DNA of 64,000 nucleotides from Chlorobiota bacterium (lineage in GTDB: Bacteria; Bacteroidota; Ignavibacteria; Kapaibacteriales; UBA961). Made by a program: the position numbers and the translations under genes. This document shows, one piece after another, positions 1 to 64,000 of the stretch; the first letter of the stretch is position 1; each line of letters starts with the position of its first letter. The notes under the pieces are model-generated. The model made no database searches. It was not told where the DNA came from and worked only from the letters and a program-made list of their open reading frames with translations. The stretch covers positions 1 through 64,000 of the forward strand of contig BJGZ01000006.1 of the NCBI GenBank assembly GCA_014191195.1, read 5' to 3'.

Positions 1-2
1 AT

Positions 3-62
3 GTGGTTAAAATGGTAGCAGGCCCATATATCGATCAACAACAGATATCAGTTACTAAATAA
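3..62 (+). CDS. 3' end of an unidentified gene (partial)
   Basis: The frame beginning at base 3 is open to a TAA at 60-62 and encodes about 19 C-terminal residues (ending AGPYIDQQQISVTK). A strong terminator follows directly, which supports this as a true gene end. Too little remains to identify the family. It runs in from before the window. Confidence 0.45.
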   Translation: MVKMVAGPYIDQQQISVTK

Positions 63-83
63 AACGAGTAACAGAATATATGA

Positions 84-117
84 AAGGGTAGAAGGTTTTC
101 CTTCTACCCTTTTTTTA
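84..117 (+). terminator. Rho-independent terminator
   Basis: A perfect 12-bp stem (left arm 84-95, loop TTTT, right arm 100-111) runs into a T tract. It closes the transcription unit entering from the left and separates it from the HtrA gene. Confidence 0.9.
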
Positions 118-213
118 TTATATGAAAAGATTTTGCAACAATGAATGGTTATAATCGTTATATAAATCAGTTTTAAAAATACATGTATTTACTTATCTCT
201 TAAAAGGTTTACA

Positions 214-1764
214 ATGCTAAAAAGACCTCTTGTCTCGGCTGTTATTTTAATAGGCGTTGGCATTATCTTTGGTATTGCCTTAGTATCAAGTATAACTACA
301 GGCGGAATCTCATCTGTTTTTGCAGCTAATAAGGAAATTGGAGCTAAGACAGCCCCGGTAAATCTAAGTTCACAAGTTCAAGCAATTAATGAAGCTTTTG
401 CAAATGCCAGTAAAGCAGTTAATGCAACAGTAGTTAATATTAATGTAATTACTGAAACTAAAGTTAGCAATAATAGAATGCAAGATTTATTTAGGTTTTT
501 TGGAAGCCCAAATGAAATCCCAAATGATGAAGATAAAAGTGAACCAGAAACACAGAGATCTGAAGGTGCAGGTTCTGGAGTTATCGTTTCAGAAGATGGT
601 TATATAATTACTAATAATCATGTAGTTGCAGATGCAAAAGAAGATGGAATTAAAGTAATTCTATCCGATAGAAAAGAATATAAAGCAAAATTGATAGGCC
701 GAGATCCTCTAACCGATATAGCAGTCATTAAAATTGAGGCGCAAAATTTACCTGTAGCACATATCAGCAATAGTGATGAAGTGCTTATTGGTGAAATGGT
801 AATTGCTGTAGGAAATCCATTAGGATTAAATTCAACAGTTACATCAGGAATAGTAAGTGCTATTGGAAGAGGAGCATTAGGACTCAATAAAGATAAATAT
901 GCAGTTGAAAATTTTATTCAAACAGATGCTGCTATCAATCCAGGCAATAGTGGTGGAGGATTGTTTAATCTTAAAGGAAGTTTGATTGGAGTTAATACTG
1001 CAATTGCATCAAGGACAGGATATTTTTCAGGATATGGATTTGCAATTCCAGCAAATCTAGTTCGTGCAGTTGCAATGGATTTAATCGAAGATGGGAAAGT
1101 TGATAGAGGTTATATTGGAATTTCTTTAAGGCCAATTGATGAACTATCTTCTAAATCATTAAAACTTGAAAAAGTTGCCGGTGCTTTAGTAGATGATGTA
1201 CTTAAAGATAGTCCAGCAGAAAAAGCAGGTATAGAAGCAGGAGATGTAATTCTTGAATTAGATGGAAAACCTATAAATTCATCAAATGATTTACAAAGTT
1301 ATGTCGCTCAGAAAAGAGCTGGTGATAAAGTTAATTTAAAGCTTTGGAGAGATGGTAAATCACTTACTAAATCTGTGACATTAAAACGCAGAGATAAAGA
1401 TGATGTAGCATCAGCAGATGATACAGATTCTGATTCAAATTCATCTGCAGAAGAATCAACCAATAAACCAGTTAGCTTTAAAGAACTTGGATTTAGTATT
1501 GGGCCATTAACAGATAAAGTTAAAAAAGAAATGGAAATTGAGACTGGAGTATTGATAACAAAAGTAGATACATATAGTCCAGCTGCTGAACGTGGAATCT
1601 TTCCCAATGGAATAATCGTAAAAGCTGATAAACAACAATTAAACTCAACCGGACAATTAAAAAAAATGGTTGAATCAAGAAAAGGTGATGTAATCAGATT
1701 GCAGATCAAATATAAAGAAGGAACAAGATTGGTATTTATGGAAGTACCAAAAGATAAAAGCTAA
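214..1764 (+). CDS. degP/degQ-like (htrA): HtrA/Deg-family periplasmic serine protease
   Basis: A trypsin-like protease/chaperone of envelope quality control, 516 residues, the usual Deg length. An N-terminal hydrophobic segment (about residues 6-26) acts as signal peptide or anchor. The catalytic triad is visible as His136 (in TNNHVV), Asp168 (in DPLTDIAVIK) and Ser246 (in GNSGGG). Two PDZ domains follow at about residues 300-390 and 430-512, joined by an acidic Asp/Ser/Glu-rich linker (about 395-418). The family degrades or refolds misfolded exported proteins. The ATG is preceded by AAAAGGTTTACA, a weak ribosome site. It stands between a terminator and the omega gene, probably as a single-gene unit. 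DegP and DegQ cannot be separated by reading. Confidence 0.95.
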   Translation: MLKRPLVSAVILIGVGIIFGIALVSSITTGGISSVFAANKEIGAKTAPVNLSSQVQAINEAFANASKAVNATVVNINVITETKVSNNRMQDLFRFFGSPNEIPNDEDKSEPETQRSEGAGSGVIVSEDGYIITNNHVVADAKEDGIKVILSDRKEYKAKLIGRDPLTDIAVIKIEAQNLPVAHISNSDEVLIGEMVIAVGNPLGLNSTVTSGIVSAIGRGALGLNKDKYAVENFIQTDAAINPGNSGGGLFNLKGSLIGVNTAIASRTGYFSGYGFAIPANLVRAVAMDLIEDGKVDRGYIGISLRPIDELSSKSLKLEKVAGALVDDVLKDSPAEKAGIEAGDVILELDGKPINSSNDLQSYVAQKRAGDKVNLKLWRDGKSLTKSVTLKRRDKDDVASADDTDSDSNSSAEESTNKPVSFKELGFSIGPLTDKVKKEMEIETGVLITKVDTYSPAAERGIFPNGIIVKADKQQLNSTGQLKKMVESRKGDVIRLQIKYKEGTRLVFMEVPKDKS

Positions 1765-1833
1765 GTTTGGTTATTTGAAATAGATACACTAAATTTACCG
1801 TCCCTATTTACACTAATTGGAAATAAAAGTACT

Positions 1834-2130
1834 ATGAGTACATATATTGTTAATCCCGTAGAAGTACGGATGAAAGAGTCTTCAAAAGGCAGTATCTATC
1901 AATCTATCGTGGCGATGGGATTGCGTGCACGTCAGGTAAATGATCAAATCAAGACACAATTGACAGCACGTATGGAAAATGTTGAGACTGATGCTGATGA
2001 ATCAGAAGGCCCTAATTTTGATAAATTAGCTATTAGTAGAGAATTTGATATTCTTCCAAAACCAATATTTATTGCAATGAAAGAAACAATGGACGGCAAA
2101 CTCACATTTCGTATGAATGACGATAAATAA
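1834..2130 (+). CDS. rpoZ: RNA polymerase omega subunit
   Basis: A 98-residue protein resembling the Bacteroidota/Chlorobiota form of omega. The core motif GLRARQVNDQIK (about residues 30-41) corresponds to the conserved ARQ segment that binds the beta-prime C-terminus. The tail after residue 50 is acidic, as is common. Omega aids assembly and stability of RNA polymerase. Its place directly before coaBC matches the frequent rpoZ-coaBC neighbourhood in bacteria, although a terminator separates them here. The assignment rests on the short motif, length and context. Confidence 0.85.
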   Translation: MSTYIVNPVEVRMKESSKGSIYQSIVAMGLRARQVNDQIKTQLTARMENVETDADESEGPNFDKLAISREFDILPKPIFIAMKETMDGKLTFRMNDDK

Positions 2131-2160
2131 TATTATAGAAGTATAGTGAATTATTATAAA

Positions 2161-2196
2161 AAGCCATCGAATGCTATTAGCTCGATGGCTTTTTAT
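2161..2196 (+). terminator. Terminator after rpoZ
   Basis: The arms AGCCATCGA (2162-2170) and TCGATGGCT (2182-2190) form a 9-bp stem followed by a T run. It sits 30 bases past the rpoZ stop and 40 bases before coaBC. Confidence 0.8.
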
Positions 2197-2237
2197 GTAA
2201 TATGTAAAGTATAGATTTGTTAATTGGTAACATTGCA

Positions 2238-3593
2238 ATGACATTATATCAAAAGAAAATAGTACTTGGAATAAGTGGAAGTATTGCAGCTTATAAAGCT
2301 CCTATGATTGTAAGAGAACTAATTAAAAGGGGTGCAGAAGTGCGTGTTATTATGACGCCTTCAGCAGAGAAGTTTGTTTCTAAAACTGTACTGATGAATC
2401 TTTCCAAATATCCAGTTGCAATAGAAATGTTTGAAGATGATATTCAATCTGGGGGTTCTTGGCATATTCAACTTGCTCATTGGTGCGATGCAATGCTTAT
2501 TGCACCATGTTCGGCAACTACACTTGCTAGGCTAGCTACTGGATTTTATGATACAGCTCTTTCTATTGTTGCATGTGCCGTTCCCAAACATATTCCTCTT
2601 ATTATTGCCCCAGCAATGGACAGTGATATGTGGATGCATCCAGCTGTATTAAGAAATGTACAAAAGATTGAAGAAGATGGAGTCATAATTATACCACCAG
2701 AAACTGGAGAATTAGCATCTGGAATTATAGGCCAAGGTAGATTGCCAGAGATTGACTTATTGCTTGAATATGTTGAACATGCATTGTCTATTTCTACATC
2801 AAGTTCATATTCGACAGATGCGTCTCAATCAGGAAATAATAAATCAATCTCGATAGTATCTAAAGATTACATAACAGATGCACTGTTGGATAGAGATTCG
2901 CATTTAGATTCTGAACAGAAAATACAACCACAAATCTTTTATGGTAAGAAAATACTTATTACGGCAGGTCCAACAATAGAAAAAATAGATGATGTGCGAT
3001 TTATAAGTAATTTTTCTTCTGGAAAAATGGGATATGCATTAGCCGAACAAGCAGCTGCTATGGGAGCTTTAGTTACTTTGATTTCAGGTCCAGTGCATTT
3101 ACCAATGCCAAAAGGATCAATAAAAATAATAGATGTCGAATCTGCCCAACAAATGTATGATAAAACAGTTGCTTCTTTCCATCAGACTGATATTGCAATA
3201 TTATGTGCAGCAGTAGCAGATTATACTCCTAAAAATCAAATTTCAGGTAAATTAAAAAAGGGAGATTTAGGAGAAAATATGATAGTAGAGTTAATCAGGA
3301 CACCAGATATTTTATCTGCAATAGGGAAGAGTAAAACATCTCAACAATATGTAGTAGGATTTGCATTAGAATCAGAAAATGCAATACAATATGGAAAAGA
3401 AAAGTTGGTTAAAAAGAATACAGATATGATTGTTGTCAATTCAGTTCATGCTCCAGATAGTGGGTTTCAAGGTGATAATAATACTGTTACAATACTTGCA
3501 AAAGACGGAAGAGAAGTTTCATATCCTGCAATGGCAAAACATGATTGTGCTAATGCAATCTTGTATTCAATTGGAGCTATGATAAATCCATAA
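2238..3593 (+). CDS. coaBC: Bifunctional phosphopantothenoylcysteine decarboxylase / phosphopantothenate-cysteine ligase
   Basis: The two-domain coenzyme A enzyme. The N-terminal flavoprotein (CoaC) begins with [12 protein letters not shown] and carries the FMN/substrate segments [14 protein letters not shown] and PAMDSDMW. The C-terminal CoaB domain starts near residue 235 with ILITAGPT and has [19 protein letters not shown] and a lysine-rich KLKKG motif. It ligates cysteine to 4'-phosphopantothenate and decarboxylates the product to 4'-phosphopantetheine. I chose the ATG at 2238 because the domain starts directly after it; an in-frame start at 2217 adds seven unconserved residues. A Ser/Asp-rich linker of about 50 residues between the domains (about 185-233) is longer than usual. 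Its stop overlaps the next start by one base. Confidence 0.95.
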
Positions 3594-4300
3594 TGAAATC
3601 TATGTATGAACATATTATTCGTTTGCATGTAAAAAAAATAGCAGATCTATTATTAAAGTTTCAGTTTACATGTAATATAGATGAACAAAGTTGGCAAGAA
3701 TATTCTGTCAAATTAATGTTCTTGGAGAAGAATGAACAAATTGGTCATGCACGATTGTATTATGCTCCATCAAAGAAGTCATTTCGCATTGATGCAAGAT
3801 ATATTCATAATGAAGATATATTGGGATTGATTGGAACCAGTACTCCAAAATCTGCTTCTGAAAAAATAAAAAAACATTCAGAGACATATTCAAATCATAT
3901 AGGCCTATCCGCATATGTAGATGGATCGTACATTAAAGGTAAAATAGGCTTTGGTTGTGTAATATTGCTTGATAATGATAAAGTTTTTGAAGACAAAGGA
4001 ACAGTATCGAACCCCGAATATCAAGATTCCAGGCAAGTAGCTGGGGAATTAACTGCAGTTGGTAAAGTGATTCAATGGTGTATAACACATAATCATACAT
4101 CAATTGCTATTTATTATGATTATGCTGGAATAGAAGCGTGGGTTATAGGTACTTGGCGGGCAAAACAACCGCTAACTCAGCGCTATGCAGCATTTGTTAA
4201 AAATTCAGGAATAACAGTGCATTGGAAGAAAGTTGCAGCACATACTGGGAATTATTGGAATGAATATGTAGATGATCTAGCAAAGAAAGGAACTCAATAA
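3593..4300 (+). CDS. Ribonuclease HI family protein with extra N-terminal domain
   Basis: The C-terminal half (about residues 103-235) is an RNase H fold. All four catalytic acids are visible: Asp110 (YVDGS), Glu152 (GELTA), Asp176 (YYDYAG) and Asp227 (YVDDLA), with His217 (AAHTG) at the usual mobile-loop position. It should cut RNA in RNA-DNA hybrids. The first about 100 residues form a separate domain that I do not recognise (Trp/Tyr/Lys-rich, with ARLYYAPSKKSFRID); a hybrid-binding role would be inference. The ATG overlaps the coaBC stop by one base (TAATG), so the two are probably translationally coupled. A second ATG lies at 3602. Confidence 0.85.
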   Translation: MKSMYEHIIRLHVKKIADLLLKFQFTCNIDEQSWQEYSVKLMFLEKNEQIGHARLYYAPSKKSFRIDARYIHNEDILGLIGTSTPKSASEKIKKHSETYSNHIGLSAYVDGSYIKGKIGFGCVILLDNDKVFEDKGTVSNPEYQDSRQVAGELTAVGKVIQWCITHNHTSIAIYYDYAGIEAWVIGTWRAKQPLTQRYAAFVKNSGITVHWKKVAAHTGNYWNEYVDDLAKKGTQ

Positions 4301-4340
4301 AAAATGGATATATGAATAACATATATCCATTTTATTATAT
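4301..4340. terminator. Bidirectional terminator between convergent genes
   Basis: A 13-bp stem (4302-4314 with 4320-4332, loop AATAA) is flanked by A-rich sequence on the left and T-rich sequence on the right. It can therefore end both the RNase H unit and the oppositely directed glyS. Confidence 0.8.
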
Positions 4341-4350
4341 AGATAGATTA

Positions 4351-5769
4351 CTAAATATGTGCAGAAAGATATTCTTTTACTGTAGAAATATTAATTCTTT
4401 CTTGCTGCATTGTATCGCGATTTCTAATTGTAACGGCTTGATCAACGATTGTTTGATTATCGATAGTAATGCAAAAAGGAGTACCAATTTCATCTTGGCG
4501 ACGATATCGCTTACCAATTGAACCAGATTCATCCATTTGTACCCGCCAGGTCTTTTGCAAATCACGATATAAAGGCTCTGCAATTTCTGGTAAACCATCT
4601 TTACTTGTTAAAGGAAACACAGCAGCTTTCACAGGTGCTAATAAAGGATGAAATCTCAAAACAGATCGTTTTTCAGAATTACCATTTTCAGCCATAACTT
4701 CTTCTTCGGCAAAAGCATTGCATAAAAATGCCATAAAAGATCTAGACGCGCCAACCGATGTTTCTATAACATAAGGAGTATAACGTTCTTTAGTGACGGT
4801 ATCAACATATTCCTGTTTTTTACCCGAAAATTCTTGATGATTTTTAAGATCAAAATCAGTTCTTGAATGTATACCTTCTATTTCTCCCCAACCAAATGGG
4901 AAAAGGAATTCAATATCGGTTGCAGCAGAAGCATAATGCGCTAATTTTTCATGTGGTTTAGCTCTTAAGACAGAAGCATCCATTCCTAAATTAATAAACC
5001 AATTCCAGCGTTGTTCAAACCAATAGTCAAACCACTCTTTTTCTGTTCCGGGTTTAACAAAATATTGCATTTCCATTTGTTCAAATTCCCTTGTTCTAAA
5101 AAGGAAATTTTTAGTATTTATTTCATTTCTGAAAGCTTTGCCAATTTGTGCAATACCAAATGGAGGCTTTTGACGAGTAGAATCTAAAACATTCTTAAAA
5201 TTAACAAAAATACCTTGGGCAGTTTCAGGTCTTAGATAAACAGTATTTGACATGTCTTCTACAGGACCAACAAAAGTTTTAAACATCAAATTAAAATATC
5301 GCACTTCTGTCCAATCAGTTGTACCGCTTACTGGGTCTGGAATCTGCTCATCAATAATGATAGAGTGGAAGTCAGAAGGTTGTTCTGCTGCATTAAGCCT
5401 AGATTCAATAGTTGTAGCAAGATCATTCTTACCTTTTTTCTGCAACTTCTGAATATAATCTTCAATTAAAGTATCTGCTCGATGCCTAGCTTTACTTACT
5501 TTATTATCAATCATTGGGTCTGTAAATTGTCCAATATGTCCAGAAGCTTCCCAGATTTTAGGATGCATCAAAATAGAAGCATCTAATCCTTCGATATCAT
5601 CTCTATACGTCATAGCTTTCCACCATGCTTCTTTTACATTGCGAAGTAATTCGACACCTAATGGACCATAGTCCCAGCAACCATTTAAGCCTCCATAAAT
5701 TTCTGAAGATTGAAATACGAAACCTCTTCTTTTGCTTAAAGAAAGAAGAGAATCTAAAGGAGATGACAT
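4351..5769 (-). CDS. glyQS: Glycyl-tRNA synthetase, single-chain (alpha2) type
   Basis: A class II aminoacyl-tRNA synthetase of 472 residues that charges tRNA-Gly. The N-terminus has SKRRGFVFQSSEIYGGLNGCWDYGPLG split across the glycine-binding core. Class II motif 2 is seen as FRNEI with the preceding RPETAQGIF, and motif 3 as GASRSFMAFL. The C-terminal anticodon-binding domain is present (KRYRRQDEIGTPF). This is the eukaryotic/archaeal-like homodimeric form used by Bacteroidota, actinobacteria and others, not the alpha2beta2 form. It is convergent with the RNase H gene. Confidence 0.96.
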   Translation of the reverse strand: MSSPLDSLLSLSKRRGFVFQSSEIYGGLNGCWDYGPLGVELLRNVKEAWWKAMTYRDDIEGLDASILMHPKIWEASGHIGQFTDPMIDNKVSKARHRADTLIEDYIQKLQKKGKNDLATTIESRLNAAEQPSDFHSIIIDEQIPDPVSGTTDWTEVRYFNLMFKTFVGPVEDMSNTVYLRPETAQGIFVNFKNVLDSTRQKPPFGIAQIGKAFRNEINTKNFLFRTREFEQMEMQYFVKPGTEKEWFDYWFEQRWNWFINLGMDASVLRAKPHEKLAHYASAATDIEFLFPFGWGEIEGIHSRTDFDLKNHQEFSGKKQEYVDTVTKERYTPYVIETSVGASRSFMAFLCNAFAEEEVMAENGNSEKRSVLRFHPLLAPVKAAVFPLTSKDGLPEIAEPLYRDLQKTWRVQMDESGSIGKRYRRQDEIGTPFCITIDNQTIVDQAVTIRNRDTMQQERINISTVKEYLSAHI

Positions 5770-5944
5770 AATAAAGCCTTCTTTGAGTTTTTGTGAATGT
5801 ACAAAAATACCTTAGTATAGCTAAATAGAAAACAATTCCTTCAGATTTTCATAAATATAGAATAGATCATTTACCTTGATATACCTTCTATATGGGCTTA
5901 ATAGATTATTTTTGATAAAAATACAAGTAGAAAAAGTAAAGTAT

Positions 5945-7270
5945 ATGCATAATCTAGTAGCAATAGTAGGAAGACCCAATGTTGGTAAATCAACATTATT
6001 TAATAGAATTCTAGAACAGCGTGATGCAATTGTAGATGCCACATCTGGAGTTACTCGAGATAGACATTATGGCCAAGGTGAATGGAATGGTTTCGTTTTT
6101 ATGTTAATCGATACAGGTGGAATTATTCCTGAAAGTGATGAATTGTTTGATAAGGCAATTCGTGAACAAGCTCATTTAGCCATAGATGAAGCACAATCAA
6201 TTGTTTTTGTGTGTGATGGACGTGATGGACTTACTCCGGTTGATAAAGAAATTGCTGCTACTTTACGTCAAAGTGGTAAACATATAACCCTTGCAATCAA
6301 TAAATGTGATAATTCAGTTCAAGATGCTCAGTTATTTGAATTCTTTACGCTAGGACTAGGTGAACCTTTTGGTATCTCAGCCATGAATGGTAGAAGTACT
6401 GGAGATTTATTAGATTCTGTAGTTAAGCCTTTGCATAAAACTGATAATAGCATAGAAGATACTCGATTAAAAATTGCTTTGGTTGGGCGTCCAAATGTAG
6501 GAAAATCAAGTATAACTAATGCATTGTTAGGTGTAGATCGAGCCATCGTATCACCAATTCCAGGCACAACAAGGGATGCAATTGATAGCACACTTAAATA
6601 TCATAATGAAGAAATTATATTAATTGATACTGCTGGATTACGCAGACGAAGCCAAATCAAAGAAAATATAGAGATGTATTCTACAATGAGAACCGCAAGA
6701 GCAATAGATAGATGCGATATTGCAGTGGTAGTTTTAGATGCAGAAAGAGGTTTAGAAGCCCAAGATAAAAGAATTATTAATGATGTAATCGATGCTAGGC
6801 GAGGAGTAATCATAGCCGTCAATAAATGGGATGCAATTGAGAAAGAAACAAATACTGCTTTAGAGTTTACTAGAAAAGTGCATAGCGAATTAAAAACTTT
6901 TGATTATGTACCTGTTGTTTATATATCTGCACATACAAAGCAAAGACTTTCCAAACTCATTGATATGGCAAAGGAAGTTCAGGAAAGAAGATTATCAAGA
7001 ATAACAACATCAAAATTGAATGATATTTTACATGAAGAAATATCGAAAACTCCTCCACCAAATTATCGTGGACATGATCTACGAATTAACTACATAACAC
7101 AAACTAAAGTTGCTCCTCCTACTTTCGCATTTTTTTGTAATCATCCTCAAGAATTACCTGATTCTTATAAAAGATTTTTAGAAAGAACACTTCGTAAACA
7201 TCTTGATTTAGAGGGCGTTCCTGTCTCGTTTTTATTTAGGAAAAAAAATAAAAAAGAAGATGAACGTTAA
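5945..7270 (+). CDS. der: Ribosome-associated GTPase Der (EngA)
   Basis: A double-GTPase needed for maturation of the 50S ribosomal subunit. There are two complete G domains. The first has the P-loop GRPNVGKS at residues 9-16, DTGG (G3) and NKCD (G4). The second has GRPNVGKS at 181-188, DTAG and NKWD. A KH-like C-terminal domain ends in a Lys-rich tail (FRKKNKKEDER). I start at the ATG at 5945 because the first G domain begins at once. An upstream in-frame ATG at 5876 adds 23 residues without family support. It is divergent from glyS, with about 175 bases between the two starts that must hold both promoters. Confidence 0.96.
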   Translation: MHNLVAIVGRPNVGKSTLFNRILEQRDAIVDATSGVTRDRHYGQGEWNGFVFMLIDTGGIIPESDELFDKAIREQAHLAIDEAQSIVFVCDGRDGLTPVDKEIAATLRQSGKHITLAINKCDNSVQDAQLFEFFTLGLGEPFGISAMNGRSTGDLLDSVVKPLHKTDNSIEDTRLKIALVGRPNVGKSSITNALLGVDRAIVSPIPGTTRDAIDSTLKYHNEEIILIDTAGLRRRSQIKENIEMYSTMRTARAIDRCDIAVVVLDAERGLEAQDKRIINDVIDARRGVIIAVNKWDAIEKETNTALEFTRKVHSELKTFDYVPVVYISAHTKQRLSKLIDMAKEVQERRLSRITTSKLNDILHEEISKTPPPNYRGHDLRINYITQTKVAPPTFAFFCNHPQELPDSYKRFLERTLRKHLDLEGVPVSFLFRKKNKKEDER

Positions 7271-7325
7271 AGTTTTCTTCGTAAATTTCATGTGTTGTTT
7301 TGTTTATAATTATCTATGAAGTGAT

Positions 7326-9446
7326 ATGCAATACTTAATTACACATCTGTTTCTCATACTTCTAGTTTGTAGTACTGTAATTGCTGAAGATGGAAGGGCT
7401 TATTCTATTCCACTGAAAGTATTAACATCAATAACCCCACAGCCGTCAATTAAATTAGTATGGACAGAAGATCCAACAGCAAAAAAGTATTCTGTGTTTC
7501 GCAAAGATCCATCCGAAATTAATTGGTTTGATCAAACTGCTTGGGGAAAAGAAATTGCAGTATTACAGCAAAATGCAAATTCTTATACAGATAATGAAGT
7601 AGAAATTGGAAAAGAATATGAATATCAAATCATAAGAACTTCTGAATATGCAAACATTACCACAATTAATCTTGGGAATGGAAATGATACCATAACGCAA
7701 TATCTTGGTTTAGGATATGCTCTGGCTGGTATCGATATTCCTGCTGTTCAATATAGAGGTAAAGTTTTAATCATAGTAGATTCTACAATTGCTGATTCTT
7801 TGGCTGTAGAGATAGAAAGATTAAAGCAAGATTTAGTAAAAGAATCGTGGAATGTAGTAATTACTCAAGCACCTAGAACTCCTGTCTTTAATTCTGCAAG
7901 TATTGATATAGTAAAAACTATTATTAAAGTAGAATATGAAAAGAATCCAGATGATCTAAAATCTATACTGTTATTAGGTAGAATTGCTGTCCCATATTCA
8001 GGTGATTTATATCCAGATGGACATCCCGATCATAAAGGAGCTTGGCCTGCAGATGTTTTTTATGCTGATATCGATGGTACATGGACAGATGATAATGTGA
8101 ATAGTGTAACTGCTACAAGAAAAGAAAATAAGAATGAACCTAATGATGGAAAGTTTGATCAATCAGAATTGATGTCCGATATCAGGATTGCCCTTGGTAG
8201 AGTTGACTTTTATCAAATGAATGCATTCCCTGAATCAGAAATCCAATTGTTAAAGCGTTATCTAGACAAAAATCATAGGTTTAGATCTGGGCAAACTAAG
8301 CCTAAATATGCTGCTATTATCGATGATAATTTTCAAGCATATGGCGAAGGATTTTCTGGTACTCCATACAGAGGGTTTGGTCCATTATGTGGCCCCGAAA
8401 ATATAAATGGATCTGGTGATTTCTTTACCACTGATACAATAATGTTTGCTTATGGATGTGGAGCGGGAAGTTATAGTAGCTGCAGCGGAATAGGTGCTAC
8501 TGCAGATTTTGCCACAAAATCTGTCAACAGTGTGTTTACAATGCTTTTTGGAAGCTATTTTGGGGATTGGGATTCAGAAAATAATGTGATGAGAGCTTCA
8601 TTAGCATCTAAAGGTAGTTTGCTAACAACATGTTGGTCTGCACGTCCGCATTGGTTCTTTCATCCAATGGGATTAGGCCGTACCGTTGGAGATATTCTTA
8701 TCACTGCTCAAAATAATGATAAGCAATATCAATCAACTGTATTTTCAACTAAAAAATATAAAGATGGAGTTTGGTATATAATTCAGCCTCGTGGAACACA
8801 TATTTCTTTATTAGGTGACCCAACCTTAAGAATGACATCAAATGAACCATTATTAGCTCCAGACATTATTCAATTATCAGAATCATCTGATAATGCTGTC
8901 ACTGTTCAGTGGTCTGAGGGTGGAGGGAAATTTGATGGATATTGTGTATATAAATCTTCAAGTATAGATGGACCATTCAATCAGATAAATAGTACTCCCA
9001 TTAAGAATCTTACTTATATAGATAAATCTGCCAAAAAAGGTGAAAAAGCTGTGTATCAAGTAAGAACTGTTGCATTAAGAACAACTGCAAGTGGTACATA
9101 TTATGAATCTAGTTCTCCTGTGACTGCCCAGCCTATTACCGTAAAAGTTAATGATCAAGCAATACTTGTACATGCCCCACAATTAAAAGCTATGCCTCAG
9201 CCGGCAATATCATTTGCACAAATACATATTTCATTACCAACGAGCTCTTTTGTAAACTTAGAACTATGTTCAATGCAAGGTAATAGCATTATTACTATTC
9301 AAAATGGATCTTTTGAGGCTGGTGAGCATGGATTTGTACTAAATTTACAAGAAGCAGGCCTATCTAATATTTCAAGTGGGATGTATATGCTCAGATTAAA
9401 AACGCATACATCTACGGTGTCCATGCCATTCCATATTGTACGATAA
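7326..9446 (+). CDS. Secreted gingipain (C25)-like protein with T9SS-type C-terminal domain, probably not an active peptidase
   Basis: A 706-residue exported protein. Residues 1-20 are a signal peptide (hydrophobic, ending VIAED). A fibronectin-III-like domain (about 28-105) is followed by a region resembling peptidase family C25 (about 140-510), a second FN3-like domain (about 515-605) and a C-terminal module (about 620-706). That module has the features of a type-9 secretion sorting domain: a MPQPA start, then an LELCSMQGN strand, an EAGEH turn, SGMYMLRL and a basic end. In C25 enzymes the catalytic His lies in a GHG motif and the Cys follows about 30 residues later. Here the matching segments read YGCGAGS (376-382) and FGSYFGDWD (408-416), so neither residue is evident. 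It may be a surface adhesin or binding protein. The alignment was made by eye. Confidence 0.7.
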   Translation: MQYLITHLFLILLVCSTVIAEDGRAYSIPLKVLTSITPQPSIKLVWTEDPTAKKYSVFRKDPSEINWFDQTAWGKEIAVLQQNANSYTDNEVEIGKEYEYQIIRTSEYANITTINLGNGNDTITQYLGLGYALAGIDIPAVQYRGKVLIIVDSTIADSLAVEIERLKQDLVKESWNVVITQAPRTPVFNSASIDIVKTIIKVEYEKNPDDLKSILLLGRIAVPYSGDLYPDGHPDHKGAWPADVFYADIDGTWTDDNVNSVTATRKENKNEPNDGKFDQSELMSDIRIALGRVDFYQMNAFPESEIQLLKRYLDKNHRFRSGQTKPKYAAIIDDNFQAYGEGFSGTPYRGFGPLCGPENINGSGDFFTTDTIMFAYGCGAGSYSSCSGIGATADFATKSVNSVFTMLFGSYFGDWDSENNVMRASLASKGSLLTTCWSARPHWFFHPMGLGRTVGDILITAQNNDKQYQSTVFSTKKYKDGVWYIIQPRGTHISLLGDPTLRMTSNEPLLAPDIIQLSESSDNAVTVQWSEGGGKFDGYCVYKSSSIDGPFNQINSTPIKNLTYIDKSAKKGEKAVYQVRTVALRTTASGTYYESSSPVTAQPITVKVNDQAILVHAPQLKAMPQPAISFAQIHISLPTSSFVNLELCSMQGNSIITIQNGSFEAGEHGFVLNLQEAGLSNISSGMYMLRLKTHTSTVSMPFHIVR

Positions 9447-9449
9447 GAT

Positions 9450-9476
9450 TAAGCCTCAGAAATGAGGCTTTTTTTA
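9450..9476 (+). terminator. Terminator after the C25-like gene
   Basis: The stem AGCCTCA/TGAGGCT (9452-9458 with 9463-9469, GAAA loop) is followed by seven or more T. It overlaps the stop of the convergent acyltransferase gene by a few bases. Confidence 0.85.
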
Positions 9477-10640
9477 TACTAGTAAAGCGTATAGAAGGAG
9501 TAATCCAAGGGAATTTCTTATATATTTATACGCTTTAGGACTTCTTCGTTTTATTTCGTCTTCTGCTTTAACTAAGCCAAGAGTTAATAGAATGATTAAT
9601 ACTGCTAATCCTGCACCCGCAATCAATGATTGGCTATGTTGAAAAGTTCTTCCTATACTTGAAAACCAAGGGATTCCATATAGTAAAATAAGATGGATAA
9701 CATAAATCTGAAGAGATTTGCTGCTAAAAAATACAAAATGATGTTTGTAAGAATCAAATAGATTCACAAATCTTTGGCATATACCAAACAAGAATAAAAT
9801 AATACCAATTCGTACAAACATAAATGCTGGATTAGTCATCATAGCATCATTATGAACAGGTATTGGCATCCAAAGATTTGTCCAATACATTGCAATGAGA
9901 GCAATTCCAATCACTATAATTGACAAAAGAAATACATATTTATCAAAGAAAACTGATCTTTTTTCTTGATGTAAACTTTGCAACCAAGCCCCAAATGCAA
10001 CTCCACTAAGCATAAATCCGCTAAAAGGGAAGATTGGAAATAAAGAGCCATGTTTATAGCTTATCATTGCTCCAAATGTTTCAGGTAAAAAAGCAAAAAC
10101 ATCTATATTTTGTATATATGGTGTGCTAATAAAAATAATGAGAGCAGATATTCCTGATACTATACCCAATGATCTAACAGAATGAGTAATATAAGATAAA
10201 GCTAATACGAATAGTAAAGTAAAAGGAGTTAACTGTAAGATATTGAATTGAAGGAATTGCCTCCAAATTGATGTATCTAGATATGGTAAATCAAAAAGCC
10301 TGGAAGCTGGAAATACAAGTAAATATCCGCATATGAAAATGATTGCGATCCAATGCAAGCGTTTTTTTAGTGTTTCTTTACTTATCGAGCCACTTTGTGA
10401 CCTTTTAATAGCAAATACATGAACGGCACCAGATACAAATAAGAAGATTGGTGCTGTTAGCCCCCTTAAAAAATTCCACCAGCTCCAAGGAAAAGACTGC
10501 ACATCTATGAATTGATGGTCTACCATGGTATACATTGTATGGCCTTGAATCATCATAATCATAGCAATTAGTCGGGCCATATCTAATGCATATAGCCTAG
10601 TACCATAATTTGTATGTTTTTGTATTAATTGTTGATTCAT
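9474..10640 (-). CDS. DUF1624/heparan-glucosaminide-type membrane acyltransferase
   Basis: A polytopic inner-membrane protein of 388 residues with about ten hydrophobic segments. The N-terminal signature (ALDMARLIAMIMMIQGH, about residues 18-34, then FLRGLTAPIFLFVSG) is that of the DUF1624/YeiB-like acyltransferase families, in which a conserved Arg and His in the first helix serve acyl transfer. The substrate is unknown; surface or cell-wall sugar acylation is the usual guess. It stands alone between the C25-like gene and secA, transcribed in the same direction as secA but behind a hairpin. Confidence 0.75.
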   Translation of the reverse strand: MNQQLIQKHTNYGTRLYALDMARLIAMIMMIQGHTMYTMVDHQFIDVQSFPWSWWNFLRGLTAPIFLFVSGAVHVFAIKRSQSGSISKETLKKRLHWIAIIFICGYLLVFPASRLFDLPYLDTSIWRQFLQFNILQLTPFTLLFVLALSYITHSVRSLGIVSGISALIIFISTPYIQNIDVFAFLPETFGAMISYKHGSLFPIFPFSGFMLSGVAFGAWLQSLHQEKRSVFFDKYVFLLSIIVIGIALIAMYWTNLWMPIPVHNDAMMTNPAFMFVRIGIILFLFGICQRFVNLFDSYKHHFVFFSSKSLQIYVIHLILLYGIPWFSSIGRTFQHSQSLIAGAGLAVLIILLTLGLVKAEDEIKRRSPKAYKYIRNSLGLLLLYALLV

Positions 10641-10673
10641 AATGCGGGATATGAATGAGCAAGAACAATATCA

Positions 10674-10710
10674 ATACATTAAGCCCTCTAGCTTAGAGGG
10701 CTTAATGTAT
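10674..10710. terminator. Long perfect hairpin downstream of secA
   Basis: Two exactly complementary 17-base arms (10674-10690 and 10694-10710) enclose a three-base loop. It lies just past the secA stop and before the acyltransferase start on the same strand. A clear U tract is lacking on the minus strand, so termination is likely but the site could also be an RNA-stability element. Confidence 0.6.
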
Positions 10711-10718
10711 TCTAATAA

Positions 10719-13700
10719 TTAGAGTGATTCTTCGGAGTTAGCATGACAATGTTTATATTTTTTTCCACTACCACAATGACAGGGTTCATTCCTACCAATT
10801 CTAGGTTCGGCTCTTCTAACTGTTATGCCAGGTGAAGATTGATCTTGACTCTGTTGTGGTTGCGATCCTTCTTGATAGTCTTCAATATCAGGCTTAATTG
10901 CTCTAAGGCCAGCAGTAGAGGATGTATTATTTCTGCCACCCTTAAAAAAACCTAAAGAAGGAGAACGCCCAATAGTTACGCTAGGATGATCCAAATTTGA
11001 TTCACGGGGATTATGTGAATTTTTATCTGTTCTTGAAGGTATATTGGATGGTACAACTTGAGGATAGTATTTGAATACTACACTTACAGTTTCTTTTTGA
11101 ATTTCTTGAATTAATCCTTGAAATGCATGTAATGCCTCGCCTTTATATTCCAAAAGTGGGTCTTTTTGGCCATAAGCACGCAAATGAATACCCTCTTTCA
11201 ATTCATCCATAATCATTAGATGTTCACGCCATTTATCATCGATAGAACGAAGAAATGCATAATGTTCTAATCCTGACATAAATTCAGTACCAAATTGATG
11301 TTCTTTTCTTTCAAGGAAATCTTTTGCTGCATCTAAAATTCTATCTATACAAGCATCTGCTTGTATATTTTTGAATTCTTCTTCATGAATGTCAACTTCG
11401 CACAGCATATAAGTTCTAACTGCATCTTTTAAGCCTTCTAAGTTCATTTCTTGGTGAAACTGTTCAAACCAAAGGGCAGCTAATTGATACATGAATTCAA
11501 ATAATTCGCCTTTCATTCTTTCGCCTTGAACTACCAAACGACGCATTGAATAGATAGCTTCTCTTTGCTGATTCATTACATTATCGTATTCAATCAAACG
11601 CTTACGGATAGCGAAATTATTTTCTTCTACTTTTTTCTGGGCATTTTCAACTGATTTAGTAACCATTCCAGCTTGAATTGGTTCGCCTTCTGGAACTTTA
11701 AGAGTTTTCATAACACTAGCAATGCGCTCACCACCAAAAAGACGCATTAAATTGTCTTCGAGTGATAAGAAGAATTGAGAAGATCCGGGGTCGCCTTGGC
11801 GTCCAGCTCTACCTCTTAACTGTCTATCAATTCTTCTTGCATCATGCCTTTCAGTACCAATAATTGCTAAACCACCATTTGCTTTTACAGCTGCTTCTAA
11901 TTTAATATCTGTTCCCCTACCAGCCATATTTGTAGCAATTGTAACTTTTCCTGTTTTACCAGCTCCTGCAACAATCTCAGCTTCGAACTGATGTTGTTTA
12001 GCATTTAATACTCTATGTTCAACATTGGATCTTTTTAGCATTTTGCTTAAAAGTTCAGAAACATCAACACTAGTTGTACCAACAAGAACACTTCGACCTT
12101 GTTTTACCAAAGATTGAATTTCTTCAATAATTGCATTATATTTTTCTTTTTTGGTTCTAAAGATATAATCATCTAAATCTTTTCTGGTAATTGGTCTATT
12201 TGTAGGAATAACGACAACATCTAGATTATATATTTTATCAAATTCGCCTGCTTCGGTTTCTGCGGTACCTGTCATACCTGCAAGCTTGCGATATAATCTA
12301 AAGTAATTTTGAAGTGTGATTGTTGCATAAGTTTGTGTATCAGCTTCTACTGTAACACCTTCTTTTGCTTCTATAGCTTGATGCAAGCCATCGGAATAAC
12401 GTCTTCCATCTAAAATACGTCCAGTAAACTCATCAACGATTTTTATCTTACCACCATCAACTACATATTCTATATCGCGGTCATATAAAGAATAAGCTCT
12501 TAATAATTGATGAACAGTATGAATTGTATCGCTCCTCATGGAATAAATACGTATAACTTCATCTTTCTTGGCTTGTTTATCATCTAGTTCTAAGCCAGAC
12601 ATTCCCTCGATCAAGCTAAGTTCGCCTGTGATATCAGGAATAATAAACATATCTGGATCTTCTCCTACAGAAGTAAGAAGACTTCTTCCTTTTTCGGTAA
12701 TATCTATTTGATGATTTTTTTCATCGATTGTATAATAGATTTCTTCATCAATGATAGACATACGAGTGCCTTGCTCACGTAGATAGTCTAACTCGGTATC
12801 TCGCATAAGCTTTGAATTATCAGGCTCTTGTAATAATTTGGCTAATTTCTTTTGTTTTGGAAAGCCTCTATATGAACGCAACAATGCAATGCCTGCATTA
12901 GTTTTACTTTCTTTAGTCGATTCTTTTAATAATTTATCTGCTTCATTAACTAATGTATTTACTAATCTATTTTGAGCATCTACAAGTCTACGAACCCTAG
13001 GATTTAACTGCTCGAATTTTTGATCTGTAGAATGAGCAACTGGACCAGAGATAATGAGAGGTGTTCTTGCTTCATCTATTAAAACAGAGTCAACTTCATC
13101 CACTACAGCAAAAAAGTGAGGTCTTTGCGCCATATCTTCTGCATCATTCACCATATTATCTCTTAGATAATCAAAACCAAATTCATTATTGGTTCCATAG
13201 GTAATATCGCATCCATATTGTTCGCACCTTTGCTGAGGCTGCATAGAAGATTGTATACATCCTACTTTGATGCCAAGAAAATCAAAAACTGGTTTCATCC
13301 ATTCACTGTCACGCTTAGCTAAATAATCATTAACAGTTATTAGATGAACTCCCTTAGATGATAATGCATTAAGATACAGAGGAGAAACCGCCACTAAGGT
13401 CTTACCTTCACCTGTGGCCATTTCAGAAATTTTTCCTTGATGAAGAACAATGCCACCAATTAGTTGAACATCATAAGGTACCATTTCCCAAAGCACAGAT
13501 TGCCCAACAACATCATATGTATGTTTCCTTTCGGTAAGTCTTCGGCATGTTTCTTTTACTACTGCAAAAGCAGAAGGAAGTAATTCGTCTAAAACATCTT
13601 GAATGCTGGCAAATTCTTCTTTGCCAATTTCTTTGATTCTATCATGAATATATTGATGCTCTTCATGATCTGTATTGGAATCATTCAGTTTAGTCCTTAA

Positions 13701-13901
13701 GTCCTCGAGTTCTTGCTTGTATACTTCTATTTTAGACTGTATAAGGGCTTTAAATTCATCGGTTTTTGTCCTCAATTGTTCGTCTGTTAAACTATGTAAT
13801 TGAGCATATTCTTCATTAATTTGAGTAATAACAGGCTTTAATGCCTGAACATCTTTCTCATGTTTTGTTCCGCCAAATATTTTCTTAAGAATCGAAAGCA
13901 T
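10719..13901 (-). CDS. secA: Preprotein translocase ATPase SecA
   Basis: The motor that drives unfolded preproteins through SecYEG. Of 1060 residues, the protein is longer than the roughly 900 of E. coli and fits the longer FCB form. Walker A is MATGEGKT (161-168), the DEAD-like box reads DEVDSVL, and helicase motif VI is seen as RQLRGRAGRQGDPGSS. A family-typical insertion of about 150 residues follows the first nucleotide-binding domain (about 290-430). After a Ser/Gln/Pro-rich tail, the SEC-C zinc motif (CHCGSGKKYKHCH) binds SecB or ribosomes in relatives. AGGA precedes the start at a suitable distance (TAGGAAAAGAATCAATATG). The gene is divergent from the epimerase gene. Confidence 0.97.
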   Translation of the reverse strand: MLSILKKIFGGTKHEKDVQALKPVITQINEEYAQLHSLTDEQLRTKTDEFKALIQSKIEVYKQELEDLRTKLNDSNTDHEEHQYIHDRIKEIGKEEFASIQDVLDELLPSAFAVVKETCRRLTERKHTYDVVGQSVLWEMVPYDVQLIGGIVLHQGKISEMATGEGKTLVAVSPLYLNALSSKGVHLITVNDYLAKRDSEWMKPVFDFLGIKVGCIQSSMQPQQRCEQYGCDITYGTNNEFGFDYLRDNMVNDAEDMAQRPHFFAVVDEVDSVLIDEARTPLIISGPVAHSTDQKFEQLNPRVRRLVDAQNRLVNTLVNEADKLLKESTKESKTNAGIALLRSYRGFPKQKKLAKLLQEPDNSKLMRDTELDYLREQGTRMSIIDEEIYYTIDEKNHQIDITEKGRSLLTSVGEDPDMFIIPDITGELSLIEGMSGLELDDKQAKKDEVIRIYSMRSDTIHTVHQLLRAYSLYDRDIEYVVDGGKIKIVDEFTGRILDGRRYSDGLHQAIEAKEGVTVEADTQTYATITLQNYFRLYRKLAGMTGTAETEAGEFDKIYNLDVVVIPTNRPITRKDLDDYIFRTKKEKYNAIIEEIQSLVKQGRSVLVGTTSVDVSELLSKMLKRSNVEHRVLNAKQHQFEAEIVAGAGKTGKVTIATNMAGRGTDIKLEAAVKANGGLAIIGTERHDARRIDRQLRGRAGRQGDPGSSQFFLSLEDNLMRLFGGERIASVMKTLKVPEGEPIQAGMVTKSVENAQKKVEENNFAIRKRLIEYDNVMNQQREAIYSMRRLVVQGERMKGELFEFMYQLAALWFEQFHQEMNLEGLKDAVRTYMLCEVDIHEEEFKNIQADACIDRILDAAKDFLERKEHQFGTEFMSGLEHYAFLRSIDDKWREHLMIMDELKEGIHLRAYGQKDPLLEYKGEALHAFQGLIQEIQKETVSVVFKYYPQVVPSNIPSRTDKNSHNPRESNLDHPSVTIGRSPSLGFFKGGRNNTSSTAGLRAIKPDIEDYQEGSQPQQSQDQSSPGITVRRAEPRIGRNEPCHCGSGKKYKHCHANSEESL

Positions 13902-14181
13902 ATTGATTCTTTTCCTACTAACTGTAAATAATCATTGTGCCCTATTTGATACATCATATCAAAGGGAAATTAAAAATCCCAAGAGCATTCAAAATTAGCC
14001 TAATTTTTTTAAACTATAGCACCTTTTGACGCATAAAATGGAAATGTATTTCCATTATTTTCAAATTCTGTTTATAATGTATAGTTCAGTTAGCGTATTA
14101 TTGAAATATTCAAAGAATTTACCTTTCGATAAGTTCGGTATATTTGCACTGTATTTTACATAGAATTGCGGATATGATTAT
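13902..14181. promoter_or_regulatory. Divergent intergenic region between secA and the SDR epimerase
   Basis: These 280 bases are the longest non-coding stretch in the window and must contain promoters for both flanking genes. A small palindrome (AATGGAAA-TGTA-TTTCCATT, 14037-14056) and a TATAAT element (14073-14078, within TTTATAATGTATAG) are visible. No open reading frame or RNA gene is evident. The promoter assignment is inference. Confidence 0.4.
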
Positions 14182-15105
14182 ATGAAAATTGTAATTACTG
14201 GTGGTGCTGGATTCATTGCTTCTCACATAGCAGATGCTTATATAGCTTTAGGACATGAAGTTTGGATAATAGATAATTTAAGTACGGGAAAACAAGAGAA
14301 TATTCCTGAAAAAGCTCATTTCATTAAAATGGATGTTAATGATCCTGCTATTCATGATCTTTTCTCACAAGAAAAGTTCGATATTATCAATCATCATGCA
14401 GCACAAATGGATGTTCGTGTCTCTGTAAATGATCCATCACATGATGCCAGAATTAATATCCTAGGTGGAATTAATATATATGAAGCGGCTAAAAACTCTG
14501 GAGTAAAGAAAATCATTTTTGCTTCTAGTGGTGGAACAGTATATGGCGAACAAGAAATCTTTCCTGCAGACGAGTCACATCCTACTAAACCGATTTCTCC
14601 TTATGGAGTTGCAAAATTATCCAATGAACATTATTTGTATTATTACTATGCTGTTTATGGTATTCCATATGTTGCTTTTAGATATGCTAATGTGTATGGA
14701 CCAAGGCAAAATCCCCATGGAGAAGCAGGTGTTATCGCAATTTTTACTCAAAAATTATTAGCAGGCCAGCAACCAATAATAAATGGAGATGGACTGCAAA
14801 CCCGTGATTATGTATATGTTGGTGATATTGTTAAAGCCAATGAACTAGCAATTTCTACCGATATGCAAGGCGCTTTTAATATTGGTACTTCGATAGAAAC
14901 AGATGTCAATACTTTGTTTAGACATTTGCATTCTTTAATTGGAGCTACTTGTTCCGAGCAACATATTCCAGCAAAAACAGGGGAACAAAGACGCAGTGTT
15001 CTATCATATAATCACATCCATCAACAATATGGATGGGAACCCTCCATGGAAATACGTGCTGGATTAGATAAAACAGTAGAATTTTTCCGTGTACAGAGTA
15101 CATAG
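14182..15105 (+). CDS. NAD-dependent SDR sugar-nucleotide epimerase/dehydratase (GalE-like)
   Basis: A 307-residue extended SDR. The Rossmann motif GGAGFIASH lies at residues 7-15, and the catalytic pair is in SPYGVAK with a preceding SSGGTVYG. The closest well-known functions are UDP-glucose 4-epimerase and related surface-sugar enzymes; the exact substrate cannot be told. It overlaps the GTG start of miaA by one base, so the two are co-transcribed. A second SDR gene (48320) is of the UXS type. Confidence 0.85.
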   Translation: MKIVITGGAGFIASHIADAYIALGHEVWIIDNLSTGKQENIPEKAHFIKMDVNDPAIHDLFSQEKFDIINHHAAQMDVRVSVNDPSHDARINILGGINIYEAAKNSGVKKIIFASSGGTVYGEQEIFPADESHPTKPISPYGVAKLSNEHYLYYYYAVYGIPYVAFRYANVYGPRQNPHGEAGVIAIFTQKLLAGQQPIINGDGLQTRDYVYVGDIVKANELAISTDMQGAFNIGTSIETDVNTLFRHLHSLIGATCSEQHIPAKTGEQRRSVLSYNHIHQQYGWEPSMEIRAGLDKTVEFFRVQST

Positions 15106-16058
15106 TGAACGATAATATCCCCAAAAGATCCGTCCTTGCTATTGTTGGACCAACTGCTTCAGGAAAAACTGATCTGTCTTTTCAGATTGCTGCATCATGT
15201 AATCAAAAGATAGATATAATCTGTGCAGACTCTAGGCAGATTTACAGGGGAATGGATATTGGAACTGCTAAACCAAGTAAAGAAGAACAAACAGTAATCC
15301 CTCATCACTGTATAGATATCTGTAATCCCGATGAACACTTTAGCGCAGGGAAATTTGCTAAATATGCCAGATTATGTATAGATAATAGTATTAGTCAAGA
15401 TAGAATTCCAATCATAGTTGGTGGCTCTGGTTTATATATACAAGCTCTTTGTGAAGGTTTTTTTACATTTGAAAGTAAAGACAATTCATTACATATTCGC
15501 TTAGAACTTCAAGAATTACTGTTGAATAAAGGAAAAGATTTTCTATTTCAGGAATTGAAAAAGGTCGATCCTTCAAGTGCAGAAGAATATAGCGATATGA
15601 ATCCAAGAAGAATCATGAGGGCTTTAGAATTCTATAAAAGTACTGGGCTGCAGTTTTCAAAAGAAAAAAAAGAACATATCAGTATGCCTTCATTTATAAC
15701 AAAATATATTGGTATATCTTTTCAAAGAGATAAACTCTATGATAGAATAAATAAACGTTCTGAATATATGTGGAATAATGGGCTCATTGATGAAACTTCT
15801 CAATTGCTGCAGATTGGTTATGAGTCAACTTTAAATGCTTTCAATACAGTGGGTTACAAAGAAGCAATTCAAGTATTACAAGGGAAGCTTAAGCAAAAGG
15901 AAGGTTTGGAAGCCATGAAACAATCTACAAGAAGATATGCTAAAAGACAATTAACATGGTTCGGAAACCAAATGCCAGTTCAATGGATACATGAAGAAAT
16001 TCTGCAAGAATATGTAGAAACTCTGAACCTAGAAAAACTAAATCATCAAAGATCATAG
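15105..16058 (+). CDS. miaA: tRNA dimethylallyltransferase MiaA
   Basis: Transfers a dimethylallyl group to N6 of A37 in tRNAs reading UNN codons. The P-loop GPTASGKT spans residues 14-21. It is followed by DSRQIYRGMDIGTAKPS, the specificity-determining segment, and by RRYAKRQLTWF near the C-terminus, all diagnostic. The length of 317 residues is normal. The start is GTG, overlapping the previous TAG by one base; no ATG fits before the P-loop. Confidence 0.96.
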   Translation: MNDNIPKRSVLAIVGPTASGKTDLSFQIAASCNQKIDIICADSRQIYRGMDIGTAKPSKEEQTVIPHHCIDICNPDEHFSAGKFAKYARLCIDNSISQDRIPIIVGGSGLYIQALCEGFFTFESKDNSLHIRLELQELLLNKGKDFLFQELKKVDPSSAEEYSDMNPRRIMRALEFYKSTGLQFSKEKKEHISMPSFITKYIGISFQRDKLYDRINKRSEYMWNNGLIDETSQLLQIGYESTLNAFNTVGYKEAIQVLQGKLKQKEGLEAMKQSTRRYAKRQLTWFGNQMPVQWIHEEILQEYVETLNLEKLNHQRS

Positions 16059-16232
16059 GCTTACTTGTATAAGTCAGAATAATATGTTAATTTGACCGGC
16101 TAAAATTAAAAAACACTTTTCATATATGTATCATTATATCATCCCCTTGTGAGGAAGAGAAAAGCAGAGCTCAGGTGCAGTAATTATGAAATAGAGCAAT
16201 GTTTTACTTATATCGCAAATAGAAAGGTTCCT

Positions 16233-18149
16233 ATGTCCGAAACGACCGAAACTGCAGTGCAAGAACAAGATATTATGTCTATTGTTTTGCCTGCACAACA
16301 ACCTGCAACAAAAAAAAGACCATCTTTAGCTGATTTATTAAATGGTGATTTTGACGTTCCTATGATGGACGATAGTACATTTGACGCTCTTTTCCAGAAA
16401 AGCTTTTCTCCTGTAAAAGAAGATCAGATGGTAAAGGGTCATGTTATTCAGGTAACTAAAGATAGTATTTTTGTAGATATTGGATTTAAGTCATTGGGAA
16501 TGATTCCACGTGCTGAATTTGGTACAACAGATATCTTTAAACCTGGTGATGAGATTGATGTATTTGTAGAGAAAATCGAAGATGCAAGTGGTAGAATGCT
16601 ATTGTCTCGTCGTCGTGCAGACTTCATGAAAACTTGGGAAGAGATTCTTAAATTAAATGAAACACAGCAAGTTGTTCCGGTTCGTATTCTCCGTAGAATT
16701 AAGGGTGGAATGGTAGTTGATTTATTAGGTATCGAGGCATTTTTACCTGGTTCTCAAATTGACGTACGTCCTGTTCGTGATTTTGATGCTTGGGTTGCAA
16801 AAATGATTGATGTTCGTGTTGTAAAAGTAAATCATCCAAGTGAAAATGTTGTTGTTAGCCATAAAGTTTTACTAGAAGAACAATTATCAGATCAACGCTC
16901 TAAAATTCTTGAAACATTAGAAAAAGGTTTAGTTCTTGAAGGTGCTGTAAAGGCAATTTCAGATTTTGGTGTATTCGTAGATCTAGGTGGTGTAGACGGA
17001 TTAGTTCATATTACAGATCTTTCATGGGGACGTGTTACACATCCTTCTGAAATCGTAACTTTAGACCAAGTAGTTAAAGTTGTTATATTAGATTTCGATG
17101 CTGAAAAGCGTCGTATTTCATTGGGTATGAAGCAATTAACTGCACATCCATGGGATACAATTGGAGAGAAATATGAGCCTGGTATTAAAGTACAAGGTAA
17201 AGTGGTTTCTCTTACTGATTATGGTGCATTTATAGAGATAGAAAAAGGTATTGAAGGCTTGATTCACATTAGCGAAATGAGTTGGACTCAGCATGTAAAG
17301 CATCCTTCACAGATGGTTTCTATGGGACAAGTTATTGATGCTATTGTATTAAATATTGATAAAAACGACAAAAAGCTTGCTCTTGGAATGAAACAATTAG
17401 AGCCAGATCCTTGGGCAGATTTATTAGCTAAATACCCTGTCGATTCAGTTCACCAAGGTATTGTGCGTAATCTTACTAATTTTGGCCTTTTTGTAGAACT
17501 TGAGCCAGGTGTAGATGGATTAGTTCATATTAGTGATCTATCTTGGACGAAGAAAATTCGTCATCCGGGTGAATTTGTTAAAAAGGGTGATTCTTTAGAT
17601 GTAGTTGTACTTTCTATTGATTCACAAAATCGTCGTATTGCATTAGGACACAAGCAAATAACAGAAAATCCATGGGATTTCTTTGCTGAACGCTATGCAG
17701 TTGGTGCAGAATCTGAAGGTAAAATCGAAAGAATTATCGAAAAAGGTGTAATTGTAGAATTACCAGAAGGTGTAGACGGATTTGTACCTGTTTCACAACT
17801 TTCTTTTGCACCTGTTAGAAATATCGCAGAATTTTTCCATGTTGGTGAAAACCTTCCTTTGAAAGTGGTAGAATTTGATCGTGAATCTAAGAAAATTGTT
17901 CTTTCTGCAGTTGAATTTTTACGTGAAAAAGATCAAACAGTCATTGATGATTATAATGCGGCTCATCCTGTACCTAATGCAATTAAATATGCTCAAAGTG
18001 CCCCTGAAGCTGTTAATTTAGAAGCAATTGCCGAAGAAATTGACTCATTATTCGAAGAAGTAAGTGCTCCTTCGAAAGCTAAGCCAGTTGTCGACATTGC
18101 TCCTCCATCAATTGAAGATTCATCGAATGTAGAAAACTTAGCAGAGTAA
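16233..18149 (+). CDS. rpsA: 30S ribosomal protein S1
   Basis: An RNA-binding translation-initiation protein with six consecutive S1 (OB-fold) domains. They begin near MVKGHVIQ, VPVRILR, VLEGAVKAISDFG, VQGKVVSLTDYG, VHQGIVRNLTNFG and SEGKIERIIEKG, and repeats 3-5 are the best conserved (GxDGLVHISDLSW). It has 638 residues from the ATG at 16233. An in-frame GTG at 16149 would add 28 residues that do not look like an S1 N-terminus. The N-terminal tail (about 60 residues) is acidic and the C-terminal about 50 residues are Ala/Pro/Glu-rich. In species with weak Shine-Dalgarno use, as here, S1-dependent initiation is expected to matter. Confidence 0.95.
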   Translation: MSETTETAVQEQDIMSIVLPAQQPATKKRPSLADLLNGDFDVPMMDDSTFDALFQKSFSPVKEDQMVKGHVIQVTKDSIFVDIGFKSLGMIPRAEFGTTDIFKPGDEIDVFVEKIEDASGRMLLSRRRADFMKTWEEILKLNETQQVVPVRILRRIKGGMVVDLLGIEAFLPGSQIDVRPVRDFDAWVAKMIDVRVVKVNHPSENVVVSHKVLLEEQLSDQRSKILETLEKGLVLEGAVKAISDFGVFVDLGGVDGLVHITDLSWGRVTHPSEIVTLDQVVKVVILDFDAEKRRISLGMKQLTAHPWDTIGEKYEPGIKVQGKVVSLTDYGAFIEIEKGIEGLIHISEMSWTQHVKHPSQMVSMGQVIDAIVLNIDKNDKKLALGMKQLEPDPWADLLAKYPVDSVHQGIVRNLTNFGLFVELEPGVDGLVHISDLSWTKKIRHPGEFVKKGDSLDVVVLSIDSQNRRIALGHKQITENPWDFFAERYAVGAESEGKIERIIEKGVIVELPEGVDGFVPVSQLSFAPVRNIAEFFHVGENLPLKVVEFDRESKKIVLSAVEFLREKDQTVIDDYNAAHPVPNAIKYAQSAPEAVNLEAIAEEIDSLFEEVSAPSKAKPVVDIAPPSIEDSSNVENLAE

Positions 18150-18174
18150 TAATTTACTTAAATGTAGCAAACAA

Positions 18175-18206
18175 GGGCATCCGCTTTTAAGCAGATGCCT
18201 TTTTTT
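18175..18206 (+). terminator. Terminator after rpsA
   Basis: The stem GGCATC-CGC with GC-AGATGCC (one internal mismatch) and an A/T-rich loop is followed by seven T. Confidence 0.8.
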
Positions 18207-18260
18207 GTTAAGTTATAGAAATCCCTTTGTGATATATTGAACAGAATTTTATAAGTAAAT

Positions 18261-20090
18261 ATGAGCAAAACCAAAGTGCAATTTTCTGATATAGTAGGTG
18301 TAAAACCTATTGTCACATCTGGTTCAATAGAAATAGAATTACAATCTCGAGGATATAAGGATTTCCCCGTGGAAGTCTATAATTTGAAAAATCCAGTAAT
18401 TATTGAGCATATCTACAGAGATTTTCTGATAGCAGGTGCTACTCTATTATTAACTAATACTTTCCATGCAAACAGAATTACTTTGGAACAAGCTGGCTTA
18501 AGTGATAAAGTATATGAAATAAATAGAAAAGCGGTGTGGATAGCCAGAACAGTTGCACTACAAAATGCTTATGTAGGCGGAGTAATTGGCCCTACAGAAA
18601 AATTCTTTGTCCCAATTGGTACTTTAACAGAAGATGAAGCACTACAAGTATTTATAGAACAAGCAGTTGCCTTAATAGATGGTGGTGCAGAATTAATAAT
18701 GCTCAAATCATTTATCGATATCGATGAATTAGAAATTGCTATTAAAGCCGTTCGTTCTGTTCATAATGATATACCAATTATAGCATTAAAAACATTTCCA
18801 GAAGATGGTAGTGTTTTAGCTACTTCCTATCCATCTGATATTGCATACAGACTTGAAAAATATGGGGTTTTGGCAATCGGAAGTAGCGGAACAGTTGGCC
18901 CTCAAAGAATGTGCGATATCATAAGAGCACTTTCTGTTACTTCGATACCATTATGCGCATTACCAGAAATTGCAATTCCAACCCTTGTTGATGGCCGTGC
19001 CGTTTATAATGCAGAGGTTGATTATGTGGCCTCTGTTGCTGTTTCTTTAGTACAAGGAGGCGCATGTATCATTGGAGCCGATGGGGGAGCTTCTGTTCAA
19101 CATATAAAAGCGATATCAGATGCAGTAACTAATCAAATTCCTGGATCTTCTAAATATATTCCAAAGCTGATAAAAGAAGTAAATACATTAGCTATTGATT
19201 CCGATAAAGTTTCTTCATTTGCTGAAAAAATAGGAAAGAAATTTTTAACTACAGTAGAAGTAGAAATTCCACGTGGATTAGATATTTCCAATGTAATACA
19301 AGCTGCATCATATTTAAAAGAACAAGGTATAGATGCAATTAATGTTTTTGACGGTGCAAGGGCAAGGGTAAGAATTAATCCGATAGCTGCTTCTTATATG
19401 ATTTCATCTGCCACAGGAATGGAATGTATTACTCATATTGCCTGTAGAGACAGAAATATGGTTGGTTTGCAATCAGATTTAATAGGAGCATATGCTTTAG
19501 GCGTAAAAAATATTCTAGCTGTTACCGGAGATCCTACATCAATTGGAGATTATCCATTTGCTACTTCGGTTTATGATGTTGATTCTATTGGATTAGTCAG
19601 AGCTGTAAATAGAATGAATCATGGTATGGATTTAATGGGCAATCCTTTGGGAAGATCTACACGATTTCTTATTACTTGTGCCGCTAATCCGGCGGCAGAT
19701 GATATAGAAAGAGAAATAAAACGATTAGAGAAAAAAGCTCAGGAAGGAGCTACCATGTACTTTACTCAGCCAATTTTTGATATAAAAACATTAGAGTATT
19801 TTCTTGATGCCACAAAACATCTTTCTATGCAATGTATTTTAGGAATTATTCCATTAAGAAGCATTAAACATGCTGAATTCTTACATTATGAAGTACCTGG
19901 AATGGTTGTGCCAGATTGGGTGAGAAAAAAACTAAAAGATGTCAATACTGATAGTGGAATCGAAGGTATGAATATTGCCATAGAGTTTTTGAAGCAAGCA
20001 AAAGGTCTTGTTCAAGGTGTGTACATTATGCCACCTGCAAAAAAATATGATATGGCTATTAATATCTTACATGCCGCAGATATTCTTTAA
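18261..20090 (+). CDS. Fused homocysteine S-methyltransferase-like / methylenetetrahydrofolate reductase
   Basis: A 609-residue two-domain protein organised like Bacillus YitJ. Residues about 1-295 resemble the homocysteine S-methyltransferase barrel (LLTNTFHANRITLEQAG). Residues about 315-609 resemble MTHFR: a catalytic-Glu region TVEVEIPRG, the FAD segment ITHIACRDRNMVGLQSDLIGA split around the Arg, LAVTGDP, and YFTQPIFD. MTHFR reduces 5,10-methylene-THF to 5-methyl-THF. The zinc-binding cysteines of the methyltransferase appear to be missing. The GxNC segment reads GSSG (207-210) and the GGCCGT segment reads GADGGA (272-277). The first domain is therefore probably not a standard homocysteine methyltransferase. 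No methionine or SAM riboswitch is evident upstream. Confidence 0.85.
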   Translation: MSKTKVQFSDIVGVKPIVTSGSIEIELQSRGYKDFPVEVYNLKNPVIIEHIYRDFLIAGATLLLTNTFHANRITLEQAGLSDKVYEINRKAVWIARTVALQNAYVGGVIGPTEKFFVPIGTLTEDEALQVFIEQAVALIDGGAELIMLKSFIDIDELEIAIKAVRSVHNDIPIIALKTFPEDGSVLATSYPSDIAYRLEKYGVLAIGSSGTVGPQRMCDIIRALSVTSIPLCALPEIAIPTLVDGRAVYNAEVDYVASVAVSLVQGGACIIGADGGASVQHIKAISDAVTNQIPGSSKYIPKLIKEVNTLAIDSDKVSSFAEKIGKKFLTTVEVEIPRGLDISNVIQAASYLKEQGIDAINVFDGARARVRINPIAASYMISSATGMECITHIACRDRNMVGLQSDLIGAYALGVKNILAVTGDPTSIGDYPFATSVYDVDSIGLVRAVNRMNHGMDLMGNPLGRSTRFLITCAANPAADDIEREIKRLEKKAQEGATMYFTQPIFDIKTLEYFLDATKHLSMQCILGIIPLRSIKHAEFLHYEVPGMVVPDWVRKKLKDVNTDSGIEGMNIAIEFLKQAKGLVQGVYIMPPAKKYDMAINILHAADIL

Positions 20091-20110
20091 AGTGTACTTA
20101 CAATAATGTA

Positions 20111-20153
20111 AAAGCCCTATTGGATAGATTGACTATTCAATAGGGCTTTTACT
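20111..20153. terminator. Bidirectional terminator between convergent genes
   Basis: Arms of 17 bp (20111-20127 with 20133-20149, one G-T pair) are flanked by A and T runs. It serves both the MTHFR fusion and katG. Confidence 0.85.
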
Positions 20154-20166
20154 TATATACATCAGA

Positions 20167-22641
<2,475 letters not shown>

Positions 22642-24315
22642 ATGCAATTAGATCATCTTATAGAAAAACATGCTAATACACTTAAGCAATCGGTAGAAGC
22701 AGTTCAATCCAGACAATTCTTTGCACATTGGCCAGAGCCACCAAGTGGAAAAATTTATGGAGAAACAGCACAAGCTGATGGATTATCTACTTTCCAGGCC
22801 TCATTACATTCTAGATTTGAATTACCTCATCAATTTGGTTCTGATGGTTATATAGGTGATGAACAGTCTCCATATGGCTTTCCTTTAGAAATTCAATATC
22901 CTTCATTTGCTTCAGAAACATTAATAGAACAAGCAGATAAAGCAAAGCAAGAATGGAAGTCTTTTTCTACAGAATTACGTGCAGCAATTTTGATTGAATG
23001 TTTAGAAAGGGCTTCAAAACATTTTTTTGAAATTGGTTTTGCAACAATGCATACTACAGGACAAGGCTTCATTATGGCTTTTCAAGCTTCTGGTCCACAT
23101 GCATTTGATAGGGCCTTAGAAGCTATTGCTACTGGTTACATGACGATTAATCAGTTTTGTGCACACACAAGCTGGACAAAACCTATGGGTAGATTTGAAG
23201 TTACGCTTCAAAAATCATTTCGTATTATTCCTAAGGGCCTAAATGTTACGATAGGTTGTTCTACTTTTCCTATATGGAATTCATTCCCTGGAATATTTGC
23301 ATCCTTGATAACTGGCAATACTTCTATTGCAAAAGCTCATCCAAAAGCAATTCTTCCTATAGCAATATGTATTAAATCTTTCCAAGATACCTTAGTCTCA
23401 CTGGGCTTAAATCCACATATTATTCAATTGGCAGTTGATTCATTAGAACAACCAATAACAATGCAATTAGCTAAAAATCATAAAGTTGCATTAATTGATT
23501 ATACAGGAAGTTCTCATTTTGGTTCTATCTTAGAGCAAGAGTTACATGGTACAAATAAGCATATCTTTACCGAAAAAGCTGGTGTGAATTCGGTGCTTAT
23601 TGCAGAAGCTGTTTCATTAGATGCTGTTTTAGATAATTTAGCTTTTAGTGTATCATTATATAGTGGGCAAATGTGCACAGCGCCACAAAACTTTTATATT
23701 CCTAAACAAGGTGTTAAAGTAGGTGACTCTTATATCTCTTACGATGAAGTAATGAAAGCATTTGCTGAAAAAGTACAAGCACTTGTTCTGAATGAAAAAA
23801 TGGGTCCTGGTACTATTGGTGCTTTACAAAATCCTGCTGTATTAGAGAGAGTTAATATGGTAAGAAAAACAGGCCTTCCAATTGTATTAGATTCTCATGA
23901 AGTAAAACATCAAGGTTTTGATAATGCTTTGTCTGTTTCTCCAATTATACTATCAGCTACGATGTCTGATTCAGACATATATGAGCAAGAATGGTTTGGC
24001 CCTATTTGTTTTATCATAAAAGTAGAAGATATCCATCAAGGAATAGATCTTATCAGTTCTAGTATCAAAAAGCATGGTGCATTATCTACTGCTGTATATA
24101 TATTAAATCATGATGATTTATTATATGCTGAAGAGCAGATCACAATGGCTGGAGCGCCACTTGCTTGTAATTTTACTGGCCCTATTTGGGTTAATCAATC
24201 GGCAACTTTTAGTGATTTTCATGGTACAGGTGCTAATCCTGCTGGTAATGCTTCATTTACAGACATTACATTTATTAGCTCAAGATATAATATCGTTGGA
24301 ATTAGAAAAGCATAA
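22642..24315 (+). CDS. paaN: PaaN-type aldehyde dehydrogenase
   Basis: A 557-residue member of the aldehyde dehydrogenase superfamily, closest in appearance to PaaN proteins annotated in phenylacetate degradation. The N-terminal extension (FAHWPEPPSGKIYGE, residues about 27-42) is typical. The general-base Glu lies in FTEKAGVNS and the nucleophilic Cys in SGQMCTAPQN. The likely role is NAD(P)-dependent oxidation of an aldehyde in aromatic or branched acid breakdown. No other paa genes lie nearby, so the pathway cannot be confirmed. Confidence 0.75.
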   Translation: MQLDHLIEKHANTLKQSVEAVQSRQFFAHWPEPPSGKIYGETAQADGLSTFQASLHSRFELPHQFGSDGYIGDEQSPYGFPLEIQYPSFASETLIEQADKAKQEWKSFSTELRAAILIECLERASKHFFEIGFATMHTTGQGFIMAFQASGPHAFDRALEAIATGYMTINQFCAHTSWTKPMGRFEVTLQKSFRIIPKGLNVTIGCSTFPIWNSFPGIFASLITGNTSIAKAHPKAILPIAICIKSFQDTLVSLGLNPHIIQLAVDSLEQPITMQLAKNHKVALIDYTGSSHFGSILEQELHGTNKHIFTEKAGVNSVLIAEAVSLDAVLDNLAFSVSLYSGQMCTAPQNFYIPKQGVKVGDSYISYDEVMKAFAEKVQALVLNEKMGPGTIGALQNPAVLERVNMVRKTGLPIVLDSHEVKHQGFDNALSVSPIILSATMSDSDIYEQEWFGPICFIIKVEDIHQGIDLISSSIKKHGALSTAVYILNHDDLLYAEEQITMAGAPLACNFTGPIWVNQSATFSDFHGTGANPAGNASFTDITFISSRYNIVGIRKA

Positions 24316-24317
24316 TA

Positions 24318-24352
24318 AATAAGCCATCTGAAAAGATGGCTTATTATTTTTT
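24318..24352. terminator. Bidirectional terminator
   Basis: A 12-bp perfect stem (24318-24329 with 24334-24345, GAAA loop) followed by TATTTTTTA lies between two convergent aldehyde dehydrogenase genes. Confidence 0.9.
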
Positions 24353-25895
24353 ATTTCTTTTCACTTATTGTTTTTGCTTGCATAAACAGTAGCATATAAT
24401 CTCTACCACCAGCTTTAGAATCGGTGCCACTCATATTAAAGCCTCCAAAAGGATGAGCACCAACTAATGCTCCAGTACATTTGCGGTTTAAGTATAAATT
24501 GCCACAATGAAATTCTTGTTCAGCTTTAGCTAATTTCTTTTTATTACTTGTATACACTGCACCAGTTAATCCAAACATTGTATTATTTGCAATTTCTAAT
24601 GAATGTTCAAAATTTTTAGATTTTATAACGGCTAAAACTGGTCCAAAAATCTCTTCTTGAGAAATCCTTGCCATTGGCTCAATATCGGTAAAAACTGTTG
24701 GCTTTATAAAATATCCATTCATTCCTTTTATTTTTTCTCCTCCTGTGAGAAGATTACCTTCTTTTTTACCAATTTCAATATACTCTAAAATTGATTTTTC
24801 GGCTTTGGCGGAAACTACAGGTCCCATAAAATGATTATCTATAGGATTTCCTTGTGCTAAAGCCTCTACAGCTGGTTTTAATTTAGTTACAAATTCCTTA
24901 TACACTTTAGTATCTACAATCACCCTAGAGCATGCAGAGCACTTTTGGCCTTGAAATCCGAATGCTGCGGCTACTGTCCCTTTAACTGCATCATCGATAT
25001 CTGCTTCGGAATCGATAATCATACTATCTTTTCCACCCATTTCTGCGATTACTCTTTTAATCCAGATTTGCCCAGGACTTGTTTTAGCAGCTAATTCATT
25101 GATTCTTAAACCTACTTCCATAGATCCGGTAAAAGAGATAAAACGAGTTTTTGGATGTTGAACTAAATAATCTCCAGATTCTGCTCCAGAAGCAACTACA
25201 TAATTGAGAACACCTTTTGGCAAACCAAGGCTATTCATTATATCAGCAAATAACCATCCCATCATAGGTGAATCAGAAGAAGGCTTTAAGACAATTGTAT
25301 TGCCAGCTGCAATTGCAGCGCAAGCAGTTCCGATTAATATCGCAAAAGGAAAATTCCAAGGTGGAATGATCACTCCAACACCCAATGGAATATAGACTGT
25401 TTTATTTTTTTCACCTTTCACGGGTATTATAGGTTGCTTTTCTGCAAATCTTAATACTTCTCTGCCATAAAATTCTAGAAAGTCAATGGCTTCGCATGTA
25501 TCTGCATCGGCTTCAAGGTAATTCTTACCTACTTCAGAAATCATCCATGCATTAATTTCTAAGCGACGTTTACGAATAATATTTGCGGCTTTAAATAAAA
25601 ACTCTGCACGTTTTTTTACTGGAACAAATTTCCATGTTTCAAATGCCTTTTGAGCAGCTTGCATTGCTGCTTCAGCATCATCTTTTCCAGATTTCTGAAA
25701 AATCCCTATCGTTTCATCAGTATTTGCAGGATTGAGAGAAATGGTTTTAGCAGTAGTTTTTACAGCTTTTCCATTTATAAAGTTTGGATATTCTTTACCA
25801 AAATGTGCTCTGACTGAAAGTAGTGCTTTTTTTTGTTTTTTTTCAATAATTGGATCAGTGAAATCTAGAAAGATTTCGTTTTTAAACTCTTTCAT
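24351..25895 (-). CDS. rocA/pruA-like: 1-pyrroline-5-carboxylate dehydrogenase
   Basis: An aldehyde dehydrogenase of 514 residues that oxidises L-glutamate gamma-semialdehyde to glutamate in proline and arginine catabolism. The catalytic Cys is in GFQGQKCSACSRVI, the wording typical of P5C dehydrogenases. The general base is in IAEMGGKDSMI and the cofactor segments in PPWNFPFAI and GSMEVG. It is a stand-alone monofunctional form, and no proline dehydrogenase gene is in the window. Confidence 0.9.
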   Translation of the reverse strand: MKEFKNEIFLDFTDPIIEKKQKKALLSVRAHFGKEYPNFINGKAVKTTAKTISLNPANTDETIGIFQKSGKDDAEAAMQAAQKAFETWKFVPVKKRAEFLFKAANIIRKRRLEINAWMISEVGKNYLEADADTCEAIDFLEFYGREVLRFAEKQPIIPVKGEKNKTVYIPLGVGVIIPPWNFPFAILIGTACAAIAAGNTIVLKPSSDSPMMGWLFADIMNSLGLPKGVLNYVVASGAESGDYLVQHPKTRFISFTGSMEVGLRINELAAKTSPGQIWIKRVIAEMGGKDSMIIDSEADIDDAVKGTVAAAFGFQGQKCSACSRVIVDTKVYKEFVTKLKPAVEALAQGNPIDNHFMGPVVSAKAEKSILEYIEIGKKEGNLLTGGEKIKGMNGYFIKPTVFTDIEPMARISQEEIFGPVLAVIKSKNFEHSLEIANNTMFGLTGAVYTSNKKKLAKAEQEFHCGNLYLNRKCTGALVGAHPFGGFNMSGTDSKAGGRDYMLLFMQAKTISEKK

Positions 25896-25931
25896 ATCAA
25901 TAACTTATATATAATGTAAAAAAGGGGAATT

Positions 25932-26417
25932 CTAAATATTTTGGTTAAAAATCAATATATATTGTTTCATAATTAAGATACATGCACTTAGCAAAAATGT
26001 CCATGTAATTAACCATGAAATATGTTTACCATGTGTCTTCTTTTTTAACCACAAAACTTCAAATTTTTGTACATCTTCGATAATATCTGATGATTGTATG
26101 TCTATTACATCTTTGTGTAATAAGCTTGCTTTTTGTGACAGCAAAGTGAGCCTGTCTAATTGTCTTTTATAATCTAATCCCCATAAAGTAAGCAGTAAAA
26201 CATAAATCTGATATTGTTGAAGTTTAAATAATTCATGAGTTTTTTGATGTATAATAGATTCGGGTACATACAATAAAAACCATGAGCAACCAGCGATTGC
26301 AAATAATACTGATGTTATACGCTTTAATACATAACGTTCTTTATGATATAATGCTTCTATGGATGGAGATTCAAGAATCTGATATTTCATTGTGAGTCTA
26401 CTGTATAAAAATAGCAA
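25932..26417 (-). CDS. Small predicted membrane protein, unknown function
   Basis: 161 residues, or 152 if the second Met (start 26390) is used. Hydrophobic segments lie near residues 36-52, 68-82 and 134-155, and a charged middle part (about 85-128, with KKKTHGKH) is probably cytoplasmic. I do not recognise a family. It lies 36 bases upstream of the P5C dehydrogenase in the same direction and may be transcribed with it. Confidence 0.6.
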   Translation of the reverse strand: MLFLYSRLTMKYQILESPSIEALYHKERYVLKRITSVLFAIAGCSWFLLYVPESIIHQKTHELFKLQQYQIYVLLLTLWGLDYKRQLDRLTLLSQKASLLHKDVIDIQSSDIIEDVQKFEVLWLKKKTHGKHISWLITWTFLLSACILIMKQYILIFNQNI

Positions 26418-26573
26418 GCTATTTCTGCTTGAATTATTGTAAAAATAGGGACTTATTATCTGATTAGTATATACTTTATTCTTTTTTCTCTATGTTTTAA
26501 CTATAACTATGATTATCTGCACATTGTTTCAAGTATTTTTGCACATAACACTTTTACTTTCCACAAGAGAACA

Positions 26574-27128
26574 ATGCAAACATTCTATCTTGGTTCTTCT
26601 TTAGCAACCATTTTACCCTATAAAAATATATATCCAATAATTGATTCATCAGTGTTGATATGTGATGGAGCAAGAATTATTGGAGATATTGTCATACAAG
26701 AGAATTCTTCTATTTGGTATAATGCAATTCTTAGGGGTGATGTATATCCAATTAGGATTGGCAAAAGAACAAATATTCAGGACGGTGCAATTTTACATGT
26801 AACTACAGATACATATGCCTTAACAATTGGTGATGATGTTACAATAGGACATGGGGCAATAGTACATGGAGCCACAATTGGAAATAGATGTTTAATAGGA
26901 ATGGGAGCAATTATATTAGATGGAGCAATTATTGAAGATGATACCATCATAGCAGCTGGAACTGTTATTAGGCCTGGAATGCATATACCAAGCGGCATAA
27001 TGTGTGCTGGAATACCAGGAAAAAAAATGAGAGATATTACCGATAAAGAAAGACAAGGCTTTACATGGCAAGCAGCTCATTATATGGAAGTGGCAAAAGA
27101 ATATAAACAAGTATATGGACAGATATAG
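26574..27128 (+). CDS. Gamma-class carbonic anhydrase-like hexapeptide-repeat protein
   Basis: A left-handed beta-helix protein of 184 residues (YrdA/PaaY/CaiE type). Repeated hexapeptides are seen, for example IGDIVI, LTIGDD, VTIGHG and LIGMGA. The three zinc-ligand histidines of gamma-carbonic anhydrases are in place: His75, His93 and His98. Many homologues show weak or no carbonic anhydrase activity, so the catalytic role is likely but not certain. It is convergent with trpS, with nine bases between. Confidence 0.85.
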   Translation: MQTFYLGSSLATILPYKNIYPIIDSSVLICDGARIIGDIVIQENSSIWYNAILRGDVYPIRIGKRTNIQDGAILHVTTDTYALTIGDDVTIGHGAIVHGATIGNRCLIGMGAIILDGAIIEDDTIIAAGTVIRPGMHIPSGIMCAGIPGKKMRDITDKERQGFTWQAAHYMEVAKEYKQVYGQI

Positions 27129-27137
27129 TATGTAGAA

Positions 27138-28163
27138 TTATCGAATTGGTTCTACAAAACCGATTTTTTTATATACTTTTCTTAGTGTCTTAAAAGCTTG
27201 TTTACTTGCCTTTTGTGCTCCACTTTTTAAGAGAGCAGATATTTCATCTGGATGAGATCTTAAATCATTAAATGTATTTCTGATTGGCGAGATTAATTCA
27301 ACCATAGCCTTTCCAACAGCCTCTTTAAATGGTTCATACCCTAAACCTGCAAATTCAGCTTCGATATCTTTAATTGATTTGCCAGTAGCAACATGATATA
27401 ATGTAACAAGATTTGACACGCCTGGTCTATTTTCAATATCAAAAACAATATCAGTACCTGAATCGGTAACAGCTCTTTTGATTTTATTCATGATAAGTGC
27501 ATCTTCATCATGAAGAAAAATACAAGAATTAGCATTTGGATCTGATTTAGACATTTTTTTCCATGGTTCTTGTAAGCTCATAATGCGTGCGCCTTCTTTG
27601 GCTATAAAGGGTTCTGGAACAGTAAAAGTGGGAGAATACAAATGATTAAAACGTTCGGCAAGATTTCTAGTTAATTCAATATGTTGTTTTTGGTCATCTC
27701 CAACAGGAACTAAATCTGCTTGATATAAAAGGATATCTGCTGCCATTAAAACAGGATATGAAAATAATCCAACATTGATATTATCGCTGTGTTGTTGTGA
27801 TTTATCCTTGAATTGCGTCATTCTTTGCGCTTCGCCAAAACCAGTGAAACAATTTAATATCCAAGCTAATTGGGCATGCTCTGTAACATGTGATTGAATA
27901 AATAATGCGCTTTTTTCGGTATTTATACCACAAGCAGCATACATTGCAACCACATCTAAAGAGCGTCTTCGTAAATCTGCGGGAATTTGACGTGATGTTA
28001 TAGCATGCATATCAGCAACCATAAAATAACAATCATAATCTTGTTGTAATTCTACCCAATTGCGTATTGCCCCAGCATAATGGCCAATTGTTAAATCTCC
28101 ACTAGCTTGAATACCGCTTAAAATGATTTTCTTATTCTCAGTTTTTGTTATTTCTGGTTGCAT
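27138..28163 (-). CDS. trpS: Tryptophanyl-tRNA synthetase
   Basis: A class I synthetase of 341 residues. The HIGH-equivalent is TIGHYAGA near the N-terminus (SGDLTIGHYAG) and the KMSKS loop reads KKMSKSDPNA at about residue 200. The tryptophan-site residues in LLYQADLVPVGDDQKQH are also typical. No anticodon-domain extension is seen. Confidence 0.97.
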   Translation of the reverse strand: MQPEITKTENKKIILSGIQASGDLTIGHYAGAIRNWVELQQDYDCYFMVADMHAITSRQIPADLRRRSLDVVAMYAACGINTEKSALFIQSHVTEHAQLAWILNCFTGFGEAQRMTQFKDKSQQHSDNINVGLFSYPVLMAADILLYQADLVPVGDDQKQHIELTRNLAERFNHLYSPTFTVPEPFIAKEGARIMSLQEPWKKMSKSDPNANSCIFLHDEDALIMNKIKRAVTDSGTDIVFDIENRPGVSNLVTLYHVATGKSIKDIEAEFAGLGYEPFKEAVGKAMVELISPIRNTFNDLRSHPDEISALLKSGAQKASKQAFKTLRKVYKKIGFVEPIR

Positions 28164-28306
28164 GGTATCGCTTTTACTTAAAATGATATAGCAAATATAT
28201 GGTTTAGAAAGTATTTTTTTAAAGATCTCTTAGTTAAAGACAAAATGGAATGATAGTTGTAGGCTTTATAGCAGTTATTATGTACATAAATGAGTAGGAT
28301 AAACGT

Positions 28307-29449
28307 TTGAATCAAGGTCCGATTAGTTCTTATTGGGAAAAAAGTGCTCTTTCCCAAACCGATATATGTATTATCGGAGCAGGTATTATTGGATTATCTA
28401 CTGCGATTTCTGCAGCATTAGCTTTTCCTGATAAACGTATTGTAGTATTAGAGCGTGGCCCTAGAACAATGGGCGCAACTACTAGAAATGCAGGATTTGC
28501 TTGCTTTGGTAGTGCCTCTGAATTATTGCAAGATATAGAGGTTTTAGGTGAAGATAAAGCCTTAGCAATAGCGCAGCAAAGAATTAAAGGTCTTCAAATT
28601 TTAAGAAATCGATTTTCTGATGATCATATAAAATATGAAATGCATGGCGGTTATGAAATTATCAGAGACAAAGAAATGCATGTGCTTGATTCTCTTGATA
28701 GTTTGAATAAACAGATGAGCCAGATAACAGGTATTGAGTCAACATATACGGTTCTTAATCGTAGAGAGCACAGACGATTGGGATTTGGACAATCCGTACA
28801 AGCGGTAATTTATAATCCATTAGAAGGGCAAATTCATAGTGGGTATTTGATTCAAGCTATGGAATCAAAAGCTCAATCTTTAGGAATAAGAATAGAGTAT
28901 GGTAGTAATGTTCTTGATATAAAGGAAAATTCGAAAGTTATGGAGATAACTATTCAGACATTATTAGGCACATATTCAATGATTTCTAAAGAAACAATTG
29001 TATGTACAAATGCTTGGATCTCTGAACTAGTACCTCAGATTGATATCAAACCTGGTAGGGGACAAATCATCGTAACTTCGCCAATAGAAAATTTGTCATT
29101 TACAGGTGCTTTTCATGCAGATGAAGGCTATTATTATTTTAGAAATATTGGAAAAAGAGTGTTGCTTGGTGGTGGTAGAAATCTTGATTTTGAAGGTGAA
29201 TCAACTCATGAATTTGCATCCACAGAAATCATACAACATGCATTATTGAAGATGTTGCAAGAAGATATACTACCTGGAAAATCATTCAAAATAGAATATA
29301 ATTGGTCTGGCATTATGGGCTTTAGTAAAAATAAACAGTCTATTGTACAAAGAGTATCTCCTCATTGTATCATTGCATTTGGATGTAATGGAATGGGTAT
29401 TGCTTTAGGTAGTTTAATAGGTGAACAAGTAATTGAATTATTATCGTAA
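28307..29449 (+). CDS. FAD-dependent DAO-family oxidoreductase
   Basis: A 380-residue amino-acid oxidase-like flavoenzyme. The Rossmann FAD motif GAGIIG is at residues 24-29, with LERG as the end of the second strand. ATTRNAGFACFG binds FAD in relatives, and the C-terminal IAFGCNGMGIALG closes the site. The substrate is unknown (glycine oxidase, sarcosine oxidase and D-amino acid dehydrogenase are relatives). The start is TTG at 28307, because no ATG occurs before the Rossmann motif. It is followed after six bases by a permease gene, suggesting a shared substrate. Confidence 0.85.
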   Translation: MNQGPISSYWEKSALSQTDICIIGAGIIGLSTAISAALAFPDKRIVVLERGPRTMGATTRNAGFACFGSASELLQDIEVLGEDKALAIAQQRIKGLQILRNRFSDDHIKYEMHGGYEIIRDKEMHVLDSLDSLNKQMSQITGIESTYTVLNRREHRRLGFGQSVQAVIYNPLEGQIHSGYLIQAMESKAQSLGIRIEYGSNVLDIKENSKVMEITIQTLLGTYSMISKETIVCTNAWISELVPQIDIKPGRGQIIVTSPIENLSFTGAFHADEGYYYFRNIGKRVLLGGGRNLDFEGESTHEFASTEIIQHALLKMLQEDILPGKSFKIEYNWSGIMGFSKNKQSIVQRVSPHCIIAFGCNGMGIALGSLIGEQVIELLS

Positions 29450-29455
29450 TGCACT

Positions 29456-30382
29456 ATGATATATAATGTTTTTACTAGTTTTTTTGTGTTTATAGTGCTT
29501 GGATATCTATGGCGTTATATTAAAGGCGTTCCAGATTCCCATATGCTAAGGGCTTCGATTAATAGCTTAGTTCTCTATATATTATTGCCTTTGCTTACAT
29601 TTTCGGTAATATATGCTGCCCCTTTACATAATGAATCATGGAAAATACCTTTTATTGCAGTTCTTGTAACATTGGGATGTATTGGGTTTTCTGTAAGTAT
29701 CTATGTACTGATAAAAAGAATATGGCCAGATTTGTTATCAGATAAGTCAATTGGTGCTTTAGTTCTAGGAGCTTCTTGGTGTAATGCTACATATCTTGGT
29801 TATCCGATAGTAACAGGAATACTTGGTAAGCAATATGGATCAATTCCATTGATTTATGATTTACTAGCATTAACACCTTTATTATGGATTATTGGTGCAA
29901 TGATTGCTGGTTATTATTCAGATGATACAAGTAGTTTCAAGCAAAGATATATTTCTGGAATAAAAAGAATACTAGGATTGCCTCCATTATATGCACTTTT
30001 AGCAGCTATTCTTTGTAAAATATTGGATATTGACATTCATCCAAATATATTGAAAACATGTTCAATAGCAGGTAATGCAGTTCCACCATTAATGATGCTA
30101 TCTGTTGGTATGGCATTGAATATCCCAAAGCTGAATTCGATAGTATTAATACTTCCTGCTGCTATAATTCGATTAGCAGTTGGCCCATTGATTGCATATG
30201 GACTTATCCATGTTTTGCATATTCAGGAACCATTATCAAAAGCCATAATGTTGGAATCTGGTATGCCTACAATGGTATTAACATTGGTAATAGCCCAAGA
30301 ATATACATTAGACACAAATATTTTGGCACAATTAATAGCCTTATCTACATTGTTATCAATAATCTCATTGTCATTAATCTAG
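29456..30382 (+). CDS. AEC-family (auxin efflux carrier-like) permease
   Basis: 308 residues with about ten transmembrane segments in two five-helix halves. The first half ends near the basic loop at about 160-175 (YISGIKRILG). LPLLTFSVIYAAPL and ASWCNATYLGYPI resemble the conserved crossover segments of the family, whose bacterial members carry malate, malonate and other small acids. Its close coupling to the FAD oxidase suggests transport of that enzyme's substrate or product, which is inference. Confidence 0.85.
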   Translation: MIYNVFTSFFVFIVLGYLWRYIKGVPDSHMLRASINSLVLYILLPLLTFSVIYAAPLHNESWKIPFIAVLVTLGCIGFSVSIYVLIKRIWPDLLSDKSIGALVLGASWCNATYLGYPIVTGILGKQYGSIPLIYDLLALTPLLWIIGAMIAGYYSDDTSSFKQRYISGIKRILGLPPLYALLAAILCKILDIDIHPNILKTCSIAGNAVPPLMMLSVGMALNIPKLNSIVLILPAAIIRLAVGPLIAYGLIHVLHIQEPLSKAIMLESGMPTMVLTLVIAQEYTLDTNILAQLIALSTLLSIISLSLI

Positions 30383-30413
30383 TTGGTTTTTTTTAGATAC
30401 TTTTCATTGCTTC

Positions 30414-32075
30414 ATGCGAAAATCACTTATCATATTATCGATTATACTAATTATTGGTTTTATTGGACTTGCTTCTTTTAAAAGTCCAGACCAATCGATG
30501 TTCTTAAAAATATCGCAAGCTTTGGAGTTATATGGTTCAGTTTTTAAAGAAGTTACATTACACTATGTAGATGAAATAGACCCTTTGCGCATTGTTAAGA
30601 ATAGCACAAAAGCAATATTAGAAGATTTAGATCCATATTCTGAAGTTTTAGAAAATAATGAAGGCGATGATTATGAATTATTAACTACAAATTCCTATGC
30701 AGGCTTTGGAATGGTAGTTGGTATCATGAATGGAAAATTAACTATAGCTGAATTATATGATGGTTATTCCGCCAAAAGAAGCGGCATGAGGTCTGGGGAT
30801 CATATTCTTATGATAGATACATTGCATGTTCTTTATGATACTACAAATATCATAAGGAAATTTACACGAGGTCCAATTGGCGGAAAAGTAAGAATTGCTT
30901 TATTAAGAGATGGCCGGCAAGATACAATACGATTAACTTTAGTAAGAGAATCAATAAAAATTCAATCTTTGGGGTATTCTGGCTTTATTAACGATAGTAT
31001 TGGATATATACATATTCAAAGATTTTCAACTTCGACACCCGATGAAGTAAAAAGAACTGTGATGTCCTTTAGAATAAAAAATCCTCGATTAGCAGGAATC
31101 ATTATAGATGTAAGAGATAATCCAGGTGGCTTATTAGAATCAGCAGTAGGTGTTTGTGATATATTCTTACCGCAAAATTCTCCGATAGTTCTCACTAAAG
31201 GAAGAACCAGAGATGATGAAAGAGTATATACATCCCAATCAGTACCAATTGAACCAGAAATTCCAGTTTCTATCATAATTAATGGTGAAAGTGCAAGTGC
31301 CAGTGAAGTTTTAGCAGGAGCTTTTCAGGATTTAGATAGAGGCATAATTATAGGTGAACAGTCTTATGGTAAAGGTTTAGTGCAAAGTATTCTTAATCTT
31401 CCGGGCGAAACAGCCTTAAAATTAACAACTGCTAGATATTATACTCCATCAGGAAGATGTATACAAAAATTGGTATCTAAAAGTGAAATATCTGATAGTG
31501 TTACAGCAGAAAAAGATGCAGTGTTTTATACTAAGTCTGGGCGTATCGTGAAGGCTAGACATGGCATTGCACCTGATACAAATGTAATTTTTTATCATTC
31601 TCACCCTATAATAAAAGCTTTAGATAAACAGAATGTATTTTTTAGATTTGCTTCTTTTTATTGTTCTTCTTTAGATAGTTTGCCAGCTAATTGGCAAGCC
31701 AAAGAAATTGATTTTACAAAATTTATAAAATGGTTAACTAATCAATCAACAATTATTTTTCCAGAGCCATATGCTTCGCTGAATACATCTATATTTCTAG
31801 CTCAACAAAATGGGTATTCAAAACAATATGTTAAGTCAATAGAGAATATCAAGACTTTTGCCGTAAAGGATATTAAAAAGTCTTTACTAAAAGGTAAAAA
31901 AGAAGTGCTTGAATTATTATCAGAACAAATTCTGAGTAGATTTCTTTCTGAAAAAAAAATGGGTGAATTTAAAGTGGAAAAAGATGCATTGTTAAAAAAG
32001 ACAGCACTTCTTTTAAGTTCCGAACATTATAAACAGTTGCTTCATTCCAAAACAGTTATACATGGTTCCCATTAA
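30414..32075 (+). CDS. C-terminal processing peptidase (S41, Ctp/Prc family)
   Basis: A periplasmic serine protease of 553 residues. An N-terminal hydrophobic stretch (about 4-22) is signal peptide or anchor. A PDZ domain spans about 85-170. The catalytic core contains IDVRDNPGG, the Ser295/Lys320 dyad (GESASASE; QSYGKG) and the TARYYTPSG strand. The C-terminal about 170 residues are a Lys-rich helical extension of unclear role. Relatives trim or degrade envelope proteins from the C-terminus. Confidence 0.93.
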   Translation: MRKSLIILSIILIIGFIGLASFKSPDQSMFLKISQALELYGSVFKEVTLHYVDEIDPLRIVKNSTKAILEDLDPYSEVLENNEGDDYELLTTNSYAGFGMVVGIMNGKLTIAELYDGYSAKRSGMRSGDHILMIDTLHVLYDTTNIIRKFTRGPIGGKVRIALLRDGRQDTIRLTLVRESIKIQSLGYSGFINDSIGYIHIQRFSTSTPDEVKRTVMSFRIKNPRLAGIIIDVRDNPGGLLESAVGVCDIFLPQNSPIVLTKGRTRDDERVYTSQSVPIEPEIPVSIIINGESASASEVLAGAFQDLDRGIIIGEQSYGKGLVQSILNLPGETALKLTTARYYTPSGRCIQKLVSKSEISDSVTAEKDAVFYTKSGRIVKARHGIAPDTNVIFYHSHPIIKALDKQNVFFRFASFYCSSLDSLPANWQAKEIDFTKFIKWLTNQSTIIFPEPYASLNTSIFLAQQNGYSKQYVKSIENIKTFAVKDIKKSLLKGKKEVLELLSEQILSRFLSEKKMGEFKVEKDALLKKTALLLSSEHYKQLLHSKTVIHGSH

Positions 32076-32184
32076 TATACATATGCAATTAATGTATATA
32101 ATACATATTATAGTTGTGTGAATTGTTTTTGGCAAGAAGTTTGCTGTTTATTATAAAGTTGTACAATGAACTAGAGATATATTT

Positions 32185-33807
32185 ATGAACAAGTGGATTA
32201 TTAGACTACTTGGATGCTTTTTATTTGGCATATGTTCTCTTCAAATATCTAAAGCACAGTTTATTCCTGACAGATTTACAAATCGCAGGATGAACTTGAT
32301 GAACGATGCTACTTCTGTAGGATGGAATCCAGCTTTATTAGGATTAGTTACCAGAACAGATGCTGTTTTGGTAATTCCTTATGACCGCTCATTTCAATCA
32401 ACAAGAATGATTGGTGGTTTTATTTCTAGCGATGGAGTTTCTGTTGGTTTTACTTCTGGTAGAGATTCTACTATTGACCAACCATCTGAGCCATTTAGCT
32501 TTTATGGCGGAATGGGAGTTAAAATTCCTAAATATAATGGGTGGATTGGGGCATCATTTAGATACTCAGAGTTTGGTGGTAGAACAGTTAGGTATATGGG
32601 GTCATTGATGTATAATCCCATTCCAAAGTTTTACTTGTCTCTAGGCATTACTAATATGTATTCTGTGGATACAAAAAATCATGTGTATTCTTTAACAAGT
32701 TCTTATTCTCCATTAGATTGGATTACTCTTCATGGAAGATTGCAGTTCTGTCCAGATTCTGCGATTCTATATAATAAAGCATATGCAAGTGAATTAGGAA
32801 TAAGCACTTCGTTTAATAATAAACAAATAGTTGCATCATTTTCTACAATTCCAGAAGCAAGGCAGGCAAGATTTGGACTTGAGATCGCATTCGATGTGCT
32901 ATCTCTAGGATCATTAAATGAAGCTTCTACTGTTAATTCACCAGATAGACGTTTTTCAGGTGGTAATGTTCTTTTGCGGATAAATCATGATTCTTTGTGG
33001 TCTGTAAATCATTATAGAGAACCTACCCCACCAATACCTGCATGTAAAATTGATAAATCATGCTGTGAAATGAATGTTCATGATATTCATCACTGTATTA
33101 AAAATCCTTGTGAGAATTGTCCAAAACTTAAAAGTTGTTGTTTGTCAGGACGCCCTGCATGTTGTCAATCTGTTAAGCATTGTCAACACTGTACATGCTT
33201 ATGTTGTCCTAGTTGTTCTTCTTGTTCAGGATGCTCTTGTTCTCCATCTCAAATTATTATCAATAATGGTAGTGGTAATGGATCAGGTGGATCTGGCGGT
33301 GGCGGTGGAAGCGGTTCAGGTAAATCTACACCTGTACCTGCGCCAAGTAAACCTGCTGAACCTTCGGAAGAGCCTGCTGTAATAGAAAAACCTGAGCCTG
33401 CTCCAATACCAGAAGAACCTTCTGAACCACCATTCCCAGAGGTATCAGATAAGCAAAGTTCTTCTAAACTATTTTCATTGAAATCTGTATTTTTTGATTC
33501 AGCAAAATGGGATTTACGTCCAGAAAGTACCGAAGAATTAACCAGACTGTATGAGTATTTAGAAGAAAATCCAGATTTATCGATACAGATAAATGCCCAT
33601 ACTGATAATGTTGGATCTAATAAAGCAAATCAAAAATTATCTCAACAAAGATCACAGTCTGTCGTGGAGTTTTTGATAGAAATGGGTATTGATTCATCTC
33701 GATTAGAAGGAAAAGGATTTGGAGAAGAATATCCAATTGCACCAAATGATTCTGATGAAGGAAGACAAGAAAATAGGCGGGTAGAATTTATGACAAAAAA
33801 TATTTGA
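32185..33807 (+). CDS. Outer-membrane barrel-OmpA protein with cysteine-rich segment
   Basis: 540 residues, exported (signal peptide about 1-25, ending SKAQ). The N-terminal domain (about 26-270) looks like a beta-barrel of the PorV/FadL kind, with a MNDATSVGWNPALLG segment. Residues 287-352 hold 19 cysteines, several as CxxC pairs. A Gly/Ser linker (about 357-380) and a Pro/Glu linker (about 381-425) lead to an OmpA C-terminal domain (about 430-540). That domain has the peptidoglycan-binding signature NAHTDNVGSNKANQKLSQQRS and ends QENRRVEF. It should tie the outer membrane to the cell wall. The next gene is a paralogue. The function of the Cys-rich part is unknown; metal binding or disulphide cross-linking are possible. 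Confidence 0.85.
   Translation: MNKWIIRLLGCFLFGICSLQISKAQFIPDRFTNRRMNLMNDATSVGWNPALLGLVTRTDAVLVIPYDRSFQSTRMIGGFISSDGVSVGFTSGRDSTIDQPSEPFSFYGGMGVKIPKYNGWIGASFRYSEFGGRTVRYMGSLMYNPIPKFYLSLGITNMYSVDTKNHVYSLTSSYSPLDWITLHGRLQFCPDSAILYNKAYASELGISTSFNNKQIVASFSTIPEARQARFGLEIAFDVLSLGSLNEASTVNSPDRRFSGGNVLLRINHDSLWSVNHYREPTPPIPACKIDKSCCEMNVHDIHHCIKNPCENCPKLKSCCLSGRPACCQSVKHCQHCTCLCCPSCSSCSGCSCSPSQIIINNGSGNGSGGSGGGGGSGSGKSTPVPAPSKPAEPSEEPAVIEKPEPAPIPEEPSEPPFPEVSDKQSSSKLFSLKSVFFDSAKWDLRPESTEELTRLYEYLEENPDLSIQINAHTDNVGSNKANQKLSQQRSQSVVEFLIEMGIDSSRLEGKGFGEEYPIAPNDSDEGRQENRRVEFMTKNI
33043..33240 (+). other. Cysteine-rich coding segment within the OmpA-like gene
   Basis: This encodes residues 287-352 with 19 cysteines and five histidines. 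The pattern includes CENC, CQHC, CPSC, CSSC and CSGC. No CxxCH heme-binding motif occurs. The segment is absent from the paralogue downstream. Confidence 0.9.
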
Positions 33808-33891
33808 TAGATCGAAAAATAATAACAAGGTATCTATTTATTGTACTTTCTTAATTTAGGGAAAAGTAAGTATAAATAAAGTGGATGACTG

Positions 33892-36579
33892 ATGAATGTA
33901 CTCAATATAATTGCTCTCATAGTACTATCCTTTACGTTTAATCTTAATGCTCAGTTTTCTGCTGATTATACTTCAAATCGAAAATTAGGATTATTAAATG
34001 ATGCTGGAGCAGTTGCTTGGAACCCTGCCATGCTTGGAGTTATTTCTGGGGTAGATGTATTGGGTGCTGTGCCATTAGATGCATCTTTTGGAAAAGTACA
34101 TGGATATGCGGGATTTATTAAAATTGGTAATTATGCTTTTGGCTTAGAAAAACCTTCAGAAACTCTGTCTATTTCAAACCCTACTAGCGCCTTTGCTGGA
34201 TTTGGATTACCCATTCAATCAGATCATCTATGGATTGGTGGAAGTATAAAATATACTGAATCAAAAAGTAATCCTATTCGATTCTCAGCTTCAGCTTTAT
34301 TCTCACCTTCAATCGATCTTTTTGCTTCACTTGGTATAGATAATACAACTACACCATTACAAAGTCAAAATATTATCACTGCAATGGGTGCATTTGCACC
34401 ATTACATTGGCTTACAGTTCATGCTAGATTGCAATATTGTGCTGATTCTGCTCTTTTTCTTGGTAATGCGATTAATACTGAATTTGGGGCTAGTGCCAAT
34501 CTTATTCAAGAACATATCATTGGCTCTATAACAATCAATCCAATTCGTAAAGTATTGCGTATTGGGGCTGAAATTACATTTGGCTTTGTTTCTACTGGAA
34601 TTATTCCATCAATTGGGTCTGGAGTAGATGAACAGTCAGCTTCGACAGCCCTTTTTAGATTCAATTTTTCAAAAATGCCTTCAATATCTGCGCTTAAACA
34701 AAAAGATATTTCCCTATCCGATATAAGGTCTGTTGATGCTATGTGCTCGTCTTCTGCATTTGAATGGCAGTCAACACATTCTGAATCTCCAGAATATATA
34801 GTGAATGCGATGAAAAATCATGGTGGTGATTATACTGCTATGGCTGATACTTTGACGCATTTATCACAAAACCCAGCTTATCTGTATGATTCTATTTTTA
34901 ATAAATTCTATGCAAAATATCAAAGAAATACTCTTGTTTCTGGCACATCACAATATATTATCGCAGCAAAAAAACCAGAATTGAAAATCCTTTCTATAAA
35001 GCCTGATAGTATGCACAATCAAGATATCTTGATGAGTGTGAAGATTGTCAATGATAAAGGCGATCAAGTTCAAGGAATTCTTCAATCTGATTTTGTGATT
35101 ACAGATAAAAAATACGAGATACTATCTATAGAAGAAAAAAAGGAAGATATAATTGTCCCAATAGATTATATGATTGTAATGGATTGTTCAGGAAGCATGA
35201 GCAAGAAAATTAAGGATGTGAGAAAAAATGTAGTGTTATTTGCTAAAACATTAAAAACTGCAGGAATTGATTTTCGAATTGGGGGAATTTTATATGGAGA
35301 AGAAATTATCAGTTCTTTACAACCAACAAGTGATATTCAGGAATTTCTGACTTTTTTTGAAGATGCAGATGCGATTGGTAATGATGAAATTACATCAACA
35401 GCTATTATGAAAGCAACTGAAATGCTGTTTCGTCCAAATGCCAAAAGAAATATTATCGTATTAACAGATGATTGCTGTATTCAAGATAATGCACATCTCT
35501 CAGAAATACAGGTTTTGTCTGCACTATGGAAACATGGATGCAGTTTGTATTCTCTGATTAATAAAGAGAATAATAATAGTGGTATAGTGACAAGGCTAAG
35601 TTTAGGAAAAGAATATAGTATTAATCAGCCTTTTATCGATGTTCTTAAAGATGTGTCAAAAGAACAAGATATACACTATATGGTTAGATTAGGGCCAGTT
35701 CCTGTTGATATATATGTGAAAGGTAAAGTTATTGATGAGTCTGGGTCTCTTATTCACGGCGCTGTTTCTGTGCAAGGTTTGCAACAACAATTAACAATGA
35801 ATCAAGGTGAATTTATTATTGAAGCTACACATCTTAACACTTTATATCTGACCTTGCATTCCAAAGGATATGAAAGTAAACAATGTAGTATTCCTATTAT
35901 AAGGCAGGCTGAATCAGATACAATTGCTGTAGAATATTCATTAATCCCATTAGGAAAATTTATCAAAGGGAGAATTCTTGATCAAAGTGGAAATGCACAT
36001 TCTGGTAATATTCTTATTGAAAATGATATTGATTTACAAGTGATTAGTAATACAAAGACAGATGATCAAGGGTCGTATTTTTGTAGAATTCCAGATAAAG
36101 GTACATATAGAATAACACCTAATTCCCAAAATTTTATAGCACATCCTATTGTAATATCTGCTTCGGAAGTACAGAGAGGCGATACATTACAAAAAGATGT
36201 AATGATTTCTTCGATTGAACAAGCCACGGAATTGGGGACACGCTTTAGTTTAAAAAATATCTTTTTTGAATCGAAGCAATGGTCATTAAAACCTGAAAGT
36301 ACACTTGAATTAGAAAAACTATTAGCATTTATGGTAGATAATCCAAGTATTTCGATAGAAATTAGTGCCCATACAGATGCTATTGGAAAAACTAATGATA
36401 ATGCATTGTTATCTAGCAAAAGGGCAGAAGCAGTTGCAGAATATCTGGCTCAAAGAGGAATTAATACATTTAGATTACATGCTATTGGTTATGGAGAATC
36501 TTTGCCAATTGCAAGCAATGACGAAGAAAATGGAAGAGAAAAAAATCGTCGAGTAGAATTTACACTTATCAAAAAATAA
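33892..36579 (+). CDS. Barrel-VWA-regulatory-OmpA outer-membrane protein
   Basis: 895 residues, with signal peptide about 1-21 (ending LNAQ). The N-terminal barrel-like domain (about 22-260) is clearly paralogous to that of the preceding gene (LLNDAGAVAWNPAMLG). A von Willebrand A domain (about 420-600) has the MIDAS motif DCSGSM starting at Asp431. Two beta-sandwich repeats of carboxypeptidase-regulatory type follow (about 604-690 and 692-775), and an OmpA peptidoglycan-binding domain ends the protein (about 785-895; SAHTDAIGKTNDN). VWA domains mediate metal-dependent protein binding. The end of the protein recalls the CRD-OmpA arrangement of T9SS PorE proteins, though the rest differs. The gene is probably co-transcribed with the upstream paralogue (84-base gap). 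Confidence 0.88.
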   Translation: MNVLNIIALIVLSFTFNLNAQFSADYTSNRKLGLLNDAGAVAWNPAMLGVISGVDVLGAVPLDASFGKVHGYAGFIKIGNYAFGLEKPSETLSISNPTSAFAGFGLPIQSDHLWIGGSIKYTESKSNPIRFSASALFSPSIDLFASLGIDNTTTPLQSQNIITAMGAFAPLHWLTVHARLQYCADSALFLGNAINTEFGASANLIQEHIIGSITINPIRKVLRIGAEITFGFVSTGIIPSIGSGVDEQSASTALFRFNFSKMPSISALKQKDISLSDIRSVDAMCSSSAFEWQSTHSESPEYIVNAMKNHGGDYTAMADTLTHLSQNPAYLYDSIFNKFYAKYQRNTLVSGTSQYIIAAKKPELKILSIKPDSMHNQDILMSVKIVNDKGDQVQGILQSDFVITDKKYEILSIEEKKEDIIVPIDYMIVMDCSGSMSKKIKDVRKNVVLFAKTLKTAGIDFRIGGILYGEEIISSLQPTSDIQEFLTFFEDADAIGNDEITSTAIMKATEMLFRPNAKRNIIVLTDDCCIQDNAHLSEIQVLSALWKHGCSLYSLINKENNNSGIVTRLSLGKEYSINQPFIDVLKDVSKEQDIHYMVRLGPVPVDIYVKGKVIDESGSLIHGAVSVQGLQQQLTMNQGEFIIEATHLNTLYLTLHSKGYESKQCSIPIIRQAESDTIAVEYSLIPLGKFIKGRILDQSGNAHSGNILIENDIDLQVISNTKTDDQGSYFCRIPDKGTYRITPNSQNFIAHPIVISASEVQRGDTLQKDVMISSIEQATELGTRFSLKNIFFESKQWSLKPESTLELEKLLAFMVDNPSISIEISAHTDAIGKTNDNALLSSKRAEAVAEYLAQRGINTFRLHAIGYGESLPIASNDEENGREKNRRVEFTLIKK

Positions 36580-36657
36580 AGTGTATTTGGAACTTATTTA
36601 GTTCTATTGCAAGTTGTGTTTGTTCCTAACATTTTTTTTAATTTAATAAGTTTTAAT

Positions 36658-37350
36658 ATGACACGTTTTTCATTGTTTCTTTTAGCGATTATGATTTCAG
36701 TAATCACTTCATCATGTTCAGATTCTAGTACAAACACAAATTCTATAAATGCAAAATTGATGGTAGTGCATGCATCACCTGATGCCCCTGGTGTTGATAT
36801 TGCTGTAGATAATAATAAAATTAGTACTAGTGCTTTAACATTTCCTAATAATAGCGGATATGTTTCAGTTACTCCAGGAACAAGAAATATCAAAGTTTTT
36901 GCTGCAGGGTCTTCATCAGCATTGTTTAGCTTTGATCAAGTTTTTCCAGAATCTAAATTATATACTGTATTTGCTTTAGATTCATTGAATAAAATAACCT
37001 TATTACTAGTGGAAGATGCAATACCAGCTGTTGTTACCGCTAAAGCGCATGTGCGTTTTTTACATTTATCACCAAATGCGCCAGCAGTGGATATTGCCGT
37101 AAAGGATGGTCCATCATTATTCTTAAATAGATCATTTAATAGACAATTTTCATCATCCCAAAATGTTTTCTTGCCTGTAGATGCTGGTACATATAATATT
37201 GATGTTAAAGTAGCTGGAACAACAACAGTGGCATTACCTTTAACAGGAATTACATTTGAATCTGGTAAGGCATATACAGTTTTTGCAAGTGGTTTCTTAG
37301 GTGGAACTGGTGTATCAGGTTTAGGTGCACAAATAATAGTAAATAGATAA
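36658..37350 (+). CDS. DUF4397-domain lipoprotein
   Basis: 230 residues with a lipoprotein signal peptide (hydrophobic about 5-18, lipobox ending SSC). Two repeats of the DUF4397 beta-sandwich follow, each opening with a HxSPDAPxVDI-like motif (VHASPDAPGVDIAVD and LHLSPNAPAVDIAV). The family is common in secreted proteins of Bacteroidota and relatives; its role is unknown. I use the ATG at 36658, because an upstream TTG at 36607 would place 17 residues before a normal signal peptide. The gene follows the two OmpA genes in the same direction and is closed by a terminator. Confidence 0.85.
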   Translation: MTRFSLFLLAIMISVITSSCSDSSTNTNSINAKLMVVHASPDAPGVDIAVDNNKISTSALTFPNNSGYVSVTPGTRNIKVFAAGSSSALFSFDQVFPESKLYTVFALDSLNKITLLLVEDAIPAVVTAKAHVRFLHLSPNAPAVDIAVKDGPSLFLNRSFNRQFSSSQNVFLPVDAGTYNIDVKVAGTTTVALPLTGITFESGKAYTVFASGFLGGTGVSGLGAQIIVNR

Positions 37351-37370
37351 TTTACTTAAGCTAATTTTTG

Positions 37371-37404
37371 GGGTCTGTTGCTTTTGCATCAGACCCTTTT
37401 TTTA
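37371..37404 (+). terminator. Terminator after the DUF4397 gene
   Basis: The stem GGGTCTG/CAGACCC with an inner TGC/GCA pairing is followed by seven T. It ends the envelope gene cluster and separates it from metG. Confidence 0.9.
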
Positions 37405-37481
37405 TATCCCTACATTTCCTCTTCTCTTGTCTTCTAGTAAAAAACTGTATTTTAGTAAGAGTATACACATAAAAGAAGATC

Positions 37482-39662
37482 ATGGCAAGAACACTTATTA
37501 CCGCAGCCTTACCTTATGTAAATAGTTATATTCATTTGGGGCATTTAGCCGGAGCATATCTACCTGCTGATATGTATGCAAGATTTCTCCGATTACAAGG
37601 AAGGGAAGTCCTTTTTGTATGTGGCTCTGATGAACATGGTGTTGCAATAACAATTAGTGCAGATAAAGAACATACAACTCCTAAAGCAATTATAGATAAA
37701 TATCATCCGATGAATGAGGCTGCTTTTAAGGATTTTGGGATAAGTTTTGATATTTACTCTAGAACTTCATTACCAGATCATTTTGAAACAGCACAAGAAT
37801 TCTTTAAGGATTGGTTAGATAAAGGATATTTGGTAGAAAAAGAAGAGCCACAATTTTATGATGAAAAAGCTTCGATGTTTTTACCAGATAGATATGTTGA
37901 AGGAATATGTCCGCATTGTTCAAAAGAAGGAGCCAGAGGCGATCAATGTGATAGTTGCGGTGCTACTTATAATCAAACTGAGCTAAAAAACCCAATAAGT
38001 ATATTAACTGGAGAAAAACCGATTGTTAAAAATACCAAGCATTGGTATTTTAAAATGGGAGAATTCCAGCAGCAATTAGAAGAATATATAGAATCACACA
38101 GTCAAGATTGGAAAGATAATGTCATTCAGCAAAGCCGTTCTTGGCTTAAACAAGGTTTAAATGATAGAGCAGCTACCAGAGATATGAAATGGGGTATTCC
38201 AGTGCCAGCTGCAAATGCTGAAGGAAAAGTGATTTATGTTTGGTTCGAAGCAGTACTTGGCTATATATCTGCCACTAAACATTGGGCAAAACAGCATGGA
38301 TATTCTGCTGAAGAATGGAAAACGTGGTGGAGTAAACCCAAAAATGAAGATCGAGAGTATATTGCATTCTTAGGTAAAGACAATATCGTATTTCATACTT
38401 TGATTTTCCCTATGCTTTTAATGGCCAAAGGTGATATGATTTTACCAACGAATGTGCCTGCAAATGAATTTCTGAATTTTGAAGGAAAAAAGTTTTCAAA
38501 ATCACAAAATTGGGGCATCTTTTTACGAGATTATCAAAAGGATTTTCCTGGCAAAACAAATGCTGATATTTTGAGATATGCTTTAGCGAATAATCTTCCT
38601 GAAACAAAAGACTCTGACTTTACATGGAAAGATTTTCAAGCTAAAACCAATAATGAATTAGCAGCGATACCGGGAAATTTTATCAATAGAGTGATTCAAT
38701 TTTTATCAAAAAACTTTTCTAGTGCAGTTCCAATTCTATCTGATCATTATGCAAATCTAGATGAGGCTTGGGAATTATTAATTCAAGATTTTCAAAGAGA
38801 ACCAAATACTGTTTCCAAAGAAACCTTGCAATCGCTCTATGAATCAAAGCATATACACTATTTTTCTGCTCATGATTTTTCTATGATTGCTTCATTATAT
38901 ACGGGAATGAATAAAGTTTCAATGCATTATAAACAATGTAGATTCAGAGATGCAGTAACAGAAACAATGAATATTACCCGTTCAGCTAATAAGTATTTTA
39001 ATGATACAGAGCCATGGAAAACTATTAAAAATGATCCAGATGAATGTGGTAAAACATTATATATATGCTCGCAATTATTGCGATCCCTTAGTATAATTTT
39101 TGCTCCTATTATTCCGCATACTGCTTCGGTTCTTGCAGAAAGTATAGGGCAAATTCCTATGACAGGCTCCGTAGATCAATCAGATAAAAAAGATATATGG
39201 TCTACAATGGTATTTCCTGTTTTGGCTCAAGGACAAAACATACATATACCACCAATTTTATTCAACAAAATGGAAGATTCTGTGATTGATGCCCAGATTT
39301 CTGCAATGCATGCAGGACAAATAATCGATAAAAAAGAAGATCTTATTACGATTGATGATTTTAAGAAAATTAAACTAGTAACTGCTAAGATTATACATGC
39401 AGAAGCTATCCCCAAAAGCGAAAAGTTAGTGAAATTACAAGTAGATACTGGAACAGAAAAAAGACAAATCTTAGCAGGTATAGCCAAGCATTATAAACCC
39501 GAAGATTTGCTTGGAAAAACAATAGTGATTGTTGCAAATTTAGCGCCAGCAAAGCTAATGGGACATGAATCACAAGGTATGCTATTGGCTGCAAATTCTG
39601 CTGATGGAAGCGTAAGTTTAATTGCTCCTGAAATTGATTCTATTGGTTCTGAAGTACGATAA
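37482..39662 (+). CDS. metG: Methionyl-tRNA synthetase with C-terminal tRNA-binding domain
   Basis: A class I synthetase of 726 residues. The HIGH-equivalent is IHLGHLAGAYLPADMYARF near residue 15. A four-cysteine zinc knuckle (CPHC...CDSC) is in the connective domain, and the KMSKS-equivalent is KFSKS (337-341). The C-terminal about 110 residues are an EMAPII/Arc1p-like tRNA-binding OB fold (FKKIKLVTAKIIHAE, then SEKLVKLQVDTG). AAGAAG lies a few bases before the ATG. Confidence 0.97.
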   Translation: MARTLITAALPYVNSYIHLGHLAGAYLPADMYARFLRLQGREVLFVCGSDEHGVAITISADKEHTTPKAIIDKYHPMNEAAFKDFGISFDIYSRTSLPDHFETAQEFFKDWLDKGYLVEKEEPQFYDEKASMFLPDRYVEGICPHCSKEGARGDQCDSCGATYNQTELKNPISILTGEKPIVKNTKHWYFKMGEFQQQLEEYIESHSQDWKDNVIQQSRSWLKQGLNDRAATRDMKWGIPVPAANAEGKVIYVWFEAVLGYISATKHWAKQHGYSAEEWKTWWSKPKNEDREYIAFLGKDNIVFHTLIFPMLLMAKGDMILPTNVPANEFLNFEGKKFSKSQNWGIFLRDYQKDFPGKTNADILRYALANNLPETKDSDFTWKDFQAKTNNELAAIPGNFINRVIQFLSKNFSSAVPILSDHYANLDEAWELLIQDFQREPNTVSKETLQSLYESKHIHYFSAHDFSMIASLYTGMNKVSMHYKQCRFRDAVTETMNITRSANKYFNDTEPWKTIKNDPDECGKTLYICSQLLRSLSIIFAPIIPHTASVLAESIGQIPMTGSVDQSDKKDIWSTMVFPVLAQGQNIHIPPILFNKMEDSVIDAQISAMHAGQIIDKKEDLITIDDFKKIKLVTAKIIHAEAIPKSEKLVKLQVDTGTEKRQILAGIAKHYKPEDLLGKTIVIVANLAPAKLMGHESQGMLLAANSADGSVSLIAPEIDSIGSEVR

Positions 39663-39673
39663 TAGGTATAATT

Positions 39674-40093
39674 ATGAATATAACTGTAGACTGGAAAGGT
39701 GGTATGTGTTTAGAAGGACATAATTCTGAGCAAAAAAATACATTGTTTGATTCGCATAGTTCAGAGAATTATGTGTCTAAAGCAGCAACACCAATGGAGA
39801 TAATGTTGCAATCTATGGCTGCATGCTCTGTGATGGATGTTCTAAGTATTTTAGAAAAAAAAAGAAAACATATCATTTCTTTGCATGTAGAAGTTTCGGG
39901 AAATAGGGCCGATGAACATCCTAAAGTGTTTACTAGTGTACTGTTAAAGTTTTTTGTAAAAAGTACTGATGCAGCATTAACAGATATTGAAAGAAGTGTT
40001 GAATTATCGCAGCAAACATATTGCAGTGCGGCTGCAATGTTTAAAAGGTCTGGATGCGATGTAAAAACTGAATGTTATCTAGATATAGTTTAG
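39674..40093 (+). CDS. OsmC-family protein
   Basis: 139 residues. The family's two redox cysteines are present, Cys51 (in SMAACSVMDVL) and Cys117 (in SQQTYCSAA), so it may be a thiol-dependent peroxidase for organic hydroperoxides; many OsmC members remain uncharacterised. It lies 11 bases after metG and is probably co-transcribed. Its stop overlaps the stop of the convergent TPR gene by four bases. Confidence 0.88.
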   Translation: MNITVDWKGGMCLEGHNSEQKNTLFDSHSSENYVSKAATPMEIMLQSMAACSVMDVLSILEKKRKHIISLHVEVSGNRADEHPKVFTSVLLKFFVKSTDAALTDIERSVELSQQTYCSAAAMFKRSGCDVKTECYLDIV

Positions 40094-40989
40094 CATTTTC
40101 CTAATTGTTTTAATCGTTCTAGTCTAGCAAATTCATGCTGCGCAAACCAATTATCTTCGCATAAGATAGTATATGCTGAAGCAAAGAATGGAGTAGCATC
40201 ATCAGTTTTATTGAGTGTCAACAAACATTCACCTATTTCCTCGGCAATATATCCATCATTTTCAAGATTAGCAGATTTCCTTTGTTCGGCAGATTCATAA
40301 TGTACAAGTAATGCTTCACCAATTCTTCCTAATAGACGCATCATTTTTGCTGCAGACCACTTAGCAATTAAGCTTTCTTCTAATCTTTTTCTTTCTTTAA
40401 ACCATATATCACTTTTTAAGAAACACTCTAAAGCTGCATTAAAATCTTCTTTGGAATGATATGTCCAGCCAATATTATTATACAAAGCCCCTAACCAACT
40501 TTTTGCCTTTAAATCAGTTGATTTCTCGGCATAAAGCATTGCTTTTTTATTCCATTCTAATGATTCCTCTGATTGGCATACTATTCCCAGCATATGCATA
40601 GCATCTACAGCATAAAAATCTAAAGAATGAAGTGTTGCAATGTTCAATGCAAGTAAAAAACTAGATTTACCTCTATCTGATTCTTGATGCCAGTTTTCCC
40701 ATCTTCCTTTCTCTAAAAAATATCGAGTTGAAGGCAATGGTTTGTCATTATTTTGTAATTGTTCTATAATGACAATTGCTTTTTGTAATGCTAAAGATGC
40801 TGATTCAAAATTTCTCAGCAATGTTTCGCATCTAGCAATTTGCGTAAGTAATTGAGGATAAAGGGTTTTATCTTCGTGAGTTTTAATAATGTCGATTAAA
40901 TTCCGAAATTGTTCTACTGTAATTTCAGGTTGAGAATAATTCCAAAGATGATCAAATTCTTCAGGTTTAATGGAATCAATATTCTTCAT
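40090..40989 (-). CDS. TPR-like helical repeat protein, unknown function
   Basis: 299 residues, all predicted helical, without signal peptide. Tetratricopeptide-like repeats are visible (for example YNNIGWTYHSKEDFNAALECFLKSD, split here only for description, near residues 170-195). No enzymatic motif is seen. It starts three bases after the end of the upstream ABC ATPase gene, so it belongs to the same transcript. The role is unknown. Confidence 0.65.
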   Translation of the reverse strand: MKNIDSIKPEEFDHLWNYSQPEITVEQFRNLIDIIKTHEDKTLYPQLLTQIARCETLLRNFESASLALQKAIVIIEQLQNNDKPLPSTRYFLEKGRWENWHQESDRGKSSFLLALNIATLHSLDFYAVDAMHMLGIVCQSEESLEWNKKAMLYAEKSTDLKAKSWLGALYNNIGWTYHSKEDFNAALECFLKSDIWFKERKRLEESLIAKWSAAKMMRLLGRIGEALLVHYESAEQRKSANLENDGYIAEEIGECLLTLNKTDDATPFFASAYTILCEDNWFAQHEFARLERLKQLGKC

Positions 40990-40992
40990 TAT

Positions 40993-42084
40993 TTATAATC
41001 TATTATGAGTTAAAGAAGAGAATATACAGAGTGAATCAGGTTGTATATATAGCTTAATTGCATCATCATTTTTTACTGGAAATTGTAGCGGAACTCTGAT
41101 AGATTTTAAGGAATCAGCAGATTGCACAAAAGCGATTTGTTCATGGCCATGATATTCAGTTTGATGTATCGAACATTGCCATGTTGGAGCATTTTCTAGG
41201 TGAGTTAAAGACAATTTTTCTGGTCTAATTCCTACAATAATGTTTTTATCATCGGGAATGCCATATATAAATGAATGATCCGGAATAGTAAATGAAGCTC
41301 CATTATGTAATTCTTGAAATATCAATTCATTATCAATCTTTGTGAAGCTGCCATGAAAAAAATTCATAGAAGGGCTTCCTAAGAAACCTGCTACAAATAC
41401 ATTTTGTGGATCATTATAAATATCTTGTGGCTTACCAATTTGCTGTAAAATTCCTTTATGAAGAACAGCAATGCGATCGCCCATCGTCATAGCTTCGGCC
41501 TGATCATGAGTAACATAGATACCAGTAATTCCAACTCTTTTTTGTAAAGCAACGATTTCTGATCTCATATGCATTCTAAGTTGAGCATCTAAATTAGACA
41601 AAGGTTCATCGAATAAAAAGACTCTGGGAGTTCTTATGATGGCTCTTCCAAGTGCTACTCTTTGTCTTTGTCCACCAGACAATTGTTTAGGTTTTCTGTA
41701 TAATAAATCACTTAAACCAACTTGCTCTGCTATTTCTTGTACTTTTTTTAAAATTTCATCTTTGGGGAATTTTCTTAAACTTAAAGGAAATCCTAGGTTT
41801 TCTGCTACTGTTAGATGTGGATATAAGGCATAATTTTGAAAAACCATACCAATATCTCTCATTTTTGCTGGCATATCATTAATACATACTCCATCAAAGA
41901 ACAAAGAGCCACCAGTGATATCTTCTAATCCCGCAATCATTCTAAGAACTGTACTTTTACCACAGCCTGATGGGCCTACTAGCACTAATAATTCACCTGG
42001 AATAACAGTAAGATTTAAATTTTGTATTACTGGTTTTCCAATTTCATATTCTTTATATAGGTCTTTTAGTTCTACTGTGGTCAT
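40993..42084 (-). CDS. ABC transporter ATP-binding protein, MalK/UgpC type
   Basis: 363 residues. Walker A GPSGCGKST is at 37-45, the signature LSGGQRQR starts at about 135, Walker B is FLFDEPLSNLD, and a TOBE-like domain occupies the C-terminal about 120 residues. Such ATPases drive sugar or glycerol-phosphate importers (CUT1 type), but no permease or binding-protein gene lies nearby. Its substrate therefore cannot be inferred. It is in line with the ABC exporter upstream and the TPR gene downstream. Confidence 0.9.
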   Translation of the reverse strand: MTTVELKDLYKEYEIGKPVIQNLNLTVIPGELLVLVGPSGCGKSTVLRMIAGLEDITGGSLFFDGVCINDMPAKMRDIGMVFQNYALYPHLTVAENLGFPLSLRKFPKDEILKKVQEIAEQVGLSDLLYRKPKQLSGGQRQRVALGRAIIRTPRVFLFDEPLSNLDAQLRMHMRSEIVALQKRVGITGIYVTHDQAEAMTMGDRIAVLHKGILQQIGKPQDIYNDPQNVFVAGFLGSPSMNFFHGSFTKIDNELIFQELHNGASFTIPDHSFIYGIPDDKNIIVGIRPEKLSLTHLENAPTWQCSIHQTEYHGHEQIAFVQSADSLKSIRVPLQFPVKNDDAIKLYIQPDSLCIFSSLTHNRL

Positions 42085-42155
42085 TATATTAAAATCCTGA
42101 AGTAATGGTATTGAGCAAAATACATAATTCTTTAAAAATTGCTTAAGCTAATATT

Positions 42156-43973
42156 CTATGATATTGGATTAGAATTCAATTCTGAAGAAAATTGCAAATA
42201 AGAAAGTCGGGCATATAATCCATTTACTTTCATTAATTCATCATGTGTTCCATATTCAATAATAGATCCTTTACTAAAAACAGCAATAGCATCGCATGTT
42301 CTAATTGTGGAAAGTCTATGCGCGATAATAATTGTAGTTCGATCTTTCATTAATGTTTCCAAAGCTTCTTTTATCAAATGTTCAGAAACAGAATCTAAAG
42401 AGCTAGTTGCTTCATCAAGAATTAATATTGGAGGATTTTTTAGGATAGCTCTGGCGATTGCAATTCTTTGTCTTTGGCCTCCAGACAATGTAATTCCTCT
42501 TTCACCAACTAGTGTAGAAAAACGCTCTGGGAATCTATCGATAAATTCCATGGCATTTGCCAAAATAGCAGCTTGTTCGATTTCTTTATCTGTTGCATCT
42601 GTTTTTCCATATGCAATATTTTGAGCTATAGTTCCTCCAAACAGAACGATATCTTGTGGAACAACGCCGATAGAATTTCTGATTTTTTGTAATCCCCAAT
42701 ATTCAGCAGGTATGGAATTATAGAGTATCTCGCCCTTATCAGGAGAATAAAATTGTTGAATGAGTGAAGCGGTAGTACTTTTTCCGGCACCGCTTTCTCC
42801 TACAAATGCGATACGATGTCCAGCAGGAATTGTAAGATGTATATCCTTCAAAGCTTGAATATCTTTACGATTTGGATAGTTAAAAGATACATTTTGTATG
42901 CTAATTGAATGCAGTTTTTCTGAATGTACAATTGTATTTTGAGTATCATGCTCTATTGGCTCATCGATAATTTCTCTTAATCGAACGGAAGCACCCAGAG
43001 CTTTTTGTACTTGACCAAGTAATTCTGCAAAGCTTCCCATAGCACCACCAACAAACATTGCATAAATTAAAAATGTGGCAAAGTCTCCAATAGTAATTTC
43101 ACCAGCTTGAACTAGGGAACCTCCATACCAAATTACACCAGCTATACCACCAAAAAATGCAAAAAGGATAAAGGAAACAAAAGCAGATCGAAGTTTTGCA
43201 GTATATAGAGCCAAAGTTATTGTTTGCTTTAAGGCATTTTTATACCTTATTGCTTCAAAATGCTCATTCACATAGGATTTTACACTGCTAATTGCTTGCA
43301 GAGTTTCTTCTATGATTGTTGCTGAATTAGCTAAAGCATCCTGTGTTTTAGTACTTTGTTTTCTGATAAATTTTCCAAAAACAACGGCAATCACTACTAA
43401 AACTGGTAAAGCTAATAGCACAGGTAAAGCAAGGTTTAATCCAGCAGCTAAAATAAAACCTATGCCACCAATAAGAAATATTGTTTGTCTTAATAATTCT
43501 AAAACAGTAAAAGCAAATGTTTCTTGGATTTGAGTCAAATCCGAAGATAATCGTGAAGATAATTCTCCGACACGTCGTTCAGAAAAAAAGCTCATGGGGA
43601 GTCTTATGATATGTTCAAATGAAGTAGACCTCAATTCTGCTAAAGCATATTCGGTAATCTTGGCAATAGTCATCGATGCGATAAAACGTATTGCAGATTG
43701 AATTGCAATCAAAAGAAGTAAACTTAGTGCTAATAATCCTGGGGTTAATTGTATTCCGAAAGGCATAAATGCTTTGTCTGGATGAACAAAACCATCTAAC
43801 ATTTTTCCAATAATTGCTGGAAATATTAAGCCCAATGATGCCGTAATCAACATGATGATTAATGCAATAATACCCTTGAGCGCATATGGTTTGTAGAAAG
43901 ACAATAAAAAGGATAATTGCTCTTTAGTTTCGCCTGCTTTTATCTTTGATATAGGTGTTTGTTCTGTATTCAT
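42156..43973 (-). CDS. ABC exporter, fused membrane and ATPase domains (MsbA-like)
   Basis: 605 residues. Six transmembrane helices (about 30-320) are followed by one nucleotide-binding domain. Walker A is GESGAGKST at about 393-401, the signature is LSGGQRQR, and Walker B is ILILDEATSSLD. This half-transporter should dimerise. Candidate cargoes are lipid A-core, other lipids or drugs; it cannot be decided. The N-terminal QTPISKIKAGETKEQ is a short cytoplasmic tail. Confidence 0.92.
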   Translation of the reverse strand: MNTEQTPISKIKAGETKEQLSFLLSFYKPYALKGIIALIIMLITASLGLIFPAIIGKMLDGFVHPDKAFMPFGIQLTPGLLALSLLLLIAIQSAIRFIASMTIAKITEYALAELRSTSFEHIIRLPMSFFSERRVGELSSRLSSDLTQIQETFAFTVLELLRQTIFLIGGIGFILAAGLNLALPVLLALPVLVVIAVVFGKFIRKQSTKTQDALANSATIIEETLQAISSVKSYVNEHFEAIRYKNALKQTITLALYTAKLRSAFVSFILFAFFGGIAGVIWYGGSLVQAGEITIGDFATFLIYAMFVGGAMGSFAELLGQVQKALGASVRLREIIDEPIEHDTQNTIVHSEKLHSISIQNVSFNYPNRKDIQALKDIHLTIPAGHRIAFVGESGAGKSTTASLIQQFYSPDKGEILYNSIPAEYWGLQKIRNSIGVVPQDIVLFGGTIAQNIAYGKTDATDKEIEQAAILANAMEFIDRFPERFSTLVGERGITLSGGQRQRIAIARAILKNPPILILDEATSSLDSVSEHLIKEALETLMKDRTTIIIAHRLSTIRTCDAIAVFSKGSIIEYGTHDELMKVNGLYARLSYLQFSSELNSNPIS

Positions 43974-44108
43974 GTCAATCTTCTTAGGTATAATGAGATA
44001 GAATTCTTGGTTTTATGACTTCACAATACATGTATTTGATAATACATGTGCATTATTCGTATGCTAATTTCTCATTTTTGCTATTAACATATTATACAGG
44101 ACAAAAAA

Positions 44109-44372
44109 ATGATTGCATTTTATGAAGTTTCTATAGAAGTTATCAAAGAACATTCACATGCATGGGTGGACTGGATGATTTCTATTCATATCCCTGAAGT
44201 TAAGAAATGTGGTGTATTTATTAATGCCAAACTTAGTAAAGTTACAGACCCAGTATCTGAAAGTTATGATACATTCCATATCCAGTATTCAGCTAACTCA
44301 TTGCAAGACATACAATTATATAGATCAGAATATTCGCCTGCATTACAAGCTTCTCATAATCGGATATTTTGA
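44109..44372 (+). CDS. DUF4286 family protein
   Basis: 87 residues with the pattern of DUF4286: IAFYEVSIEV at the N-terminus, then HAWVDWMISIHIPEVKKCG (aromatic, His and Pro conserved) and a FINAKLSKV strand. These small cytoplasmic proteins have a ferredoxin-like fold and no known role; they are widespread in Bacteroidota and relatives. The gene stands alone, divergent from the ABC exporter. Confidence 0.8.
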   Translation: MIAFYEVSIEVIKEHSHAWVDWMISIHIPEVKKCGVFINAKLSKVTDPVSESYDTFHIQYSANSLQDIQLYRSEYSPALQASHNRIF

Positions 44373-44503
44373 GAACACACAAATGGTATGAGAAAAGTGC
44401 TGCAATTAGAAAAAGAATTTTGCTAAGAATGCTTGTTTTTTATTTCTAATGAACATAATCAGTTATTTCAATTCATAAATCAAAACATATTTTATACATC
44501 ATT

Positions 44504-45169
44504 ATGCAACAATCAGTTTTTTCTGTACCAGAAGCTCCGCATTTAAAAATTATTGGATTTGAGGCCGGCCCTGTTGCAACGAATGGCTATATAATAGCAG
44601 ATATTAAGAGTCATGAAGCAATTATTATTGATGCGCCATATAACAGTGCAGATATTTTTGAAGCAATTCTACAGCATTATTCATTATATGCTTCTGCATT
44701 ATGGCTAACGCATTCCCATTGGGATCACACAGCAGATGCTTCTATTTTGCAAAATAAAGGACTGGAAGTCTTTTGTCATCACGATGATATCTATAGATTG
44801 ATCGATCCGATGGAGCATACATTATGGCCTTTACCATTTACTATTTATCCTGTTTCTCCGGTAGAAAAATTAATAGAAAACGAAATACTTCATTGTGGAG
44901 AATGGGGATTTAACGTGATTCATACTCCAGGCCATACAGAAGGAAGTGTCTGTTTTATCAGCGAGAAATATAATTGTGCAATAGTAGGTGATACATTATT
45001 TGCTGATAGTATTGGAAGAACTGATTTACCTGGAGGCAATACCAATCAATTAATTCATTCAATTAAAAGTAAATTATTAGTCTTATCACCAGAAACTGTG
45101 ATATTCCCAGGCCATGGAGAAATCTCTACTATTGGCCATGAACAACGATATAATCAATGTATACAATGA
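44504..45169 (+). CDS. Metallo-beta-lactamase-fold hydrolase (glyoxalase II-like)
   Basis: 221 residues. The metal site HSHWDH (70-75) is complete. The further ligands lie in HTPGHTEGS, GDTLFADSIGRTD and FPGHGE. The wording GRTDLPGGN is typical of the glyoxalase II/persulfide dioxygenase-like group with short C-termini. The probable substrate is a thioester or a related compound; the exact activity is open. Confidence 0.88.
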   Translation: MQQSVFSVPEAPHLKIIGFEAGPVATNGYIIADIKSHEAIIIDAPYNSADIFEAILQHYSLYASALWLTHSHWDHTADASILQNKGLEVFCHHDDIYRLIDPMEHTLWPLPFTIYPVSPVEKLIENEILHCGEWGFNVIHTPGHTEGSVCFISEKYNCAIVGDTLFADSIGRTDLPGGNTNQLIHSIKSKLLVLSPETVIFPGHGEISTIGHEQRYNQCIQ

Positions 45170-45225
45170 TTTTCAGGATCATTTCTGATATTCAAAGTTT
45201 TATTTTTCATTAAAATGTATTTTCC

Positions 45226-45741
45226 ATGAACAACAATTCACTTTTCATTAATAGAGTACTCACCATCATTTGTATAATTTGCATACCGATGTTCATTGGT
45301 TGCTATTCATTTACAGGTGGTTCAGTTCCTGATCATTTAAAAACTATCAGTATTGCGCCTTCAAATGATAATAGCGGATTTGGCAATCCAAGATTTCGAG
45401 ACATCCTAAATCGAAGATTGATTGACAAATTTAGAAATGATAATACACTTGTATTGGTTGAAACAAATGGTGATGCACAACTTCAATCAACAATTTCATC
45501 TATAAATGATGCAATTGTATCGGTTAGCCCCGGTGAGATTGAAAGAGAACGAAAGTTAACGGTGACAGTAGATGCTGAATACACCGATGTGGTCAAGCGT
45601 AAAACCGTTTGGAAACGTAGTTTTTCCAATTTTCAAGTGTACATTATAAGCCAAGGACAGCAAGCCCGGGAAGAAGCAGTGATTGCTGCAATTCAACAAT
45701 TAGGTGAAGATATTCTGCTTGCAGTTGTTTCCGGTTGGTAA
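45226..45741 (+). CDS. lptE: LptE-like LPS-assembly lipoprotein
   Basis: 171 residues. The signal peptide ends in a lipobox (MFIGC) followed by YSFTGGSVP, the beginning typical of LptE in Bacteroidota/Chlorobiota. It continues with HLKTISIAP, LIDKFRNDN and a beta-strand pattern to the end. LptE plugs LptD and helps insert lipopolysaccharide in the outer membrane. Its presence supports a diderm organism with LPS. It is followed after 48 bases by a glycosyltransferase. Confidence 0.85.
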   Translation: MNNNSLFINRVLTIICIICIPMFIGCYSFTGGSVPDHLKTISIAPSNDNSGFGNPRFRDILNRRLIDKFRNDNTLVLVETNGDAQLQSTISSINDAIVSVSPGEIERERKLTVTVDAEYTDVVKRKTVWKRSFSNFQVYIISQGQQAREEAVIAAIQQLGEDILLAVVSGW

Positions 45742-45789
45742 TATTGACATTTTTCTACTATTTTCATAGCTGGAGCTCTAGCTAATCTT

Positions 45790-47241
45790 ATGGAAGTTAC
45801 TTTACTTATTATTTATTTCTTTTCGCTCAGTATCTTATTTGCATTTGGATTACATGGTTTAGTGATGATTTATTTCTATCATAAAACCAGAGCATATAAT
45901 CCTCCTGTATTATTAGCTCAAACCGAATGGCCCCAAGTAACTATTCAATTGCCTGTATTTAATGAAGTATATGTAGTTGAACGCTTAGTAAAAGCGGTAT
46001 GCGAGTTGGAATATCCAATTGATAAATTAGAAATTCAATTATTAGATGATTCTACAGATGAAACCGTTGAAGTTTCGCGCAGAATTGTTTCAGAATATAC
46101 TTCTAAAGGGTTTGATATAAAGCATATTCACCGTATAGACCGTTCTGGCTTTAAAGCTGGGGCCCTTAAAAGTGGATTAGAAACTGCAAAAGGGGAATAT
46201 ATTGGAATTTTTGATGCAGATTTTGTTCCTAATACTGATTTTCTTCAAAAGACAATTCCTCATTTCCAAAATGAAAAAATCGGCATGGTTCAAACACGAT
46301 GGGAACATCTAAATGAAGATTATTCCTATTTAACCAGAGCACAAGCATTGGCTTTAGATGGCCACTTTGTGATTGAACAGCAAGTTAGAAATAAAGCTGG
46401 TTTCTTTATTAACTTTAATGGAACAGCCGGTATTTGGCGTAAATCATGTATAGAAGATGCTGGTAATTGGCATGCAGATACTTTAGCAGAAGATTTAGAT
46501 TTAAGTTATCGTGCCCAATTACGTGGCTGGAAATTTATGTTCTTAAACGATGTAACGTCACCAGCAGAATTACCAGCTGATATTAATGGCTTAAAAACTC
46601 AGCAATTCCGTTGGACAAAAGGCGCGGTTGAAACTGCGATTAAAATATTACCTATGGTATGGAAATCTGAACTTCCATTAAAAATAAAAGCAGAATGTAC
46701 TGTTCATTTAACAAGTAATATTGTATTCCCTTTTATCCTTCTTACTGCATTATTAAATGTACCTTTAGTTGTGATTAAAAATACTGTAGAAGGGTATGAT
46801 AGTATTTTTACTTTAATGGGAATATTTGTTCTTGCTTCTGTAAGTACATTTATGTTTTATATGTATGCACAAAGAGCAATTCATCTTGATTGGCGCCGTA
46901 GACTTATGCTTTTTCCTGTTTTTATGGCTGGAAGTATGGGTTTTGCTGTTAATAATACTAAAGCAGTTTTCGAGGCACTTATTGGTAAAAAATCAGCTTT
47001 TATGCGGACTCCTAAATATAAAATAGTAAATGGTAAAGATGATTGGAAGAAGAAAAAATATGTTCAAAAGCAACTTGGTGGTGCTATCATTGCTGAATTA
47101 TTTTTTACACTCTATTTTATAGTAGGTATTTCTATTTCTTTGTTTTATTTAGAAATTGCTGCGATACCTTTCCAATTGCTGTTTTTAGCTGGTTTTGGTA
47201 CAGTAGGTACTTTGAGTTTAAGACATGCTTTATCAAGATAG
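45790..47241 (+). CDS. Membrane family 2 glycosyltransferase (cellulose synthase-like)
   Basis: 483 residues. An N-terminal transmembrane helix precedes the GT2 domain with the catalytic set LLDDSTDET, FDADFVP, EDLDLSYRAQLRG and QQFRW. The C-terminal half has several transmembrane helices (about 305-400 and 430-480). This layout is that of processive or glucosylceramide-like transferases of the CESA/CsbB group, acting at the inner face of the membrane on lipid or polysaccharide acceptors. The product is unknown. Confidence 0.9.
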   Translation: MEVTLLIIYFFSLSILFAFGLHGLVMIYFYHKTRAYNPPVLLAQTEWPQVTIQLPVFNEVYVVERLVKAVCELEYPIDKLEIQLLDDSTDETVEVSRRIVSEYTSKGFDIKHIHRIDRSGFKAGALKSGLETAKGEYIGIFDADFVPNTDFLQKTIPHFQNEKIGMVQTRWEHLNEDYSYLTRAQALALDGHFVIEQQVRNKAGFFINFNGTAGIWRKSCIEDAGNWHADTLAEDLDLSYRAQLRGWKFMFLNDVTSPAELPADINGLKTQQFRWTKGAVETAIKILPMVWKSELPLKIKAECTVHLTSNIVFPFILLTALLNVPLVVIKNTVEGYDSIFTLMGIFVLASVSTFMFYMYAQRAIHLDWRRRLMLFPVFMAGSMGFAVNNTKAVFEALIGKKSAFMRTPKYKIVNGKDDWKKKKYVQKQLGGAIIAELFFTLYFIVGISISLFYLEIAAIPFQLLFLAGFGTVGTLSLRHALSR

Positions 47242-47271
47242 ATATTCTACCGATAAAATTCTGTAGTTTTG

Positions 47272-47298
47272 AAGGCGCTTTTTATAGCGCCTTTTTTA
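47272..47298 (+). terminator. Terminator after the glycosyltransferase
   Basis: The stem GGCGCT/AGCGCC (47274-47279 with 47286-47291), extended by AA/TT, is followed by six T. Confidence 0.85.
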
Positions 47299-47329
47299 TG
47301 TCCAATACCAAATAATACTGTACATTATT

Positions 47330-48316
47330 ATGAAATTAGTAAGCTTTCAACCTGCAAAAAACATTACAAGACTTGGGATATGTGTTAATGATACAATTTA
47401 TGATCTTGCTATTGCTAGATCTTTAAGTACTCTAAGTTTTACATTGCCATATCTTCCTGATGCTATCTTGCCTTTTTTAGAGCTAGGAAATGCAGCTATG
47501 AATGATGCTAGCATTCTTCATCAAGATATCATAACAGATTCTTTACAATATAATACAGCTGCCTATGCATTAAATCAAGTGCATCTATTATCTCCAATTC
47601 CTAAGCCTACTTCTATGCGAGATGGGTATGCATTTAGACAACATGTAGAAGCTGCCCGAAGAAATCGTGGATTAGATATGATTCCCGAGTTTGATGAGAT
47701 TCCAATTTTCTATTTTACCAATCATCAAGCAGTATTTGGCCCAGGTCCAATTTCTGTTCGCCCGATGCATCTTGAACAATTAGATTTTGAATTAGAAGTA
47801 GCAATCGTTATTGGAAAACAAGGATCTGATATATCTGCCAAAGATGCAGATTCTTATATAGCAGGATATATGATAATGAATGATTGGAGTGCAAGAGCAA
47901 TGCAAATGCATGAAATGAAGCTAAATCTTGGCCCAGCAAAAGGAAAAGATTTTGCAACAACTCTTGGTCCATGGCTTGTTACCAAAGATGAATTGGAATC
48001 TAAGAAAATCTCTTCTCCCAATGGCGATACTTATGATTTAGCAATGACATGCAGTATAAATGGTATGCAAGTTTCTTCTGGGAACGTTAAAGACATGAGT
48101 TGGACATTTGCTCAGATTATTGAAAGAGCAAGTTATGGTGTTACTCTCTATCCAGGAGATGTAATCGGTTCTGGCACATGTGGAACCGGATGTTTTCTCG
48201 AATTAAATGGTAGTAAAGTCTTTAATCCACCAATGTGGGTCAAAGAAGGTGATACTATCAATTGTTCGATAGATGCATTGGGTTCATTGGTAAATACTAT
48301 TGAAGTTCGGAGATAA
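47330..48316 (+). CDS. Fumarylacetoacetate hydrolase-family enzyme
   Basis: 328 residues. The catalytic and metal-binding FAH fold is visible in LDFELEVAIVIGKQG, MNDWSARAMQMHEM and GPAKGKDFATTLGPW. Family members cleave carbon-carbon bonds of beta-diketone acids or decarboxylate/isomerise products of aromatic degradation. In an organism with other amino-acid degradation genes, a place in tyrosine or homogentisate catabolism is plausible. It is followed after three bases by an SDR gene. Confidence 0.88.
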   Translation: MKLVSFQPAKNITRLGICVNDTIYDLAIARSLSTLSFTLPYLPDAILPFLELGNAAMNDASILHQDIITDSLQYNTAAYALNQVHLLSPIPKPTSMRDGYAFRQHVEAARRNRGLDMIPEFDEIPIFYFTNHQAVFGPGPISVRPMHLEQLDFELEVAIVIGKQGSDISAKDADSYIAGYMIMNDWSARAMQMHEMKLNLGPAKGKDFATTLGPWLVTKDELESKKISSPNGDTYDLAMTCSINGMQVSSGNVKDMSWTFAQIIERASYGVTLYPGDVIGSGTCGTGCFLELNGSKVFNPPMWVKEGDTINCSIDALGSLVNTIEVRR

Positions 48317-48319
48317 TTC

Positions 48320-49258
48320 ATGCCTAGAGTACTTATTACTGGTGGTGCCGGTTTTTTAGGATCACATCTTTGCGATAAATTTATCGGTAATGGCTACGAT
48401 GTTATTTGTATGGATAATCTTATCACGGGTTCTCCCGATAATATTGCTCATCTTATGGGTAATGCAAGATTTAGATTTATTCATCATGATGTAACGGAAT
48501 ATATGTACGTAGATGGAGATTTAGACGCCATTCTTCATTTTGCTTCTCCAGCTTCTCCATTAGATTATTTACGCTATCCGATACAAACATTAAAAGTAGG
48601 ATCTTTGGGTACTCATAAAGCTTTAGGATTAGCAAAAGCAAAGAAAGCTAGATTTCTTATAGCTAGTACCAGCGAAGTGTATGGAGATCCGCTTGTTCAT
48701 CCACAACAAGAAGAATATTGGGGGAATGTAAATCCTGTAGGTTCAAGAGGAGTATATGATGAGGCAAAACGCTTTAGTGAAGCTATCACTATGGCATATC
48801 ATAGATATCATGGATTGGATACAAGAATTGTAAGGATATTCAATACCTATGGACCTAAAATGCGTATTGAAGATGGCCGCGCAATCCCTGCTTTTATGTC
48901 TCAAGGATTATTAGGCGAACCTATAACTGTATTTGGTGATGGTAGCCAAACTCGCTCAATTTGCTATGTTGATGATTTAGTTGAAGGTATCTATCGTCTT
49001 TTACTCTCTGGTGAAAATAATCCGGTCAATATTGGCAATCCAGATGAGATATCTATGCTTGATTTAGCAAAGGAAATTATAGAGATTTCTGGTTCTTCAT
49101 CAGAGATTATCTTTAAAAGTCTTCCTGAAGATGATCCTAAAGTTAGGCAACCGGATATAACAAAGGCGAAACATATACTTGGCTGGGAACCAAAAGTTCA
49201 AAGACGTGAAGGTTTATTAAAAACACTAGAATATTTTCGTATGGCTTTAAAGAAGTAA
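48320..49258 (+). CDS. UDP-glucuronate decarboxylase-type SDR
   Basis: 312 residues of the extended SDR superfamily. GGAGFLGSH is the NAD motif near residue 7. [11 protein letters not shown] and the catalytic YDEAKRF closely match UDP-glucuronic acid decarboxylases (UXS), which make UDP-xylose. The C-terminal LGWEPKV is typical. Product identity would need comparison with characterised UXS enzymes. It lies directly before a small Fe-S protein gene (four-base gap). Confidence 0.85.
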
Positions 49259-49262
49259 AGAA

Positions 49263-49502
49263 ATGAATGATATCTTTGAGAGAACCGAACAAGTAATTGC
49301 AGAAGAAATTAGACCAGCTATTCAGCGTGATGGTGGTACCATTCAACTTATTAAAATAGATGAACATGGTGTAGCTTGGGTAGAATTAAAAGGTGCTTGC
49401 GCAAAATGTAGTGCTTCTTCTCTTACTATGAGAGCTGGAGTAGAAAGAATTCTAAGAAAAAGAATATCTGCTATTTCGGCAGCAAAAATGATCAATACAT
49501 AA
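49263..49502 (+). CDS. nfu-like: NifU C-terminal (Nfu) domain protein
   Basis: 79 residues, a complete Nfu domain. The cluster-binding CxxC is Cys46-Cys49 (GACAKC), after RPAIQRDGGTIQLI. It assembles or carries [4Fe-4S] clusters to target enzymes. As a stand-alone short form it lacks the N-terminal scaffold domain. It is probably co-transcribed with the SDR gene. Confidence 0.92.
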   Translation: MNDIFERTEQVIAEEIRPAIQRDGGTIQLIKIDEHGVAWVELKGACAKCSASSLTMRAGVERILRKRISAISAAKMINT

Positions 49503-49503
49503 A

Positions 49504-50538
49504 CTATTTTTCAATAATAGTTCCAGATCTAAAAAATGCACTCCACTTTTTTATCAAATCTTTTGATAAAGTAGCTTTTTTTACAGCTCTAAAATTGGAA
49601 TATAAAGCTGTTTTACCCTGAATGATATACCATAATTGCGATTCAGGTTGTTGGTGATCTACAGTACTTGGAGCTTGTAATAAAAGAATAAGCCAAGGAA
49701 ATTCTGATTTTTTATCCTCTTTCATATATTTCAATGTCGCTTTTGGTGCCCTCTGCTTGAAGTCTTGATAAATCATTTGAGAAAATTCTTTAAAGTTCGC
49801 ATTTCTTATATCCCTTAAAGTCATCATAGCCCCATATTCTGTCCAAAGTTCCGGCTGCTCATTGTCGTGAAAAAACTCCATAAGACTAAATGTAGAATCT
49901 TCAGATATATTTTGAACTCTCCAGTGTTCATCTACTGGCCACGGTAATGAGAATGCTTCTCCCTTTAATGTATCTCCGCCACAAATTTTATCAAAAAGCC
50001 CATTTCCTTCTTTGTCTCCTGCGCCTTTTGTAATTGATAAGTCGTTACAAGCAGATTGTTTGTCACCTAAATAAGCATAAATCTGTCCCCTTAAATTTCG
50101 TAATGATGCATTATTTGGCTCTATCATTAATGCTTTGTTTAGTATTGGTAAAGCTTGTTTGTGTTTATTACCATATAATAAACTTACTGTATAACTATAG
50201 TATGCATCCATCAATAAAGAATCATATGTAATAGTTAAAAGGAAGTCTTGCTCTGCTAAATCTGGTTTACCTATTTTTAAATGACATGTTCCCCGATTAA
50301 AATATGCCCTTGCCAATGTGCTATCTAAATTGATTGCTTTAGTATATAATTCTATAGCCTTAGGACAATCATTTGCATCATGTCTTTTCATACCAAGCTT
50401 GAATATTTCTACTGCATCTTGTGCACAAAATAAATCTATCGTACTGCTAAAAAACAATAATAAAATGAATCTTGTAATTATATATAATCTATAAGGATAC
50501 ATAAGAATTTTGAGATAAGTGTATAATGCTGAAGTCAA
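49504..50538 (-). CDS. Exported TPR-repeat protein, unknown function
   Basis: 344 residues with a hydrophobic signal-like stretch at about 16-38. The internal Met13 would give a shorter signal peptide ending DLFCAQ and may be the true start (start at 50502). Tetratricopeptide repeats occupy about 45-160 (KAIELYTKAINLDS, ARAYFNRGTCHLKIG, QALPILNKALMIEP). The C-terminal half has no recognised motif but carries many charged and aromatic residues. It is likely periplasmic or outer-membrane. Its stop is two bases from that of the convergent nfu-like gene. Confidence 0.7.
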   Translation of the reverse strand: MTSALYTYLKILMYPYRLYIITRFILLLFFSSTIDLFCAQDAVEIFKLGMKRHDANDCPKAIELYTKAINLDSTLARAYFNRGTCHLKIGKPDLAEQDFLLTITYDSLLMDAYYSYTVSLLYGNKHKQALPILNKALMIEPNNASLRNLRGQIYAYLGDKQSACNDLSITKGAGDKEGNGLFDKICGGDTLKGEAFSLPWPVDEHWRVQNISEDSTFSLMEFFHDNEQPELWTEYGAMMTLRDIRNANFKEFSQMIYQDFKQRAPKATLKYMKEDKKSEFPWLILLLQAPSTVDHQQPESQLWYIIQGKTALYSNFRAVKKATLSKDLIKKWSAFFRSGTIIEK

Positions 50539-50605
50539 TATAACGTGTTTTAATCATCGAAAATATGTCTTGTTCTGTATATTTGCTAAAAAATGATAAT
50601 CCTCT

Positions 50606-51649
50606 ATGATTTTATGCGATAAAAATATCATCCTACCTTCATCTTTACCTTCTGGTTTTAATGATATTACTTTTATTGATGGTAGAACATTAACAAATCA
50701 AGATCTTATTGATTCAAAGTGCACTGCTTTATTTGTTCGTTCCGTTACAACAATAAATGCATCTTTATTGAAATCTTCGAATATATGTTTTGTTGGAACT
50801 GCTACTGCAGGAATTGATCATATTGATAGGAAATATCTGAATGATCGTTCGATTGCTTTTGCATCAGCCCCTGGATCTAATGCTGTAGCAGTTGCTGAAT
50901 ATGTATATTTTGCATTATTATCATATTCGCATACTTGTAATATATCATTGAGAGGTAAAGTGCTTGGTATATTTGGATTAGGACAAGTAGGTAAGCGAGT
51001 GGCTAAGATTGCTGAAACATTGGGAATAAAAATTATAGCATCAGATCCATTCCTTGAGGAATCAGGAATTATGTATCAGAATATACAATGGCGGAAAAAA
51101 AGGGAAATTTTACAGGAAGCCGATATTATTAGTATTCATACTCCATTAACATATCATGGTGCATATCCAACAGCATATATGTTTTCTAGAGATGAATGCG
51201 AAATAATGTCTGCATCACTTCTTATTCAAACAAGCAGGGGTGGCATAATAGAGGAAACAGCATTGCTGAAAAAATTACAGACATCTCATCTTTTACTTGC
51301 GATTGATGTATGGGAAGAAGAGCCATTATGGAATGCTCATATTGCACATCATTCATCTACATGTATGGCTACACCACATATTGCAGGATATACAAAAACC
51401 GCCAGAGAAAGGGGAGGTGAAATGATTGTAGAAGCATATGCAAGGTTTAAAGGACTTCGTATATCAGAACACATAAACAAGCAAAATTATATAGATGATA
51501 AAGATGTGTACAATACTCTACAGCTTCATCGATTTGCAGAAAATAAAAGGACAGTTCTTAAACATCACGATGTTGATTCTAAGTATTTTGATGAATGTAG
51601 ACAACAGTGCTTGCAAGACATAGAGACAATGAAAGATCCACTATTATGA
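50606..51649 (+). CDS. pdxB: Erythronate-4-phosphate dehydrogenase
   Basis: 347 residues of the D-2-hydroxyacid dehydrogenase family, resembling PdxB of the DXP-dependent pyridoxal phosphate pathway. A substrate loop APGSNAVAVAEYV and the Rossmann motif GIFGLGQVGKRVA are visible. The catalytic segments are TSRGGIIEE and the His region at ATPHIAGYT, preceded by DVWEEEP. The C-terminal dimerisation domain is present. Its stop overlaps that of the convergent ACMSD gene by six bases. A related hydroxyacid dehydrogenase activity is possible. Confidence 0.85.
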   Translation: MILCDKNIILPSSLPSGFNDITFIDGRTLTNQDLIDSKCTALFVRSVTTINASLLKSSNICFVGTATAGIDHIDRKYLNDRSIAFASAPGSNAVAVAEYVYFALLSYSHTCNISLRGKVLGIFGLGQVGKRVAKIAETLGIKIIASDPFLEESGIMYQNIQWRKKREILQEADIISIHTPLTYHGAYPTAYMFSRDECEIMSASLLIQTSRGGIIEETALLKKLQTSHLLLAIDVWEEEPLWNAHIAHHSSTCMATPHIAGYTKTARERGGEMIVEAYARFKGLRISEHINKQNYIDDKDVYNTLQLHRFAENKRTVLKHHDVDSKYFDECRQQCLQDIETMKDPLL

Positions 51650-52651
51650 TGAAGTAGGAAGAGAAATTCCTAAAAATTCCATTGCGGATTGAGAGAATAT
51701 CTGATTTTTTATGTGTTGAGGTATTGACATTTTTTCTAAAAATTCACCATGGTTTAAATCTCCTAAAGGGAAAGGATAATCTGTTCCATAGCAAATTTTA
51801 TCAGCACCAAAAATTGACAGTAAATATCTGAATGCATCATCATCATGAGTAATACCGTCAATCCAAAATTTACCAATATAAGATTTGGGATCTTTGATAT
51901 GATTGATATTACATAAGTCTTGTCTGGCATGCCATCCATGAGATATTCTTCCAAAAGTAAATGGGAATGATCCTCCAGCATGACTAAACAACACTCTTAA
52001 TTTTGGAAATTTATCAAAGATGCCACCAAAAATCATTGAAGTAACAGCAAGAGTTGTTTCTGCAGGCATACCCACAAGCCATTCCTGAAAATATGATTTC
52101 ATTCTTTCGGCACCAGCCATCTCCCATGGATGAATCATGAGGCAAACGCCAAGTTTTTCGGCAGCTTCATAAAAAGGGAATAAAGATTCATGATCTAGAT
52201 TTTTACCAAGTATATTAGATCCTATTTGTAAACCAGGCATATTCAATTCAAGTTTACAGCGTTCCATTTCTTTAATTGCAAGAGAGATGTCTTGCATGGG
52301 AACTGTACCTAAACCAATAAAACGAGGATATTGATTGCACACAGAAGCCAAGTGATCATTCAAAAACATAGACCAATCGAGTCCATGTTCTGGTTTTGCC
52401 CAATAATTAAATAAAACTGGAACGGTACATAATGTCATATAATCAACATGATGCATATCCATATCTTGTAAAATAGATACAGGATTCCAACAATTTTCTT
52501 GTATTTCTCTAAAAAACACACCATCATCTCTCATCATCTTTGCAGATCCAGGTTTGTGATGATCGAGAGTAATAAAACCACCATAACCATATTTATCTTT
52601 TAAAGATGGCCAATTCTGTGGCAATATATGTGCATGAATATCTAGTTTCAT
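51644..52651 (-). CDS. 2-amino-3-carboxymuconate-6-semialdehyde decarboxylase (ACMSD)
   Basis: 335 residues of the amidohydrolase superfamily. Zinc ligands are seen as His6/His8 (DIHAHILP), a His in MIHPWEM, a His in FSHAGGSFPF and an Asp in GTDYPFPLG. The whole sequence follows animal-type ACMSD closely as I recall it (YGYGGF, ENCWNP, YWAKPEHGLDW, WLVGMPAETT). The enzyme decarboxylates the product of 3-hydroxyanthranilate dioxygenase in tryptophan breakdown by the kynurenine route. No other kynurenine genes are in the window. The next gene upstream is an ABC ATPase, 16 bases before the start. Confidence 0.9.
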   Translation of the reverse strand: MKLDIHAHILPQNWPSLKDKYGYGGFITLDHHKPGSAKMMRDDGVFFREIQENCWNPVSILQDMDMHHVDYMTLCTVPVLFNYWAKPEHGLDWSMFLNDHLASVCNQYPRFIGLGTVPMQDISLAIKEMERCKLELNMPGLQIGSNILGKNLDHESLFPFYEAAEKLGVCLMIHPWEMAGAERMKSYFQEWLVGMPAETTLAVTSMIFGGIFDKFPKLRVLFSHAGGSFPFTFGRISHGWHARQDLCNINHIKDPKSYIGKFWIDGITHDDDAFRYLLSIFGADKICYGTDYPFPLGDLNHGEFLEKMSIPQHIKNQIFSQSAMEFLGISLPTSS

Positions 52652-52667
52652 GTATGATTATACCTAT

Positions 52668-54440
52668 TTAAGAAAAAGAATGATTTCCTGGAATCGCATC
52701 AATAAGACGTTGTGTATATTCTTGTTGCGGATTTTCATAAATATCTCTAGCATTTCCTATTTCAATTATAGAACCAGCATTCATCACTGCAATACGATCA
52801 CTAATAAACTTAACAACGCTTAGATCATGGGAAATAAAAATATAAGTAAGCTTGAACTCTTCGCGTAATTGCACCAAAAGATTTAATACTTGTGCTTGAA
52901 CAGATACATCTAAGGCAGATACAGATTCATCGCAAATGAGAAATTCAGGTTTTAGTGCAAGAGCACGTGCAATACAAATTCTTTGTCTTTGCCCGCCAGA
53001 AAATTCATGAGGATAATTGCTAAAATGATATGGTTCAAGATTTACTTTATCTAGTAAATACAGCACATATTCTTTTCTTTGTTTTTCATTATCAAGTACT
53101 TTATGAACATTTAGCACTTCCATTATTGCGCTGCCCACAGATAATCTAGGATTTAAAGAACTATATGGGTCTTGAAAAATGATCTGAAAATTCTTTCTTA
53201 AACCTTTTAATTCATGCTTAGATAAAGACCTAATATCTTGTCCTTTAAACATAATAGAACCATCTGTTGGCTCTACTAATCGTAAAATAGCTCTTCCTGT
53301 AGTTGTTTTACCGCAACCTGATTCGCCAACTAATCCAAGGGTTTCACCTGGTTTAACATCAAAAGAGATATTATCCACAGCTTTTACCATTTCGGAAGAA
53401 TTCCCAAAAAGACCGCTATTTCTCATTGGAAAATATACTTTTAAATTGTCAACTGTTAATAAAGGTTGAAGCGATGATAACTCTTCATTTCTTTTATTTA
53501 TTTGTTCTTCAGAGACAATATTATGTTCTACAACTTCATCTATCGAAGCATGTGCAAGAGACTTAGCAGTTATGGAACCATCTGGATTTTCATCCATAAA
53601 ATCACGAACTGTAGGTAAAATGTGCAGTTTTTTGTCTAAGCGAGGACGGCAAGCTAATAATCCTTTGGTATATGGATGTTGAGGATTTTGAAAGATATCT
53701 TGAACACTACCTTGTTCAACAATTTTTCCTTTATACATTACTATGATATCATCGGCAATTTCAGAAACAACACCTAAATCATGAGTAATGAACATCATAC
53801 CCATATTATGTTTTTTTTGTAAATCCCTCATTAAATCAAGTATTGTAGCCTGAACAGTAACATCTAATGCAGTTGTTGGTTCATCGGCAATCAAAAGGGA
53901 TGGATTGCAGCTCATGGCCATAGCAATCATCACTCTTTGCTTTTGTCCGCCAGATAATTGATGTGGATATTGATCAATCATTGCTTCTGGACGGGGTAAT
54001 TGTGCTTCTTTCATTAATTGTAAAACTCTATGTCTGGCTTCATCCTTAGAGATATTTTCATGGAGTATAATTGCTTCCATAATTTGTTGTCCACATTTAA
54101 TAACAGGATTAAGCGAAGTCATAGGTTCTTGAAAAATCATAGATATTTGATTTCCCCGGTATTTTCGCATTTTATCTTCGGGTAAAGACAGTAAATCGGT
54201 TTGTGAACCATCTTGTTCTGTGAATAATATCTCGCCCTGAATTATGCGTCCTGGTGGGTCTGGAATTAATCGCATTACGCTTAAAGAAGTAACACTTTTT
54301 CCTGAACCTGATTCACCTACAATTCCTAAAGTTTTTCCACGCTCAACAGAAAAGCTAATATCTTGCACAGCTTGATGAGTACGTTCTTCGGAACGAAATT
54401 CAGTTATAAGATTTTTTACCTGTAATAAAGGTGTATTCAT
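52668..54440 (-). CDS. Oligopeptide-type ABC transporter, two fused ATPase domains
   Basis: 590 residues with two complete nucleotide-binding domains, like YejF/GsiA. The first has Walker A GESGSGKS at 42-49, LSGGQKQR and [10 protein letters not shown]. The second has [16 protein letters not shown] and [10 protein letters not shown]. Both halves carry the oligopeptide C-terminal motif around NPQHPYT and NPQQEYT. It powers uptake of peptides, nickel or glutathione-like compounds. No permease or binding protein is adjacent, so the partners lie elsewhere. Confidence 0.92.
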
Positions 54441-54517
54441 AATATGATTAGATACAAAGAATAGATATTGACAATAAATTAAGGTTTTAGGAATAGATGA
54501 ATATCGTTAGAAATCGC

Positions 54518-55063
54518 TTATTTACTTATTAAAGCGATAGTTTCAATTTCTATTAAGACATCTTTTGGTAATCGGCTAACTTCTACAGTACTTCTTGCTG
54601 GTTTTGATTCCCCAAAATATTCATTATACACTGTATTAATTACAGGAAAATCGCTCATATTTTTAATAAATACTGTTGTTTTAACAACATCATTGGCGGT
54701 AAGCCCAGCAGCTTTTAATAATGCATCAATATTTGCAAGAACTTGCTTTGTTTGAGCAGCTATATCACCTTCGCCAATAATATGAGTACCATCGGCTGAT
54801 AGAGGGATTTGGCCTGATAAAAACAATACATTGCCTGCAAAAATACCTTGTGAATAGGGTCCAATGGGTGCAGGGGCTTTGTCTGTTAATAATATTTTTT
54901 TCATAGATTTTTTGGAAGAGATAAATGGAATTGTATCATTATTGGAAATTGCTAAACTAGGGAAATGACAATAAAAGAACAGAGAAATCAGAAAGACAAT
55001 TGTAAAATAATAAGAAGAAATACATGAATCCCAATTTTTGGGTACACTTTGTTTATAAATCAT
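54518..55063 (-). CDS. ridA-like: RidA-family (YjgF) protein with hydrophobic N-terminal extension
   Basis: The RidA core is complete: [18 protein letters not shown], the active-site Arg in [12 protein letters not shown], and a final [10 protein letters not shown]. RidA enzymes hydrolyse reactive enamine/imine intermediates from PLP enzymes. From the ATG at 55063 the protein has 181 residues, with a hydrophobic stretch (about residues 18-38) resembling a signal peptide or anchor. The family's normal start corresponds to the ATG at 54904 (128 residues). I list the long form because its frame is open for 53 codons and leaves only nine bases to the upstream gene, while the short start leaves 168 unexplained bases. 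The start is therefore uncertain, the family is not. Confidence 0.85.
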
Positions 55064-55072
55064 ACTTCACCT

Positions 55073-56467
55073 TTATTCTTTTTCGAATGAATATTTTTTG
55101 CCTTGCATTGGTAGTAAGATTTTCATGCCATCGTGCATAATATTACTGGCAGATGCGGCTAAGGATTCGCAAGCTTCTTGATCTCCATGAAGCAATACTA
55201 ATAATTTGGGTTGTACCTGTTCAATAAAACCTAAAAGATCCTCTTTACAAGCATGAGCACTAAATCTAAAATTTTTGATTGCACATTGTCTTTTTACAGC
55301 ATGAGGACCAAACATAAATTTTTGATTAGGCTCTGAATGAGACAATGCATATCCTGGAGCATCTGGATCTTGCCAACCAATAAAAGCGATGCCATAATTT
55401 CTTTTTTGCATCCAAGAATGCGCTAATTTATAGCTAATTGTTCCTGGGTTCATCATGCCACTAGAAGCAATAACAATAGACGGAGTAGAAAAATAAGGTC
55501 CTTTTTCAATATCATCATATGGAATATCAATTTGGGGAATATCTGCTATTTCAAATCCAGGCTTAATTCTAGGAGAGGTATAGCAATATCTATCTACGAT
55601 AGCTGATATTTTTTTTCCCATTCCACCAGAAAAAATTGGCAAAGTTGGAATTAATCCTTTTTGTTGCATTTCAAAAATAATACAAAGAATTTCTTGTGTT
55701 TTCCCTAAAGCAAAGCTTGGAATTAAAATACTTCCATTTTGATTACTAATAGCATTAATGAATTTGGCAAGTTCAGCTTTAGATGTAGCGAAAGATAATT
55801 CTTCTGACTCTTTGGCTCCATTTGTGCTTTCACAAAACAATACATCTATATGATGCTTGGGAAAAGATGCTCCAGGAATCAAAGTTTGTTTTTTGAATTG
55901 CACATCTCCTGTATGAAAAACTGATAAACCATTCCATTCACATAATATACCTGAAGATCCTGGAATATGTCCTGCATCAAAAAAAGTACACTTGACAGGC
56001 ATAAGGCCTCTTCTGCCTATAATCTCAAATGGTTCTTTATATGAATATGTTTCGAATACCGTAGAAATATATTCTGCAGTTTCTTTGGTATACAAACTCA
56101 AAGCATCTTGTTTAAATTGCGATATATCAATCTGCTCTCGAATAAGTTTGTTTGTATTTTGTAACATTACTGATGTAATATCACGAGTTAAAGCAGTGGT
56201 TATCAAGCGCAAATATGGTTGTTCTTTTAGAATATAGGGCAAAGCACCAATATGATCTGTGTGTGCATGTGTTATTAATAATGCATCAGTTGGTTCATCT
56301 TCAATAGAATGGATTGAAGGAAAAGCATGAACTGATCTATTTTTGGGATGTAATCCAGCGTCTACTATAATCCCAGTGCCCCCAAAATTAAGAAATGTTG
56401 AATTGGCTCCAATTTGTTCTGCACCACCTAAAACATTAAAGTGTATCATGGGCTTTTGCGATTGCAT
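55073..56467 (-). CDS. MBL-fold RNA-processing exonuclease-like protein (CPSF/YSH1 type)
   Basis: 464 residues. A metallo-beta-lactamase core with THAHTDHIGALP and the ligand sites DAGHIPGSSG and FHTGDVQFK is followed by a beta-CASP domain (SSGMMNPGTISYKLAHSW) and the C-terminal HACKEDLLGFIEQ and LHGDQEA motifs. Bacterial relatives act as endo- or exoribonucleases. It starts one base before the asnB stop (shared base in TAATG), so asnB and this gene are coupled. The in vivo substrate is unknown. Confidence 0.87.
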   Translation of the reverse strand: MQSQKPMIHFNVLGGAEQIGANSTFLNFGGTGIIVDAGLHPKNRSVHAFPSIHSIEDEPTDALLITHAHTDHIGALPYILKEQPYLRLITTALTRDITSVMLQNTNKLIREQIDISQFKQDALSLYTKETAEYISTVFETYSYKEPFEIIGRRGLMPVKCTFFDAGHIPGSSGILCEWNGLSVFHTGDVQFKKQTLIPGASFPKHHIDVLFCESTNGAKESEELSFATSKAELAKFINAISNQNGSILIPSFALGKTQEILCIIFEMQQKGLIPTLPIFSGGMGKKISAIVDRYCYTSPRIKPGFEIADIPQIDIPYDDIEKGPYFSTPSIVIASSGMMNPGTISYKLAHSWMQKRNYGIAFIGWQDPDAPGYALSHSEPNQKFMFGPHAVKRQCAIKNFRFSAHACKEDLLGFIEQVQPKLLVLLHGDQEACESLAASASNIMHDGMKILLPMQGKKYSFEKE

Positions 56468-58392
56468 TATTTACCCATCCATACTCTATGCCAAAGCGCT
56501 AGATTTAAAGCTGTGTATAAGGCTTTACCATATTTACCCCTGTTATTTTTATGATCTTGCAGCATAACCCTTAGATAACTTTTGTCTAAAATTCCATCTT
56601 TTACCAATTGGGATTCTAAAATTGTATCGGAGGCATATGAAAACCATGGACCTCTTATCCACTCTGCAACAGGAGCCGCAAATCCTTGTTTTTTTCGATA
56701 GATAATATCAGGAGGTAAAAGTGGCTCAACCGCTTTTTTGAGTAAATACTTAGTTTCTTGCATTGATTTCATTTTTAGAGATGGGTGAATTCTCATAGTA
56801 TACTCAATCAATCGATGGTCTAAAAATGGAACTCGTGCTTCTAAAGAATGTGCCATTGTTATTTTATCAACTCTCATTAATAATAGTTCTGGCAATCTAT
56901 GTGAAAGTTCAATTCCTGCAATTCTTTGAGCATAATCTTGTGGATTAATCTGTAAATCCATCATATCTTGATCAAATCTTGTGGGCATTGCATGAACATG
57001 TTCAGCAAGATATTTTGATTGTTTCCCTAATGCTAAACGTAAATGTGTTTTTGTATAATCTACCGCCCCACCCTGATATAATGGTTCACCATCTACAGCA
57101 CGGCGCATATAATCTAAAGCTAGATATTGTTTAGCAGCCAACATAAAGGGCTTAATGGTATGATATATTAGTTTCTGAACATTTTTAGGATACCCTATAA
57201 ATTGTTTCCAATAAGAATCATGAAATTGTAAATCTCTTGTCATCCATGGATATCCAATAAACTGCTCATCGCTACCTTCACCAACTTGAATAACGGTAGT
57301 GCCAGATTCTTTGGTTAATTTACTGAGAAAATAAAGTGGAATACACACTGGGTCTCCATTGGGTTCATCTTCGTGCCAAACCAAGTTTTCAAGAATAGGG
57401 AAAGCATCTTTATGATCTATCAAAATCTCATGATGATTTGTATTGAATAATGAAGCAATAGTTCTGGCATGTTTTAATTCATTGTATTGTTCAAGTTCTC
57501 TAAAACCAACTGTAAATGAATCAACAGGACGATTCATTAATTCCGACATCAAAGCAACATTCGTACTTGAATCTATACCACCACTTAAAAATACCCCAAA
57601 TGGTACATCGCTCATCATGCGATCTTTTACAGCCTGCCTAAGCAAAACCATAATTTCATCGATAGTTTCTTGTTCATTATGCTGCCAATAATCAGCTTGA
57701 TGTGTTAAACATTTCCAATATCGTTTTATAGATAATTCTCCTTGTTTAGACAATATTCCATAATGTCCAGCAGGTAATTTATGAATACCTGCAAACATTG
57801 AATCTTTATCGCTAGACATCGAAAAGGCAAGATAATTAGCCATTTCTTCATAGTTAACTTGCTTGATTATATCTGGATGCTGAAGTATGGATTTTATTTC
57901 TGACCCAAAAACAAAGATTCCATTATTATGATAATAGTATAAAGGTTTTATGCCAACCCTATCGCGGGCAATAAATAATTTCTTTTCTGAATTATCCCAA
58001 ATAGCAATTCCCCACATTCCAACCATTTTTGATAATAGATCAATACCATATTCGGCAAATCCATAAAGAATTGTTTCGGTATCTGATTGAGATGTATAGA
58101 TATATCCTTTTTTTTCTAAATCGATTCTAAGATCACGATGATTATAAATTTCACCATTAAAAGCAATAGTAAATCTACCATCCGGAGTAGACATTGGCTG
58201 ATGTCCGGCAGGTGATAAATCAATGATAGCTAATCTTCTAAAAGCAAATCCAGCTTCACAATCGGGTGAAATCCATTGTCCTTCATCATCTGGGCCACGA
58301 TGAGAAATAATATCGCTCATTGCTTTTAATAACGATTGATTAATCCCTGATGAAGATTTAGCATATTCAATTATGCCAGCTATTCCACACAT
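56467..58392 (-). CDS. asnB: Asparagine synthase (glutamine-hydrolysing)
   Basis: 641 residues. An N-terminal class II glutaminase domain starts with the nucleophile Cys2 (MCGIAG), with SHRGPDDEGQW and FNGEIYNHRDLR. The C-terminal ATP-pyrophosphatase domain has SGGIDSS near residue 270 and EARVPFLDHRLIEY. It makes asparagine or, in some envelope loci, amidates a sugar or lipid. The genomic setting gives no strong hint for the second option. The frame begins 25 bases after the ftsW-like gene. Confidence 0.93.
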   Translation of the reverse strand: MCGIAGIIEYAKSSSGINQSLLKAMSDIISHRGPDDEGQWISPDCEAGFAFRRLAIIDLSPAGHQPMSTPDGRFTIAFNGEIYNHRDLRIDLEKKGYIYTSQSDTETILYGFAEYGIDLLSKMVGMWGIAIWDNSEKKLFIARDRVGIKPLYYYHNNGIFVFGSEIKSILQHPDIIKQVNYEEMANYLAFSMSSDKDSMFAGIHKLPAGHYGILSKQGELSIKRYWKCLTHQADYWQHNEQETIDEIMVLLRQAVKDRMMSDVPFGVFLSGGIDSSTNVALMSELMNRPVDSFTVGFRELEQYNELKHARTIASLFNTNHHEILIDHKDAFPILENLVWHEDEPNGDPVCIPLYFLSKLTKESGTTVIQVGEGSDEQFIGYPWMTRDLQFHDSYWKQFIGYPKNVQKLIYHTIKPFMLAAKQYLALDYMRRAVDGEPLYQGGAVDYTKTHLRLALGKQSKYLAEHVHAMPTRFDQDMMDLQINPQDYAQRIAGIELSHRLPELLLMRVDKITMAHSLEARVPFLDHRLIEYTMRIHPSLKMKSMQETKYLLKKAVEPLLPPDIIYRKKQGFAAPVAEWIRGPWFSYASDTILESQLVKDGILDKSYLRVMLQDHKNNRGKYGKALYTALNLALWHRVWMGK

Positions 58393-58417
58393 AGTAGTTC
58401 CACAAATGAAAAGAGAA

Positions 58418-59536
58418 TTATTTTTTTGCTGGGAATAATCCCGCTTGGGAAGAAATATTTAAGAGTATTCCTACTGCGATAGCTGAAAGAATGACAGCTG
58501 TTCCACCATAACTTAAAAATGGTAATGGTAGTCCAGTTGTAGGTAAAATACCGCAGTTGACGCCTATATTTACAAATGCATAAATAGAAATTGTTATTGT
58601 AATACCAAAAGCCAATAAACTACCAAATTTATCTGGAGCATGTTTAGCAATACGTAAACCCCTTAAAGTAAATATGATAAATAAAGCCATGATGAGCAAT
58701 ATGCCAATAAAGCCATATTCTTCTCCAATAATAGCCGAAATAAAATCGCCATAACTTTCAGGTAAAAATAAATCGCGCATATGGCTTTGGCCAGCCCCAA
58801 CACCTAAAAATCCACCATTTCCAAAGGCTAAAATTGCTTGTTTTAATTGATGATTTGAATCTTTGGTTGCTGAGTCAGACCCAATATATGACAATAATCT
58901 TTTGACGCGATATGGAGCACTAATGCCATAAATTGCGATACCAATTCCAGAAAACAATCCAATAAAACCTAAAAATCTTGTCGGGATATTTCCCGCATAT
59001 AATATCATAATAGAGATACAGCCTATAATCGTAGCTGTTGAAAAATTAGGCTGTAAGAATATCAAACCGCATACAATTCCAATTGATAGTAAAGCTGGTA
59101 CAATACCCTCTTTAAAATTGTTTAATCTATCTTGATTATCTGAAAGCCATGCTGCTAAAAAAATCACTAATGCAAATTTTGCAAATTCAGAAGGTTGAAA
59201 AGAGAATGCACCAAGATTTAACCATCTTGATGCTCCTTTCATTTTAGAACCCATCACAAATACAAGTAATAATAATGATATACCTGAATATAAAATCTTC
59301 TTATTCATAGACTTATATCTATGATAGTCTATTCTTGAAATTAAAATTGTAATAGCTAAAGCAACGAATACTCTTAAAACTTGTGACATTAAAAATTTTT
59401 CACTTGACCCATATTTAGTAAATCCTATCGTAGAGCTTGCACTGTATACAATGGGAACACTAAACATTAATAATGCAGTCATAATAAGAAGAATAAGCCA
59501 ATCTAATCTTCCAGGTATTTCAGATTCTTTTGTCAT
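58418..59536 (-). CDS. ftsW: SEDS-family peptidoglycan polymerase FtsW-like
   Basis: 372 residues with about ten transmembrane helices. Typical motifs are KGASRWLNLG, FQPSEFAK, GIVPALLSIGIVC and PLPFLSYGGTAVI, and a long loop GFLGVGAGQSHMRDLFLPE fits FtsW better than RodA. It polymerises glycan strands at the division septum together with a class b penicillin-binding protein. It overlaps the PLP-enzyme gene by four bases. RodA remains possible, because the two are hard to separate by reading. Confidence 0.88.
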   Translation of the reverse strand: MTKESEIPGRLDWLILLIMTALLMFSVPIVYSASSTIGFTKYGSSEKFLMSQVLRVFVALAITILISRIDYHRYKSMNKKILYSGISLLLLVFVMGSKMKGASRWLNLGAFSFQPSEFAKFALVIFLAAWLSDNQDRLNNFKEGIVPALLSIGIVCGLIFLQPNFSTATIIGCISIMILYAGNIPTRFLGFIGLFSGIGIAIYGISAPYRVKRLLSYIGSDSATKDSNHQLKQAILAFGNGGFLGVGAGQSHMRDLFLPESYGDFISAIIGEEYGFIGILLIMALFIIFTLRGLRIAKHAPDKFGSLLAFGITITISIYAFVNIGVNCGILPTTGLPLPFLSYGGTAVILSAIAVGILLNISSQAGLFPAKK

Positions 59537-60705
59537 ATATCTTTTAATGCAAAGGATAAATCATTGATTAAATCTTCAGTATTCTCTATTCCGACAGAAA
59601 GCCTTAATAGATTGTCTTTAATACCATAAGATTGCCGTCCATGTTCTCCAATGAGTTTATGAGAAGTAAGTGCAGGAGAAGTAATTAATGATTCTACTCC
59701 ACCAAGACTACCAGCAGGAATGATAATATTGAGTGAATCTAGAAAACGGGATATTGCAGATTTATCTTCATTCTTAAGTTCAAAAGACATCATGCCGCCA
59801 AATCCATGCATTTGCTCTTTTGCTATTATATGCCCTGGATGAGTAATAAGTCCTGGAAAATATACTGTACTTATAGCGGGATGATCCTGTAAATAATGGG
59901 CAATTTCCATTGCATTATGATTTTGTTTTTCAACTCTGATAGCAAGTGTTTTCATGCTTCTTTCTAATAATGCTAAATCACTTGCATTAAGAGAACACCC
60001 ATACATTGTACCTAATAATCTACATTGTTCAATTATGTCTGATGAACCAGCTAATGCCCCCGCACAAAAATCACTATGTCCACCAAGATATTTAGTTGCA
60101 CTATGCATAATTAGATCACACCCTAATTGAGCTGGATTCTGATTGATAGGTGAAGCAAAAGTATTATCAATCATTGTTTTTATATTACAATGTTTTGCAA
60201 TATGAGTTACAGACTTAATATCAATAATATTAAGCAAAGGATTAGAAGGTGTCTCAATATATATTAATGCTGTGTGTTCAATAATTGCTTCTTTTAGTTC
60301 ATTAATTTTAGTGGCATCTACAAAGGTGTAGGAAATATTTCTTTTTGGTAATTCTTGCTCTATAAGTGCTAGTGTACCACCATAGAGATCTTTTTGAAAT
60401 ACTATATGTTCTCCAGGCTTAACCAAAGCCATAATGCCAATAGCAATAGCTGCCATGCCAGAGCTTAGTAATAAAGCTTTTTCGGTGCCTTCTAAAGTTG
60501 CTAATTTTTTAGCAACAGCATCATTATTTGGAGTATTGAAATTTCTTGGATATCGAATATCTTTCGTTCTATAATCTATAGCAGAAGAAGGAAAAATCGG
60601 AGTATTCACACCTCCACTTATTGGGTCTCTTAAAGTGCCTGCATGAACACAAGAAGTGCTGGGTGAATATGTATAATCTGAGTTGCGGGTATTTGATTGT
60701 TTCAT
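59533..60705 (-). CDS. Cystathionine gamma-synthase/beta-lyase/gamma-lyase family PLP enzyme
   Basis: 390 residues of the Cys/Met metabolism family. The PLP lysine is Lys205 (HSATKYLGGH). The cofactor ring site is in LLSSGMAAIA and the Asp in IDNTFASP; the Tyr of RYPRNFNTP and DLYGG also fit. Substrate choice among cystathionine gamma-synthase, beta-lyase, gamma-lyase and methionine gamma-lyase cannot be told. Its overlap with ftsW by four bases suggests joint transcription without a clear functional link. Confidence 0.92.
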   Translation of the reverse strand: MKQSNTRNSDYTYSPSTSCVHAGTLRDPISGGVNTPIFPSSAIDYRTKDIRYPRNFNTPNNDAVAKKLATLEGTEKALLLSSGMAAIAIGIMALVKPGEHIVFQKDLYGGTLALIEQELPKRNISYTFVDATKINELKEAIIEHTALIYIETPSNPLLNIIDIKSVTHIAKHCNIKTMIDNTFASPINQNPAQLGCDLIMHSATKYLGGHSDFCAGALAGSSDIIEQCRLLGTMYGCSLNASDLALLERSMKTLAIRVEKQNHNAMEIAHYLQDHPAISTVYFPGLITHPGHIIAKEQMHGFGGMMSFELKNEDKSAISRFLDSLNIIIPAGSLGGVESLITSPALTSHKLIGEHGRQSYGIKDNLLRLSVGIENTEDLINDLSFALKDI

Positions 60706-60832
60706 TTGATCTATAAGAGATTATTTTAGTAACAAAAATAAGGAGAACGCCTGTTTTTTTTCTCTTTAATTATATAAAATTGAGGCGATATTTCAATCTA
60801 CTCATATTTTTCACGTATATATCGAATCTTCT

Positions 60833-61537
60833 ATGAAAGTATCTTCTATTCTAAGCATAATTTTTATTCTGATGTCTTGCTCTGATATCTCAAAAAAAAC
60901 AGAAATCAATACGATTGTCCCACTTGAAAAACAATCAGCTATTCATACAATTAATCCTTATGATTCCTTGCTAATACCACTTTCGGAGGGAAATATGTGG
61001 TTTTTTGATATTTCATATCAGGATATTTCAACTGGCAGATTTCTAGAGCCTAATCAAGAATTTCCATTTCCTCAGGCAGATACTTTATATGTACATGGAA
61101 GTACTCAATTAGATAGTAGTCCTTGCTCATTAATCAGAACATTATCTGTGCAAAAAGGTGGCACTTGGTATACTCCTCGTGAAAAAGGAATATATAGTTG
61201 GGCGCAAGACCCACAAGACACTACTTCTTTGCCTGTATTTAGTCTTACATATAAATATCCTGCTTATAAAAATGAGAAATACAGTACAAATGGAATATAT
61301 GTAAGTGTAAAAGATACTGCAGCATTGATATCGGTGCCAGCAGGTACTTTTACTTGCTATCATTATTTCTCTAAAACTCCAGGACCAAATGGTGGCATAT
61401 TCGAAAACAGTGTATGGCTTTCTAAAGGGATTGGCATGATAAAAAACGAATCTGTATTATTGACAAAAGGGATAAATCCGGTAAGGAGAATTGTCCAATT
61501 AAGAAAATATTTACATTCAAATTCTGCTTCAAGATAA
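60833..61537 (+). CDS. Lipoprotein, unknown function
   Basis: 234 residues with a lipoprotein signal peptide and lipobox (FILMSC, Cys16 region). After a polar linker, the rest is beta-rich with many aromatic residues (NMWFFDISYQD, TWYTPREKGIYSWA, VPAGTFTCYHYF). This layout is common in small extracytoplasmic lipoproteins of Bacteroidota that bind unknown ligands. It precedes the TldD/PmbA-like gene by 80 bases, in the same direction. Confidence 0.75.
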   Translation: MKVSSILSIIFILMSCSDISKKTEINTIVPLEKQSAIHTINPYDSLLIPLSEGNMWFFDISYQDISTGRFLEPNQEFPFPQADTLYVHGSTQLDSSPCSLIRTLSVQKGGTWYTPREKGIYSWAQDPQDTTSLPVFSLTYKYPAYKNEKYSTNGIYVSVKDTAALISVPAGTFTCYHYFSKTPGPNGGIFENSVWLSKGIGMIKNESVLLTKGINPVRRIVQLRKYLHSNSASR

Positions 61538-61617
61538 TTGTACCCAATCAGGTTTGTATCTTTGTAATGGTATAAATACATATAATCATTGTTTTTTCTG
61601 TTTTCTAAGATTATTTC

Positions 61618-63390
61618 ATGTCACTACATTCTATCTATATTTCATTGCTATTGCTAATTTATCCTTTAGCAACTACGTTCTCTGCAATATCTCATCAAGA
61701 ACTTATCAGGGCGATGAGAGATGAAATACAAAGATCTGTGCAAAAATTGCATGTTAATAATCTTCAAAAGCCATATTATCTTGAATATACAATCACATTG
61801 CGTCATACAGAATCTGCAAAAGCTACTTTAGGTGGATTGGTATCAACTAAAGATATAGATGGAGCATCAATTACTGTGGGAATGAGGGTAGGTAATGAGA
61901 AATTTGATAATACAAATTACTTTGATGCTGCTTTAGGTTTTTTTGGTAGCGGAGATGATGAAGAATCCTTTAAAAATAGGCGTATTCCTTTAGAGCCTGA
62001 CTATAGTTCTCTTCGCCGAGAATTATGGTTAGCAACAGATGCGTGTTATAAACAATGTGCAGAGCTATACTCCAAAAAAGAAGCTTCATTAAAAAATAGA
62101 TTAAGAACAGACACAACACCAGATTTTACATTAATGCCTCCTGCAATTATTGCAGATACTTCCTCATTTTCAAAAGTTAATTTTTCTGAATATCAAGATC
62201 TAGTTAAAAAATTATCATCAATTTTTATCAATTATCCACAGATTTCATTGAGTTCTGTTAGTGCTGAGTTTTTGCCAGAAACCATCTTATATGTAAATAG
62301 CGAAGGTAGAGAATATGTCAAAACTAAGCAGATGATTGGAATAGAAGTTGTTGCATCTACGCAATGTAAAGATGGTATGCCTATAGCGTCAGCATACCAT
62401 TGTTATGCTAATTCAGTAAAGGAATTACCAAATAATGATTCATTATTTAGGGCTACAGAGCAAACAGCGCAATCTCTTGTTTCAGCATATGAAGCACAAT
62501 CATTATCAGAGCCATATTCAGGCCCTATACTCTTTGAAGGACAAGCCGCTGCAGAAGTATTTGCTCAGATATTTGCTCCTCATCTTATTGCTCAAAGGCC
62601 TCCTTTAACAGAGAGAGGAGTTCAAGATAATGAAAGAAATTCTGCTTTTCAGAATAAAATTGGTGGTAGAGTTTTACCAGAGTTTTTATCTGTTCAAGAT
62701 AATCCATTAATGTCTTCTAATGGCTCTTCATCTTTAATAGGATCATATCGTATTGATGATGAAGGAATACCAGCACAAACAATTTCGATTATTGAAAAAG
62801 GATATTTGAAAACATTGTTAAGTGGCAGAACACCTACAAAAAGAGTGAAAGCATCTAATGGGCATTCACGAGGTGGTGCGCCAATTTTTAGTGTCTTACA
62901 CCTAATGAGTGTTGATAAAAAGAAAGAAGGTGAATCTGAAGCTTTAAAAAAACGAATGCTTAAGCTATGTAAAGACCGTGATTTACCATATGGAATAATC
63001 GTAAAAAAAGTATTGAATATAAATGTATTATATACTGTGCTCTATGAACAAACTTCTGGGGAATTCCCATATGCACAAGGTGATTCTAAATTGACAGTAT
63101 TAGAAGCATATCGAATATATCCCGATGGTAAAGAAGAAAGAATCAGAGGCTCTGAAATAGCTGGAATTTCACCTGCTACTTTTAAAGATATTTTGATGAT
63201 AGGAAAAAAACATCATCCTTATAATTATCTTGCACCAGCTGTTGTATCAGCATTTATGACAGGTGGATCTCAATTTGTATCCGCATCTCTGTTGGTTCCC
63301 GATATATTATTTGAAGACATTGAATTAACTCCATTAGAAGGTGATTTTCCTAAACCACCTTTCTTATCATTCCCTTCGGCACATCAATAG
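61618..63390 (+). CDS. Exported TldD/PmbA-related protein
   Basis: 590 residues with a signal peptide about 1-22. The fold signatures of the TldD/PmbA (U62) family are visible: LEYTITLRHTESAKATLGGLVST at the start (with substrate-strand character), VNSEGREYVKT and a C-terminal SLLVPDILFEDIELTP. TldD carries a zinc-binding HExxGH. The corresponding segment here seems to be GPILFEGQAAAEVFAQ (302-317), which has no His. It therefore resembles the non-catalytic PmbA partner or a degenerate TldD, and the signal peptide makes it an envelope protein, unlike cytosolic TldD/E. Its function is unknown. Confidence 0.75.
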   Translation: MSLHSIYISLLLLIYPLATTFSAISHQELIRAMRDEIQRSVQKLHVNNLQKPYYLEYTITLRHTESAKATLGGLVSTKDIDGASITVGMRVGNEKFDNTNYFDAALGFFGSGDDEESFKNRRIPLEPDYSSLRRELWLATDACYKQCAELYSKKEASLKNRLRTDTTPDFTLMPPAIIADTSSFSKVNFSEYQDLVKKLSSIFINYPQISLSSVSAEFLPETILYVNSEGREYVKTKQMIGIEVVASTQCKDGMPIASAYHCYANSVKELPNNDSLFRATEQTAQSLVSAYEAQSLSEPYSGPILFEGQAAAEVFAQIFAPHLIAQRPPLTERGVQDNERNSAFQNKIGGRVLPEFLSVQDNPLMSSNGSSSLIGSYRIDDEGIPAQTISIIEKGYLKTLLSGRTPTKRVKASNGHSRGGAPIFSVLHLMSVDKKKEGESEALKKRMLKLCKDRDLPYGIIVKKVLNINVLYTVLYEQTSGEFPYAQGDSKLTVLEAYRIYPDGKEERIRGSEIAGISPATFKDILMIGKKHHPYNYLAPAVVSAFMTGGSQFVSASLLVPDILFEDIELTPLEGDFPKPPFLSFPSAHQ

Positions 63391-63461
63391 AACTTTTTCT
63401 GATAGTATTGAGTTTTATTATTATATTTTTCGAATGTACATTGTAGAACTTGGAAATAAAA

Positions 63462-64000
63462 ATGGCTTCAAGAATAATTAAATCTCCTCATGGCTCGCAA
63501 TTAACCTGCAAAAACTGGCAGATTGAAGCCGCATATAGAATGATTCAAAATAATTTAGACCCATCAGTAGCTGAACATCCTGAAAAGCTTATTGTTTATG
63601 GTGGCCTTGGCAAAGCTGCCAGAAATTGGGATTCTTTAGATGCAATCTTGGATTCTTTGCAACATATGAATCCCGATGAAACTCTGCTTGTACAGTCTGG
63701 CAAGCCTGTTGGTATTGTACCAACACATGAACAAGCCCCAAGGGTAATTATTGCTAATTCTAATTTAGTAGGCAAATGGGCTACTTGGGATGAATTCCGT
63801 CGATTAGATGAATTAGGCCTGATGATGTATGGTCAAATGACAGCTGGAAGTTGGATTTATATTGGAACCCAAGGCATTGTTCAAGGAACATATGAAACAT
63901 TTGCTGAATGTGCCCGACAACATTTTGGCGGAGATTTGTTTGGAACTTTTATACTTACCGCTGGATTAGGTGGTATGGGTGGTGCTCAACCACTAGCTGC
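63462..64000 (+). CDS. hutU: Urocanate hydratase, 5' part (runs off the window)
   Basis: The frame from the ATG at 63462 is open to the window end and gives about 179 residues. They match the conserved N-terminus of urocanate hydratase: [43 protein letters not shown] and [15 protein letters not shown], the NAD-binding segment. HutU converts urocanate to imidazolonepropionate in histidine degradation. Other hut genes probably follow to the right. Confidence 0.96.

Follow-up and report, generated by a model that had tools for sequence, protein, structure and literature searches.

The zinc-dependent homocysteine S-methyltransferases MetH, BHMT and MmuM share a common fold and the Pfam family PF02574, and known representatives of the barrel family use zinc to activate a thiol (PMC539065). 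In Thermotoga maritima MetH (PDB codes 1q7m and 3bof), the homocysteine (Hcy) domain is paired with a pterin-binding barrel, and the metal is held by Cys207, Cys272 and Cys273. The profile PRK08645/NF006396 describes proteins of the YitJ type, in which a homocysteine methyltransferase (HMT) domain is fused to a methylenetetrahydrofolate reductase (MTHFR) domain, and its name, “bifunctional”, implies that the cysteine triad is present. A barrel with disabled zinc and Hcy sites has been described in the N-terminal half of MetE, where it is kept as the partner of an active barrel (PMC539065). A search of the open-access literature returned no report on PRK08645 or on an inactive HMT domain fused to MTHFR.

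We analysed a fusion of this kind in a 64,000-nucleotide stretch of DNA from a Chlorobiota bacterium of the order Kapaibacteriales (the window). The gene occupies positions 18261–20090 of the forward strand, on which all of its features given below also lie, and encodes a protein of 609 amino acids. It matches NF006396 over its full length with 568.7 bits (curated cut-off 453), and the Pfam families PF02574 and PF02219 cover residues 19–289 and 325–577, respectively. Judged by these matches, the protein has the YitJ-type HMT–MTHFR architecture, and the open reading frame, its coordinates and the motif numbering of a preliminary description made from the sequence alone were all correct. The nearest named relative is Candidatus Kapaibacterium sp. 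MYJ.27, with 96% identity. The gene upstream encodes S1 domains and the one downstream is katG, on the opposite strand; no methionine genes were recognised among the recurrent flanking genes of the relatives, and Rfam matches are absent from the whole window, so that no upstream riboswitch was seen.

The first domain (residues 17–290, positions 18309–19130; 134 bits to PF02574) is predicted to be an HMT-type (β/α)8 barrel resembling those of BHMT and the Hcy domain of MetH. T. maritima MetH has the same fold and is its top sequence match in the PDB, and the alignment with this protein (1q7m) places Gly210, Asp274 and Gly275 at the zinc ligands Cys207, Cys272 and Cys273. The first of these residues ends a GSSG motif (residues 207–210, positions 18879–18890) and the other two lie in GADGGA (residues 272–277, positions 19074–19091), the two motifs from which the preliminary description had concluded, rightly, that the zinc-binding cysteines are missing. 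The triad that defines MetH, BHMT and MmuM and is implied by the name of PRK08645 is thus absent. The carboxylate that binds the amino group of homocysteine, the Glu of the FETF motif, is gone as well: it aligns to Lys149 (positions 18705–18707), which lies in an LKSF motif. Among the 64 non-redundant fusions of the Kapaibacteria clade this position is Lys in 57, Ser in four, Arg in two and Leu in one; it is Glu in all 18 Cys-bearing fusions. The Asp of the DGA motif is replaced by Ser20 in the window protein, and is retained in most relatives.

The HMT domain contains only three cysteines, Cys218, Cys232 and Cys269, which are situated in a helix (214–224), a strand (231–234) and another strand (268–271) of the predicted structure. 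Cys232 is a cysteine in 22 of the 64 relatives and Cys269 in five, no column of the domain exceeds 22 of 64, and neither other cysteines nor conserved histidines recur at the right places among these relatives to serve as substitute ligands. Chance, a sequencing error or a pseudogene was ruled out by the loss in 64/64 clade members and by the Ka/Ks values given below.

The AlphaFold2 model, built from an alignment of 57 rows, has a mean pLDDT of 90.9 and a pTM of 0.85. Its residues 5–293 resemble BHMT and MmuM at 2.2–2.5 Å, and residues 318–609 resemble MTHFR at 2.3–2.9 Å. Between them runs an inter-domain linker of low confidence (about residues 295–318, positions 19143–19214; pLDDT about 64–72 at residues 301–320). 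When both halves were superposed jointly on MetH, the fit was only about 15 Å, and the predicted arrangement of the two barrels is therefore unlike that in MetH. The second barrel (residues 319–609, positions 19215–20087; 103 bits to PF02219) shares with MetF the residues Glu333, Asp424 and Gln503, which are invariant and align to Glu28, Asp120 and Gln183 of the Escherichia coli enzyme, the equivalence of Glu333 being based on its place in the first strand. These three residues are catalytic in the MetF family. Fold, PF02219 match and retained Glu/Asp/Gln all point to an intact MTHFR half, in agreement with the preliminary description and as in other fusions of PRK08645. Its sequence is divergent: compared with the stand-alone MetF proteins of the same order, which score above 210 bits, this half scores only about 100 bits, and it is always fused to a barrel.

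Despite the lost ligands, the HMT barrel has not decayed and is under purifying selection. Compared with the 96%-identical relative, the HMT half has a Ka/Ks of 0.059 and the MTHFR half one of 0.035. The slope of HMT against MTHFR distances is 1.40 within the Kapaibacteria clade compared with 1.11 in triad-keeping (CCC) fusions, and the HMT half is therefore only slightly relaxed. Of all parts of the barrel, the loops of the former active site vary least: they show 0.35 differences per site and the remainder 0.52, a pocket-to-rest ratio of 0.68 compared with 0.63 in CCC fusions. The clade has acquired near-invariant residues of its own (Ser22, Glu49, Phe55, Arg89, Trp93, Pro180, Asp236 and also Gly275), in addition to the Lys at position 149. 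Position 236, a clade-specific acidic residue of the former pocket (positions 18966–18968), is Asp in 63 of the 64 sequences and Glu in the window protein. The former ligand positions vary: residue 274 is Asp, Glu, Tyr, Ser, Cys or Ala, residue 210 is Gly or Ser, and residue 275 is Gly, Arg or His. In the secondary structure of the model, Lys149 and residue 236 each sit where a barrel strand reaches its C-terminal end, or close to it, and the two may form a salt bridge; that this contact replaces the metal is a guess from the model.

In a tree built from the MTHFR half alone, the 64 fusions of the Kapaibacteria cluster together (SH-aLRT 89), their neighbours being CCC fusions of Kryptonia and Ignavibacteriales. 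A second tree of wider scope likewise unites the 23 of them that it contains (support 98). The triad was lost once, in the ancestor of these fusions; a lone Cys at position 274 occurs in two of the 64, the site being otherwise lost. Within the window's order, 43 directly read fusions outside family f3, the window's own included, are without the triad. The f3 fusions keep it, except for two members of one genus with only one cysteine. In these two (L046 and L050) a separate partial loss has produced INS/VNS...GGCLGT/GGCVGT, with the Hcy Glu kept. Nine of the 76 read fusions in an Acidobacteria-titled sample (L174, L176 and L201–L207) are without two of the three ligands, having Gly at Cys207 and Ser or Ala at Cys273 and keeping one Cys and the Glu; a metH-type HMT region is found less than 1 kb from the fusion in all nine genomes. 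The Gemmatimonadota-titled phylum has the triad in 30/30 read fusions. The wider tree, which combines 114 sequences of the MTHFR half, requires three changes; all three are demanded by branches whose support is 95 or higher, and similar losses have thus arisen separately in two other lineages. The two partial losses would presumably disable zinc binding as well.

The preliminary description had suggested a check for a second metH or metE gene, and an intact MetH was located elsewhere in the genome, its HMT domain retaining the triad as GLNC...GGCCGT. The activation domain of this MetH is encoded by a separate gene of 311 amino acids on the same contig. The enzyme appears to be split into a frame of ~930 amino acids that carries the HMT domain and, a few kb from it in the same orientation, the gene for the activation domain (G000:C11, 13221–14036 and 20717–21664; L054 and L001), and MetH frames of about 930–970 amino acids occur in several relatives too. 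The fusion is the only MTHFR in the window's genome, and all 58 genomes of the order that have an MTHFR have just one. Among the 48 genomes of the order with the zinc-less fusion type, five of them assigned by kinship rather than read, 38 have a second HMT domain above the cut-off. Another seven carry MetE in its place, and the remaining three, which are 86–91% complete assemblies, show neither. The seven MetE genomes (G018, G027, G032, G034, G040, G045 and G050; six belong to family f6) have kept the fusion and have no second HMT domain, and replacement of the B12-dependent enzyme therefore did not entail loss of the barrel. MetE and the MetH-type HMT domain are mutually exclusive in the order, MetE being absent from all its other genomes. 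A second HMT domain is also present in all 16 comparison genomes checked, most of which have intact fusions. The gain of a separate synthase consequently fails as a predictor of the loss, which it permits without predicting.

The fusion lacks all three zinc ligands as well as the Hcy carboxylate, and the genome encodes an intact MetH elsewhere. Loss of zinc-dependent homocysteine methylation, in line with the lost methyl transfer raised in the preliminary description, is therefore strongly supported. Most probably the protein functions as an MTHFR whose HMT barrel is catalytically dead and serves as a scaffold, or possibly in regulation. The preliminary description had also listed a structural role and a changed substrate; a structural or regulatory role fits best, and a changed ligand is less favoured. 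The fusion would then make the cell's methylenetetrahydrofolate reductase and hence supply 5-methyl-tetrahydrofolate, and methionine would be made by the separate MetH, or by MetE. Triad and Hcy carboxylate disappeared once, in the common ancestor of the fusions of the Kapaibacteria, and the pocket would have been remodelled, charged residues (Lys149 opposite Asp/Glu236, often with Asp274) possibly replacing the metal. The barrel would have been retained because the MTHFR half depends on it for folding, assembly or regulation; such a scaffolding or regulatory role we infer. The best precedent is the N-terminal barrel of MetE, likewise a disabled zinc/Hcy barrel beside a working one (PMC539065), although it arose by duplication within MetE and belongs to a different zinc barrel lineage, whereas the barrel described here is of the MetH/BHMT type and has MTHFR as its partner.

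The strong conservation of the pocket, however, exceeds the needs of a pure scaffold and would be compatible with a new ligand as well. It keeps open the main rival, which we regard as unlikely: that the rebuilt pocket is a sensor, binding a methionine-cycle metabolite or a folate without zinc and thereby controlling the attached MTHFR. No other part of the barrel is as well conserved as the old pocket, which has gained near-invariant residues (Ser22, Pro180, Asp236 and Gly275, with Lys149 in most sequences), and the barrel is never dropped where this type of MTHFR persists; homocysteine, in contrast, is an improbable ligand, both acidic residues of its site being gone or variable. Eukaryotic MTHFR is controlled by a C-terminal SAM domain that is unrelated to the HMT barrel. 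That the dead barrel is an independent counterpart of it, a metabolite-sensing regulatory domain of bacterial MTHFR that arose one or more times, perhaps three, is likewise unlikely. The strong purifying selection on the pocket might also be expected of an enzyme acting on another substrate without zinc, but thiol activation by known members of the family relies on zinc (PMC539065) and the variation at positions 274, 210 and 275 leaves no new catalytic set at the places of the triad, which makes this reading very improbable. Least credible of all is zinc-dependent homocysteine methylation through other ligands. It could call on the three remaining cysteines, two of which the preliminary description had named as possible zinc ligands (Cys269, and Cys219, which is really Cys218), but these are unconserved and the predicted structure, to which that description had looked for another metal site, has them within a helix or strands, outside the ligand loops.

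The automatic name “bifunctional” is misleading for the Kapaibacteria clade, a group of uncultured bacteria. Genome annotation and metabolic models assign them a second enzyme that forms methionine, which in all likelihood is missing. That the zinc site was lost repeatedly and across a whole clade while the barrel stayed suggests that, in this widespread fusion, the HMT half also serves MTHFR in a non-catalytic way. This raises the question of what the HMT half does in the fusions that kept zinc, a role that the natural zinc-less versions make testable.

The fusion of Candidatus Chrysopegis kryptomonas JGI-23 (L119:3001–4803), a CCC gene that is otherwise well preserved, contains two in-frame stops in its HMT half, which reflect either a sequencing error or recent decay.
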